NCBI RefSeq assembly: GCF_921293095.1
Contig: NC_060247.1
Coordinates: 55,091,111 to 55,155,110, forward strand
Direction: 5' to 3'
DNA from: Ischnura elegans
Lineage: Eukaryota; Arthropoda; Insecta; Odonata; Coenagrionidae
DNA: 64,000 nt
A program made the position numbers and the translations under genes. How positions within the stretch are numbered: the stretch's first letter is position 1; each line of letters begins with the position of its first letter. The notes below the pieces were generated by a model. The model made no database searches and was not told where the DNA came from. It saw only the letters and a program-made list of their open reading frames with translations. Positions 1 through 64,000 of this stretch are shown one piece after another.

Positions 1-261
1 AGCTAGCAAAAATGAACGAAGACCATAGGGAAAACGGTTGAGGAAAATTGAGGAATATGAATGAAAACCCAATATCGAAAAAAGTAAAGGAGTGAGGTTA
101 GTTTGAAAAAGCTGAAATATGACTCCAAGTATTACATAAAAGTGAAGGAAGAGATAACGTTAATTTATAACATTGAGAACATCCTATAGTTTTAAAGTTA
201 TCTTTATACTTGACTGATATAAATTTTTCTTCGGACTACGAATAGGCTAAAAATTGATCTA

Positions 262-872
262 TACACGAGGGCTCCATGGAAAGAAATATCCGTTTTTTTC
301 ATAAATTAAAGGCTAAAGTAGATTTATAAAATTTATTATATAAACCTTAAAACAATGGCTTTCCTATACCTTTCATCATAGCTTAGATGAAAATTTAGGC
401 ACTAATCATGCCAATAAACTAACTTTGAAATTCCTTCTGCAAAGAAATCTCCCGCCTCTGCCTTAAGCCATCCGGCGACTGAATCTTTAAGCTCTTCATC
501 TTCCTCAAATCGCTGGTAGACAAGCCATTCCTTCATATGCTTAAAGCACTCATGCATCTCATAACCATTCCTTCATCATAATCTTTGGGCCTTACATAGC
601 ACAAAGTTCCCTATTTGAATTGCTGCTGCCGAATATTATTTAGCTGTGAAAATCGCATAAGATGCACGAAATTCACATATGACGGGATTTTCTTTTGTAG
701 CACACATTTTTGACAAGCTACCTAAATACAACTAGATCTCAAACAACCTTCACTCTACCACGGCTGTACGCCCACTGACCCGCCGTGCGTGCCGACGCAA
801 CCATGGCGGCACTACCCCCTCCACTTTTCATGTAGTGAGCAAACGGAGGTTACTTTTCGAACAGCCCACGTA
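262..872 (-). mobile_element. mariner-family element, internally deleted
   Basis: On the minus strand, 410-590 reads as the C-terminal end of a mariner transposase (KEWLVYQRFEEDEELKDSV, then GWLKAEAGDFFAEGISKLV). These match the conserved 'WLGGQRF..DEELK...FY.EGI.KLV' stretch of the family. TA-flanked ends resemble mariner termini: TACACGAGGGCT at the left and, inverted, TACGTGGGCTGTTCGAAAAG at the right. At about 610 bp it is roughly half the usual 1.3 kb, and the catalytic D,D,D region is not recognisable, so it is a dead deletion derivative. The C-terminal homology is clear; the exact ends are an inference. Confidence 0.65.
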
Positions 873-1501
873 TAAAGAAAGTTTTACTGTCTAATTGAAA
901 ACACACCTTCAACTCACGCATGCTTCTGTTCAGAACTTCATCCATACGTCAAAGGGAAATCAAGAGCGTGGTGATGACTCAGCCACTAAAGCAGTACGTA
1001 ATCTAACAGGAGAGAGAAATAAAACTACTCTTTTACAATAAATAAATATATATGTGAGTAATAATTTCTATGGACCCTTATTGCTAACTTTCCCCTAATG
1101 ATGTAAAATAGAGCAGGTAAATATATAATTAAAGGCAAGGTCATGGTAAGAATTCTCAGCCCAAACGCTTTCGATGAAAATGTTTTGAATCGTTGGAATA
1201 AAAAGAATAAAAATCAACCCCTTGCCATCGAAAGGCACCAATAGCTATTGCCAAAATACAGGTATATCCACATAAACTACGAGGAGAAAACTAATTCAAT
1301 TGTATGTCGATAAAAATTTTCAGCCCGACAAATTATCCTTTGAAACTGGACCTTGTTAAATGCTGCATGTCACAACTTTTCATTACATAACATCAAAAGG
1401 TGATGATCCAGCATGTATCTGATTCTGGGGCCTTCAGCGATACTAAACGCGTCAATTTTTCCCAATCAAAGCCTCTTTACCGCCAATTTTTTCTTAAAAT
1501 A
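873..1501. other. intergenic, nothing recognised
   Basis: AT-rich sequence between two transposon relics. I see no exon-like open frame, RNA gene or repeat structure. Confidence 0.5.
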
Positions 1502-1505
1502 TTAA

Positions 1506-1821
1506 CCCTCATAGTGCCACCGAAATTTGGTGGTACATACTAGCGAAAAGTGCCAACCTAAATTTAAGAGATTTGTAGCACTTTTTCAAAAAGCAAAATA
1601 CGAAGTTACTATTTTAGATATCAATGTAATGTTTTTTTATTTTACTAAAAAGGAATTAGTTATTGATTATAATATTCTAATAAATTGCATAAAGGATAAA
1701 GTTAAATATTACAACAATATTAGTTTGAAAATCCGGTCTACGCTCGAGCCGATATATCGGCTCGTGGCACTTTTCACCCGTAGAGCAAAAGCCGATATAT
1801 CGGCCCGTGGCATTTAGAGGG
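1506..1821. mobile_element. piggyBac-like MITE (316 bp)
   Basis: The element is flanked on both sides by TTAA (1502-1505 and 1822-1825). Its termini are inverted and begin with CCCT: CCCTCATAGTGCCAC on the left and, reversed, CCCTCTAAATGCCAC on the right. TTAA targets plus CCCT ends are the signature of piggyBac elements. The interior has no transposase; two GCCGATATATCGGC palindromes lie near the right end. The 96-codon open frame inside is taken as chance. Confidence 0.75.
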
Positions 1822-1825
1822 TTAA

Positions 1826-2552
1826 GAGATCGTAGATCAACCTATCGAGGGATAACGGTAACCTCCCTTTCCATTACGAGCAAACCTGCTTCAGGTGCAA
1901 GTTCCTCCCTGATGCCATAGTTTCCCTCTGGCTTTTTGACTTTCTTTTTAGTTTCTGTGTACAACTATAGGAGCCTTTCTCGACGGATTCATTGCTTAAA
2001 TATGCTCCGGTAATATCCTAAAGTTCCGCTCATTTATTCTTGGATATTCCATTAAAGATCACCTTTGATTCACTACGGCTTCATCTAAATTATTCAATCT
2101 CATGTTTTATGTATAGATAGGCAATCGAGCGTGATAAAAAGTTATCAAAACCAGAATGACTTTTTTATGAAGCAGTCTTTCTCTTACCTATAAGTTGATT
2201 TAACATTTACTCCTGATCACAAATATGCTAATTGGATTTAGACAGTTGCTAAACTGACATGCCCGCGGCTATGTGATCTAGATTTTCAGACTCAAAATGT
2301 TCGAGAACAGGTCGGATGAAGGAAAGAGAAGTTTTGATGTCCAGAAATGGCGTATATTTTCGAAACGATTTGCAAAATTGGAAATTTGGCCGTAGAGAGT
2401 AGGTACTGTTGATTTGAGTAAAATGTAGTCCAATCCAGGCACAAACTTTCACTTAATAAACAGCTGTTACTACCATCATGGGCAATGCGTGAGTAGATTA
2501 GGTGATCCATTCCCAGAGTTTGCTGAACACAATAGAGGAGAAATGTCTCCTA
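1826..2552. other. intergenic, nothing recognised
   Basis: No supported gene. Two overlapping minus-strand open frames around 2250-2510 show no family signature and no splice context. Confidence 0.45.
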
Positions 2553-2827
2553 AGGCCTGTCTACACGATAAATTAACACGTACGAGTTAATGAACGAGTG
2601 CGTTAATAAACAAATATGTAGAATATTTAGAACAAAAATGTAAAATAGAACATATAAAAATGCATGAACCAAATTAGAACAGGTTCAATTTTCCGTTCAT
2701 GCATTCGCACAAGTTGGGTGGTTACACGGTATATTTTCGTGTTCGTTCTCACGTTCATACATTTAGAAATTAACTCGTAACGGTTGACATACCGTGTAAT
2801 GTACCGTGTAAAGTGTACCGTGCCTTT
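2553..2827. mobile_element. decayed Harbinger-related MITE
   Basis: It starts AAGGCCTGTCTACACG and ends with repeated ACCGTGTAA/CCGTGCCTTTA motifs, inverted relative to each other. Its interior shares the string 'catgaac.aaattagaacagg' with the better preserved elements at 28463 and 34803. It looks like an older relative of that family. The termini are blurred and no clean target duplication is visible. Confidence 0.45.
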
Positions 2828-3867
2828 ATAGTTGGTTCCTTGGCCACAACTAAAAGGATTGAATCGGGTACGGGATATGAATGGGCGAAGTTTATGTAGG
2901 ATACAAGGTCTAAAACGAAAATGATGATATCATAGAACAGACGCGAAGAAATGATACCTGATTGCTAGTTTTGATGCATCAAGGAGGATTGAATTAATGG
3001 ACGCGTTGAAATGAAAGAAAGTTGCACTTTTCCACAGTAATTAAATGCGTACGACGCGTTTCGGATCACAGAGCCATACCTTTCATTTCAATACGTCGAA
3101 CTTCCACTATACCATGCCTGAAATGGTTGAACTTGGACACGTGTTCATAAAATTGCAAACATAACGAATGGCTACATTACCTATATTATAACGTGGATAT
3201 ATCCCTCGAGGCATTCCAAAGACCATGCCGGAGATCTTGTTCGACGGTGGGCGTCGCACTGAATTCAAATTTACGCAAAACAAACACTATGCACAAGCAC
3301 AAAATCAACTCTTCCTAAATTCGATATCCTTTTACCACTTTTGCATTGTTATAAAATTAAGCACATACCCTCCCGGAGCAAGCTTTCAGATCGGAACTAC
3401 GGGATAACCGGCTACGCAGCCAACAAACCGTCGAAGGAAGGCGTCCGAAGTACTCGAAAAGCGACAAGCAACTGAAAGACGTTGCATGCACGAGTGTTCC
3501 ACACACAAGACTAGTTCTCTTCAGGTTAGTGCGAAGGAGTACAAAAATATCGAATGGATTTCGTCGAAAGCTACGAGAGAAAGGCGACTCCATCAAATTG
3601 GATATAAATTAGAGTGCATGTGCGGCAGGAATTTTTACGAGAGTGCCTTAGCACTCGATCCCACTTTGAATTTTGCGGAATGGACTTCTTTATTGTGAAT
3701 GCGAAGGGTTTGGTCAGCTAGGTATACATTTCAATGCCGTTAGCAGTAGTATTTTTATGAATAGATGGCTCCGGGTTAACTTCATCGAATTGAAACCTCA
3801 CAGGAAACGTCACATAAGCAAGAGGAATCTCAGATTCCGCGCATGGGGACAAGACTGAAATGGGAAA
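2828..3867. other. intergenic, nothing recognised
   Basis: A stretch of moderate GC at 3380-3860 has several short overlapping open frames on both strands. None carries a motif I recognise or convincing splice signals. Confidence 0.4.
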
Positions 3868-3960
3868 ATCTTAGTAGATTTACAAAATTTATTATATAAA
3901 CCTTAAAACTAAGACTTTCCTTTAATTTTCAAAATAATTTCCATGAACAATTTTACATCT

Positions 3961-4160
3961 AGAACATCTACATAATGCCCCGCAAGCCGCCTAAAAGGCG
4001 TGTGGCAGGGGGTATTACGACACCAGCCGTTTACACATAAAATAGAAGTGCTCTAACGAAGTTGGGACTACCGTTTATTAAAGTCCTTTATAGTTCGGGG
4101 AAAAAACGAGTTCCCATATATATTCGTTCGGCAAAACATATCTCTTAATTTATCTTCTAT
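3961..4160 (-). mobile_element. LINE 3' end (CR1/Jockey-like), antisense
   Basis: The minus strand encodes the C-terminal reverse-transcriptase tail (FCRTNIYGNSFFPRTIKDFN), matching the tail of the LINE at 16541 (FFPRSIRDYN). The shared 3' UTR motif, a 'CATCTAC' run followed by a C-rich GCAAGCCGCC..AGGCGTGTGGCAGGGGG block, is present in both copies. The element is 5'-truncated to about 200 bp and appears to sit inside the second mariner copy, splitting 3868-3960 from 4213-4610. Confidence 0.6.
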
Positions 4161-4212
4161 GGGACCTGGAAATATAGTGTGGCTATTAGGAAATATAGTG
4201 TGGCTACACCTA

Positions 4213-4610
4213 TAAACTATCTTTGAAATTCCTTGGGCAAAAAAATCTCCCGACTGTACCTTGAGCCATCCGGTGACTGAATATTTGAGTTCTTCGTCTC
4301 CCTCAAATCGCTGGAAGCCAAGCCATTCCTTCATATGCATAAAACACTCATGCACTCCAGAACAACTACTTCACTCATAATCTTTGGGCCATACATAGCA
4401 CAAAGTTTCCTATGAATTGCTGCTGCCGAATACTGTTTATCTGTGAACAATAGAATAACAGGACGCAATTCACACATGCCAGGATTTTATTTTGCAGCAT
4501 ACATTTTGACAAGCTACCAAAATACCAACTAGAGCTCTAACGACCTTCACTCTACCACGACTGAACGCCGACTGACCTGCCGTGCGTGCCGACGCAACAA
4601 TGATGAGCTG
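4213..4610 (-). pseudogene. mariner transposase C-terminal remnant
   Basis: This is a second, diverged copy of the mariner at 262-872. The minus strand reads MKEWLGFQRFEGDEELKYSV, then GWLKVQSGDFFAQGISKIVY. Sequence at 3868-3900 (agtagatttacaaaatttat) matches 310-345 of the first copy, so the intervening LINE end (3961-4160) interrupted it. The catalytic region is missing; the piece is non-functional. Confidence 0.6.
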
Positions 4611-6614
4611 ACGAAACGAGGGAGTTTATTTTGTATTGTGGATTATAATCGTAAATTTTATTTCCATTAAAATTAATTGTCATGAAGAAAGACAAGTATC
4701 GGGATAGCCATTGAATTTATGTACAAGTATTCCGTGGATTTCATTTTTACATTTCCAAGAGTAAAATTGGAGTTATGCTTTCAATACTAGCGCGTTGTAG
4801 CATGTACTTACTCTTGGATTGAAATTTGAGGGGTGTTGTGTTACGGCCTTCTAACATATAGGAACATACCAAATAAGATGCATAAATCCTACTCAACCGT
4901 ACATATTTTTTTCCTTCAGTGACGAATTTCTGGCTGAAACAAGGTTGTAGTCTTGAAATTTTCTGGGACCAACAGGAGATCCTAATCGACTTTAAATTAT
5001 CAAGGATTTTTTACTTGGTACGACACGTTTCGACTCTAAAGTTTCGAGTACACGTAATTGGTCAGAACTCGAAAATGACGCCCTAGTGACGACACGCGCC
5101 GTATAAAATTTAAAAAATCTGCAAAAATTTACAAAGGCAATATAACTACATTCAGCATGAATCATATCCCTAATTCACCTCGAACTCAGCTACTAAAAGT
5201 TATTCCAAAGAATCATTACAGAAATGCATTAAGACTCTTACGCATTGAGGGAATATGCTGGTGATTGATTAAGGGCCTATTGAGGATGATGAGATAAACA
5301 GAATGGCCCTAGAATACCACCCATTTCACCTACCCATCTAGCTAGAAGGGATGAAATATAGAGGATGCAAGGAAAATTCAGGCCCATGGACCGATCCACA
5401 ATGTATCTAGCGTTGATTTTCTCGTTTTAAACACACCTTCGCTTCAAAAAATATTCCTCCCTCTAGACTCCAGTTACTTGGATTGTTGGGCTGCTGTAAC
5501 CCTTCCGAATCAATCATAATTCTATTCTTCCGTCCGACTAATTTATTTGTACAGGTGGCCAGAGGAATGACTTACCTTTTCCCCTAGAGAACAAAGTCCC
5601 CGGTGTTGAAGCTTGATAGTCATACACCAATACAAAGGTATTAAACTAGGATACATATTATCCATAACAATCCAAGAAATATTTGATATTCGATTACTGA
5701 AATGTATTACTGGTTGATTGACTGACTGATAATTACTGGTTAATATGTTTACACATTTACCAGAGCCTTTATCATATCCGTCACTGCTACAGCCTGAGTG
5801 CTTACTATAAATCGCAGCATACTTTTTTCCCCAACGAATATTTCTCCTAGAAGCTTATGGATTGCATAAATTATTTTCGCTTGTGTGAATCAAAAGTTAT
5901 GGCGAAAAGTGAACACCCTTGAGCAGCTTCTTTCGTCAATGAAAATATTGTCTCCCTCCAAAACTTCTATGACTCTCTTTAAACCACAATATATCTCAAC
6001 CACAACGAACGAGTGTAGTCAGAAAGATAAGTTAGCATAAAGTTCAGAATTTCAGTTAATAAAACAATTTTTAATTGTAATAGGTAATTAATTATTAACG
6101 AATTAATTTAAAATATTAAATATCCCGTCTATTAACCTGCTTACTTAACCTTTATACCTAAACTTTCCGCCTGGATTTAAAATTGCGCCACTGAATTCTA
6201 TCCTGTTTTAAACATTTAGTTCAAATTATACTTAGCGTATTACTAGCCCCGAGATTTGGAGCTAGAGCTTTGCGATAATTTTATGACCATAGTCGAGGAG
6301 ATTATATTTCTGGAGGGCATGTTTTGGATATCAGACACGCCCAACAAAGTAATTCCTTCGTCACCTCTACGATCATGAGGCGCGAAAGCTGATTGACGTG
6401 GTAAAGTGGTCCAGGAAGTGATTTTAATGGTCCAGGTGAATGACTCTGCGGAAATACCAGTAATAGCGTGGAAGTCTCTTTCCTTCTTTCCATCGGTGCC
6501 AATAGAGGGACTACCGTGTTACCTGATATATAGCAGCAAAAATTTCTCTCCAATCTTGAACACGTAAATGAGACTGTATAAAAGTATTTTATTGCTGACT
6601 AAATTACTTAAAAA
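4611..6614. other. intergenic, nothing recognised
   Basis: Two kilobases of AT-rich sequence without a gene, terminal repeats or RNA-like structure that I can support. A minus-strand 83-codon frame at 6302-6553 shows no family signature. Confidence 0.45.
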
Positions 6615-6806
6615 ATGACACTATGTCTGGCTTTAGTGGCACTCTGCAGCTTGATAGCCTTGCACCCAAAAATTACCTGCTTACCACGTCTAAATTATGG
6701 CATCAAGAATCTGGAAAACATCACAAACAAGGCCACTCCCAATGGCCTCAAAATCTCTCATTGCCAATTCAAAATAATAAAAAAGGCTCCGGCAAAACTG
6801 TTTTAA
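6615..6806 (+). CDS. possible 63-aa secreted peptide (weak)
   Basis: The frame starts with a textbook hydrophobic leader (MTLCLALVALCSLIALHP) followed by a basic, lysine-rich 45-residue tail. A TATAAAA lies at 6577-6583, 38 nt before the ATG, which would leave an implausibly short leader if it were the promoter. There is no homology I recognise, no second copy and no splice support. A longer frame (6623-7096) overlaps it. Chance is a real alternative. Confidence 0.15.
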   Translation: MTLCLALVALCSLIALHPKITCLPRLNYGIKNLENITNKATPNGLKISHCQFKIIKKAPAKLF

Positions 6807-7639
6807 TTATAAATCTGCACCTGTTCTACGAAAATTTGGTCGGTATAAATGCTGGCCAAACGTTATTAACTGTTGCCTATTACACCTGCAAAAATATTAA
6901 AAGATCATTAGCCGTTTCCCGTTCATCGTCTGTTTTTTTTGCTTTAATTCCGTCACATACCGCCAACCCTTTTACTAGAACGACGTCAAAGAGTCAAATA
7001 TCCGTTTTCGTTCTTACAAAAAAAAGAGGGGATCAAGGTGATTTCTCTTTTATATTCCCGCTCAAGCGCACTAAAGAGAGAAGAGTGATAGGCTGAGCGA
7101 ATAAAATTAAGGGAGGGGGGAACGTTTTTCTCTTTGGGAGAGTTGACCTTCCCCTACTACAAAGCCAGTTGGAACACGACTTTAATGCTGTTTTTTGGTC
7201 TTCATCCCTTCTCACTCAGATCAAGTACAATAGGTAACCTTTCAGTATTCTGCTTTCGTATCCTTACAGACTACAGACATGGCCAAATTAATGCGAGTGA
7301 CTTTACAAACATTCGGAGATGAAACGAAAATGGGAATTGATATTCAACTGACGATAAGTACATTTTAAAAGTCTGAATTGTCTGAACCTACCCAATTAGT
7401 GAGTTCGTCTTACCTCTTTTCCGTAGCTCTGCTGAGATCAATATTTTGTGAGCAATGCTAATTAGAATTAGGCATTGGCCGAAGGCCGGAGACTAAGAAA
7501 ATTCGACGGACAGTAGCGGGAAGCCGAAAGCTTTCTGCTTGTATAATGAGCCGCATAAAATCGAATCTGTTATTCCCTTGCTTCTGGACTTGTTTCTTTT
7601 TTATTCAATGAATGTCCTATAAATATGAATTATGTTATT

Positions 7640-7765
7640 TTCGGTCTCGGTAGCGGTGGGGTAAAGACCTCGCCTGCCAAATAAAAGGTCGCGGGCTCGA
7701 GTTCTGCCTGGGAAGGTTGCCCCTATCCAGGGCATGGTTGTTCGCGCTCGTATATAATTGTTAAA
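7640..7765 (+). mobile_element. tRNA-derived SINE fragment
   Basis: It contains a pol III A-box-like segment (TAGCGGTGGGGTAAAG) and, about 40 nt on, a B-box-like segment (GCGGGCTCGAGTTCTGCC), followed by a non-tRNA body. The cloverleaf is not intact, so this is a SINE rather than a tRNA gene. Confidence 0.45.
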
Positions 7766-8618
7766 TATGTCGAAAACCCCAATATAAAAGGCTAATATGT
7801 GCTTTTATCGGTATGTGTGGGAATAAAAAAAGAGTCTTCGTCAGCTCGAAGTCAAAGCTCATCAACTTATATGAACAGACATTTCTCTGTATTAACTCCA
7901 TTCGTATTTCTTGGTTGAAACTCTTGTGGGTCATTGTAGCTATTGGTGATGTTTTTCGGGTATATCCCGCGTATTTGTCCGGTTTAAGAAGATTTATCCC
8001 GTCCGGATATGGAAGGAAGTTGAAAGGGGGTGAAGGAGGTGTCATTCGATCATATAATTTATTTTAGAAAATATAAAAGGCTAATTTTTTACAGGGGCTA
8101 GAATAGACAATGAAGATAGTGCTTGCAATTAATTTTCCTAAGAGAATATTTTTTCTTAACTGCTGTGCACTGATTCCAAAATGGCAGGTTTTTCTGATTT
8201 AAGCAACAGAGCTTTTTCTTGGTAAATTCATCTTCGACCTTAGCCAAGTCCGTGAAATAATGCATTGCATGCGATAAAGTTATTGATGCAATAGATTTAT
8301 TAACATATAAGTGAGATTGATTGCGATTAAGCAACTTTAAGCTTGGAGAAAAAACTGCATTTAAATGCAGCAAGAGAAGGGCGTCATGAATTAGGGAAAA
8401 ATACTGATATATGCACTGAGAAAGCAATTAAATATAAATTAATAATTTATAAGAATTATTATTTATAAGGGAAACTTTCGTGTTCTCGGTGAATAATTAT
8501 TTTTCATTATTTTTAGAAGAACATTTGAAATATTAAGGAGCACTCTCTATCTCTAGCCGTGTGAATGCTTCATGAGTGCCAGCATGAATAAATAAGGTAG
8601 AAAAAGTAAGTCGCACCA
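7766..8618. other. intergenic, nothing recognised
   Basis: Overlapping short open frames at 7761-8067 and a minus-strand 109-codon frame at 8098-8427 are present. None has a recognisable domain, a leader or splice context. Confidence 0.4.
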
Positions 8619-8626
8619 TTTATAAC

Positions 8627-8889
8627 CAGTGGCGGATACAGAAAAAACTCAAGGGGGGGGGGGGCGCAACATATCTTCAATTGTCTTTACTTTTATCGTA
8701 ATAAAATATGATCAAGTCACAGGCAAAGTATACGAAAATTTTATTTAAAGTGATTATAAAAATGTAAAAGACAATGCCATCTTATGATATAAAAAAGCTA
8801 AAATTGTGGTTTTGCAATGTTCGGCAATACAGGCGGACCCGCAAGGGGGGGCGCGCCCCCCCTGCGCACCCCATCTGTATCCGCCACTG
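8627..8889. mobile_element. hAT MITE with perfect 8-bp target duplication
   Basis: The terminal inverted repeats are perfect over 15 bp (CAGTGGCGGATACAG and its complement). They are bounded by an identical 8-bp duplication, TTTATAAC, at 8619-8626 and 8890-8897. CAGTGGCG-type ends with 8-bp duplications are diagnostic of hAT elements. The 263-bp interior has no transposase. G-runs lie next to both termini. Confidence 0.88.
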
Positions 8890-8897
8890 TTTATAAC

Positions 8898-10555
8898 GAA
8901 TCAAAATTACCTATATTATAATCCTTTGAAATTTTTCACGCTTTGACATGGCTGTGGTAACAATACCGTATCTGTGTACCACTGCGGTTTTTCGGAGAAT
9001 CTACAAGTAAAAACTTAAGGTAACTTGAATTATACTTCAGAAAACAGTTAATTAATCAGAGATCATGTATCTCAGATTTTCAGCGATTTCAAGCTTAATT
9101 AACTCTCAAAGTTAACAGCTGTAGTTAATCAAAACAGCCAAATTTATCTTACCCTTCTTTCCATTATGGAGATTGGCGCACTGTCGGACAGGACTGTTAT
9201 TCTCTTTTGATTTCTTGATTTTTCTGGCTGCTCCTGACGAACCTCTTAAGCTCGCATAGTAGCGGACATGACGGTCGCATTAAAATATAAGTACTTAGAT
9301 TGAACGAAGACCTGCTTTATGAAGAATTAATGCTTAAATTATAATGAGTAGGAGTATAATCTCTAGGCTACAAGCCATTTTAAGATTTAATAGCGAATCA
9401 CGTGGTTCAGTGCACCAGAGTAAAACTTAGCGCGGTCTTTTTTTGTCATCTAGTAATCATAACTTATATTAAATTTTTTCTCGAAGATTTCAAACTATTC
9501 GGCAAACATTTTACATAGTGCTCACTTTTACATTAGATATTACAAACAAGTATACATGTTATGTAAAAAGCCTTTCATCAACACCACATGTATTAGTACC
9601 GATGACGTGATATTTAAGATAATAGAACACAAAATAGATGCAATATAGTATCTACTTCACTTTGTGTTAAACATGCCCTCAGCATCCTCCGTAGACTACC
9701 TATTAGACGGCTTTATTGCCTAGTTAATTGGTGCCATGCCATTACGAAGTAACCCCAGTTCTATTTTTTCGAAAATTTGGAAATAAGCCTTGTACGTAAA
9801 TAATTCCAGACTTTGTTAATCGTATATGGAATGTTATAGGCAATTGAATAAAGGATTTCACTTCCGAAAGACTACTTGCTAACACCAGTATTTAAATTGG
9901 GCATGGAAAAAATCTTTTTCACGATTGGTTTGCTGAATAAAATTTTCACGCTCTGTAATTTTAAGAGGGATAATAGTCATTATCTGGTGAGCATTGCCAT
10001 AATGACTTCGAAGAGAAACTAAGAGGTCATAGAGTACACTGAAGTTTTAGATGATATCTTTAACGCATAACTGAAGTGAAGCGATTAGATTTTTATCATT
10101 ATTTTTTTCTCAAGTCCTCCATAATTTAACAATCAATTCAGTTCGTTCAGTATATTCGTCATTGTCAAATACCTTCGGATTGTTTTCAAGCGCACAATGG
10201 CTATAATGCCAGTGGTTACAGAGTGGACTGTACTATATCCAGACTATAGCATCTAAATAAACATGGAGGAATTGCTCAAGAAGTCCAATAAATTCGCATT
10301 TACGATAAAACCAGATACCTGGGACATTTTTAAAGGGAAATGAACAGCGTAGTTAATTTGAAATCGATGGAATTGTAATACGCCATAAAGGTTGAAGTCA
10401 TATGCGTCAAATTCCAGAAAGAATGTGATGGCTCATGCATACTATGTTGATCTAGTACGTTGTTGTATAGTTAGTGATAGCAGAGATTGGTTTAATTTTC
10501 GGATTGCTTGAAATAAGGTGCCAGATTACATCGGAATCATGAGCTGAGATTACTT
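8898..10555. other. intergenic, nothing recognised
   Basis: AT-rich, with no open frame of note on either strand and no terminal repeats found. Confidence 0.5.
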
Positions 10556-11345
10556 CATCATCATCATCATCATTAGTCAACGATTCTAAGATTGGTTTGA
10601 CGCAAGTCTCCATTCCTCTCTCCTTTCCGTTATCCTTTTCATAGCGGCATATTTCATCTCTTATACAGTCTTTATAACCTGTTCTATGTGACTCGACCGG
10701 GGCCGTCCCTTGCTCTTCTTCCCTTCCACCTGCCCTTCTACGATTGTTTTCATCAGGCCATCACGCCTCATTATGTGGCCAACCAAGCTGTCTCGTCTTC
10801 TCCTTAAAAATGAAGCTGAAGGTTTTTTGAAGAGTTATCTTTTCTCCCACTCCTCTTAGCACTTACTCATTACTTACTCGGTCGATCCATCTTATCTTCA
10901 TCATTCTTCGTAGCATCACATTTTGAAGGCTTCCATTCTTTACTTCTCTACTGATCAGTGGCGCAGCGAGGGGGGGTTTAGGGGGATAAACCCCCCCCCC
11001 CAGAGCTCAGAGAAATTTTTAAGTTAAATCCATTTTACTTAATTTCATTAATATTACTTATAGAATAATGTAAGGATTTATAAAATATCCCTGAGAAAGC
11101 CGTAAAATTCACTATTTATCCTAAATTGTTTCTGAGGAGGGCCCCCGCACCTTCCGCTTACCCTGGCGGGTATGCCGTACCCCCAAACATCCCAGTATTA
11201 GTTGCGCCTTAAACCCCTCCCAGCCTTAATTCCTAGCTGCGCCCCTGCTACTGATGTCAACGTCCAAGCCTCGCTTCCATTGAGAAGCATTCTCCGAATA
11301 AAACACTTGGTGTATTTTTTCCTTACTTCTTTGCAATAGGCAAGA
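10556..11345 (-). pseudogene. RTE-type LINE 3' end, split by a hAT element
   Basis: The minus strand reads as the degenerate C-terminus of an RTE reverse transcriptase, with KIRWIDRVSNEEVL, LVGHIMRRDGLMKTIVEG and GRPRS segments typical of that family. It ends in a (ATC)n microsatellite at 10560-10580, the usual RTE tail. Stops and frameshifts interrupt it. Homology resumes after 11256, because a hAT element inserted at 10956-11247. Confidence 0.65.
10956..11247. mobile_element. hAT MITE inserted in a LINE
   Basis: Termini CAGTGGCGCAGC and GCTGCGCCCCTG are inverted repeats with one mismatch. The identical 8-bp sequence CTACTGAT flanks the element at 10948-10955 and 11248-11255. It has G- and C-rich ends and no coding capacity. 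It is younger than the RTE fragment it interrupts. Confidence 0.85.
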
Positions 11346-11584
11346 ATAACTTCATTCGGCTCCTTTCAAGGTTATAACACGTAAATTAAATGGATGATAG
11401 AATTGGCACAACCGAATGAAGAAAGTGTGCATTTTAAATCAAATGCATCGATCAATTTTCAACTCTACTTCTTATTCCAGTCAACTCTGTTTGTAGGATT
11501 TTTAAAAATGCATACGCAAAGTTGAAATTGTATATATTTTTAAGCGTGTAGTTTTGGTGGTAGATATTCATGGTTTAATTCTAA

Positions 11585-11700
11585 GTTTAGGGATGTGCGA
11601 GTACTCGAAAATTCTAGTCGAGCCGAGTAGTTGGTACTCGACTCGAGGGTTTCGAGTAGCATTACGAATATCGAGTCGAGTCGAGTAGTTTCGGTTACAG
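11585..11700. repeat. GAGTC/ACTCGA-rich repeat
   Basis: Starts AGGGATGTGCGAGTACTCGA and repeats GAGTCGAG/ACTCG units for about 110 bp. This text is typical of a DNA-transposon terminus, but I could not find a matching inverted end, so only the repeat is asserted. Confidence 0.4.
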
Positions 11701-12410
11701 AGCTGTCGAGGCCAGTACGTTCAGAAATCTGCCGGCAGAAGGGGCTATCATGAAACCCATGTAGTAATATCCTTGGCCCTAATGCCTTGGCCCTGACGTT
11801 TCAGCTTGCTGCATACGTAACAGTCAGTAGTAGACGTCGGTGTCAAAAGCCTTTCCGTCAGCCGCGGAGGCCGACCGTCTTCCGACCCGGCAGCGTATTC
11901 GGAATAATCGGAGTGAATTCATAGAGTTCTCAAATATACCAATTTTGTCAAGAAAGTACTTTTCCAGCCACTTGAGTAGCGAAACACAATTTACTACATG
12001 CAGTAATACTGTAACATGCTGACGTCAAACCTGCTATCTAATCATGTAGAACAATAAACTTTTCTACATGAGAATTTGGAAAGATAAAATATTACATGAT
12101 TCATTTACGTAGTATGTAATCTTTATTACAGTGGTGCAAATGCTTCTATTCAGGGCTCTTTCTAGCAGTTTGGATGCATTTATAAATTAAAATGACAGCA
12201 TATTACTAGAGGTTAGTTCATTTCAATTGTCCTTATGGAACTGTTTCAGACATATAAATTTTCATTCATCTCCTATTTCTGACACAATTACCATCAACAT
12301 TTCCCATTATCTTAGATGAAAACGCATGTGTATGGCTCCCTTTGCCTTTGACACGTGCTCATTCCTTTCAGTGTGTCGTTCTAATGCACATCATTGTCCT
12401 TCCTTCACAG
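11701..12410. other. upstream of transporter gene, no gene seen
   Basis: A 60-codon frame at 11840-12022 has no recognisable domain. The rest is AT-rich and ends in a pyrimidine-rich tract leading to a possible 3' splice site at 12410. Confidence 0.4.
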
Positions 12411-12523
12411 CTCGCTGGCCGGAAACAGAGGAAGAGCGCTCGGCGGGAGGAAGATAAAAGCCGCACCCCCCCCCACCCACCCCCTCTCGGCAATAGCAAA
12501 AAGCATCCCCAGACGCCGTAACC
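12411..12523 (+). promoter_or_regulatory. 5' leader of transporter gene with candidate splice acceptor
   Basis: The tract 'ttgtccttccttcacag' ending at 12410 is a good 3' splice site, suggesting that the coding exon is preceded by a separate non-coding exon. The leader is GC-rich with a C-run at 12467-12484 and ends in a strong start context (accATGg) at 12524. Confidence 0.45.
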
Positions 12524-12822
12524 ATGGATTCGGGCATATCAGAACGGCTTCTCATGGAGGACGGCAAGGCCCTGCCGCCCTCCGGAGCGGCCACGGCGGA
12601 AGACCGCGACGCCTTCGACAATCTGCTAGAGGACGCCGGGAGCCACGGCAAATTCCAGATCCGCTTCAACGTAATCTTCAACTTCTCGCTGAGCGCCATC
12701 GTGTCCATGTCCTTCCTCAACTACGTGATGGCGATGACCGTCCCTGATCACTGGTGCCACGTCCCCGGAGCCACGGGAGCCAATATCTCGGCGGATCGGT
12801 GGAAGGAACTGACCCTGCCCAG
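12524..12822 (+). CDS. transporter exon 1 (residues 1-100)
   Basis: Acidic N-terminus, first membrane helix and the DHWCHVPG start of the extracellular loop, ending ELTLPR. The donor is AG|GTGGGG, phase 2. It is far more GC-rich than its surroundings. ATG 12524 has an ideal context and gives the expected length before helix 1. Confidence 0.92.
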
Positions 12823-15800
12823 GTGGGGGATCCGGATCCACGTGGACCTTGAGTGTAGTAGTAGATGCGCTTCCAAGATCTCGAGCGCTGTGAAGCGGTC
12901 AAGCTTCAAATCGGTTGTCAAGCCAGCATGAACCTCGGAGAACTTCGGCGTAAACATATGAACCACTAACAGCACAAAGGCATCATGTCCAATTTGGCTA
13001 ATTTTACATGAGAGAAAAAAACTCAGTAAACCCATATACACCACACAAATAATTTTTCATTATATTTTTGTTTTATATGAACGGGCATTTAGAACTAGTA
13101 TACACTAATAACTCTTTCACCTAGCAACAACGTAAAGAAAAACTGTTCAGCTTGGACATGATGACTGTCTGCAGTTAGGGATTCATATGCAAAATTTGGG
13201 TACTGCGCATGGGACAAACACTGAAATGGCAAAATTTATAGATCATGTGCTGAGTCTAAATGGTTTGATTGTCTGACTGCGACGCTTTCCAGAGCTCAAG
13301 GGCAGTGAAGTGTTCATGCTTTAATGCGGCCATAAAAAGTCAGCATGTACCTCGGCGTAAAACAAAACCAAATTGAAATTTGGGTCCTGCGTATGGGGCA
13401 AATATGAAAACGTTAAAATCCGAGATCACGTGATGGGTATAAATTATTTAATTAACTGGCTGAGACCATAGTGCTTCTTTTTATGCTATTTATTTCGAAT
13501 ACGAATTTTATTTACATTAAATTTAATGCTTACCAAGGAGGGGGAAGTACTTTGATATAGTTCAAATTTCAATGCGGTCGTAAAAGGTCAGCTTGAACCT
13601 CGGCGTAAACATGTACAGAATCGAAATTTGGGTACTGCGTATGGGAAATTATTGAAATGACAAAATCCGAGATCACACGGAGGGTCTTAGTGGCTGACTA
13701 CAACGATAGCGTTTCTTTCCATGCCGTTCCATTCGATTTGAATGTATTTTTACATTAAATTTTATGCTCACGAAGAAGGAAGGGGAAGTGCCTCGATTTT
13801 TACTAAGTCCATTTTCTAGAACTCTTATTCGCTAGCTTTTTCAATCTCTCACAATATGAATGAATAATAATTTCGGGTTCAATGTTTTGAATGTGCCGTC
13901 ACGTTTTTGTCACCCTGCGTTTGTTTAATACATTAAAGCCATGTTCGCATGTAGTCATATTAAAGTTCAGGTTTAAATGCTAGCCTCAGAAACTGGTACT
14001 GCGCAGCAATCTTGAGCTCACTTGTATACGTGACCGTGGCTCTAAGATATGAAACAAATGCTGGGTGACAAAAACGTGACAGCCCGTTCAAAAGACTGAA
14101 TCTGTGGTGCCCCCTTATTAGGACTCATTTCTTCCACTAACCCAGTCACATTATGCCTCTTTCCACGTCGTGTAATTGGTTAAAAACTTAACTCCATAAT
14201 ATAGAAATTTCCATGGTTTTAAGATTAACCCTAATAGACATTTATCGGTACCTTAAATACGAAAATTTCATAATAGTGTTTTCTTTGATTTAAAATTTTC
14301 ATATTTGTGGTTCAGGTGTAGTATATTTGGCTAGATTAATCTCTGTTTTTACGCCGGATCAGTTTATTCATCCTCACCGCTGTATGCTCACAGCTCTTAG
14401 AATGTTGGAGTAGAATTTCTACTTAACACCATGGAGACATCGAGCCAGTGTCAAAATCTTAAATAACGATAAAACGTATGACATCGTTTCAAGCTTGACA
14501 TGGTGGAAATGCGATATATCCATGATAAAATATGAATCAGTAATAGCTATTTCCGCACTTTATTATACAACTCCACTACTAACCACAGTTTCGATACTCT
14601 TATCCCATTTTCAAGGCTCCATTTACATTTATCATAGATAACCTGAAAACCTACCCAAGTTAGCCTGAAATCTGGCCAAGATCTACAATATTCCCTTAAA
14701 ATTTCAAGATGATAATGGAAACTTAAAATAAGTATTGTATCAAAATTACAATATAACCGAGTGAGATTAAAAGAGGCAAGCTTCGGAACGAATGCGTGGA
14801 GGACTCGAACCTGAGCACGCAATTCCCCTTCAGTTTGATGTCTTCGGGTTACGTCCAAAAGACTCAAATCTACCACCCATCTCCACCTCACTTTAATGGC
14901 GTAATACCCAGTTTACTCATATTCGAGACCAACGAATTCGGGGGGCTCGCTCGCTGCTTCCGAGGTCGGACTAATTGGTTGGCAAGGTGACCTTCGTCCT
15001 CCTCATCTCGGCCCCCGCAAGCCGGGAATGATTAACCCTGGTCGAGGAAGGCTGTCTTCTCCGCGTCTGCCCCATCCCACGCCGCGCCAAGTCTTTCCCG
15101 CCGTTCGAAGACGGAAGGGAGTGGATGAACTCAAGGTCGATCGGTACACAAAAGAAAGAGCGGGCTTCAAGAGACCAGGGTTAGGTCTCTTTCGTTCGGG
15201 TGGGGCACAAAGACTCGCGAAAATAAATAAAAAAATAGCACATGTCACATTGCAGATTGGGCAGCCTAATGTTCCGGGTCTTCCGCCACTCGCATTGGTC
15301 GGTTGCGAGTGAAAGTTACCGGGCGGGTTTTTGCCAATTTATGAGGGCTTGTGACGGTGGTAAATTGAACTTGCCCGGTCCGTTCAGGCGCTTCTCCGCC
15401 TGCTGGAAATCTATTCATGGACAGGGTCGTTATACGCACCTGGGCACTGCTTCCGCAATGATTTGTGTCCTAAAATGGCGGTCAGATTCGGAGGGCATAC
15501 CTACTAATTAGGAACCCGTCGCGATAAATCTGCGTGAGATCGTTGTCGATGCAAAATGTTTTTATTCCAGGAATGTTTTGTCTGTGAATTCTCGTTGCTT
15601 TCCTGGAAGTCACTTCCTCACTGATTTTGACCAAATATGGTGGTTCAGGTCGAGAGAAGCCTCAAACTAATTGGCAACAATCACGTTTCAATATGACGAA
15701 ATTATGATATTGTAAAAGATAAATATATATTTCTACTAGTAAAGTTAAGTTGAAAGTATGAACTCATATCACCAACGACATACCTACCTATTTCGCGGTA

Positions 15801-18800
15801 GTTTGGTAAAATGATAACGATATCTGTACGACGTTAAGCTCTTATTTGAGATTGAGGAAAAAATGTATAAAAAAGAGCTATTTCCACGGGAGAATAGTTT
15901 CATGGCAATGGAGTCTTAGGAGTGAGAACTAATCTCAGGTTTTCAAACATGTTCTCTATGACGGCAATCTAAGTTTTACAAGTAATGGTATTAAAAGCAG
16001 AGTAATAGGTATATAGGCAATGAACTGCCAGTCTCAATTATATATTTTTGCCGACTCAAATTGAAATGTAAAATGATCAACCAAAGAATGTGCAGAAATT
16101 CTTTCAGCATCATGGTCTTTTATGAAGGTGGCCATTTTGGTATCTGATTGAACAACGTCGATTTCAGCATCTTTTTACCTTTAAATCGCTACTTGGAGTG
16201 CACAGCAGCTGACCCAGTCATACAAAAGTACGTATGGTGATAGCACGGATTTTTAATATGAAGTGAGGATTTATGCTTGTAGAAAGATATAACGCCAAGC
16301 CCATTGTTAGATGAAATAGGGGGATGATGCTCAACCACAGGTTGATTGCTGTGGTATTTACTGCAGATCTCCGTAAATCCGTAATCTCATTAAAAGAAGA
16401 TCAGCAATATAATCAGCAAGAGTTCATTACCTTATAAACAGTATACAGAAAAGGGAATTATCTAATCAATCAATAAATAGCTCAAAAGGCTAGCACATAT
16501 ATGCTTTAGAAAGTAAATAAATGCATAATTATTAAACATCTACATCTATATCTACAAATTACCCTGCGAGCCACCTCTAGGGTGTTTGGCAGGGGGTGAT
16601 CAATCACCAGCATGCAGCATGCATTTGGACTCCCACATGCACACCACACCGTCCAAGAAACGTCCCGTATAATAACAAACTATACTACTATATGCTGTTA
16701 GAAATAGAATATAGAATAGAAATTCAGAAACATGCAGTAAGTTTTACATAGGTTAGTAGGCTACACTACAAGTCATGCAATCTATTTACGCGTTCTATTG
16801 CTGCCGTTATAATCTCTTATTGATCGTGGAAAAAATGACATTCGGAATCTGTCTGTTCTGCAATCTATCTCTCTTATTTTATTTATATGATCTGATCTTC
16901 CGTAGTACGTTGGCGTCCGCAAGATATGGTTAACTTCGTCAGAAAAGACACTGCTCTTGAATTTATCTAAAAGGTTTAGTCTATTTTTCAATCTACGGTC
17001 AGACAGAGATTCCCATCCGAGTTTATCTAAGAGGTCAGTTACACTAACAAGACTATCGTAACGACCTTTCACATACCTGGCAGCTCTTCTTTGCACGCGT
17101 TCTAACTCTGTTATTAAGCCTTTTTCATGAGGGTCCCAAACACTGGCAGCGTATTCCAAATGTGGTCTAACGAGGGAAAAGTAGCTAATTTCTCTCACTT
17201 TGTCGTCGCACTTTCCTAATATTCTTTTAACAAAACCCATTTTACGATTAGCTTGACCGGTTATTTCTCGAATATGTTTATTCCACGATAGATCATTATT
17301 GAGTCTAACCCCTAGATATTTCACAGAATTAAATGGGGTATCGGGTTGATGTGGTGGCTTGAATATTGGCTTCCCACCCCGTGAGCTCGGGTTCAAATCC
17401 CAGCGGTGGCAGAGAATTTTCAGAGACTGTCCGATCCCGTCTTGAGTTTCAAGCTCAACACTCCGCACGTCGGATGGGACGTTTAGCCGTGGTTACTTGG
17501 GCGCCTTTCATAAGAGCAGGCTAAGGCCGACGCCGGGTTTCTCTCCACCCTTCCTTCCATACCATTTCCTCATGGCGCAAATGACCTCAGCTGTCGTCTC
17601 GCCTCCTTCAAATACCAGACCTTATTAAATGACACTAAGATTTTAGCTGAAGCATTGCATTGAAATATGAAATTTAAAGTACTATATCGGAAAGGTACCA
17701 CCGTGAAATGACATTCTCCAGAGCAATTGAGGAAATGATGGATGATGCGTTGAAAATGCCACATTTTACAACTCGCGGGGACTTAAAAGGCGTTACCGTC
17801 AGACGCCTCATGGCAGGATGAGCAGCAAAGAAATTTTCCAGCACAAAAAAATAAAAGCTGGGACAGTCGAGGTTAAATTAAGGCTTCTCATGCATGAAGA
17901 AATGATGAATTTTTCCCCATTCTCTCTCTCCCTCTCATGGAATCTTGCGTCCGCTTGAATTTTCACCGCGACGCTATGTGGATGTTGGCAGAAGCGTCGC
18001 ACTCATACTCCATTACGAGTAGCTCCAACCAGGAAAATTAAGCAAGATGGCTAAAACTAACGCGACATCATGAAAAGGCATAGCAAAAACTGGGGTAAAA
18101 AAGAAGAATTTAAATAACTCAAAGCTTGATTATGTGCACGAAAGCACGAAGTCTTTCTTGATTATGTGTATCCGTACGCAATAGAAAATAATGTCATCAT
18201 CTTTTAAAAATAATAACAGTGAAATAGGTTGAAAATTATGGAATGAAATAGGTGATGGCTGACAAATGTGTATTGTAATTATTGAATACAAATTGAGAAT
18301 TTCTAGCAGACCCCTACAGTTTTAAAAAATAGCACAAAAAACTACAATTGATCTACACGAAATTAAAAATAATTGAGCTTTACTGAATACGATAATCAAT
18401 TTTCTCAGGGTAAATATTTCACTAAAGAAATTATCATCGAAAGAATTGACAGCTATGATCCTGTGCATGTGGGAATAGAGCTGAAACATACGAAGAGCAA
18501 CTCAAGAGGTCTTACTCTACCGCAATCCATTAAAATATTTTAAATTGAGATTAGATTTACCAGTCTGAACTCGTATCGGGATAAATTAGTGTAGAAGCGG
18601 TAAAGAGAACTCAGGTTCCCTTCTTCATTCCGAGTGATCAACTCTCACTCCATTCCTTGATTTACCCAATTAATATGTTAATCTCTTAATCTCTTCTGCA
18701 CTCTCTATTCACAGCTGGTAATTAAATCCGAATACAAGAAAGGAAAATTACTTAAAATATGAAAAATAAATTGATTAAGACATTAAATATTAGCAGTTGA

Positions 18801-21800
18801 AATTTCTACTGAAGACAAGTATTAAAATAATTTTATGCTGTTAAAATGTGCTGAAATTGCTCCTTCAAATATAAGAAATTATAATGACATGTTCATATGC
18901 TTATACCTACCAATTACAAAATCTCATTTTCAAATAAAATTTTTATTATTATATTTATCGTAAAAGAAATTATCTAATTCCCTAATATACTAGTTCCAGA
19001 TCTTTTCTGTAATTTATTCCGCTTATTCAAGCTATAAAATAATATCCACTATCCCACATTTCAACAAAAATATTAAAATGCAATTATTTCATCCAGGGAA
19101 CCAGATACCAAAGGCGAAATGGCGTACAGCAAGTGCAAAATGTTTAATGTGACAGCAGAAGATATAATAATGGAGCAGTTTTTTAACCAGCCTGTGATTC
19201 ACAAAGAAATAATAGGCAAGTATATATTTAAATGCATGTAGATATATCAAATTTTTCTTTTCACACACCAATAAATTTGCCGTATTTGATTGAAAATCGA
19301 AATAACCTGAAACACGATTTAACAAACAACAGTTTCCAGAGAGAAATTTCTTCTCGTCATTAAATGTTTTTATGCATTTCAAAATATTCAACATCATTTC
19401 AGGCAGTACCAATTAAAACCAATAATATTAAGTAGTTCTAAATAAAACAAAACTGATAGAATCTTGAATAATTCTAAGAAAGTGACTTTTTAGAATTAAT
19501 GAAGTTGATTTTTATTTTAAAGAGCAACCTATATTACAGAAGACGGAGCAAATAGTAAACATGAAACGCATAATTTAGCACTAATTAAGGTCAATTCCAA
19601 GAAAATTAAATCTTAATTAATGTTGTGAATAGGTATGATTACAAATTCAAGACTAAAATTAAGCCGTGTTAACACAAGGCATACATTCTTCAATCCATTC
19701 AAACCGTGAGATAAGATGACTAAAATTTGAAGACAAACTGTTTTAATAACGATGTTTTTGACCTGAAACAATAAACTTGAAATAAGTACTACATTAAGCA
19801 ATAATATGCATCACTTGATGTAAGCCAAAAAAAGAGTTCAAATGAATTGGTAGCTTAACGAGAGCACTATCTGATGCCTGCACTATAAAACGTAGCAGGA
19901 TAATTATTGTTTGCATCTGCAAATTTACCCTCAGCAGAAATCCGCGTTTCACAGCGGCCTGTAAGAGATTTATTATTTCCGCCGTCAAACCTCTTCTAAC
20001 ACATCATTCTATCCACAGGTTGCCAATATGGCTGGGAGTACGACAAGACATGGTACTTAAGCACCACTCCCTCGGACAATGACTGGGTGTGTGAAAATGA
20101 GCTCAGGGTGACTAACATTTTCATGTACTCGAGGATTGGAGACGTGGTCGGTGCTTTTGTTTTCGGTCAGCTGGGCGATCAGTGAGTTCAACAAATGAGT
20201 AATCACCCCTATGTTTAGAGTCAGAGAACAAAATTCAGCGAAAGTATCATCATTTTAAAAGTTAATGGTGTACATTTTCATGTCGTTACAAACATTTTTA
20301 ATCATAATGAAATGCTCTTATAATCAGAGATTTCATTAAATATGATTGACTGATTGATTATATTAACTGTAAAAACCTTTTTATCTATCTATACTTTTAC
20401 ATTTTCTATTTTATTTTTATGTTAAATTTAATTAATTAATAAAAGATATGATGGTAATAATTAATAGTAATCAATCAGTAAATTTTTAATTAGCCATTTA
20501 GTAAAATATTTTGCTGCATATTTTTATACTCAAGATTCCTTCTTCAAAATGATACAGTAACTATATTCGAATAATTGATATAACAGACGATTAAGTTAAA
20601 TTCTTAGATTTTACATTGGATCGAACGATGTTAGAGTGATTGATCCATAAAAAAATTTGACACTAATTTTATACATGTATATAATATGCAATTGGAAAAT
20701 GTAAAAGAGTATGTTATGAATTCTAAAAGTCTTATTTGTACACTATTAATATTGGAGGACATTCATTTCTCCCGGAGTGGAATCAGATAATCTTAGTTCC
20801 ACTTGAAGCTGGCCAATTTATTTTCAACCCTGATGTAAATCAAAATCCAATGACATTGTTCAGTGGGCCATAATTATGTAAAATGGAGTCTACCAGCCAA
20901 CCGTTCAGTGTTTCGGGTGATTAATGAGAAACAATCCGTTTTCACGTCAGGATTGGGCGCAGGAAAGTCTTCATAGCGGGCATAGCTCTGCTCGTGGTGG
21001 GACGCGCAGCTGCCGTCCTTTGTGCCAGCATCTACCCCCTCTTTGCCATTTGCATATTCTTCTCCAACTCGAGCCTTCTGGCGGTGTTTCAATCGCCCCT
21101 GGCCATCGGTAAGGATCTCGTCGACCGCTGTCCGTGATTTATACCACTCAGGTTCACGAGGCTGCCTTGCGTACAAAATGCACCTCTGACTACTGGGCTG
21201 ATTAATCTCTTGCTGCAAGTGTTGCAAGTGGAACAACAGCAATGAATGCACCCAGTGCATGTAATGAATAATATCTGATATACCTTTCCAATGTTCATCA
21301 TTTATAAAACTGGGTTTTGGATTTAAAAAATTTTGTTTTTATAACCTTAAGTATTTGAGGAGTAGTATCACTAGAATTCCAATTTTGATAGTCACATTAC
21401 CAGATTATGAGGATATTACGAATTTTCCGTGACCTATAGAATTACTATAACTTTTGCTCAATTTGAAGGTTTTTACTTCAAGCCCTTAATTTTTACAGCT
21501 ATTCAATGTAATTAATTTACACGTTAGCATCCCACAAATCTTAGTCCCATTCAGTTTTCAAACTAATGTTTTCATCTCTGGATGATTAACTTCATCTGTA
21601 CATTCACACTAAAATAAATTCACGTCTACGGTATCATTTTTCTCAAAGTGTCTCTCAAATATCTATCAAAAATAAAACAATTTTGTTATTACTGAAAATG
21701 TTCTCACTAGTAATTAAAGGTTCTTTTGTGATTGAAATAATGCGAGCGATTCCAATATATATGCATACGGTGGTATTCATAAACGAATTCAAAATTAAGG

Positions 21801-24800
21801 AATGTTATTTTGAAATGCATTAACTTTTGCTTTTCAATGCAGGCACCGAATTTTGCTGCCGGGAAAAAAGGTCAAGGATCAACATGCTTCAATGTGTTGG
21901 TTGGACTATAGGAATCAGCGCGACGCCTTTGCTGGCCTGGGCAGTTGGCGACTGGGTGACGCTGTCCCTAGCAACCACCCTACCCTCTCTTATTTTCCTG
22001 TTTATCATTAAGTAAGTATCCTCTTACACTTCTTCTATTAAACCAGCTAAACAATATGAGGACTTAAATTCAAGCCTCTAGGATATACTTTAGTCTATAT
22101 TAATACCAAAGATGGGTAAGTATGATTTATTTTTGTATAAATAATAATCAATTTGCCATTCTTTGATTGCACAGTATTATTTGGCATCAATTAAATGATA
22201 GAAGTGGATGAGATACTAAAGAAAGCTCTGAGTTGCGTTTGGTAAAAAAATAACATTTTGATCAGGAGAAACATACTTTTATATTGCTTTATGCAAAACA
22301 TATTAAAATTAGTGAAAAAAGGTTAATCAACGACAAGTATTGGATTTGAATAGCTTTCTAGTATTCCAACAAAATTTTGGGCTGCGTTTTAATTCAGATC
22401 GGTAAAAACAAACTTCAAAACCTTTGATAAGTTACGAGTTCAGATAAAGAGAAAAGTGATATACAGTAGGCTAGTGCCATGAGTGAGCAAGCGTTTAGTG
22501 TTAGGTATTCTGTTGAGATACTCAGTTATCCTTACTCAAACCCAATACGTCATCCCTCTACTAGGTCATCCACACTTCAGTAAAGAAAATAAATAGGCAT
22601 TTCCAACATCAGTTAATATTTTCCACATTCGGAGACATTATGATTTCATATGTTACACTGATAAAATATTTTCTCTTTACACGGGTGCTTAACCGAAGGA
22701 AAACCTCACATTAGAAATTATTTTAGAGCGTTGGAACTCCTAAAAATTGCAACTATCCTTTTAACTGTTCCAATTTCAACAATTTGTCATCTTCAAACTT
22801 TGGCCTCCAAAATCAATTTCACAACTACCTGAGCAGTAAGTAGTCGCCAGACTAAAATAACTTATTGTGATAGCTAATACTTACGAAATGCTTCATATAA
22901 TCTCTGCCTACACGCAAAGACAAAATAATTTTGTTATATCTGTAATTCTATGACCTAACTACCTACAATATCTTTCATAAATTTAATAGATAAATTAAAT
23001 CTTTCCGAATGCCTCTTCTACAGATTTTTCATTCCTCATACTTCAGGTTATCCGTTCGGATTGGAAAATTTTCATATCTCAGCGATAATATTTGATCTCC
23101 ATCTTTTGGAAGTATATCCTAGGACTTAAGTGTGAAAATCTTTTCGGAAACTATAATTTTTATTAAATAAACTATTAATTCCTATTAAATTAATTTTTCA
23201 TGTCCTTTTTTGGCAGTATTTCCTAGCATTTAAGTGTGACAATCCTTTTGAAAACTAGATATTTTTATCACAAAATCTTCAAAGAATTCTATTTTATGGC
23301 CTGAAGTTTTAGCTACGTCTATGCAAGTACCCCTCACATGACAGTTTGGAGAAAGTTGAAGATGATTTACTGAAAATCCATTATTTGTAATATTTTAATT
23401 CCTACATCAAAAAGAAAATTCTGATCAATAGATAATTTGCTTATTTATGGCCGTTAAAATACGTTATAATTCCCAAGTGGGTCGTAAAATTGGGTACGAA
23501 TGCTGTTCTGCACTTCTAAATCATCTCTCTTCATACTCAGTATCACAGGAGATTTCAACGCCTTAAACCTAATCTGCCTAAATTTAAAGCCGCTAATGAT
23601 ACAATAATTATTTGAAGATGGCAGTCGCTGACAATTTCTGCAACATTTCAGCAAAATTTTATGGAAATTATAATAATCAATGGTGTAAACTAATGTAAAG
23701 GTTATTCTTGAGTAATTAACTCATTAGTTAGTAAAAAAAAGTCCTCAAGAAATTGACTTTTTAAGGGTTCTCAGGCTTACAGCGGGATTAAGAAGTCCAT
23801 TTCTCAGAGTGTATATTTTTTCAATTTATTAGGCATTGATTTATCTAAATATAAACTTTAATTTCAATGTGTTTTGTATAAAGACCAAAGATAAGTATGT
23901 TTTAGTTTGTGTAATGCAGTAAAATCATGGGAATAAATTTTGAATGTGATGAATTAAGTGCGATATTTAAAGAATCAACCCTAAAGGAAGTCGAGATGTT
24001 CAAAATTAGACAAATCATTAAAAGGAAATACTAAATTTATGAACTAGGGTCATCTGGGAAAATACATATTAAATTAATGAAAATGGTATGGAAATGGAAA
24101 ATGGCATGAAAATGATCTTTTCACCACGAAGTTTGTGAGTGTACATATCTTATACGAAGAAGAAATATTTCGTATTTTACAACTATTATTTCCAACATTT
24201 TGACTAGTTCAACCTTCATGACCGCAAGAAATATATCGCACTTGGCCGAGCAAGACATTTACATTTTTATTGCCTTAGAAGAGGTTAATATCAAATTAAT
24301 TTACCCATATGTAATAACAATAAAAATATGCATCGATAAACCCAAAGTGTAGAAATCTGATGGTTATTTTTTTCATTTTACTTCCAGACTAATGCCCGAA
24401 TCTCCAAGATGGCTCATGGCGAAAGGAAGGCCCGAAGAGGCACATAAAATTCTAAGTGAAATAGCGACCGTGAATGGCAGAAAACTACCTACTAATAGCT
24501 TATCTATGCTAAAGCAAGCATCAGAGAGATGTGGAAAAGAAAAGGTATACGGTATACCGAGTTTATTTTCAAGCAAAAGGCTTGCTGGATACACTGTTCT
24601 CATCCTTATTTGCTGGTAAGTCATACAAATGAAATTATTTAACTCCCTGAAATGTTTTTCATAATAGACCACTGATCTTATTATTTGCTTAAATTTAAAT
24701 TTTAATTCAACGCTTTGACATGAAATATCTTTCTCATTGCAAGTGATTCCATGTGATTACAATCTATCTTAAAATAAGCCTATCTCCTCAAAAGTCATTG

Positions 24801-27800
24801 AAATTTCAGGAGCACCTACCATGATATAAGATATTTTACTTACGTAAGCATTCATCAATTCAGCAGATTTTTTCTCGAATAAGCATTGCTATTTAGTACG
24901 ATTTTAGTGAAGAAATGAGGCTAATTTCGCATAGCCAAGAACTTTTGATATTTTAGATCTATCTGTTTCTCTTTAGACGGGATAAAATTGCGTAAGATTG
25001 CCAAAATATTTTACTACAATGACGCAAATAGAATGAAATTACTATCTACTTAAACTTATATGCATTAGGGGAGTCCGGGGTATTACCGTACGACGAGGCA
25101 ATACGTGCACCATAATTTTAGATCCACTGGAGTATGTAGTGAGCGCTGGGAGGTGCTTCTACGAAGCGAAAGTAAAACGAAACCGATAAAGACAATCTGA
25201 GTGCCACTGCCTTTATGCGCTTGTATGTAACGAAAGTTTATCTGTTTTGCCAACTGTTCTTGTAATTTTAAAGACTAACTCCAGCTGAGGTGAGTGCAAC
25301 ATTTCATTAGTGACTATATTCAAAGTTTTGGTTTTGAATAGCCCATATCATGGGCTATTTTTAGTGCCAAACACAAGTCCTTTATTGTTCTTTTTTTAGG
25401 CTATGGTTGAATTGCTGCGTCATGTCGTTTTGGGGCAACTCCATACACCTAGCATGGGGCTATACTGTGCAATGCGCAGGTGTTCGGTATTACCCCGTGT
25501 TGAACGATAATGCCCCATATAGTATTATTTCTTTTCTGAGCAACTTGAAAATTATCATGTTTCAAGAATTTTAATGGTGTCTATGAAGGGCCTTTGATTG
25601 GGTGAGTAGCCAATCCTCCCAAGTACAGGCGAACCTCAATGGTCCGAACACACGGTACTTAGTGGGAACACCGAACGACCTTCATCCGTCGTGTCTTCAG
25701 TTTGTCTGTACTAATTATGGATTTTCATATTTTGATGCAACAAAAAGGCATTTATCGTAAATAGAAAAGGATTTTTCTAATTTTAATTTTATGTTTGCTA
25801 ACTTTTTTAATAACTAAGATCGGGGTTTTGGTAGAATTTTAATTTTTATTCATCCTAATATGCTACATTTTACTTTTTTCGATGATGGAATAAATCTTAA
25901 AATTACATTTTCCATCTTTGATTTTTCCCTCAGTCTTTGCAATATCGTTCATCATGGGGCAATACCGCACAGAGCGGTATAACAGTTAAGTGTAAGGGTT
26001 TTGTAAAATGGGTGAATCACTCAAATTAAGTTAAATTTTCCAAATATGAAGCAAAAACTAGTGAGAAATCGCATTTCCTTCCAAATTATATGATTGCTCT
26101 TTCATTGAAGTTTTAAATTAAGGCGACGAAACTAAACCCAGGTCTCACCCATTTTCGTTTCGCTCCGGGTCGCAACGAAACCTTTTCGTTTCGTTTCACC
26201 TGTCATCCCTGCTTAATTCGCTTCATCAAATTTATGCTACCGACTCCTGCGAAATGTGTATTTAGCCCTAATACGGGCAACATATTTTTCTGACGTAATC
26301 GGGCAAGGTGAGTCCAGTGGACTCTTTTAACTTATGCTTTTAATTTAAACTATTAAAAGTGAAAAATATTACTTTTCACATCTATTTGTACATATTGTGC
26401 ACTATAGAACCATTTAGCTTAAATTGATTATTTTTTGTTTAACAAAAGTTTTACATTACTTATTAATTTCATACATAGTCAAACAGAGAGTACAGTAGAC
26501 ACTTTTGACTAATTCTTTCTGTTTTCACTACATATTTATCGTTACATGTACATAGTGATAATTTTACATTATTTTGACAATTCAAACCAAATATTTGTAA
26601 AATGCACATTACTTTTTACAATTCGTGCAAACAGACTCACCTTGCCCGGATTTGTGGGAATTCAAGGAAAAAAATTATTTTTTAACTTATTTTAATTCCG
26701 TAACAATTTTGAATTACTCTAATTTATAGGAAACATACAGTTAGAAGAAGTAAAAAAATTACAACATGCTGACATTTCAATGACATAATAAAATTCTCAA
26801 AAATGTGATGCGATGAGTCCAAGAGACTCACCTTACCCGTATTAGGGTTAATAAAATGTTTTTTTTTCAGGGGCATCAACTCTTTGGCCTACTACTCCCT
26901 AGTCCTCAACGTTGGAAACATGTCCGGAAATCCATTCCTTAACTACTTTTACCAGTCACTCGTCGAGCTGCCCGCTTACATTATGGCCATGTGGAGCACG
27001 GACAGAATCGGCCGACGGTGGACGCAGTCTGCATTTTTCATACTCTTGGCCATTGCCTGCGCTGTCCTCGTTGCCGTTGTCTTGAGTAATGAACCAACAC
27101 CCTTCACAATTTCACCTTTTGACTGTGGTCTCACACCTCGATTCTTCCTCACGCAAAAAAATAAAACGATCGAAAAAAGGAAAAAAATAAATCTTGAAAA
27201 CTTCTTTCACTCATGTCCTCAATCGACCTTTTAGGTTGGTCCATTAATCAAAATTTGAGGCTGAGGTTTTTTAATCGCAACAGGCAAGCGGAAAATTTTG
27301 CAGGAGTCACTCAAGCGTGCAAAATGTTTTCTGGAACTTACATTGCCAAAATTAATCCTTTTTATTTTAAACTTGATCACTTTATGTTCTTGAGTAGGTT
27401 ACACGGCGAAGTGAAATACATGAATTCGCACGAGTTTTCTGGAAAAGGGTACTCCTCTTATCTGATCAAGACGCCCTTATATCGGTTATTCTTCGCAAAA
27501 TAATTTTTAAGAGCCGATACTCACCCAAAGATGTGTTGAAAACGACTATCAGAATATCTTAAGGTACAAAGCAAGCCTGTATATATAAATAAAATTCATA
27601 ATTTTAAACATGATGATATTTCATCCAAAGATTGATCTTAACGTCTCGCAATGCATAATTATTTTTTTGTGATTATGAGTTCAGGTTTTTGATGAAAAAA
27701 ATTTATAAAAAAAGCATAATTCCTTAAGAGCAATAAATTAATAATTTTGAAGTGTTGATTTAACCAGGACCGTAGGTATATAGATTCAACTATTTAATAA

Positions 27801-30800
27801 TAAAATTTCGAAATACGATTTCTACCGAAATGGTTCATTTTTCTAGTGACATGCTCATCCAAATGCTTATCCAATGTAATAAAACATCTTCTAAAATATA
27901 GTTCTGAAATATTATCACGAAAAGTATAATTCACGAATAGAACAGACTGACCATAGTGAACAAATGCATCGCACACACATTATATATTTAATATTTAGCC
28001 CAATTTAGCTCAAATAGGCCAGTGTAGGCATGTTATTGGTACACTTATTCCACTGCTTGTTGATAATATTGATATTTGATACATTGACATGATGGTTAAC
28101 AGCTCTTTACAGTAGAATTTAAGACCATCTGGTATAAATTTTCTGTTACTAGAATTTATTCACTTTGATTCTAAAGTTTTCAACAGCTAGGATGAAATTT
28201 GAAAAATAAACCTATCGCGAACATTTCCGCGAAGATGACCAAATGTTAACATGTTATATTCATGAGATTATAATGAAATTCATTGCATAATAGCATATAC
28301 GGGTGTGATAAAGCTAATAGACAAAAAAAATACAGCATAATAGCTTGAAATACAATGAAATAAATGAAAGGTTCAATTGCCACAGGCTTCATTTAAAGCC
28401 AATTATGAAGCTGAGCATAAAGTAAATGCTTAATTAATGCTCTTTATCAAGCCTAGGTTTAAAGGCCGTTTTACACGGTACACGGAATTGCGCAGTCTGA
28501 CGTACGTGCGAAGGCGCAATCAAAAATTGCGTCGTGTAAAGCGGTGAATTGCTAGAACACATGCGTGAATGCGTGGATGAGAGACGGCAAAATAGCCCCT
28601 GTTCTAATTTCGTTCATGCATTCGTGCAATTCCACGCCATTTTAGAAATTAATGTAGCTCTAACCTGCGCAATTCCGTGTACCGTGTAAAACGGCCTTAA
28701 GGAATGGCGTGTGAACTTCAGCGCTACCATTTTAAGATGTAATTTACATGCCCAAAAGATAAGAACTCTCGTATTTTGCTTTTACTTGTAAAAAAGTTGA
28801 TGTTGCTGGTGCTTACATTATTAAAATAATGGAAAGCACAAAGAAAATTATTCAATGCCTTCACACTAACAGTTTTTCACATTTTTCTTTGCAACAGATC
28901 CAGCTCTTTCCATTGTGACAGTGGTATTTGCTGTCTTTGCCAAGTTCTGCGTTTGCATAACATTCTATGCCGTCTATCTGCAGTCTTTGGAGACTTATCC
29001 TACCTGCCTTCGTCAGACTGGTACCTCGACGAACTCTATATTAGCCAACCTGATCGGCATCATTGGACCTTATATAGTGTATCTGGTAAGCATTTTCTTC
29101 CGTTTTTAACTAATTTGATACAGCATTTTGATGAACACAAAAATTCCAGTATCCTATATGATACAACTGATAACTTCAGGCTTTACTTTGTGAAACCTCT
29201 CCATACTAGAAATAAAGAAATAAAGCTTTGTAAGGTTCACTATTATTTTAATATGGGCACAATCCTTTCACGAAACCCGAGTCGTGCCCATATTAAAATT
29301 ATAGTGAGCCTTACAAAGTTTTATTTCTCTATTTCCCTATGACTATACCCTAAACCTGTACATTTACACTTAATAGCTTCAATTTATTAATTTTGTGATA
29401 CAACGTTCTCCTCCATCAAGGAAATGCCTACTTTTTGTGGTCACTGTTGAGTATTAAATGAGTAAATGAGTATTAAATATGGTTGTAATCAATGTATTAA
29501 AATTTAAGACACAGAATAAAGTAAGAATCATTAGCAACTCAATTTATTCCATCAATTTCTACGTATATCATCCATTTTATTTTAATATATCACTAAAAAC
29601 GATATAGTCTATATGAAAAAAGATACGCACAATGACGATTTAAAACAATGAGTTAAATTTTTAATAAGTATTCATATTTACAATAAAAAAAACCATTTCA
29701 AAACGATTTAAGTCATTTTACAGCCATCAAATCAAATAATAATACTACGGGCTGGTTTAGGATAGAATGTTGAGTGTGAGGAGAGGGAAAGTAGATGCCT
29801 ATCTCTGCCATTCTTATCAGAGATCAAATCCTAAAAAAAAGTGGCGGATCAAGTACTTGAGGCGTTGGTAGGGAACATTGCCACCAAGCTGTCATTCTGG
29901 AGCCCAATATATGCGCCGGAGAAGTATCAAGTAAAATGATTGAAGTGCAATACTTCAGTAGAAATTATTACTCAACCTCATTCTTGAGGACTTTATGATG
30001 TAAATCTTGATTCATACTGATCTACTATGCATGCTATGTTGTAAAATAATGTGGAAGATTTTGATTTGATGGAAAATTTTTAGATGTTAGATGTACTTAA
30101 AGCTGGATGGCGGTACACTGTGGAACTTGGTGACAGGAAACATAACAAAGATACACTGTTGTATGTTCCGCAGAATAACCGACCCAGGTTTCAACAATAT
30201 GCTATGCCATTTTCAAAGGAAAACCTTTGAAACCTTTGAAAATGACGTAGTGTAATGTCGAAACCTGGGTCGGTTATTCTGTGGAACATACAACAGTGTA
30301 TCTTTATTATGCTTCATGTTAGATGTAGTAATTTGAAATCGTGTGCAGGCAAAGATTTTCTTTGGTGAGAGTGCTGCAGAAATCATAAAAATGTCCTCAA
30401 CTTTCATCTAAAGTTAAAGTCATGGTAAATTTTGCAAAACTATTCCCAGGCTAGGATTTTATCTGGGCATTGGTGTAGCCACGGGGGGGGGGGGTGTTAC
30501 CGGGTTACAATCCTACCCCTTGAGCCTTTAAATTGGTGGCAAGATATTTATATGCTTCCTTTTAATAAATACTCGTAAAAAATTCCTGTTTTCAAGTCCA
30601 AAAAATCACGTTGTCAGCATCAAATATATAAAAATTTTCGGGGTGAGGGGAGGGAGGGTGGGTGGGTGAACCCCATTTGCTCTGGGTTGTTTTCCATACA
30701 TCCCGGAAGAGTCCCGAAATCTCGTGGTGGAGCTAGTACTTGAAGCGTTGGTATGGAAGATTGCCACCAGGCTGTCATTCTGGAGCCAAATATATGCGCC

Positions 30801-31539
30801 AGAGAAGAATCAAGTGTAAAATTATTAAAGTGCAGCACTTCAGAATAAATAACTGCTCCTAAACTCCCCTATTTCAAAATCCTGGCTACGCCACTGTAGT
30901 CGAACCCAGATTAGCTCCAGTCGCTACACCTATTATTTACTCATATCGGCTGCTTGGCGAAACAACTAATGAATCAGTACATTAGAACACGATGTCTTTT
31001 ATTAAAGATTTCACGACCTGGGTTTAATAAAGCGTTTTTTTCACCATAATATAAATAAAAATAAAAAACAAACAATTTTACAAAGAGCAAGAGACAAAAT
31101 GTACACTACTTAGTTCCCAATTTTCATCAATTCACTCCCAAAAATCAGGAAATTTTATTAATATACGAATCAGGAAATATACCTTCGCACTGGGATGTTT
31201 ACCATACACCCCGGAAGGGCCCCGAAATATCCGGTAAACCTCCCCCCCCCCCCCCAATTTTAAAATCCTGGCTTCGCTGCTGTATTTGGGTGACAGCTAA
31301 TTCTCACATTTATCTGTTTAAAGGGAACATCGGTGGATGCTAGATATCCCTACGTGGTCCTTGGAACTTGTTCCCTAGTCGGGATTTTCACAGCTTCCTT
31401 CCTGCCGGAAACGCTGCACGCCAAACTCCCCGAGACCCTGGCGGAGGCTCACAACTTCGGCAAGGGACAGCGGTACTGGAGCTTCCCCAAACGCTCATCT
31501 CCAAAGACAAAGCCTACCATCACGAAGACCCTCGCCTAG
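12524..31539 (+). CDS. SLC22-type organic ion transporter (MFS), nine exons
   Basis: Joining 12524-12822, 19097-19215, 20019-20181, 20951-21108, 21843-22011, 24388-24615, 26871-27085, 28898-29085 and 31324-31539 gives an uninterrupted 584-codon frame, the usual length for SLC22 transporters. Visible hallmarks: first membrane helix at about 49-72; a large extracellular loop opening with DHWCHVPG; MFS motif GQLGDQIGRRK between helices 2 and 3; PESPRWL after helix 6; a second DRIGRR; and a last helix followed by a basic tail. The family moves organic cations, anions or zwitterions such as carnitine and beta-alanine across the plasma membrane. The substrate cannot be told from sequence. All introns are GT-AG except intron 2 (GC-AG). 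Possible poly(A) signal AATAAA at 31891. Confidence 0.93.
12900..13805. repeat. degenerate ~240-bp tandem repeat
   Basis: Two good units (about 13322-13565 and 13566-13800) share 'gcggycrtaaaa.gtcagc', 'cctcggcgtaaa', 'tgggtactgcgtatggg' and 'aaatccgagatcac' in order. Partial units precede them at about 12905 and 13180. The array lies in intron 1 starting about 80 bp after exon 1. Confidence 0.75.
13878..14100. mobile_element. MITE with ~50-bp inverted repeats
   Basis: Arms 13878-13928 and 14053-14100 are inverted copies containing GTCACGTTTTTGTCACCC with few mismatches. The spacer is about 120 bp and non-coding. No clear target duplication was found, so the superfamily is unassigned. Confidence 0.7.
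14775..14890 (-). mobile_element. tRNA-derived SINE fragment, antisense
   Basis: The complement holds a B-box-type sequence (CTCAGGTTCGAGTCCTCCAC) and an upstream segment resembling the anticodon-side text of a class II tRNA. The folding is broken and no acceptor stem pairs, so it is not a tRNA gene. Confidence 0.45.
14930..15510. promoter_or_regulatory. GC/CpG-rich island in intron 1
   Basis: A 580-bp block much richer in GC and CpG than the rest of the intron. It contains an inverted CCAAT (cattggtcgg, 15296) and AAAATGGCGGTC (15473), a YY1-like site. Open frames in it overlap on both strands, as expected from composition alone. It could be an alternative promoter/first exon or an old GC-rich transposon. 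Confidence 0.3.
15511..16540. other. intron 1, nothing recognised
   Basis: AT-rich intronic sequence without an identifiable element. Confidence 0.5.
16541..17335 (-). pseudogene. LINE reverse transcriptase C-terminal fragment
   Basis: The minus strand encodes about 180 residues of a CR1/Jockey-type reverse transcriptase tail: VKYLGVRLNNDLSWNKHI, SLVRPHLEYAASVWDP, RVQRRAARYVKGRY and FFPRSIRDYN. The catalytic FADD region is absent because of 5' truncation. The 3' end carries the CATCTAC-rich tail also seen at 3961. The frame is still open, so the insertion is fairly recent. It abuts a SINE at its 5' border. Confidence 0.85.
17336..17600 (+). mobile_element. tRNA-derived SINE
   Basis: Contains an A-box-like segment (GTGGTGGCTTGAATATTGG) and a B-box (GGGTTCAAATCCC) 30 nt later, then a GC-richer body ending near CATGGCGCAAATGACCTCAGC. 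The tRNA-like head joins the truncated LINE directly. Confidence 0.6.
17601..19096. other. intron 1, nothing recognised
   Basis: AT-rich sequence up to exon 2. Short minus-strand frames are not supported. Confidence 0.5.
19097..19215 (+). CDS. transporter exon 2 (residues 100-140)
   Basis: Short 119-nt exon between 'ttcatccag' and a GC donor (AATAG|GCAAGT). It encodes the middle of the extracellular loop: REPDTKG, SKCKMFNVT with a conserved cysteine, then HKEII. This restores the family pattern 'LTIPRE...SKC.MYD' that exon 1 leaves incomplete. Phases 2 in and 1 out fit both neighbours. Confidence 0.85.
20019..20181 (+). CDS. transporter exon 3 (residues 140-194)
   Basis: Encodes CQYGWEYDKTWYLST, then DWVCENELR and the second membrane helix with GQLGDQ. 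These match the SLC22 loop-end motifs (C..GW.Y.......WVC). Acceptor ccacag, donor CA|GTGAGT. Confidence 0.92.
20951..21108 (+). CDS. transporter exon 4 (residues 194-247)
   Basis: Begins with the second half of MFS motif A (IGRRKVF), then the third membrane helix and most of helix 4, ending FQSPLAI. Acceptor cacgtcag, donor G|GTAAGG. Confidence 0.9.
21843..22011 (+). CDS. transporter exon 5 (residues 247-303)
   Basis: Encodes EFCCREKRSR, then two hydrophobic segments (helices 5 and 6) separated by GDW, and ends FLFIIK. Acceptor caatgcag, donor AA|GTAAGT. Confidence 0.9.
22012..24387. other. intron 5, nothing recognised
   Basis: 2.4 kb of AT-rich intron. No transposon ends or exon-like sequence found. 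Confidence 0.5.
24388..24615 (+). CDS. transporter exon 6 (residues 303-379)
   Basis: Carries MPESPRWLMAKGRPEEA, the SLC22 signature at the start of the large intracellular loop, then a basic loop and the beginning of helix 7. Acceptor cttccag, donor TG|GTAAGT. Confidence 0.93.
24616..26265. other. intron 6 with an unclassified repeat at about 25070-25990
   Basis: GGGGTATTACCG, GGTATTACCCCG, AATGCCCCATA and GGGGCAATACCGC recur in both orientations within 900 bp, suggesting an old DNA transposon with terminal motifs of this kind. Boundaries and target duplication are not resolvable by eye. Confidence 0.3.
26266..26847. mobile_element. piggyBac-like non-autonomous element (582 bp)
   Basis: The ends are inverted (CCCTAATACGGGCAA and TTACCCGTATTAGGG). 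The right flank is TTAA (26848-26851) and the left TTAG (26262-26265), a one-base decay of the target. Inside each end GCAAGGTGAGTC/GACTCACCTTGCC motifs repeat in inverted orientation. There is no transposase. Its right boundary is 19 nt from exon 7. Confidence 0.75.
26871..27085 (+). CDS. transporter exon 7 (residues 379-451)
   Basis: Encodes helices 7 to 9 and the second MFS motif (STDRIGRRW). The acceptor 'tttttttttcag' begins 19 nt after the TTAA of a piggyBac-like element. The donor A|GTAATG is weak but is the only one that keeps the frame with exon 8. Confidence 0.88.
27086..28462. other. intron 7, nothing recognised
   Basis: AT-rich; a 96-codon frame at 27213-27503 shows no homology or splice signals that I can defend. 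Confidence 0.45.
28463..28697. mobile_element. PIF/Harbinger-type MITE, copy 1
   Basis: The 34-bp ends are almost perfect inverted repeats starting AGGCCGTTTTACACGG, flanked by the 3-bp duplication TAA on both sides. TWA-type duplications and GGCC..TTTACACGG ends fit PIF/Harbinger. A 234-bp sister lies at 34803 in the opposite orientation. No coding capacity. Confidence 0.85.
28898..29085 (+). CDS. transporter exon 8 (residues 451-513)
   Basis: Helices 10 and 11 joined by the loop ETYPTCLRQTGTS, the counterpart of 'ELFPT.vRn.G' in SLC22 proteins. Acceptor tgcaacag, donor CTG|GTAAGC. Confidence 0.9.
29201..29341. repeat. 141-bp foldback in intron 8
   Basis: Arms of nearly 60 nt (29201-29260 and 29284-29341) are inverted copies sharing TAATATGGGCAC and GAAATAAA, with a 23-nt loop. 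Probably a miniature foldback transposon. Confidence 0.7.
29829..29970. repeat. intron 8 repeat, copy A
   Basis: About 140 bp matching 30718-30850 (shared core 'gctgtcattctggagcc' and 'atatatgcgcc.gagaag'). Non-coding; it probably derives from the element at 30468-30896. Confidence 0.65.
30137..30313. repeat. 177-bp near-perfect foldback
   Basis: Almost the whole segment is one palindrome. Arms of roughly 80 nt share ATACACTGTTGTATGTTCC and GAATAACCGACCCAGG on opposite strands, and the loop is only a short AAAACC. In the transporter transcript it would form a long hairpin. Likely a foldback MITE. Confidence 0.8.
30468..30896. mobile_element. degenerate hAT-like element
   Basis: The left end (CATTGGTGTAGCCACGGG) and right end (CTGGCTACGCCACTG) are inverted versions of a common CAGTGGCGTAGCCAG-type hAT terminus. 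The 8-bp flanks do not match. A third fragment of the same family (CCCGGAAGGGCCCCGAAAT) lies at 31205-31280. Confidence 0.5.
31324..31539 (+). CDS. transporter exon 9 (residues 514-584)
   Basis: Last membrane helix, then PETLHAKLPETLAEA, a conserved SLC22 tail motif, and a 45-residue basic cytoplasmic tail to TAG 31537-31539. Confidence 0.93.
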   Translation, partial: GTSVDARYPYVVLGTCSLVGIFTASFLPETLHAKLPETLAEAHNFGKGQRYWSFPKRSSPKTKPTITKTLA

Positions 31540-34500
31540 TGGCTTGATGTGAAACCATATCACCGAGTGACCTGTTGGACGCTTTAACAGTTTGTTTTCC
31601 CAGTGCATGGGGCACCTTTTAAAAGATCTGTTCTAATTGTCTAGCGCCCATCTTGCAATGAAATGAATAAGCAGCAGTTTTCGTCGGTGTATTAGGGGTT
31701 TTTGTTTGGTGAAAAATTGTAGAAATGAATGGAATGACACATAATGAACCCGCTCAAGTTGGTTTGCTGCTATCATATCATGCTACATCGAATTGGAATC
31801 ATTTAAAAATTTCAGTATTATACAGAACAGTCACAACAATCACAATTTTAGCAACGCATTGTACATTTAATTTGATGACTTCGTTGTAGTAATAAAAAAG
31901 TTACGTAGGATATGGCATTACATTCCAAATCGCAGAATTTAGCTGAATAAGCTAGTAACCACCGTAATGAATGTATATTAATACCTCGGAAATATGCGTA
32001 GAGCGAGTAGCAGGGAATAAGTCTCCCTGATAGCATATGAGTTGTAGTGGCATTGATCCTCAACCAAAAAGATCTTGTAAAAAATATTTTCTAGTCCTAG
32101 ATTGCCAAAGTCTACGTTAGTGTAAAATAATAGAATGAACTGGATAAAAACAGTTGACCTTTTTGAATTTCATTGTTACCAACACATGACGAAAAGAAAA
32201 AACATGACGAAAAGAAACATTTTCTCGTTCCTGTGGGAATGTCCAAAAGGTATGCCTCCTCGACTTAAATTTTCCTGTATAGCTAGAAAGAATATCCATT
32301 TAGTAATGGGCGGTGAAAGGTATTTTATGAGTGACAAAAATTAATATATTTTGGTTCTTTTTAGAAGATGCTCCAGAAAAGTGACCACAAAAGGAAAGTT
32401 TATGTGAAATACGAGCGTAATTTCTTTACCATTCATAATGTGTCTATTTCGAGGGAAAGAAATGGGAAGACAAAGAAACGGACGCTGTGGTTCCATGAGA
32501 TTATTTCTTCATGAAAGTAATACACTGTTATTTGTTGAATCCACAAACCATTTGTTCCAAAAATCTCAATTGATGTAAAATTTATAGTAAATATATTTCT
32601 GACTGGAATCCGGAGAATTGGTATCTAATCGTCTAGAATGTAAAGTACAAACTTGAGTTTCTTAACACCCGTCACTTGTTAATTTCATGTTAATTTAAGA
32701 ACAGTTAAAGAGATTTATTATTCGTATTACAATAAAATGTTAAACAAAATTAGATAATCTAAATTTAATTTTCCCAGTTTTTATTTCGGAATGTGAAACT
32801 ATATTACGGTCGTTAGAATGAAACTTTCAACGAGTGCGGTGATCATAAATCAAGAGCAATGCATGAAATCATTATTTATTCGAGTTATTTTGAGAAATTG
32901 CTTCACGTTAAATTTTTCGGCAATGAATGCTTCTTTTCGACTGTTTACTTCCCTTGTGTGTCACCAACTTCTGATGGGAATCAAATTAAAACCAACATTG
33001 GCCATTTCTTAATTTATAGAACGAAAGAACAAGTTCATTAGCGGTACAACATATTGGCGGCATATGATGAAAAATTTATATATCAAAGTAATTTGAGGAA
33101 ATGTACATATTTTTCACTGACAATTTAGTTAGTTAATATATATTTGCGAACTTATACTTGAAATGGCAACGAAAAATAAATAAACATAAAATATGTATTA
33201 CACTTTTATTTTTTATGGACATGCAGACATAATAATTTATACTGAAAGTGAAGACCTTTAAACTCATAAAACGACGTTGAAAAATATTTATGTAACAAAT
33301 TGAAACAATATTTTTAAGACCTAGAATACATTTACATTGACTTTTAAAGGCATCAGTTTCACTCCAATTCAATAATTTGAATTCTACTTCTGTTTTGTAC
33401 CTGTACCTCTTACCATCTATTCCTTTTTGTTTATAATACTTTTTACATCTTTAAGAGATCACATAGACCATGAAGCAGCTTTTAATGTTGTACATAATAC
33501 CCAACACTTGAAGTGCCAAGGTAACTTTGAAATATTGACGTTAAATAAATTTTACAGAAATTAATGCCTCTCAGAGGATAAGTCCGTTTCTTTTTAATAC
33601 GTATTAGACGGTGGAATATAATTTTATACATAAAGTGCATAAGAAATCTGAATGAATCCATAGGTGGGAGTGGCTGCCAAATAAAAATGTTTTTCCAGGT
33701 AGTGGAAAAAGGTTTTTAATGTTATGTAGCAAAAAGTGTTTTTTTAATTCACTTTATCCGCTTACGTCTTGAGAAATACGTAAGAATTACCATAGTTATC
33801 ATACATTATTTGTCTTGAAATGTAGGTTTCAAGTTATCAAGTGATTTGGATTATATTTGCCAACGATAACAGTGTTCCCAACAACAAACGAACATTTTTT
33901 ATTGAAGGGAATAATATAAAAGCCTTGCGTAAAGGCACCTAGCGCCGCTATAAGGACAAGACTGTAATCAACAATGTAAGACTTGAGAAAATTTTTTTAC
34001 CCTAGGTTCCTATAGGTATTTAAGGAAAACATTTTATAAATGTAAAAATATGTATTTTTACCAATATTTTATGAAGAAGACACCAAAAAATTGACCACAA
34101 AAGTGGAGGTTATGCGAAATACGAGTGCATTTTTCTAGGCTTTTCCCCTGGGTCTACTTTATCACGAAATCAATCCAATGTTATCTCATCGATCCCAAGA
34201 AATTGTAAACTTTCATTAAAAAGTTAAATTTAAATATTTCGCATGGTGGTACCAAGTTCCGAAACCCTCTTCGGTCAAGTTATTCAATATGTGCGGAAAT
34301 TTATTATATTTTAAAATTTGGGAATGGATCCACTGCTATCTTCAGTAGGCCTACTTTTCGATAGAGCTGCATGAATCCGACGCAACGGTGACACATTGAG
34401 GTTTCTCCTCAACGGAACTTCCTGAGAATGACATCTCCTTGCGTCACACAAAGATTGAGTCATCGCTGAAAAACACCAACATCGGTATTCAGCGGCAGTA

Positions 34501-34802
34501 AACTCCACCAGCAAGAACGTAGAAAGAGGATGATTATCTAGTCATAAGACTCGAAGCATAAACATAGTAATGTGAACCCTGTGGCCTAAACATTCCCCAG
34601 GTTCTATAGCAAGCGACCAACGTACGATTGGTACTCAACTCTGCGGAATGAAACTTGTATGTATACATATCTTCAAATACTGTTCCCCAGAACAGGAGAA
34701 ATAAATATTTAAAATGTTTGCAATTGTGGTTCCCTTCTCTGCAGAGCGATGGATGGTCGACAGTTCGCTCTCCACGTTTATGAGCGTAAGCGTCAAAGGT
34801 AA
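31540..34802. other. 3' flank of transporter gene, mostly unassigned
   Basis: The transporter 3' UTR probably occupies the first few hundred bases (AATAAA at 31891). A 65-bp similarity around GACCACAAAAG..GGA is present at 32363 and 34071, so a low-copy repeat is here. No gene is supported on either strand. Confidence 0.4.
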
Positions 34803-35036
34803 AGGCCGTTTTACACGGGGCACGGAATTGCGCAGGTTAGAGCTGCATTAATTTCTAAAATGGCGCGGAATTGCGCGAATGCATGAACGAAATTAGAACA
34901 GGGGCTATTTTGACGTTTCGCATCCACGCATTCTCGCATGTGTTCTAGCAATTCACCGCTATACACGACGCAATTTTGATTGCACCTTCGCACGTACGTC
35001 AGATTGCGCAATTCCGTGTACCGTGTAAAACGGCCT
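34803..35036. mobile_element. PIF/Harbinger-type MITE, copy 2
   Basis: Same family as 28463-28697 but inserted in the opposite orientation, with TAA on both sides and the same AGGCCGTTTTACACGG ends. The two copies match along their whole length, allowing for orientation. Confidence 0.85.
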
Positions 35037-35369
35037 TAAAACATCACACAGACAGGGCCGCCCAGAGAAATAGGAATTCTTTGCCCCATGTCATCGAAAA
35101 CTTTCACAGCATTCTCAAGGTTGAAGGGAAGCAAATAGTCCCGACGAATACACTGCTGAAGGACCCCTAATGTCTCTCGGCGGCCCCAAACACAGCCACA
35201 GATATCCACATTTCACAAAATATAATCGCTAACCGTTCAGAGCTGTAGGGCGTCAACAACATTTCAACACACCACAACCTTAAATACTGTTGTCGAAACC
35301 GGCAGAAATGACCACAATTTACTCAAAAAATACGTGTCGATGTTTTTTTCCTCTTCATGACGGTGTTAT

Positions 35370-35630
35370 CTATGAGTAGAAGTCGAAGTACTTCCTTTGC
35401 GGTTTGGGCGTGCAAGAGGGACCACCGTCGATGCAACCGGTTCGAGAGAAATCGGAGAACGGAGTCCTCTGTGGCTGCCTCGGCTGCTCGTCCCGAAAGC
35501 TCGGGGGCCTAAGGATATCGTCGGATGGAAATCCGGCGTATAAGCTTCGTCCGCCTCCGTGGCCATCGTAGCGTTGTGAATTGCGTCTCTGCCTTGGCCT
35601 CTGGACTCGAACAACATCAGTCAAAGCATC
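35370..35630 (-). CDS. secreted-protein terminal exon (86 residues)
   Basis: Follows a strong acceptor on the minus strand (ttgacttgctcttcag). It encodes DALTDVVRVQRPRQRR, then a Gly/Arg/Pro-rich segment, GCIDGGPSC and KYFDFYS to a stop. GC and codon usage differ sharply from the AT-rich surroundings. Confidence 0.55.
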   Translation of the reverse strand, partial: DALTDVVRVQRPRQRRNSQRYDGHGGGRSLYAGFPSDDILRPPSFRDEQPRQPQRTPFSDFSRTGCIDGGPSCTPKPQRKYFDFYS

Positions 35631-38179
35631 CTGAAGAGCAAGTCAAAGGGATTTAATAAAACTTCACTGAGCGGTAACAGTACATGAGAGAACTAAAAAT
35701 TAATGATACAACGCCTTGCAATGTTTTCATTTCCCTCAGTCTTGGTCAAGTTTTTAAAAAATAATTTAAAGTTTTTCTGAAGTTAGAATTTTACTGTTTA
35801 TTGTAGGATTCTTAAAGGGATTTTGAAAATCGCTGAGGATTGGCATATTTTTCCAAATTCGAACCATAATGAAACAAGTTTTTTCTACCATACCACCGCC
35901 GTACATAAATAGTAAAAGAGTGAACACACCTTGAGAAAGATGAAATCACACTTTAAGTGGACAAGAAAATAACAATTATATGTAATGCATCGATTTCGTA
36001 GGGCCTACTCAAAACATACTCTCTCTGCGAATGGCTTGGGATTAAATTCATTGCATCGTATCGAGAAGTGCCTGACGCTTTAGATGGCAAAGAAAACATC
36101 TTCTTAATGTTTATTTGCTGAGACGTTTTCTGTTCATTCCTAAACCAGAAAAAGCACTGCAACTCTGTGGTGTATTTCATTCCTACACTGCATCTAAAAA
36201 CTTAGGTATTCCTAATATGTGAATTCTGTGAAGAAAAGGCCACAGTGTATACCAAGAGATTATTGGAGCAGGACAATGTGAAATCACATTGTACACTGCC
36301 TATACACTGAGATAAAATCAGACTGGCATAAGCGATAACAGGTTTGATTATTTTTCTTAAGGATTGGGATAATTTTGCCAACAATATGACTTGGTAGATC
36401 TGATATAAAGCAGATAAACAAGAACATGTGCTTGTTCAAGTGTGGGAAACCGATGTTTGCACAATGGGGAAAGAGGTAAGCAGGAAACAAGAGGGATTAC
36501 CTATCAAGAATATTTTTATCTTCCCAATCTCTCCGAGAAAACATCAAAACAAGCTAATCATTTTTAAAAGCAAAAAATCGTCAAAGCTAATAACGGGTAA
36601 CATCGGTGAAAAAGAGGACATATGTCAAATTTTTTTGGATCATTCCCATGAAGTCAGTTCTCCAAACAGGCACAACGCAAACATGACATGTATTCTTTTG
36701 AGACCAGAATCACTTATCATCACTGATGAACTCTTATCACAAATATCTGAGTTGTTGCGAGTCGGAATTACAAATAGTTACGGTCGATTTGAAATAATCT
36801 ATAAAAGGAAAATTTTAATGGAACGTAAGTAAACATATTTTTTTTTTATTTACAGAACGAATTGTTGCTCCGATTAAGAATCTCTTTCTAGTCACCACTT
36901 GCGTCGCTGATGGGCAGATTGAACAGATTGTCACAAAAAATAAACTATAATTAGGGATGTTCACCCATATGCATATACATGATTAATGGTCATGAACTAT
37001 GATGTGATTTATCAAATTTATAACTTTTAAATACTATTCCTCACGACTGTCAATGTAATATGGTATACAGGGTGGATAAATTTTTTTTCACAAAAAGTTA
37101 ACCTTGGATAGCTGATGCCAGTGGAAACCAAAATTACAAATGGTGCTTCGGTCGAAAACGCACCTTTTCTTAACCACAGACTTTGAGTCAAGAGCTCCGC
37201 GAGTTTGCCCTGTTATCGGATGCCTCGGACAGTGGCACCGACTCCATGGGGCCTGAAGGGGCCCGAGCCCCCTCAAAAATTCGTTATGGATGTGAGGAAA
37301 AAATGTGTCAGGCTTGTCGATTTTCCCCGGAGTGTCCAGATATCGAGATTCGAGTTATCAGGGCTCTAACGTTGATCATATGACCCTTCTAAAATGCTTA
37401 AAAAACTTAAAACTCACTACTTATAAAATTTCCCGGGGCAAGATCCCCGGTTTGGGCCCCCCCAATATTTTTTTTTAGTCGGCATCCCTGGCCTCGCGAT
37501 CTCCGGCAGAAAAAGCATTGAAAGTTATGAGTTGTCCAGAGCATCCGGCAACATTGTAATCTTGCGGTCATTCGGTGCGCTTAGCTCAAAATTTCTGTTG
37601 TCTATAAATGTTGCGTGTTCCACCCATTCATTATCTGTAAGTTTGGTTCCTATTGGCATTAGCTTCTAGAGCTAAAATTTCGTGACTTAATTTTCACCAC
37701 CCTGAATATTGAAAATAAATAATGGATCGCAACGCGATCACAGCGGCCAAAAAAAATTGAAAACTGTTTAAAATGCGCTCAGATTGGCGACAAGAATCAA
37801 GCTTCAACGGGACGAAACAGTGCCTCCTATATTCAGTCCTATTGTTCGGGACACTCGAACTTCAAGTCTCCCGATAACGAATTCCGTGTTGGGCCGACTC
37901 AAGAATTTATCCTCCCACTTGAAAGGTTTGGATACTAACCTCGGGCAGGATGTGATAATTATAATAGGTTGGGTTCCTGTTAAGGTCAACCAGCTGCGTG
38001 TCGAATCTGGACGGGACTGAGGCTCGGTTGGGACCTCGAAGGACACCCGACCATGAGCGGGAAGGCTCTCTACGGGGTTGCCCTAGGTCGTCTCTGGACT
38101 CAACCGTGGGCATAGCCAGTGCGCAGGCGCAGAGGGCCGACATGGCGAGGAAGAAGAAGCAGGTGCGGATTGACGCCTC
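35370..38179 (-). CDS. putative secreted prohormone-like protein, two exons found, first exon missing
   Basis: Exons 38179-37940 and 35630-35370 join in phase 0 to 166 codons ending in TAG. The visible N-terminus has a charged start, a hydrophobic stretch (CFFFLAMSALCACALA) and a small-residue cleavage region before MPTVESRDD, that is, a signal peptide. The initiator Met is either in an unseen upstream exon or the internal ATG at MSALC. The mature part is rich in Arg, Pro, Ser and Tyr, has basic cleavage-type sites (RQRR, RK) and a single pair of cysteines near the end (GCIDGGPSC). I do not recognise the family. Acidic residues near the C-terminus (KYFDFYS) end the protein. The intron holds nested transposons. 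Confidence 0.5.
36404..36824 (+). CDS. unrecognised open frame ending at a strong donor (weak)
   Basis: An open frame of about 140 codons in AT-rich DNA stops being needed at a perfect donor (GGAAC|GTAAGT). The product is Lys/Ile-rich without a known motif. No pyrimidine-rich acceptor precedes it. A frame of this length is expected about once by chance in such sequence. Confidence 0.15.
37066..37706. mobile_element. Tc1/mariner-like MITE containing a hAT insertion
   Basis: Ends TACAGGGTGGATAAA and TTTTCACCACCCTGAA are inverted, each next to TA, as in Tc1/mariner-type elements. The interior is non-coding and is interrupted by the hAT element at 37230-37490. Confidence 0.6.
37230..37490. mobile_element. 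hAT MITE nested in a mariner-like MITE
   Basis: Ends CAGTGGCACCGACT and AGTCGGCATCCCTG are inverted repeats with few mismatches. Flanks GCCTCGGA and GCCTCGCG are an 8-bp duplication with two differences. The ends carry the C/G runs usual for this hAT group. Confidence 0.7.
37940..38179 (-). CDS. secreted-protein signal-peptide exon (80 residues)
   Basis: Lies between a pyrimidine-rich acceptor (cttttttcctgtctcaag) and the donor GAG|GTTAGT, both phase 0. It encodes EASIRTCFFFLAMSALC, then TVESRDDLGQPRREP and a Tyr/Asn-rich end (NPTYYNYHILPE). A weaker donor 21 nt further on (CAA|GTGGGA) would add seven residues. Confidence 0.5.
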
Positions 38180-39288
38180 CTTGAGACAGGAAAAAAGAGA
38201 ACATGAATGAATGCGTAAAATTAATGGGCTGTCATGCAGAATAGCTACGCTGAAAACAGGGGCAAAAATCAAAGAGGGGCTTTCCACGGGGCGTGGATAC
38301 AACCAATTAAGCAATAGCACAAAATAGCCATTGGCTTGGCATGAACTCGGTTATATATTTCTCGATTATCTAATCCATAAGAATGCCCATTCGAGTTGAA
38401 CCCCATGTTGACGATAAAAAAAGTTATCATGAGTACATAAAAAGGTACCAAAACGTAGCCCCCCAAAATGAAGTACCTACGTACGTAAATTTTAAAGTAC
38501 GTACTTATCACTAAAGGCATTGATCGTTTATATAGCTCTACAAATAAATATTATTAACTCATGCTGAAACTTGGATGTATTTTTCCGAGATTCGCAGATA
38601 ACATATCGATTTACTTAAAAGTTCTCCTTGTTATCTTCAGTGATAAATTGTTCCTCTACTCCGTCCACTCTATTTGAAATCGAATCATTTGAATGAACTT
38701 TAATGTCGCCAATAAAATAACAGCTGCACCGTATGGAAAAGGCTAAGTAATTGATTGTCAAATTCCAAGCTTTAAATCTTGGAATTTGACACCATCTTAC
38801 GAATGTACCAAAACATATCAAATGCGTTACAAGTATCGTAACACACGGTGGTGGAGACGTCAGTGCATGAAGGTCTCTAAGGTGATACCTTAACTGCTTA
38901 TTCTATATCGCTATATTGCTAAAGTATTCATTAAATTATTTTTCGAATAGCCACATAATAGATGAGTCCCATTAAGTAACCCCTGAGGATATTAACGATG
39001 TATTTTGAGCAATAATTATTTACTTAATACAGGGGTAAAATAAAATTAATGAGATCAATACAAAGAAAACCAATGGTAAATTTCCCCACAAATGTAATCT
39101 TCACCCAAAAAAGGTTTCGGGTCTAAGAGCCATTAAAAATAAGTGTGATAGTTTACCATCAGCTTTTTATTAATACATGGACATAAACTAATTACACGTA
39201 GTTACCCTTGATATAATTTCATACGTATAAGAAATCAACAAAACTCCTTACTTACCATTGCGTTATTCACTTTTCTTCTTTCTAATAG
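38180..39288. other. upstream side of the secreted-protein gene, no exon identified
   Basis: The missing first exon of the minus-strand gene should lie here or beyond. I could not identify it. A perfect 13-bp hairpin (GTCAAATTCCAAG) lies at about 38758-38790. Confidence 0.35.
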
Positions 39289-39485
39289 CGTTCAGTAATC
39301 GGAACAGATCTACGCTCTCCCAAGTCCGCACCGTGAATGGAATGCATGACGACGGAAGCGTACACATTTATACTACCAACAACGAAATGGATTCCCAGGA
39401 AAACTTGTCCCGCACCTCTCTCTTAGTCATCGGCACCCCGCTACGCTGTTTCCGCTGGTTCTTCCCCTCGAAGGTCGCCGCATAG
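39289..39485 (+). CDS. orphan terminal exon, C-terminal 65 residues
   Basis: Follows a strong acceptor (cacttttcttctttctaatag) and reads FSNRNRSTLSQVRTVNG, DDGSVHIYTTNNEMD and LRCFRWFFPSKVAA to TAG. GC-rich third positions stand out from the AT-rich flanks. AATAAA at 40005 could be its poly(A) signal. Upstream exons are not identified and the family is unknown. It could be the cytoplasmic tail of a membrane protein, but this is a guess. Confidence 0.4.
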
Positions 39486-40995
39486 GAAGAATCCGGCTAC
39501 GAGAAACAAGCAGTTTCAAGCAAGCCGCGTCGTCACGAGATTCGATTTGTGGTACGACGGCTTCCTCCGAGGGACCGATAACGCGGCGTAAGTGGGGTGA
39601 GGACATTGTAAATGACCACCAAAACGCGTCACTCGTCTCGGGGATAGATAAAGGATAACCTCGTTGACCTAGCAACCCAAACAACAAACGAACTGAACGG
39701 CTTCTGCGAAATCGCGTGTAACTCTCTCTTGGTTAGCCTTCGAAGAAACGTCAAACACAATCAATGGGAAAAGTAGTCGGATAGGACTTTCTCCCTCTTG
39801 GGATTTCCTCCATAATTTTTCCGTATCTTTATATTGTGGAACCAGAGGTTTCGTTACGGCAAGATTTTGTTTGGAAATCTAGGTTGGAAATTCTAAAGTG
39901 TGAGCAAAATACGAGGAAAAGAGCATCGATCACTTTAGGAATGTGTGGATTTTATTTAACACCAAAAACAACACTTATGCCTTTACATTAGGTTTTACAA
40001 ACAGAATAAACTATGTAAATATAATAAGAAAACGACTATAAAAATAATCTCACAAATAACAATCATTTTTAATATATTAAATACATAAAAAAGTTGGGTA
40101 TCAAAAAGAGAGTCTTTGCAATTGGCTGTTGAAATTGGCGCGGGAGGCAAAGAGGTCAAGAGAAGAATAAGTATTTGAGATGGAATTGAAAAGAATTGGT
40201 AAGCGGTTAAAAAGGGATTACTTAATACAATATTGACAGTCGGAATTTGGGCTGGTGCAGAGTTTCAGCATTGCGGGTTTTGCGAGCTGGAATGTGGAGT
40301 GAAAAGAATGTCAGATGATTAATGCATCTGAAGGACCCATTCATGATGCAGTGAAGAAATTTGATTTCGGTTGTTAATCGGTGGTGGGTGGGATGTAATA
40401 TGGAAAGTCAAGACTTTACGGTAGGTAGCCTGTTCGATATGCGCCAATGGAGTCTTTGTATTGGATATTAACACTATGGAATGAATATCGGAATTTTTAC
40501 GTATTGAATTCAGCGCCACACTATATAAGGAATAGCCACTAATCCTAGCGTAAACTTACACCAACTTAAAGATTAGATGATTTTGGGACTGGAAGAGTCT
40601 ATTTCCTTAAAATCGGTTTTCGCGGGTAAAATGGTGTTACTGGCGGATTTGTGCTTACGGTTTTCGTTGCTACCTTTGATGCTCATCATATGCCGTCGGT
40701 GACTCTGAATCATCCCCACAGCTGATCACCATAGTGGATTATGGAATTTATGCATGAATGCATATAATTATGTATGTTGGCACTAAATGGCTACAAATTA
40801 AACAAACCCTGAGGCCAACCCGTAAACCTCAAATTCAGTTCCACGTTGAGTAATCGAAAAAGTAGGGAAATTATGTTCTCATAAATACTTTTTAAGCATT
40901 CACTTTACTTATACTTCTTTGACAGTGTAAAATTTCTCTGAAATAAAATCTCTAATCAAAATTAATACCATGGAAATAAATCACTTTTCATTTAA
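39486..40995. other. intergenic, nothing recognised
   Basis: The GC-rich part to about 39720 may be 3' UTR of the orphan exon. The rest is AT-rich with no supported feature. Confidence 0.4.
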
Positions 40996-41073
40996 AAAAA
41001 TCCACGGAGGAAAAATCATTCGCCTTGACCGAGATCCCGGTCAAGGCGAATGATTTTTCTTCTGTGGATTTTT
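40996..41073. repeat. 36-bp-arm hairpin made of SINE sequence
   Basis: Arms 40996-41031 and 41038-41073 are complementary over 36 bases with only two G-T pairs and a 6-nt loop. The right arm (GGTCAAGGCGAATGATTTTT) continues to about 41135 into text typical of an arthropod SINE body, so one arm seems to be an inverted duplicate of a SINE piece. Confidence 0.75.
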
Positions 41074-41361
41074 CGCACAATTTGTGCATTGCGGGTGACT
41101 CCGTAAAAGTTATCACCGTGGCTAGTCCCGTTATGATTAAACAAATCACTTTTCAGTTTCATTATGTTACAGATTAATAATTGGTTGATAAAAAGAAGAA
41201 TGCTTCCAAATATATTGTGTACAGAGTATTTTGTGCTAATTAGTATAATGTACTAAGATCATTACATTTGTTTAAAAAAGCACATACTTGAGTTTCATGA
41301 TAAATACAGAAAATTTCGGATGGAAAAAGAATGATTACTTGTATATTATGTTGTATATGCA

Positions 41362-42091
41362 TATTCAGTACTAAATATATCAGTGTTAATAAATTTAATG
41401 CATTTAGACAATTGATTATTCATATAACTACATATTTGAGCTTCATTTTTAATATGATGTATTTTCTTCATAAGTATATGATGTAATTTTAATATATGGG
41501 TGACGGAAAGAGGAATTTAATAGTGTTCAAACTCCTTTTCCTAGAATTTACTAATGTTTATAGAAGCGCTAACTACTCCTAGTCACTAAGTGGCGTCAGA
41601 TTCGAAGTGTCTATAATTTTTAAATTAGTTTATTGATTTAACTTTTGCTATATTTTTAATCAAAAGAAAAGACTATGGTCGCAGTTAACCAATCAGGCAT
41701 ATAATATGTAATCGAATTTTTCCATTTCACGTAATCTCTCTAAGTATAAATATACTCTGATGTCCTCACATGCTATTCTATCCCTTCCACAAACTGCACC
41801 TCCTTATCTATAAATTAAGTTTGTTACGTGTCAGCCTGTCTGCATTTTGCGCAGTCCCACTTTAGGGGTCTATCTCAGTCGTATCAAGTGCTACAGGGAT
41901 GGAGTTTGGTCCATTCGACGCAGAATCTTGGCACGGACATTTTAGATTTGGTTCCAGCGCTGTAGATCGACCTTGCATAAAGTTATTGGAAAAAACGTAC
42001 AAAAATGGACCAAAATGGTCTGCCCACGAAACGGGAGACAAACAGTGGCAAGCCACAATTTATTCATGTCTCTTTAATGCTGTGGTTATCC
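41362..42091. repeat. 730-bp dispersed repeat, copy 1
   Basis: Matches 59503-60047 over nearly its full length, starting TATTCAGTACTAAATATATC. The second copy lacks about 150 bp corresponding to 41600-41755. Both copies keep a TATA box and an ATG at the same spacing. No terminal inverted repeats seen. Confidence 0.8.
41809..41835 (+). promoter_or_regulatory. conserved TATA box and possible initiator
   Basis: TATAAATTAAG begins at 41809 and GTGTCAGCC follows about 22 nt later. The arrangement is the same in the 59.8-kb copy, 90 nt before the ATG in copy 1. Spacing is slightly short for a standard TATA-initiator pair. Confidence 0.35.
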
Positions 42092-42300
42092 CATACAAAA
42101 TTCTAGCAACCAGCAACAGGTTCAACACTATGATTGGCAACGTCAACGACACGGCAACGACCGGTAGCGCAGCACAGTCGATGTCTGTAGATGTAGAACA
42201 GACTGGTTGGCCCTGTTACTCAACCTATGAAACAAACATGCCCTTGAGCTTCGAGAAACTTTTACACACCACCTTACACATTGGTATGAATGTGAAATAA
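41899..42300 (+). CDS. unrecognised 133-aa open frame in the repeat
   Basis: Begins MEFGPFDAESWHGHF and contains WSAHETGDKQW, VVIPYKILATSNRFNTMIG and GWPCYSTYETNMPLSF. The text looks protein-like, with no signal peptide or membrane helix. The same ATG and first 17 or so codons are recognisable in the 59.8-kb copy, which is broken. Its place just downstream of a TATA box, in a repeated unit, suggests a mobile or virus-derived gene. I cannot name a family. Confidence 0.35.
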   Translation: MEFGPFDAESWHGHFRFGSSAVDRPCIKLLEKTYKNGPKWSAHETGDKQWQATIYSCLFNAVVIPYKILATSNRFNTMIGNVNDTATTGSAAQSMSVDVEQTGWPCYSTYETNMPLSFEKLLHTTLHIGMNVK

Positions 42301-43262
42301 ACCTCAAATTTTTCCGAGTTTACAGAAGCAAAATTCACTTAATCTGCTACAGGAGAAATTTCCCTCAGAATTTATCTTTGAATTTCCGGACCAGTGAACA
42401 GAGCATATCGCAATCCAGGTTCTTAAATTCCCATGTTTATTTCTTCGCAATAACACGCGAATGTGCACTGCATCAATTTTCTAAGCTTTACAGCATCAGA
42501 GCTGCTTTAATGTGTGATTAGACTCTTAATGTGTGTCTTACATGGTAACCAATACAATATTAAGTATAACTTACGAAGCTCACGATCTCCTGTTATGACA
42601 TTATCTTATAAGGAAGTACTGGCAATATCTTCTAATATGAAATAATTGATACAGAGTAAAATGTAAATTCTTTCAGTAGGGACCAGAAGCTTGAACTCGA
42701 TGCTATACGCACAGGCTCAATACGCCTCAAAACTGGAGTCTTCATCGGGGATAAGGGGAGTTTATTGAATCAAATAAGGTAAATAAATTCTGCATAAGAT
42801 TGAAAGGTAAATTTAGGTTTATTTCCTTAATTGTTTTCAAAACAACGAAATTTTAAGAGAGCAGTACTTCAAAATGGTGTTAGCAATGGGCAATCACTTT
42901 TCTATCCTCACAAAAAAACTTCCTTTGTTATCTAGACCTCTAGGAGAAGGCAGTTCAATCTGAACGAAATTACGGCAGCATGTGAACACAATCCCCATGG
43001 GATGTTTTTCGTGGTTACCCTCTAACGAGATGCTAAAAGTGACAGCGTAGGACGAAGGATGTAAACTAACTAAGGCTCCGGATGATACACGCATATCATT
43101 GTCGACAAAGGCTGAGGCACGAACACATTCGAGGAAATACCGTCCTACATCTAGCGAATTGTCATGTGCATTCACGATTGCATGAAGAGGGGATATGGCT
43201 CACTAGCATCTTCACCAGACCCTACAGGATTCCCGAGAAACACCTCGTGTTATTCATACTCT
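42301..43262. other. intergenic, no supported gene
   Basis: An exon-like patch after 'attctttcag' at 42679 reads RSLNSMLYAQAQYASKLE before a stop. Overlapping open frames at 42894-43175 (minus) and 43082-43370 (plus) are unassigned. None is strong enough to call. Confidence 0.3.
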
Positions 43263-43860
43263 GTGTTAAGTGCACGTGCACCCACTCCATCGAGATCGTC
43301 AATTACAATCCTTTCACCGTGTATGCAAGGACAGTATCCGCTCAAATGGGGTAAAATGGCAAAATCATGAATGTAAATGTGAAAAAATATTCAATAAACA
43401 TAAAAACATATGACTACCCATGGAACAACCCAAAAAAGATATCCTCCAAGGAGGTCCATAGAAACGTACTACCCCCTTTCCCTACGATTTAGAAATTCAA
43501 AAATCTGTAATTTCACTTTGGGCGAGCTCTGCCCATTGTTATTGCAGGCAAATTCGGGTTGAATTACTGAGAAATTGATAGTAAAATTGAGGAATTGATC
43601 AAAAACTCCTTAGAGAGTTTTCAAATTGTGAAAAACTACGAGAGAAGTGAGAAAACTATGAGTTAAGTGTACGTGCACCCACTCGATTGAGATCGTAAAT
43701 TACACATTCAAAAATCTGTAATTGAACTTGGGGCGAGCTCTGCCCTTTGTTATTGCAGGCAAATTCGGGTTGAATTTCGGAGATATTCATAGTACAATTG
43801 AAGAATTGATCAAAAACTCCTTTGAGAGTTTTCAAATTGTGAAACTGCGAGAGAAATTGT
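43263..43860. repeat. diverged tandem duplication
   Basis: GTGCACCCACTC.AT.GAGATCGT.AATTAC occurs at 43263-43305 and 43660-43705. 'aaaatctgtaatt' through 'gagagttttcaaattgtgaaa' occurs at 43496-43640 and 43708-43850. The second unit lacks about 180 bp of the first. Confidence 0.75.
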
Positions 43861-45479
43861 AATTAAATTTAAACATTGCTTTTCACTCAATTTTTCACCA
43901 TTATTAATGAAATATTCGAAATCTTAAATCAAAAGGGATTATAATGTCTCGTCAAATTTTAAAGAGAAAACTTGGCCGCAGTAAGAGCCCGCTAACACCT
44001 TTTAGGTGTAAAAGAGAAGGCTGGATAACATTACAGTATTCCGTTGAGTGGAGATATCCCTAGGGCAGGCTTCAGAATAAGAGATGGAAGCATTTTAGGT
44101 GGGTGTGCCACGGGTAAGAGACAGTTGGTTCCATTAAGGAAATAGAACACCAAGAGTTTTAAACTGTGGTATATAGTAGCTAATTTTACCCTCGAAAAAT
44201 TCCAAAATAGCTTTGAGTTAAAAAAAACATTTCTTCAGCACCCGATCTGCACTGGTTTTCTAAAGCTTAAGGCTTAAGTACTTAACTATCTTGTACACTA
44301 TCTAATCACCATTAATTTTCGACACCCCTCATACTTTCCTCCCTATGTTTCAATATTTTTTTCGCTACACCCAGATTTTCTGAACCATTACCGAATTGTT
44401 ATGTAACCATGTGTATCATTTCCATAAGTTTAATTCATCATTCGGGAGCAAAAATTACCATGCCCTTAATATTTTACAGCAACTTTGTTTTATATCTCGA
44501 TTTTGCAAAAGGAAAGTGGGTTCTTACAAAAAAGTTATTGCACCAGAAGAAATAATTATTCGCTTAAATCTGCCACTGCATTGGCAAAATATATAAGCTT
44601 GATTTTATATGACTGAGTACCTATATAGATTTGATTTCTGTTACGATTGTCGGTCTCTTACTCAAGAGACCGGTTTTATGGGAAAAGGTACAGCTCACAG
44701 AAGGTAACACCCATGGGAACTTTTAAGTCTTATGTTAAGTATCAGTTTATTTATGCATGGATCATGTAGTTTTCCATGACATTTGGTACCCATAAATATA
44801 TACATCGTATTTTAATTAAGCAACGAACCGCTTTGCAGTGGTTTATTAATTGAAAATATCTCGATAGTAGACATCACACCTTAACCAAAGGGCTTTTAAG
44901 CCATGGCATGGAAAAGAAAATATAGACAAATTTTAAAAAATCAGCGTCATATTACAAGTCTATTGAACAATATAATTTATCATAGGAAATATAAAGATGG
45001 ATATAAAACGATATTAGATGAACGTCGTGAAAATCATCACGATGCCATTCCATGCACCAAATTTAATACACGTTAATTTTAAACTAAGCTACGACTACCG
45101 AAGCGTTCATAAAAAATATTAGCCGAACGAAATATACCAAGATAACAAAGGCTATGACCATTTTTTTTAAGTATAAGAGCCTACGTATGGGGGAAACTTG
45201 CTGAAAATAGCGCATAGCATCCAATATGAATGTTTTTTTTTACGATAAAAATTAGAGTAATACTATGATGAAAGTAAACTCGACTGCGTTGAGATACTTG
45301 AGTTATGACTTTTTAAGTTTTACTACGGTTGCGAGACATAGATGCCCTAAAAAGTAAATCAATATTAAAGAGCGATAACCTGATCCAATATTTCAGAGCG
45401 TTCAACCGCAATATGTGATATAAAACTTCATAACACACTGCACTGGGCGGAAGATTCCGCTACAAGGTATATGTGTCGG
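43861..45479. other. intergenic, nothing recognised
   Basis: AT-rich with no supported gene or element. Confidence 0.45.
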
Positions 45480-45850
45480 TAAATAGGCTATAGGACGAAA
45501 ATAGGTAAGTAAATAGGCTGAGAAATATTTTCGTGAATTGACCGAGTGTAACCTCTTGAAATTGTGATGATGGTAATACTTTTTAATATTGATGATGAAA
45601 TATATCATGAAAATGATTGATCGTTGTAAAATAAATGTTAAGCATAGAAGAAAACAGTTACATGCATTCACATGAAATTTTATTGATCCATTTGATGGCC
45701 CATTTGAAATTGGGGTTGATGAATGTTGATTAGAAAGTTTGTTATTTAGCCGTAAAGCACTCACTTTAAGATGATATAGGAGGACTGTTTCTTTTTTCAA
45801 CCTTCGATGGGCTTTGAACAGAAGGCGAATTGATTGATCAAATTTGTTGT
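45480..45850. repeat. duplicated segment, copy A
   Basis: Matches 46640-46880: 'ggctgagaaatatt.tcgt', 'gaaattgtga..atggtaata' and, at the end, 'gatgggctttgaac.gaag.cgaattgatt'. The two are diverged, with different central insertions. Confidence 0.65.
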
Positions 45851-46639
45851 TGGTTGTTATTTAATTGGTTGTTATTTTGCAATTAAGCATGAGATGGAGA
45901 GTTTTAGATGATATATTATAAAGGTAGGTCCGATATAAAAATGACTGGCCTGCATCGCTTCACAATCATACTTCCGGAAAGCAAGTTCGGGCCAGTCTGG
46001 CTTTTGAGTGACGCGGAATTCGACGATATTGAGGCTAAGGTTGTGAGTTGAAAATGGTGGACAATGATTGATGATGACACAAAATATCAGGAGTTATTTA
46101 GTGTAAACGTCATTACAAATCCAAGACCTCTCCATCAAATTCACGTTGGTCATGTTGAAGTCCCCGTCGCATGAGAAAGCTAGCTCACAGCATTAACAAC
46201 TTAGTCTCAAAACATCAGCTGCACGGAAATTGTCAATTTTAAATGGAAGTAAGAGAGTCGTTTATCTTATTTTCAACAAGAAATCTCTTTAACATGATTT
46301 GGAGATAAATTAAACTCAAGACAAAGACCACTTAAAACTTTTTTGCTATTAAGGAAGGGTTAATAAACTTGAGGTTATCGAAATTTGTTTAATAATATAT
46401 CATACTCTACGTAACAGATAGAGCGATGATATATTTTTTGCCGTTTTTCAGGAAAAAGTCAATATATACATTATAATTATAAATCCAGAGGGAAAGAACA
46501 ATTAATAAAAGGATGTTTGCAAGTTAAAAAAATTATTTCCCTGCTTTCTTCCTTTAGTTTCTCCAGATAAAAATTATACGTTCGGTAGCCTCGCAATATC
46601 GTCTTTGGAGGCTAAAATCGATGGATATAACAGGATAAA

Positions 46640-46880
46640 TTAAGTAAATGGTAAAAAGGTTGAGAAATATTATCGTTGGTTGACCAAGTACAACTTCCTG
46701 AAATTGTGACCATGGTAATATACTTATAATGGTAATATATGTTAATAGTTTCTACTATTAACGATATAATAGATCGAGATAATGGCTCCTCATTGCAAAA
46801 TAATTGTAAGCATTGTTTCTTTTTTCAACCTCCGATGGGCTTTGAACTGAAGACGAATTGATTGCTTAAAAATTATTTCG
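46640..46880. repeat. duplicated segment, copy B
   Basis: Partner of 45480-45850; it lies directly beside the mariner relic, so it may be part of a shared element or flank. Confidence 0.6.
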
Positions 46881-46899
46881 TTGCTAATTATTGTGCACA

Positions 46900-47618
46900 C
46901 TTGTAGTGTCCTTTCGACATCATCACCTCGGCGATTGAGGAATCGGTCGGGCCTATGGATAAGCTTTACTATACCTTCTTCGTAGGATGTTGGCGCCGAC
47001 GACTTCCAATGAAGTTTGCCTTCGTTCTGAAGCTCACCGTCCTTTTGAAAACGCTTCCCTCCAAGCCATTTCTTAATTTTAGCATAAAGATTGAAGGCAC
47101 ACGCCTCTAGGTCGGCGTTTCACGGCTAGCGATCGAAAATATCCTGTTGAAATTCCTCAAGGAGCAGTTGGGCTGCATCAGCGCTGAGATGATCAGATCA
47201 CTGGATCAGAACACTTCCAGAAGGTAACATGTCTCTTTTTTTGTTTTGATTAGGAATAGACGTATTGTTTTACACGATTAACCACTCTATCCGCAGTGCA
47301 TTAATAAGTTCTATTTAATCGGAATAAAGGTCAAAACAATACAATAGGTTTATACATGTCAATTCTGAAGCCATTCGGAGTATTTTCTGGGTGTCGCTCC
47401 GCAGTGCACACTTGGCGGGAAAAATCAATTGATGCAGTGTTGTTAACGAGATTGTCACTAACCTGATACTAAAAACCTAGGGTCAGAAATGGCTTTAGCG
47501 TGTGGTGCGGAGGACGTGCAGTTGCCCTATTCGCGCAGTACCCACCTGTCGCTTGCACGTTGTCTTTGCTCAGCGATCGTAGGCTGAAAAAAACCACCCT
47601 CGTATTATAAAAAAGAGG
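46900..47618 (-). pseudogene. mariner transposase remnant
   Basis: The minus strand reads LLLEEFQQDIFDR, AKIKKWLGGKRFQKDGELQ, SYEEGIVKLIHR and GDDVERTLQV, in the order found in mariner transposase C-termini. Stops and frameshifts break it. A typical mariner terminus (TACGAGGGTGGTTTTTT reading inward) lies at 47601-47617. Only the C-terminal third is readable; the catalytic acidic residues are not. Confidence 0.65.
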
Positions 47619-49143
47619 TCGACATTGGAATTGCTAAAACCGGCAAAGAATAAATTTAGAGGATGAAATATTCAAAACGGCAGTTGATACCGTTCATTCA
47701 TAGAAAAAGCATGAAAAGTAGTGATTGACAGTGAAAGAGGCGGTGAAAGTTAAATAGGAACATCTGAGGAGAATGTGAACTATCCAGTCATTTACGACAT
47801 AGGCTTGCATTCGGATGATAAGGAAATTAAAAGCTGAATTACATAAGCCAAGAGTTTTTTTGGCTGAATTTTGACAAGATTAAAAAAATACTTGGTCCAC
47901 AAAATTTTTGGTAGAATCATCAAGATAACGGAAAGTAGAAAACATGTATCGGAAGTTAGATTAAGATATGAAAAGCAGCGCTGGATGCGGTTAAAAGTGG
48001 AAGTGGAGAGGAAAGAGTGCATTAGTATTACGTAATTTGGTGATAATTTATGGAAAGATAAGAATGCAGCAGTGTTGCTGACTTCAACCTCCATTCATGA
48101 CTTGATGTCTTGTCGCTTTTTTGCTTGACAAAACGGAAAATACATCCACTTCCACCAAATGCAAATCCAGCAACCTTATGATGATTGGCTAAGAAATTTC
48201 AGTACTGTGCTTCATGAAAAAAACTGAGGCTACTCTGAGACCAAGAAAAATTTTCCCCCTTATGCGTTCTCAATGGACAAGGAATAGATTGAATTGTCAT
48301 TAAAAGCATATCGCCTTATAAATTCAATATTCACAGCGCAGATTTGTTGTGCAATATTCAAAGAGAACTTTAAAAAGTACCATTTAGATCCTTTTCAATA
48401 ATAGCAGTTAAACTATCCGAAAATATTTTCCTTCCTCCATGATTAAGTTCAAATGATCAACTATGTGTTACTCTCTCTTCTCTTGAAGCCTTAAGTCTCT
48501 TCGAGGCTCTCTCTTCTCTTGAAGCCTTAAGTGCTTCGCATTTCTTTTCCAGACTGTAGTCTTTAGATCTCATGAAATAACTTCTATCCCTAGGATTTAA
48601 GTGGAGATGATAATTTTCATACTAAATTTTCTGCATTGCCCAGACTTACTGTTAGAGGAAGAATAAATAAATACAATACGCTTCGAAGTTCAAGTTATTG
48701 GATCGAAAGCTTACATCGTAGATCGAAAATAATAAGAAAGGGCTAAGCACATATTACTTTGCAGAAAATATCTGAGCTTAGCCTTTCGTGGAAAAAAAAG
48801 TCCTCAAGACTCGGAAAAAGATATCGAAACTCAGCTAATCCCTTAATTAGAGTGTTCCCTAAGTCTGCTGCGACTCCCTTTACTATAGCTGATTCCTTCC
48901 ACCTTAGACTTAACAGAAATCGAGTTCCTGTACAGCCTTGTTTTCTGAAACTGAGTCCACTCCTACGTCTTTCTTTTAAGGCGAAGCTAAAAATTTGAGA
49001 ATCTGCCTTACAAAATATGTGTTTCTCTTAAATTTTAATTGTTGTATCGTGTTATCCTGACTGAGATTAACTCCCTGATATATCATAATTCGTTTAAAAT
49101 CTCTTTAGTTATGACAGTTCATTTTCAACACGTAATAACGTAT
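47619..49143. other. intergenic, nothing firmly recognised
   Basis: A short direct repeat (CTCTCTTCTCTTGAAGCC, two copies at 48475-48530) is present. A 79-codon frame at 48759-48998 is not recognised. Confidence 0.35.
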
Positions 49144-50430
49144 AGTCATCATTATCATTGGTCAACAGTCGTAAGATTGATTTGACACTGCTCTCCACTC
49201 AATTCACCTATCAGCTAATCTTTTCACCCCTACTTTTTAATTCTCTTACATATCCTTCTTTACCTTTTCCATATATTTAATCGAGGTTTTCCTTTTCCAT
49301 TCTTCTCATTTACTTATCCTTCGACGGTTGTTTTCATCAGGACATCATATCTCAACACATGCCCAATTAGATTTTTTAAACTTTTTATCAAGGTTTTCAC
49401 AGGCTTCTCTTATGTCCTCATCTTCTAAGGGCTTCCTCCATATTTTGCTTACATATTCCGATTTTAGCCTATAATTATTCATTTTCACCATAAACCAATA
49501 TCTTAGTGATTATTTTCAGCTGATATCTACCAATAATCCTTCTCATATTCACCAGAAATTTCTCCATATACTTCTTTGACTCTGCCTTGAACGATGCGTC
49601 ATCAGCAAATCGCAGCATGCTGATTTTTTCTCCATATATCATTACTCCTGACACCTATTTTATTTCATTAAAAGCATTACAGTTGAAAGTGTGGCAAAAT
49701 AGGGGTGACTAAGCACATTCTTCTTTCGCTCATTATATAATTCTTGCTTCTGAACAAGTGGTCCCTAATATTATTAAAATTACCTGTTTTTTTCTTTATA
49801 ACTGTGTACGAGTCTCCCGTCAATGCAGAGAACCCTAATTTATTTCGGCATTCTAAGCGTTGAGTCCAATACACGTAGTCAAATGCCTTTTATGAGTCCA
49901 CAAACGTAACGAAATCGGGCTTGTTCTTCTCCATTATCTTTCCTAAGAGCTACTTTAGGGGCCACGATTGTTCCTTTGTGCCTTTGCTCTTTCTGAATTG
50001 GAATTAGTCCTTATCCAATTAATTCCGCTTTTCGTTTCATTCTGCTATGGATGATCATTGTTAATTTCTTAGACGCGTGTGTTTTCAGGTTTATAGCCCT
50101 AATATTTTTACACTTTTTCCCTCTTTCTCTCAGGAATTGGGATTATAATGTTCCTCTCGATGTCTCTTACTGCCCATCAAATCAGATCTTAAAATTGGGG
50201 CTTTCATATCTCTGTGTCAACTTCTCCTTTTTTAAGGTAGCCAAGACTGTTTCCGCTGAACAACTTCCAGATATTTCTTCCATCTCTTCACTTTGCCTTC
50301 GTTTTGTCAACGTTCTCCCAGCCGTATCTTTATCTGATACCTCGGAGTTACGTTGTCAGATTGTACACCGATCGTCCATTCAAAGAACCTTAATCGGGCC
50401 TTTAAAAACATAACTTCCGTTCATAATTTT
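49144..50430 (-). pseudogene. RTE-type LINE reverse transcriptase, degenerate
   Basis: Read on the minus strand, 49600-49630 encodes LRFADDA, the reverse-transcriptase catalytic box. Around it lie degenerate KAFDYVYWTQ and NMRRIIGRYQLKIITK segments typical of RTE elements. The 3' end has a short ATC-rich tail (49150). Many stops and frameshifts; inactive. Confidence 0.7.
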
Positions 50431-50839
50431 TCATCGCTTACCTCATGTTTAATACTACTGTGTATTTCGACGATTTGACCGTAGGAATTAATTTAATTCC
50501 TCCGTCTAGCCCTGAATTGACCAAATATTTCTCTCTGTACCATTTCAAGAACCTAATCAGTGACTTGTCGATTACATAATGCACTATCTTTGTACAAACG
50601 GTCTTATTTTAGCAGCGCTATCAAGATAGCTGTCCTGATTATCGGATTCAAACCGAAGTGATAAATACGATCTTAACATCTTCTACAATAGAGAACAAAA
50701 TGAACGAAAAAAACCTTTGTGGGACATCCCGATATCCCTGCATATTGAGCAATTCTTCCTTCGATAGAGGATACATAAGTCTCAACTCGAGGCAGATCAA
50801 TCCACTGTTCGATCATCCGTGAGTGAGGAACGGGTGATC
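50431..50839 (+). promoter_or_regulatory. upstream region of the carboxypeptidase gene
   Basis: About 400 bp before the start codon, presumably holding the promoter and 5' UTR. I see only a weak TATA-like ATACATAA at 50769 and no convincing initiator. Confidence 0.3.
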
Positions 50840-51157
50840 ATGAAGGGAACTTTCATCATTCTCGCGGCACTTTGCCTTGCAGCGGTCTCCGGTGGTTTGA
50901 TCAAGAAGAAAAAGAGCGATCTTTGGCTCCAGACGCTTCCAAAATGGGAGCCTCTCCCGGTGGTGGGAGATGTCGGCGAAAGACTGATCCTGACGCCCCT
51001 GATCCAACAGGGAAAAATTGACGAGGCAAGGGCAATGGCGGAAGTCAAGGATCTGTCGGACGATCCCGAGGTGCAGGCGATCAAGTCTTACTCAGGCTAC
51101 TTCACAGTCAATGAGACGTACAATTCCAACCTGTTCTTCTGGTTCTTCCCAGCAATG
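50840..51157 (+). CDS. carboxypeptidase exon 1 (residues 1-106)
   Basis: Signal peptide, basic pro-region (KKKK), LILTPLI and the start of the catalytic domain (SYSGYFTVNETYNSNLFFWF). Donor ATG|GTGAGT, phase 0. Confidence 0.95.
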
Positions 51158-54100
51158 GTGAGTGAATTCATCCTTTTCTCCTCCTTATTCATTCACCATA
51201 CTCGCCCAATTTTGAAGATAATTCAGTCTCTTAAAAAAAATTATAATCTGTGAAAGTAAGCATGTTCAAATTAAATGTTAAATGAAATAAGGGTGAAAAT
51301 GTGAGCTCCGTGCGGTCCATTCACGCTTCTGAGCTATTTAGTTCGTGGTACAGTCGGTTTATCGCAATTTTAATGATACATCGAGTGGGTGGCGTTAGTC
51401 CAAGCTTTGCCCACTCCTGGACACCACGACACCCTTTCGTACCATTATTTCCACTTGAGTTATGTATATCTGATGTTAAACGGAGAGATAGTGTGGAATA
51501 AACTCTGCACATATTCTCAAACGAGACGATTATCAATGAAACACGCCAACTGTTTTGTAACTTACACAAGATGACTTCAGTGTTTTTAGGGAACCACTAT
51601 CTGTAGACAAACCATGGCATTATTCTGGAAAATGCAAAAGTTTGGGAACTGAAGATCACTTCGGAGGAGTGGGAGGAGGTCTGCACCCAGATCCACGGTT
51701 TACTTGCCCTTTCTCTTTATTACAAACCTAAATCTGCCTCTGAACTCCCACATCATTTCCTCTACGAGTTCAACCAGACAGCTTTTTGTGATAAAAAAGG
51801 GATAAAAATTAATGCTTATTTTTTTAAATATCGAAGGTGCTAAAGTTATTTCTAAATGTAAACATGAGAACTCCAACTCTGGGAAGACGTAAATATTAAT
51901 GAGTTAGACTTCGAAATTTCCCGTCAAACTTGTGCATACCTAGTAAATCTGCATAGCATAGATGAACGAAAATATTTTTTTTTTAAACTTGCTATTGACT
52001 CATGATAGTTGCATAGGATACTTTATGACTACTTTTGGGTGTTAAGACCTGGATCTACAAGTATTATGTCTGAATTGCAAAATACGTGAAGCAATTGGTA
52101 CTCGTATTATGCAAAACAGAAGAAGAACCTTCCTTGGGCAAGTTGAAATTTCGAGATAAATGATATGGCTCTCTTGCATTTCATTAGTTCCGCATGTAAG
52201 CGTTTGACATGGTACAGACAGCGAGCCAATACTCATTACCAAATTTGGAAAGTGCACATGAAATACATAGCATATAACGAGAAAATACGTATACGTGTGA
52301 CAATATTTTCACTACTGCCAGCATTAAGCTGCCATGTCGCTTTCGCCAAGGCCATTTTCAAATCACATGATTCGGGAATGCTTTGAGGCAACAGGCGTCA
52401 TATGGCACCATAGAAAACATGCAATAACATATCCCCATTAACGCTTTCCATTGTTTGTTGGTTTCCCCATCAACAATGCGTGCAGCAACTAGGATTTATT
52501 TGCAGGAGTTGACCTGCGGCTGAGATAATTGGCGTTTACGGGAAGGACGAGTTAAAATGTTAGTGCGAAGGTACACGAGAACGCGAAATGAATTTTGCAC
52601 ATGGGGAAAAAATCGATACGGGAAAAACCTTGGTCACGTGACGAATCTGATAGGTCTGGGAAGCTGATTAAGACGATAGCATTGGTTTTCATGCTGATCA
52701 TTTCAGGCGTTCGTTATCATATCGTTAGTTTCGATAAAAATTTCATTAAACTCAGAAATAAAAGATAATTACAGGATTTAAATAACATATATTTGCAAGC
52801 ACATTTCCACTATGCATTATTACGGGAAATGAAAACTTTTCTGTTTCTATTTCCTATAACATTACTTAAGTTGGGTTTTCAATGTCGGTCTCGGCTTTGT
52901 GTTTCTTCATGCGGGCTATTGATTAAATTTACTCTGAGATCGGGAATGGTGGAGGGAAACTCAGGGTCGTCAAAAACCCTGCTCTTTACAAAAGGCTCCC
53001 AAGGGACTATGACTTTTAACTCCATCCGACCGACAAAATGAAATACTTGAAGAGTCTACCACAAAGTTCTCACGCAGGGATCAGACAATTCCCGAAAAAT
53101 ATATACCACCGCTGGTATTTGAGCCCATGTCCAAAGAGATCTTGGCCAGCAGTCAGGCTAATAGTATCACTCAAACGTGATCTTCACGAGTATCTAAATA
53201 GTGGTTATTATAAGATATAGATTCGAATTCTAGCCCATTCGTACATTTATTTCATGGAATAATCCAATATTGTTACCAGTTAGAAAGTTTTGCTGTCAAT
53301 TTTCAACTAAAATGAAATACGAAGAAGACAATTTAGACAGTATTTTAGTTAATTTTTAGTAGACATGTATAAGTTGATCGCAATAGATAATTCATCCCCC
53401 ATGAATCCCATTATCATTTCAGAACAATCCTGAGGAAGCCCCACTGCTCCTTTGGCTTCAAGGTGGACCTGGTGTGTCGTCCCTATTCGCGCTTTTCACA
53501 GAGAATGGTCCTTATTTCATCAACCCCGATAACAAGACCCTTTCTCTCAACCCTTATTCGTGGACCACGAATCACTCTGTCATCTTCTTTGATCAGCCGG
53601 TGGGCACAGGTAAATTGCTCACTCTGACAGCTCCAGAGAAAATGTCTAGTTAACCATCTTTAAGATACGACGGATAATATGATAAACGACTCTAAAATTT
53701 ATAAAGACAGCAAAATATGAAGCTTAAGATTGGTGTTTTCCTAACAGTAACCGTTCTAACCTAATCACCGTGCCCCATATGTACTAGACTGCTGGTCATT
53801 TTCACTTCATTTGAGTTATTTCTTAACAGCCAACCTTAGATGCAAGGAATAGGTGTTTGGTATGATTGTTTGGTATTGTTGTTTGGTATCAAGATCAATT
53901 CTGCTTTTGTTTTTTTAAATTTTGTATTTAGAGGTTCACCACTCTGTTGAAAAATGGCAAACTACGATTTTTCATAAGATGGATGGCATAATATTACGCT
54001 CGTAACACGCAATTTGGTAAAAACTTAAATTCTTAAAAATAATTATAAATGTTTCCAATAGTATTAAAATTAAACTCATGAGAAAAATTAATTTTAGAAT

Positions 54101-57100
54101 TTCGACATAATCTCAGTTTTTATATTACCGTAAAATATCTTAATCGTAAATTTTAGTGGAAAATTAGCGGAAATATATACATATTATCAATTTAAATCAC
54201 TTTAAAATAAGCATTGGTCTATTAGGAGACTGAATCAATAAGGATCAGTGCTACCGGTGTTCAAATAATTCAAAACAATTAACATTCAATCAAATTATTA
54301 TAAAATTAGAGAATCTGCAAAACAATTAGCATTTTTAGGACACCTTGATATTAAAGTTGCTAATGCTAGTGCATTAGGTAAAACATTGATATTATTCCCT
54401 GGAATAACATTTACGTAGGAATTCATGATAAAAAAAAATACGGAATTTTTCCCGTAACTTTTGACTGCTGAATGGCAAGTTTCAGTCACTTGATTATTTT
54501 ATCATGTAGAAATCAGAGGCAATTTCATTTGAAAGCCCGAAAGAAAGAATTGTAGATAAATTTTACACAATATTCAATGATATAGATTTATTCACTTGTA
54601 ATCACAAGATAACGTCGTGGCAATATCATCAAAACTAAAGCCGATGGCAGCAGTAAAAATTTCGTAGTTCCAATTTCACCTTCATGTCAGGTTGAAAACA
54701 TAGAAAATAGATCTTATATCAACTACGTATATTATTGGGCAAAATATTTTGTAGCAATTATTTCATGCTAATTTCATTTTTTCCCTTAGATGTAGATAAG
54801 AGTACATGGGGCTGAACATGAAGGGATCATTTTTAGCACAATATAATTAACTTGCTAGGTATGAATGATAAACTCCCGTGAAAAATGTGCGTAGGTGTAA
54901 ATATTTTCTTATTTAACCTTAGCGTGTATGTATTTCGTGTTTTTGAGATCTTTCCAATAAGCTCCATATGATGTACATTATTTCCAAATAATAGTGTGGA
55001 AGATATCTAACTGGAATTATTAGAGAAATCATAAAATAACTGAAACAGCTTTTTGTAATTCTCCTTATTACCTCGTAATTGTGATAAATGTATGAAATAT
55101 AGCAATCATCGAAAAAAAGAAATGTCGAGTCCAATAAACAGAAAACATTCTGTTGCATCTTAAAATGAAAGCCTAAGATCGGCCTGAAGGGCTTAAGAAC
55201 CTGATCAACGATTATGCCTCGAGGCTAGTTCGTGGAGACTGCTCTAACATGATGTGCAAAGTGTAATTGGTTTCCGGCTAGATAGTTTACATTCAAAACT
55301 GGTTTTATTGACCGAAAATGAGTTTTGGGTGTATCGGCTTAGCAGGATAAAAGATGAAGTGTATCGACCAATATAAATTAATGAAAATTTGAGGAAAGTA
55401 ATGCGGTCATATTTTTAAATACGAGGTAAGAGGAAATTACACTATAGGGATAATTTTCAACGGTCCGAAGATCACGTCTGCCTAATTTTATATGATTAAA
55501 AGGAAATCAAAATAGGAAGTGCCTTTTTATACCATGTTACATTTGGAATAATATAACTGTCTCTCAAAAAATTACTTGATTATTTTTCCTTATGTTACTA
55601 CTTATTATACTTCGTTCACCGTTTTTTCCATATTATGCACAAAAATGCATCAGTTAAGTAAATTAAGAACGAAAATTTTAAAATAGCTTGACTCAACCTA
55701 CATCACTATAACTAATAGCTTCATCCTCGAAGGGAAGTCAGATATAAGAACCGTACATCACTGCAAATTTGTTTCGATTAATAAGAGACAAGTAGCTCTC
55801 AACACCAACACGTTAAAATCAATAAAGAATCATACCGTCCAAACCATTTCACGATCATCCTCCGCAGTAGCGCAACTTAGCTCATTTAATTTTGGACGAA
55901 TTTACAATAATCTTTCAGAGAAAATTTGAGGCTGACTGAAAATTAAGGTGATGTTATCAAGAGGAATGTCATGGCTATGCGTGAATATCTATTGCATGAA
56001 AAACTCTTTAGCATATAAAATTATTGTTTCAATCACTTAACTATGAATTGTTTCTTTGCAATTTATATTGGAGAACCACATGGATATCAATATAAAAACA
56101 ATTTATAACGAATTATACTTTTGAACACTTAGAGAAGAAATTCATAAAAAATATTACTTAAGAATAACAGAGTATACGATTTCTGTTCATGTAATAATTT
56201 AAACCAATTCATGTATGGATGTATTTTATTTTGTTATTTATAACTCAAAGAAAATTGTGTTTTTTGGTTCAATAAAGGGTTATAATCATCATCTCCCTCC
56301 TTCTTGAAATAGGTTTCAGTTTCACTGACTCAGACGACGGCTATGCAACGGAGCAAGGACAGGTTGGGCAGAACATGCATACAGCTCTTGTCCAGTTCTT
56401 CACAATGTTTCCAGAATTCAATTCCAACCCATTTTACGTGACCGGCGAGTCATATGCTGGTAAATTTAAAACTTTAGAGGCCAATCATTGATGATCAGTA
56501 TCTATTTATTCAATTTTCATTTCCTGTCTCGGTAATTTTCACGTCTCTTTATCTTACAGGTAAATACATTCCGGCTGTTGGTTATGCTATTTACAAAAAT
56601 AACCCAAACTCCGACATCAAGATTAACCTTCAAGGTAAATATACATACATCTTGAATTGTATTATTAATAACTAATGCAGTAATGCAGCAGTTTTTTTTG
56701 ATCAATTTCTTTAATTATATCCTCTGACTAGTTCATTCAACAGATTAACTGTTGAAATTAACATTTTTTAATAATTTGAGTAAATACGAATACCACAACT
56801 TTGATCCAAAGATTAATATTAGTAGTAAAATAATTAATATATAAAATGCCGACTGCGGAAATGATGTAGAGAGAAGGGTACGGATTAAGACGCGTTCAAG
56901 ACAGGACCCGACTAATGAGGGTCCTCTTAGGGCTACCTGGACCCGTCCGCCATGAATAATGTTGCCAGCCAGATCAACGCATCGCGGAAACTCATACATG
57001 TATGGCTCTCGGATTATTTACAACGTTCATTTTGTGTCAGTTTAACACTGTAAAGTGTACCCTTGTTTACCTAAATTACATATATATTCTTCAATTAAGA

Positions 57101-59098
57101 CACTTCGAAACGTTCCTCGACGAGGTAAATAACATAAAAAAACCGGAGCTGGGCAGAATCACAGTATACAAAAAAAGATAAAAAACACTCACAGTACTGA
57201 ATTTTCGGTGGCGCATTACCACCTTCCTCAGAGTTAGTGGTTATTTTATGTACATAATTTAAGAAATATATTACCTACCGCCAATTATAATTGAATATAA
57301 AGGCACCAGAATTGATTTTTCGGTTGGCAAGGCGAATCATCATGGGGAAGGAGACTTTATAACCTATTTCTATTGGATTTAGTAATTACATAAAATTTAA
57401 AATTTCATTCCAGACAATTAGCAGTTCCACCCAATCTCATACGTTTAATATTTAGTTTAGAATCATAATCATCGCTTATTAGTAGCAGCTATTTACACAA
57501 AAGATGAGGCACCAAACGCTGAATTATTTGATCTTCCCTCTATGTTAGGTAATGATGATAACATCTTCTTCTTCTTCTTACTCAAATAGGATTAGCTATT
57601 GGAAATGGCATGACGGATCCCGAGTCAATGATTCCTGAATATGCTTCTCTTATATACGAGGTGGGCCTCATAGATGACAATGGAAGAGGAGTGATTCAAA
57701 ACTACCAAGACCTTTGTGTTCAAGCCATTAGGAGTGGAAATTGGATGAACGCCTTTGAGGTGAGCTATAATGACATGTATAAGCGAGGTATCAACCCCAG
57801 TGACATTTCTTCTCATTAGCTATCGATTTTCGGTAACATGAAAATATTCCTAAGAATAAAATCAATTTTGTCTGTATTAAAATCCTTAAAAATGACAATA
57901 AGCGCGAATATATTTATCTATACGGGCGGGAAATCACAAAATATTTGGCCTTAAACATATTTCTTCCGAGAAAACAAGGCTTTTGCTTCGCATTTTCCCA
58001 CAAAATATTTTTCAAACTATTTTGTCATATTTCATGCACCATTTTATTATTCTCGGTATGCTCTATTCCGTCGTTTTTATTCGTATTCAAAGTAATTTTC
58101 TAAATATTTACGCATATGTACTTTTGTGAAATTGATCACCCTTCTACTGTAATAACTCTCAGTACAACTATTATTAACGATAAGAAATGAAGCCGCTCAG
58201 ATACATTAACCAATAAAATACCACAATACAATGCTTGTGGAATTTTCTAATTCAATCTGCCGTAAATATAACGATAATTAGTATTTATGAAGTTTCAGGC
58301 ACGTCTTAAAAGCGACAGCTATTCACAAAAAAGCGTAAATATCCGGAATCTCAAACGGTTTGTGTATTAAGGTTATTGGTCTAGAAGGCATGTCTTTTTT
58401 GCATCGCGAATAATTAAAAAAAGCCTTTTAATAATTTCTCCAACCACATGAATGAAAAATCTCCGACAAAATCGCTGAATCGTAAAATTTCATTCTCGCC
58501 ACTCTGCCACAAAATGTTCACAAACACATAATATTAACAATTTTTTAATTTGGTATGCATCTGATTTCAGTATTGGAGTACAATCCTCGGTAACTTCATG
58601 GAACTCAGTGGATACTCTTTCATCTACAACATTTACTACGTAGACGACCCTGCGACGGGCGGCAGCGTACCCGACTTCGTCCAGAGCGAGAGGACGAGGA
58701 AAGCCATGCACGTTGGAGACACGATGTACTCATACGTCGGCACCGTTTACAGCAAACTGGAACCGGATATCATGAAGTCAGTAAGGCCTTGGGTCGAGGA
58801 GCTCCTGAATTCCGGTCTCAGGATAATGTTTTACAACGGAAACTTCGACGTGAGCGTCGGGTACCCTCTCTCGAGGGGAATGTTCAAGAAACTCCAATTC
58901 GATGGAGCTGACGAATATAGGATAGCTAAGCGAGAGATGTGGCGCGTTGGAGGGGAACTGGCCGGTTATTACAAGAAAGGTGGGACCTTCATGGAGGTTA
59001 TGGTCAGGAACGCGGGGCACATGGTGCCAACGGACCAGCCAGTTTGGGCTCTGGACCTCATAACCCGTTTCTCAAGGAACTTAGACCTATCAAGCTGA
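50840..59098 (+). CDS. secreted serine carboxypeptidase (S10, vitellogenic carboxypeptidase/CPVL type), six exons
   Basis: Joining 50840-51157, 53423-53609, 56313-56459, 56560-56634, 57590-57759 and 58571-59098 gives an open frame of 474 residues, the normal length for CPVL-type enzymes. A signal peptide (KGTFIILAALCLAAVSGG) starts it. The S10 substrate-binding motif LLWLQGGPGVSSLF and the nucleophile box GESYAG (Ser 215), Asp 392 (NGNFDV) and His 449 (GHMVPTDQP) form the catalytic triad. Such enzymes remove C-terminal residues from peptides at acidic pH, in lysosome-like compartments, yolk bodies or secretions. Nothing is missing, so the gene is probably functional. ATG 50840 is preferred because the leader follows it directly. 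Confidence 0.95.
51158..53422. other. carboxypeptidase intron 1, nothing recognised
   Basis: Intron without identifiable element; overlapping short frames at 51301-51574 are on both strands and unsupported. Confidence 0.5.
53423..53609 (+). CDS. carboxypeptidase exon 2 (residues 107-169)
   Basis: Encodes NNPEEAPLLLWLQGGPG, the oxyanion/substrate-binding segment, then TENGPY, LNPYSWTTNHSV and FFDQPVGTG. Acceptor tcatttcag, donor G|GTAAAT. Confidence 0.95.
53610..56312. other. carboxypeptidase intron 2, nothing recognised
   Basis: 2.7 kb of AT-rich intron with no transposon termini or exon-like frames. Confidence 0.5.
56313..56459 (+). CDS. carboxypeptidase exon 3 (residues 169-218)
   Basis: GFSFTDSDDGY, then FFTMFPEF and the nucleophile motif VTGESYAG. 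Acceptor ttgaaatag, donor G|GTAAAT. Confidence 0.95.
56560..56634 (+). CDS. carboxypeptidase exon 4 (residues 218-243)
   Basis: A 75-nt exon encoding GKYIPAVGYAIY and IKINLQ, the family's 'GKYvPa.a..I' segment. It lies 100 bp after exon 3; both flanking junctions are phase 1. Confidence 0.93.
56635..57589. other. carboxypeptidase intron 4, unassigned GC-richer patch
   Basis: A GC-richer patch at about 56860-57000 differs from the rest and may be a transposon fragment. I could not classify it. Confidence 0.35.
57590..57759 (+). CDS. carboxypeptidase exon 5 (residues 243-299)
   Basis: GLAIGNGMTDPESM, then YASLIYEVGLID, typical of the family after the nucleophile domain. Acceptor ctcaaatag, donor GAG|GTGAGC, phase 0. 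Confidence 0.95.
57760..58570. other. carboxypeptidase intron 5, nothing recognised
   Basis: AT-rich, no features seen. Confidence 0.5.
58571..59098 (+). CDS. carboxypeptidase exon 6 (residues 300-474)
   Basis: Largest and most GC-rich exon. It holds the cap-domain end, VRPWVEELLNSGLRIMFY, Asp 392 and the His 449 loop, ending in TGA. Acceptor ctgatttcag. Confidence 0.95.
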   Translation, partial: YWSTILGNFMELSGYSFIYNIYYVDDPATGGSVPDFVQSERTRKAMHVGDTMYSYVGTVYSKLEPDIMKSVRPWVEELLNSGLRIMFYNGNFDVSVGYPLSRGMFKKLQFDGADEYRIAKREMWRVGGELAGYYKKGGTFMEVMVRNAGHMVPTDQPVWALDLITRFSRNLDLSS

Positions 59099-59502
59099 GA
59101 GCAAAAAAGGAAATATGGCATAAAATTTTGCATGGACCAAGAACGAATTCCATGTTCCAATGATCTCAGAATAAGTGTTGCTGGCTGTGATTATAAAGAC
59201 GATCGGGGATGTGTCCGTTTGATCATAATCATCGGCCTTGAATCAGTGGCGAATCTAAAGGAATCTAAGAAAGTATTCTCGCCTATAGGCCATTTTAAAA
59301 AATTCCGTATGATTTATAAGACTTATGTGAAATAATAACCGTATAATTCCAATTGCATGTCATTATACCTTTTCAAGGTTATTCAAGTTTGTATCACTGT
59401 TTCCTGTATATATGCCTAAATGTATCAGGATATATTTATTTTCCGCCCCGTATCGCCAACCTTTGGGACATTCACAGAGACCAGGAAGCGTTGAAGAGAT
59501 TG
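59099..59502 (+). other. 3' flank of the carboxypeptidase gene
   Basis: Probable 3' UTR and flank. I found no canonical AATAAA before the repeat copy begins, so the transcript end is unknown. Confidence 0.4.
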
Positions 59503-60047
59503 TTATTCAGTACTAAATATATCAGTGTTCATAAATATAATGCATGTAGACTATTGATTATTCAAATACCTACATATTTGAGCTTCATTTTTAATATGAT
59601 ATATTTTATCTATACGAATATGATGTAATTTTAATATATGGGTGACGGAAAGAGGAATTTAATAGCGTTCTAGAATTGCCTAGAATTTGCTAATATTTAT
59701 GGAAGCGCTAACTACTCCTAGTCACTTAGTGGTGCCACATTTGAAATCACATGCTATTCTGTCCCTCCCACAAACTTCACCTCCCTTATCTATAAATTAA
59801 GTTTGTTTCGTGTCAGCCTGTCTTCATTTTGACAGTCACACCTTAAGGTCAAGTGCTAAAGGGATGGAGTTTGGTCCATTCGACGTAGAATCTTTACACG
59901 GATATTTTAGACTTGGTCCCACCTCTGTAGCTTGACCTAGCGTAAATTTTCTAGCAAAAAACTTAAAGAAATGGACCAAAAAAGCCAGCCCACTAAACGG
60001 GAGAAAGCCACAATTTATTCCTGTCTCCCCACTGCAGTGGTTATCCC
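59503..60047 (+). pseudogene. dispersed repeat, copy 2, with broken open frame
   Basis: Homologous to 41362-42091. The TATA box and the ATG (59864) are kept, but the frame meets TGA at 59933-59935, and later indels break it further. The copy ends at 60048, exactly where the retrotransposon LTR begins, in the middle of sequence that continues in copy 1. Confidence 0.75.
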
Positions 60048-60048
60048 T

Positions 60049-60256
60049 TGTAACGCCGTCATATTTGTGTTTATTTACTTGATGTTATTGATAAAATTGT
60101 TGCTATATTTGTGTTTATTTACTTGATGTTATTGATAAAATTGTTGCTACGAGGAGGTTGTTAGTAGTGGTTGTTGACTGTAAGTAAAGGAGAGATTGTG
60201 TGGCGTTAAAAAGATATATGAAATAAAAGAGCGATATTAGCAAAGGTGGCGTTACA
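60049..60256 (+). repeat. 5' LTR (208 bp)
   Basis: Begins TGTAACGCC and ends GGCGTTACA, a perfect 9-bp inverted terminal repeat with TG..CA ends. AATAAA occurs at about 60221. Two perfect 44-bp tandem copies lie at 60061-60148. The boundary matches the breakpoint in the host repeat. The primer-binding site should start just after 60256, but I could not match it to a tRNA. Confidence 0.8.
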
Positions 60257-60340
60257 GACATTTAATTGGTGGCTTAACGGTGGGATACGACGTAACTGGT
60301 GTTTCGGCGACTCGGTATTAGAAGTCTCCTGAAGAAAAAA

Positions 60341-60467
60341 CCGGAACGGTGGAAGGAGATATACTTCGGCTGCAGAGAAGGAAAACCGGAACGGTGGAAG
60401 GAGATATACTTCGGCTGCAGGGAAGGAAAAACCGGAACGGTGGAAGGAGATATTCTTCGGCTGCAGG
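60341..60467 (+). repeat. leader tandem repeat, 45-46 bp x 3
   Basis: Three copies of a unit starting CCGGAACGGTGGAAGGAGAT lie between the LTR and gag. They are non-coding here, purine-rich and almost identical. Confidence 0.85.
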
Positions 60468-60622
60468 GATTTTAAAAAAATATAAAAAAAGAAGAGTCAA
60501 GACTGAAGTAACCACGCAGAATTTCAGAGGTAAGTGCCTGGGTTGGCAGCTTGTTTTATCTCAGTGACGAAAAAAAAAAATTTTTTTCGGGCGTAGTGCT
60601 AGTCAGATCTTGAAATATTACG

Positions 60623-62362
60623 ATGAGCTATTTAGCTCGATATTTAAAGAAAGATTTGTTGTTGTTGGCGGAAGAGTTGGGAGAAACAGTTCCCGAAGAT
60701 GCAAAGATTTTTTCGATAAAAAAATTGATAACTAATAGCTGCAATTATGAAGAAGAATTCTGTAAAGAATGGCTTCAATTTCGAGAAAGATTGCGCAAAG
60801 AAGAAATTGAAGAGCGGGAACGGTTACGAAAAGAAGAAATTGAAGAGCGGGAACGGTTACGAAAAGAAGAAATTGAAGAGCGGGAACGGTTACGAAAAGA
60901 AGAAATTGAAGAGCGGGAACGGTTACGAAAAGAAGAAATTGAAGAAAGAAGACGAAGGGAGGAGACGCAGTTTGAGTTAGAAAGGCTAAAAATTCAAAAT
61001 AATGGACTACGCGATGGTGTGTCAGATCAAAACATGCCAGTTAGACCAAAGTTTAAATTATCAGATGTCATGCCATGCTTTGACTCCAAGGAAAATGACA
61101 TTAGTCTGTATTTGGTCACTTTCGAAAGGCAGGCAAAAAGGGCGCAAGTTCCCGTAGAGGACTGGGTTGTGCATCTCATAGGGCTTATGCCGCGTGACAT
61201 TGCGGAATTAATTGCCAGGGAACCAGAAGAAGCAGCGAACAATTTTGATTACGTAAAAACACTGTTGCTGGAGAGGTTCAAGTTAAGTTCAGAAAAATTT
61301 AGACAACTATTTTTCAACAATTTGAAGACAGCTGAAACATCGTGGAAGGAATTTACGTATAAGTTGAGGAATTATTGGAATGGTTGGATGTCTGGTTTGG
61401 GAATAAAGACATTCGAGCAACTTAGTGATTTAATGGTGACGGAACAAATAAAAAGGAAGGTTCCAGCAGAAGTGAGAGACCATTTCCTTGATAAATGGTC
61501 TTCGTTTAAAGACGCTGATATTTTGGCAAAGAAGCTGGATGATTATGCTAACGTACGTGAATTATTCAGCAGGAAGACAATTATAAAAGATCAGAAAGAA
61601 AAGTTTAAGTATAGTGAGAACCGCTGGTTTCCCCGACAGAAAGATAATTGGAATAGAGAAGATAACTCACCGAATATCAAAGAATACTCCAAAGAAATTG
61701 AAAATGCTTTTGAACGAAGAGCTCTTCGTAAGTGTTATATCTGTCGGTCGACTGATCACCTAAAAGCTGAATGCCCTAAGCTAAGGCCCCCCACGCAGAG
61801 AACGAAAGAGGTGGTGGGACGCGTAATGACATTCGAAAGTGATGAGTTAATGAAAGATTTTATATCTGAAGGTTTGGTAAATGGATACAAAATGCCGATT
61901 TTACGAGATACTGGCTCGTCAATAGACATCATATCTCAAGATTTTGTAGCCCCGGAAATGCTGACTGGCGAGACAATATGTGTAATGACTCCTTTTTCCC
62001 AGAACCCTATTACACTTCCCCTGGCGGAAGTCGAACTAGTAGGTAAATTTGGACGCGTGTTTGGGAAGGCAGCTGTAGTCAGACGCGAGCTGGATCGCGG
62101 CATATATTTGCTGGGAAACCAAACGGCAAAGCTTGTAGAAGAGGCAAGGAAGCAAATGCCAGAGCCAGAGTGGGTGTGTGCGGTTCAGACCAGGGCAATG
62201 AAAAGACGTGAAGAGAGAGAGAAAGATGAGCAGGAAATTGCACTTCAGGAATCCATGGAATCCATTATTGAAGAAAATGGCATAGAAGAGAACATACAAA
62301 CAAGAGTAGAAGAAAAAAAGGACAAGCTATTCCCGAAATATCCATATCGCGCGAAGAATTAG
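60623..62362 (+). CDS. retrotransposon Gag-protease (579 aa)
   Basis: An N-terminal helical region is followed by a charged coiled coil made of five in-frame 11-residue repeats (RLRKEEIEERE, about residues 55-110). A capsid-like domain (about 145-315) carries LMPRDIAELIARE and the MVTEQIKRKVPAEVRDHF segment, like SCAN-related retrotransposon capsids. A zinc knuckle C371-X2-C-X4-H-X4-C384 follows. The aspartic protease has D429-T-G-S-S. The frame stops at 62360-62362, 40 nt after a slippery heptamer. It forms particles and packages the RNA in related elements. The frame is intact. Confidence 0.9.
   Translation: MSYLARYLKKDLLLLAEELGETVPEDAKIFSIKKLITNSCNYEEEFCKEWLQFRERLRKEEIEERERLRKEEIEERERLRKEEIEERERLRKEEIEERERLRKEEIEERRRREETQFELERLKIQNNGLRDGVSDQNMPVRPKFKLSDVMPCFDSKENDISLYLVTFERQAKRAQVPVEDWVVHLIGLMPRDIAELIAREPEEAANNFDYVKTLLLERFKLSSEKFRQLFFNNLKTAETSWKEFTYKLRNYWNGWMSGLGIKTFEQLSDLMVTEQIKRKVPAEVRDHFLDKWSSFKDADILAKKLDDYANVRELFSRKTIIKDQKEKFKYSENRWFPRQKDNWNREDNSPNIKEYSKEIENAFERRALRKCYICRSTDHLKAECPKLRPPTQRTKEVVGRVMTFESDELMKDFISEGLVNGYKMPILRDTGSSIDIISQDFVAPEMLTGETICVMTPFSQNPITLPLAEVELVGKFGRVFGKAAVVRRELDRGIYLLGNQTAKLVEEARKQMPEPEWVCAVQTRAMKRREEREKDEQEIALQESMESIIEENGIEENIQTRVEEKKDKLFPKYPYRAKN
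60788..60950 (+). repeat. in-frame 33-bp minisatellite in gag
   Basis: Five 33-bp units (GGTTACGAAAAGAAGAAATT start, first unit variant) encode the 11-residue coiled-coil repeat. Period 33 keeps the frame, so copy number can change without breaking gag. Confidence 0.9.
62314..62320 (+). promoter_or_regulatory. -1 ribosomal frameshift site A AAA AAG
   Basis: In the gag-protease frame the codons GAA AAA AAG give the canonical slippery heptamer. A -1 slip at this point enters the frame of integrase and RT, which is open from here except for one stop. The gag stop follows 40 nt downstream. No obvious pseudoknot was worked out. Confidence 0.7.
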
Positions 62363-64000
62363 TACGAACTCAGAAGGAGGATAAAACTTTAAATGCATGT
62401 TTCCAGAAGGTAAAAGAGACAAATGTCGATTCAGAAGAAGGATATTTTTTAAATGAAGGATTGCTAATTCTGAGGAAGAAAGAACGATTAGAAGAATACA
62501 AGGAGCTCATTGTCGTACCGAATGATTTACGTGAGAGATTGCTATACTTATCTCATGAAGCAACGTTGTCGCATTTAGGCGTGAAAAAGACAAGAGATCA
62601 GCTGTTAAGGTACTTCTTTTGGCCTGGTTGTTGCTCAGATGTTGAAAAATATGTACGATCTTGTGATTCCTGTCAACGTGCAGGAAAAAGTGGAGAGCGG
62701 AGGAAAGCACCTCTGATGTTAGTCCCAGTGATTTCCGAGGTCATGAGTAAAATAAACATTGATGTTTGTGGACCATTGCCGGAGTCAAGAAAGGGAAATA
62801 AATATATACTCACTGCTCTTTGTTTGGCATCGAAATATCCTGATGCAATGCCAATGGCAGAGACAACGTCTCGAACCATAATTGATACCTTGCTAGAGCT
62901 ATTCAGCAGATGGGGTTTTCCTAAATAATTACAAACAGATCGAGGTTCTTATTTTGTGAGTACCTTGACTACAGAATTTTTTGAAAGAGCAGGTATTCAT
63001 GTTGTACATAGTTCTGTACAACATCCCCAGAGTAACCCCGTAGAAAGGTTTCACCGAACCTTGAAGAGAATACTACGCGCACTCTGCTTCGAGCGAGGAC
63101 AAGATTGGGAGAAATGTTTGCCTGGGGCACTCTTCGCAATCCGGACTGCCGTTTCTGAAACTAGTGGGTTTTCGCCCGCCGAATTAGTCCATGGAAGAAA
63201 CCTTCGGACGCCGTTGACGTTAGTCTATGAGTCCTGGATGAGACCAGAAGAACAAGAAACTCCTTCAGCTGAATACGTACTAAATCTAATAAATCGACTG
63301 AAGAAATGTCAAGAAGTGGCATCGGAGAAAGAAGAAAACGAGCGAGTGAAAAGAAAAGGTTATTACGATCGAAAAGCCATCAGTAGATCCTTTGAACCGG
63401 GAGATATGGTCCTTGTGTTAAATTCTAACCGAATAAATAAGTTAGATGTCCATTGGATAGGACCCGGTGAAGCATTACGGAAGTTGTCCGATACAAACTA
63501 CATCGTAACTCTACCGGGAAAATGTGGTCGTGATGACAGGAGTAAAGTGTACCATATTAATATGCTTAAGAGATACTTTACCAGAGAAGGGGTAGTTAAT
63601 TATTTAAGCGCACTGGCTACTCAAGTGGCCCCTGATTTGGAGATAGAAATCCCAGAGATTTCCGGGAAGGAACAATATGAAAACTGGCCCGAAAGCGCAA
63701 ATCTATCCAAAGAGCTAACGGAAACACAAGCAAGTAACTTGAAAAATCTTTTGAAGACATTCAAGGACATGTTCTCTGTAAAATCAGGATTAACTCATCT
63801 GGTAACCCATGACATCGAGTTGATTGACAAAAATCCAATACAACAAAGGCCGTACAGGATGTCGCCAAGGCAAAAAGATATCCTTGAAACAGAGATAAAG
63901 GCGATGTTGGAAGGAGGCATTATTGAAGAAGGTGAATCAGAGTTTACTTCTCCTATGATTTTAGTGGAAGTTCCCGGCCGAGATCCTCGGCCATGTATCG
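62321..64000 (+). CDS. retrotransposon pol: integrase then reverse transcriptase, one in-frame stop, runs off the window
   Basis: After the shift, a linker (EELVRTQKEDKTLNACF) leads to the H2C2 zinc domain (His codons 62554 and 62572, Cys codons 62662 and 62671). The integrase core has Asp at 62761 and 62938 and Glu at 63043, then a GPY/F-like C-terminal module (HWIGPGEALRKLSDTNYIV) and the N-terminal fingers of a Ty3/gypsy RT (QQRPYRMSPRQ, then FTSPMILVEVPG). A TAA at 62926-62928, four codons before the second Asp, breaks the frame. The Asp-Glu spacing has 34 residues between, one less than usual. This copy is probably inactive, although a single stop could be recent. Confidence 0.85.

What the first reader, a model, noticed from the sequence alone, without database searches (positions are those of the whole stretch)
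60623..64000. Ty3/gypsy-type retrotransposon with copia-like domain order (integrase before reverse transcriptase) in an arthropod
In one continuous frame the H2C2-DDE integrase and its GPY/F-like module are followed by a linker and then the first part of a gypsy-type RT. No LTR, PBS or polypurine tract lies between them, so this is not two elements side by side. This is the order described for Gmr1-like elements, reported (as far as I know) from deuterostomes. The gag also carries a SCAN-like capsid and a charged coiled coil. An arthropod member would widen that group's range.
Basis: partly seen in the sequence, partly recalled or inferred. Interest (0 to 1): 0.85.

Follow-up and report, generated by a model that had tools for sequence, protein, structure and literature searches.

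The report
Integrase-first insect retrotransposon that captures genes
This is a jumping gene of an insect with its enzymes in an unusual but already described order, and shortened sister copies in the same genome have swapped those enzymes for three different genes of the host.

Summary
The order is real. Read past the window, the element has near-identical LTRs (207/208), a 4-bp target duplication, gag with a sub-threshold SCAN match, protease, integrase, then RT (YLDD) and RNase H, and no second integrase. Corrections: an in-frame TAA (62926-62928) lies inside the integrase, and gag is in another frame than pol. Of 21 closely related RTs in this insect genome, 19 have an integrase in reach, all upstream; of 26 more distant ones, all have it downstream. 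Integrase-first copies form one clade by RT (100/100) and integrase (98/99). It is a Gmr1-like Ty3/gypsy family. Crustacean Gmr1-like elements are in print (PMC3587641), so the headline is a new member. The unexpected part is its copies: of 20 gag places, 2 keep pol and 17 carry a host gene beside gag-protease in pol's place (PABPN1, an RBM4/14-like RRM protein, a coiled-coil gene). The first two are spliced mRNAs; the donors are in the genome, about 95-100% alike; all four copies tested have near-identical LTRs and target duplications. A second gag family captured the same RRM mRNA independently.

The parts
60045..60048 (.). target site duplication CCCT (5' copy)
   Evidence: CCCT also follows the 3' LTR; a related unoccupied repeat copy near window 42090 reads through, with CCCA
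60049..60256 (+). 5' LTR, 208 bp, TGTAACGCC...GGCGTTACA, with a 44-bp duplication (60061-60149)
   Evidence: 207/208 identical to the 3' LTR at L009 2319-2526; tandem repeat
60267..60284 (+). putative primer binding site, 10 bases after the LTR; primer tRNA not identified
   Evidence: position and leading TGG only; same in two D1a copies, different in one D2 and one D3 copy
60331..60469 (+). leader, three copies of a 45-46 bp repeat
60623..62362 (+). gag-protease ORF, 579 aa
60797..60945 (+). charged coiled coil made of 4.5 exact 33-bp repeats; repeat number differs between copies
61289..61534 (+). SCAN-like part of the capsid, below Pfam cut-off
   Evidence: PF02023 24.8 bits in the genome search, 23.9 bits, E 3.7e-5, on the piece
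61727..61780 (+). CCHC zinc knuckle
   Evidence: PF00098 E 9e-4, 19.7 bits, cut-off 20.8
61862..62005 (+). protease region with DTGSS motif
   Evidence: PF08284 weak, E 0.13; motif read by eye
62272..62928 (+). first open stretch of pol, in another frame than gag; integrase N-terminal half
62314..62320 (+). A AAA AAG heptamer in the gag/pol overlap, a possible slippery site
   Evidence: read from sequence; no stable downstream structure, z 0.49; the two pol-bearing copies disagree on whether gag and pol share a frame
62515..62685 (+). integrase H2C2 zinc-binding domain
   Evidence: PF17921 E 2.3e-19
62746..63027 (+). integrase DDE core, interrupted by the stop
   Evidence: PF00665 pieces, below cut-off; 34 residues between second D and E
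62926..62928 (+). in-frame TAA inside the integrase core
63460..63573 (+). integrase C-terminal SH3/GPY-like module
   Evidence: PF22938 E 2e-5 to 6e-5, 23.5-24.9 bits, cut-off 27
63802..64000 (+). start of reverse transcriptase; RT and RNase H run on to window-equivalent 65157, 3' LTR 65208-65415
   Evidence: Ty3 RT alignment starts here; PF00078, PF17917, PF17919

Best explanation
A Ty3/gypsy LTR retrotransposon of the integrase-first (Gmr1-like) kind in an insect, order LTR-gag-PR-IN-RT-RNaseH-LTR. Shown: the full anatomy with one stop in this copy's integrase; that integrase-first copies in this genome form one clade by both RT and IN, with a Ty3-type integrase; that most copies of the family are pol-less derivatives in which a host gene stands, in frame where read, after gag-protease; and that four such copies tested were inserted with LTRs and target duplications. 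Inferred: the order came from one rearrangement inside Ty3/gypsy; the life cycle is the usual copy-out through a particle; host mRNAs are packaged by chance; reverse transcriptase jumps from element RNA to a host mRNA near the RNase H end (short shared words at 2 of 3 such junctions) and back into gag-protease; the chimaeras are then moved by Pol supplied in trans.
For: Anatomy. Order: 18 of 21 close RT rows paired with an upstream IN, one more, two without an IN in reach; 25 of 26 distant rows paired with a downstream IN, the last (one search used 47 of the 93 RT rows and 57 of the 150 IN rows; both lists are capped). Trees: integrase-first rows separated from all conventional rows and Ty3 with 100/100 (RT, 15 rows) and 98.1/99 (IN, 17 rows). 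Spacing of second D to E: 34 in 14 of 22 integrase-first loci, 35 in 14 of 16 conventional ones, motif not found in the rest, no exception. Captures.
Against: No Gmr1 reference sequence was available, so membership of that clade rests on order, monophyly within this genome and a sub-threshold SCAN match. The branches that would place the integrase-first clade among conventional families are weak (69.6/37 RT, 54.2/31 IN). The only two pol-bearing copies seen are damaged, so the source of Pol is not shown. D1's right junction shows no shared word and D3's left junction about one base, so jumping at microhomology is not uniform. Jumping itself was not observed. For D2 the donor has no intron in the stretch concerned, so mRNA origin is undecided.
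Confidence: 0.86

Rival explanations
1. Two conventional gypsy elements side by side or nested, so that an integrase of one precedes the RT of the other.
For: Nested insertions occur here: the C10 copy is split by other DNA.
Against: One pair of LTRs with one target duplication encloses the whole; one 742-aa frame joins the IN C-terminus to RNase H; the same order recurs in other insertions, with 808-856 bases between the matched IN and RT parts in 13 of 18; no second IN after RNase H.
Confidence: 0.01
2. The upstream integrase was taken from a Ty1/copia element, giving a gypsy-copia hybrid.
For: Copia elements have this order.
Against: The integrase matches Ty3 and foamy-virus integrases in the PDB and the Integrase_H2C2 and p58_C models, and is 24-28% identical to Ty3 against 25-38% to this genome's gypsy integrases. 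No copia integrase was in the tree.
Confidence: 0.03
3. The gene-bearing copies arose at DNA level: a copy lost pol by deletion next to a host gene, spliced read-through transcripts were packaged, as proposed for some acutely transforming retroviruses (recalled); only the right junction is by recombination.
For: Left junctions show little microhomology in D3 (about one base); read-through plus splicing could also give intronless inserts.
Against: Left junctions lie inside exons without intron remnants, for donors on three chromosomes; no element sequence in the donor stretches read (7 loci, 15.6 kb in all).
Confidence: 0.25
4. The captured genes are neutral passengers; in-frame fusion and amplification are accidents.
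For: PABPN1 insert against host: dN/dS about 0.3 in three copies and 0.6 in one, on 3-6 synonymous and 3-6 non-synonymous changes; between D1a and D1b copies 0.5-1.2, which does not show constraint. Four copies stop early.
Against: Every left junction read, five forms in this family (D1a, D1b, D2 short, D2 long, D3; not all independent, D1a/b share a right junction) and one in the other family, keeps the gag frame; two of three donors encode RRM proteins and one of their mRNAs was taken twice.
Confidence: 0.5

Closest known systems
Gmr1-like Ty3/gypsy elements (cod Gmr1, Ciona, Sparus Saugg1, frogs, crustacean GyRex4/Gychoro2/GyMaja1/GyLiva4, annelid LGF3)
   Same: integrase upstream of RT; SCAN-type gag, reported for over half of frog Gmr elements (PMC4131045, passages), weakly present here
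   Different: host is an insect; no sequence comparison with them was possible; gene-bearing derivatives are not mentioned in the passages I read
Maize Bs1 and other plant LTR elements with captured genes (PMC13317346, PMC7264820, passages)
   Same: LTR element carrying pieces of several host genes, usually in the sense of gag and pol
   Different: Bs1 is a plant element said to hold segments of three genes; here three separate lineages of an animal element each carry one gene in place of pol, after gag-protease
Acutely transforming retroviruses (recalled) and crocodilian ERVs with KIT-ligand and nectin3 (PMC4299795, passages)
   Same: host mRNA taken up, usually at the cost of viral coding sequence, then multiplied as part of the element
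   Different: those are vertebrate retroviruses; here a Ty3/gypsy element in which no env was seen, pol is replaced, and the host protein continues the gag-protease frame
SCAN-zinc-finger genes of vertebrates (PMC3424704, passage)
   Same: Gmr1-type Gag part joined to a nucleic-acid-binding protein
   Different: there gag was domesticated in a host gene; here a host gene was taken by a mobile element

Membership tests
Ty3/gypsy LTR retrotransposons | Ty3-type RT-RNase H | tested here: met
   PDB Ty3 RT E 1e-75; PF00078, PF17917, PF17919
Ty3/gypsy LTR retrotransposons | LTRs, target duplication, polypurine tract | tested here: met
   207/208 LTR identity, CCCT both sides, AAGGGGGAAGAAGG just before the 3' LTR
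Ty3/gypsy LTR retrotransposons | primer binding site for a host tRNA | tested here: inconclusive
   TGG-start stretch 10 bases after the LTR, tRNA not identified; varies between lineages
Gmr1-like elements | integrase upstream of RT in one pol | tested here: met
   recurs in relatives
Gmr1-like elements | RT and IN cluster with Gmr1 reference elements | not testable with these tools
   no eukaryotic reference collection; scans of viral contigs and genome contigs returned no relative
Gmr1-like elements | integrase-first elements are one clade | tested here: met
   within this genome plus Ty3: 100/100 by RT, 98.1/99 by IN
Gmr1-like elements | SCAN-type gag (reported for over half of frog Gmr elements) | tested here: inconclusive
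   24.8 bits, cut-off 27, for this copy; 5 of 21 genome matches pass it, one about 1 kb upstream of the IN of the related element L049 and one about 1 kb upstream of an IN match on C9
Ty1/copia elements | copia-type RT and integrase models | tested here: not met
   no such Pfam match at E up to 1; best are RVT_1 and Integrase_H2C2/p58_C
retrotransposon with transduced host genes | insert matches a spliced host mRNA | tested here: met
   D1: four introns of PABPN1 absent; D3: four introns of the RRM gene absent; D2: donor colinear without introns, so undecided
retrotransposon with transduced host genes | chimaera moved as a unit | tested here: met
   4 of 17 gene-bearing copies checked: LTRs 208/208, 164/164, 202/203, 207/207, each with a 4-bp duplication

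The most novel reading that the evidence does not exclude
In this insect, two unrelated LTR families (one Gmr1-like with SCAN-type gag, one with SAP-domain gag) repeatedly turn into Gag-host-protein vehicles: pol is replaced by a spliced host mRNA, preferentially of RNA-binding proteins, in frame with Gag, and these fusions out-number their pol-bearing parent because the added RNA-binding domain helps the pol-less element (for example in RNA export, packaging or escape from silencing). This would be the retrotransposon counterpart of oncogene-capturing retroviruses.
Probability: 0.28. Interest if true: 0.82.

Novelty: new variant of a known kind. Interest (0 to 1): 0.62.

Why it matters
The order itself adds an insect to a clade already reported from crustaceans, annelids and deuterostomes. 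The gene-bearing copies matter more: they are young, three donors still sit in the genome at about 95-100% identity, junctions are readable nearly to the base, and one mRNA was taken twice by unrelated families. That makes the old question of how retroelements pick up host genes, and whether the added gene helps the element, testable in an animal outside the retroviruses.

Tried and rejected
Side-by-side elements, copia integrase: rejected, with no copia reference in the trees. Programmed -1 frameshift at A AAA AAG: left open; no stable downstream fold and the two pol-bearing copies disagree on whether gag and pol share a frame. Outside relatives: viral contigs and genome contigs gave none. 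Donor of D2: taken at first for one more copy, no Pfam family; recognised as the C4 gene only. One capture shared by L061 and L068: rejected, 2 shared changes against 7 and 33 private, and different left junctions; my joining of exons failed at one intron, and the counts come from columns present in all three rows. Insect reports of Gmr1: searches (listings; one search listed 40 of 91 papers, one search listed 20 of 28) and passages of 11 papers showed none for insects; two listed papers were false hits on a journal abbreviation. Gene capture by LTR elements in insects: searches (15 listed of 1294, 43, 863 and 125) showed no like case among those listed; PMC5408684 (rotifer elements with added ORFs) and PMC12440569 seen in the listing only. 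Emerson and Thomas on SCAN known only from a citation (not held). Tree rows: RT 15 and IN 17 kept of 39 candidate rows after length and 95% identity filters; support values drawn on the re-rooted tree were misplaced and were replaced. D-E spacing: one search gave 36 for L019 by joining two overlapping pieces, an artefact; one search repeats the count without joining. Structure prediction of the capsid: machine busy four times, not done. tRNA scan of the window found none.
Full report
WHAT WAS CLAIMED. A Ty3/gypsy-type element at 60623-64000 with integrase before reverse transcriptase in one frame, in an arthropod, resembling Gmr1 elements.

THE ELEMENT. The window is G000:C2:55091111-55155110 of an assembly of 1.72 Gb. 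I read 8 kb from just before the window's end (L009; window position = L009 position + 62889). The 5' LTR is 60049-60256 and the 3' LTR L009 2319-2526, 207 of 208 bases alike. CCCT stands on both sides, and a related repeat elsewhere in the window (about 41460-42483, 81-86% alike) shows the unoccupied site. A polypurine tract precedes the 3' LTR. Gag-protease is 60623-62362. Pol is open from 62272 in another frame, is cut by TAA at 62926-62928 and is then open for 742 aa to window-equivalent 65157. Pfam finds the integrase zinc domain, pieces of the DDE core and a C-terminal SH3/p58 module (the last two below cut-off), then RVT_1 and two RNase H models. The RT carries YLDD. Only 50 bases separate pol from the 3' LTR, so there is no second integrase. 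The order is gag-PR-IN-RT-RH.

HOST. Four matches to 7tm_6 over the cut-off support an insect; that this odorant receptor family is insect-specific is from my own knowledge. COX1 gave 43 matches; those I looked at in the table lie on large numbered contigs, and I did not name the species.

ORDER ACROSS THE GENOME. RT search: 93 matches, 92 of 3416 candidates scored; integrase search: 150 matches, 150 of 2417 scored. I paired 47 of the 93 with 57 of the 150. Of 21 RT rows at 56% identity or more, 18 had an integrase upstream and 3 none in reach; one of these three showed it, leaving two. Of 26 rows at 45% or less, 25 had it downstream and the last did. Eight further loci chosen for variety agreed: two integrase-first, six conventional. 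The 46 RT rows not paired are 43-45% rows and one fragment. At least three integrase-first families exist: this one; a group of 17 fetched loci with IN about 50% identical to it; and a third (L035, L048, L049).

TREES. With Ty3 as the outside row, integrase-first rows are split from all others with 100/100 for RT (15 rows) and 98.1/99 for integrase (17 rows). The branches that would say which conventional family is nearest are weak (69.6/37 for RT; 54.2/31 for IN, joining them with Ty3). The second D and the E of the integrase are 34 residues apart in 14 of 22 integrase-first loci and 35 in 14 of 16 conventional ones; in the rest the motif was not found. The simplest reading is one rearrangement within Ty3/gypsy.

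GAG. The SCAN model scores 24.8 bits or 23.9 on this copy, below 27. Five of 21 SCAN matches in the genome pass the cut-off; one lies about 1 kb upstream of the integrase of L049 and one about 1 kb upstream of another integrase match on C9. The link between SCAN and Gmr1 gag is in print (PMC3424704, PMC4131045, passages).

THE SISTER COPIES. A search with gag DNA gives 20 places, all candidates scored. Two keep pol: the window and a C10 copy split by other DNA. One is rearranged (C1:55105587). In the other 17 a host gene follows gag-protease where pol should be. For 12 I read a BLAST map of the copy or of its junctions; for 5 (C15, C11:86.8, C3:16.6, C11:3.98, C2:42.8) the assignment rests on coordinates. 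Where the right side was read, the RNase H tail and the LTR follow; for L007 it was not read.

D1, four copies: part of PABPN1. The insert's protein matches solved PABPN1 at E 3e-47. The host gene on C1 has five exons in the stretch concerned, and the four introns between them are absent from the insert; DNA identity per exon is 95-100%. Copies C11 and C1:164 (D1a) join at about 62226-62240, where element and donor look alike; C4:116 and C14 (D1b) join at 61986 with 63 bases more of PABPN1. All share the right junction, 65067. The C11 copy has an open 687-aa gag-protease-PABPN1 frame.

D2, twelve copies: a coiled-coil protein without Pfam family. The donor is an open gene on C4 with no element sequence in the 4.6 kb read, 97.9% alike over 1866 colinear bases. 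Junctions 62214 and 65061; one copy (L007) has a longer insert from 62220. At the right junction donor and element share AATCAAAAT.

D3, one copy (C8): an RRM protein nearest to RBM4B, RBM14 and RBM30 among solved structures (E 2.6e-16 to 5e-14), taken from its 5' untranslated region onward. The host gene on C11 has four introns that the insert lacks; identity 95.9-98.4% in the three longer exon matches. BLAST ends the left match at 62170-62173, but by eye the element ends near 62153. At the right junction donor and element share TCAGCCG; the insert has one difference in that word.

All left junctions read keep the gag frame: D1a, D1b, D2 short, D2 long (by my reading), D3. Some copies later acquired stops: L005, L007, L064 and L065 stop early. 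In the four copies whose two LTRs I fetched, LTR identity is 208/208, 164/164, 202/203 and 207/207, each with a 4-bp duplication, so these chimaeras moved as units and lately.

A SECOND FAMILY. Eleven further places apart from the donor match D3's protein at 77-91% over a long stretch. The one read in full (L068, C12) has a different gag, with SAP domain, continuing in frame into the same RRM protein, between terminal repeats of at least 110 bases, 99% alike; its pol was not looked for. It shares 2 changes from the host with D3 against 7 and 33 private ones, and its left junction lies upstream of D3's in the host's first exon. So this mRNA was most likely taken twice.

MECHANISM. Shown: intronless inserts (D1, D3), internal junctions, short shared words at two of three right junctions, frame kept, movement afterwards. 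Inferred: jumping of reverse transcriptase between co-packaged RNAs, and Pol in trans. Against a uniform rule: D1's right junction has no shared word, D3's left junction about one base. Against selection: dN/dS of the PABPN1 insert is 0.3-0.6 to the host on few changes and 0.5-1.2 between D1a and D1b copies. Why two of three donors are RNA-binding proteins is open; chance, packaging of abundant mRNAs, or benefit to the element are all possible.

PRIOR WORK. Crustacean Gmr1-like elements: PMC3587641; annelid: PMC8220671 and PMC8556966; order: PMC6238403, PMC2774666. Capture: maize Bs1 and plant surveys (PMC13317346, PMC7264820), crocodilian ERVs (PMC4299795). In all of these I read passages, not whole papers. 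My searches for an insect case listed none among the papers shown, which is weak evidence.

VERDICT. Order confirmed; 'first arthropod' not supported; new member of a known clade in an insect. With its gene-bearing derivatives the family is a new variant of a known kind.

Noticed in passing
C12:31326040 (L068) and ten similar places: An LTR family with SAP-domain gag carries the same host RRM gene in frame in the copy read, captured independently.
   Followed up: partly
window 60267-60284 and L070-L073: The putative primer binding site differs between the window/D1a, D2 and D3 copies, as if the primer tRNA changed.
   Followed up: no
window 60797-60945 and other copies: The 33-bp repeat of the gag coiled coil varies in number between copies.
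   Followed up: partly
window 41460-42483 and 59600-60048: The element sits inside an older repeat that has another copy in the same window, which serves as the unoccupied site.
   Followed up: yes
window 50768-51250 and 58565-59095: Pieces matching serine carboxypeptidase (Peptidase_S10) lie upstream of the element, the second well over the Pfam cut-off, the first below it.
   Followed up: partly
G000:C1:55103400-55105700 (L077): A copy in which inverted gag lies next to an LTR, possibly a self-insertion product.
   Followed up: no
genome: 43 matches to mitochondrial COX1 on numbered contigs, most with stops under the standard code, probably nuclear fragments of mitochondrial DNA.
   Followed up: no
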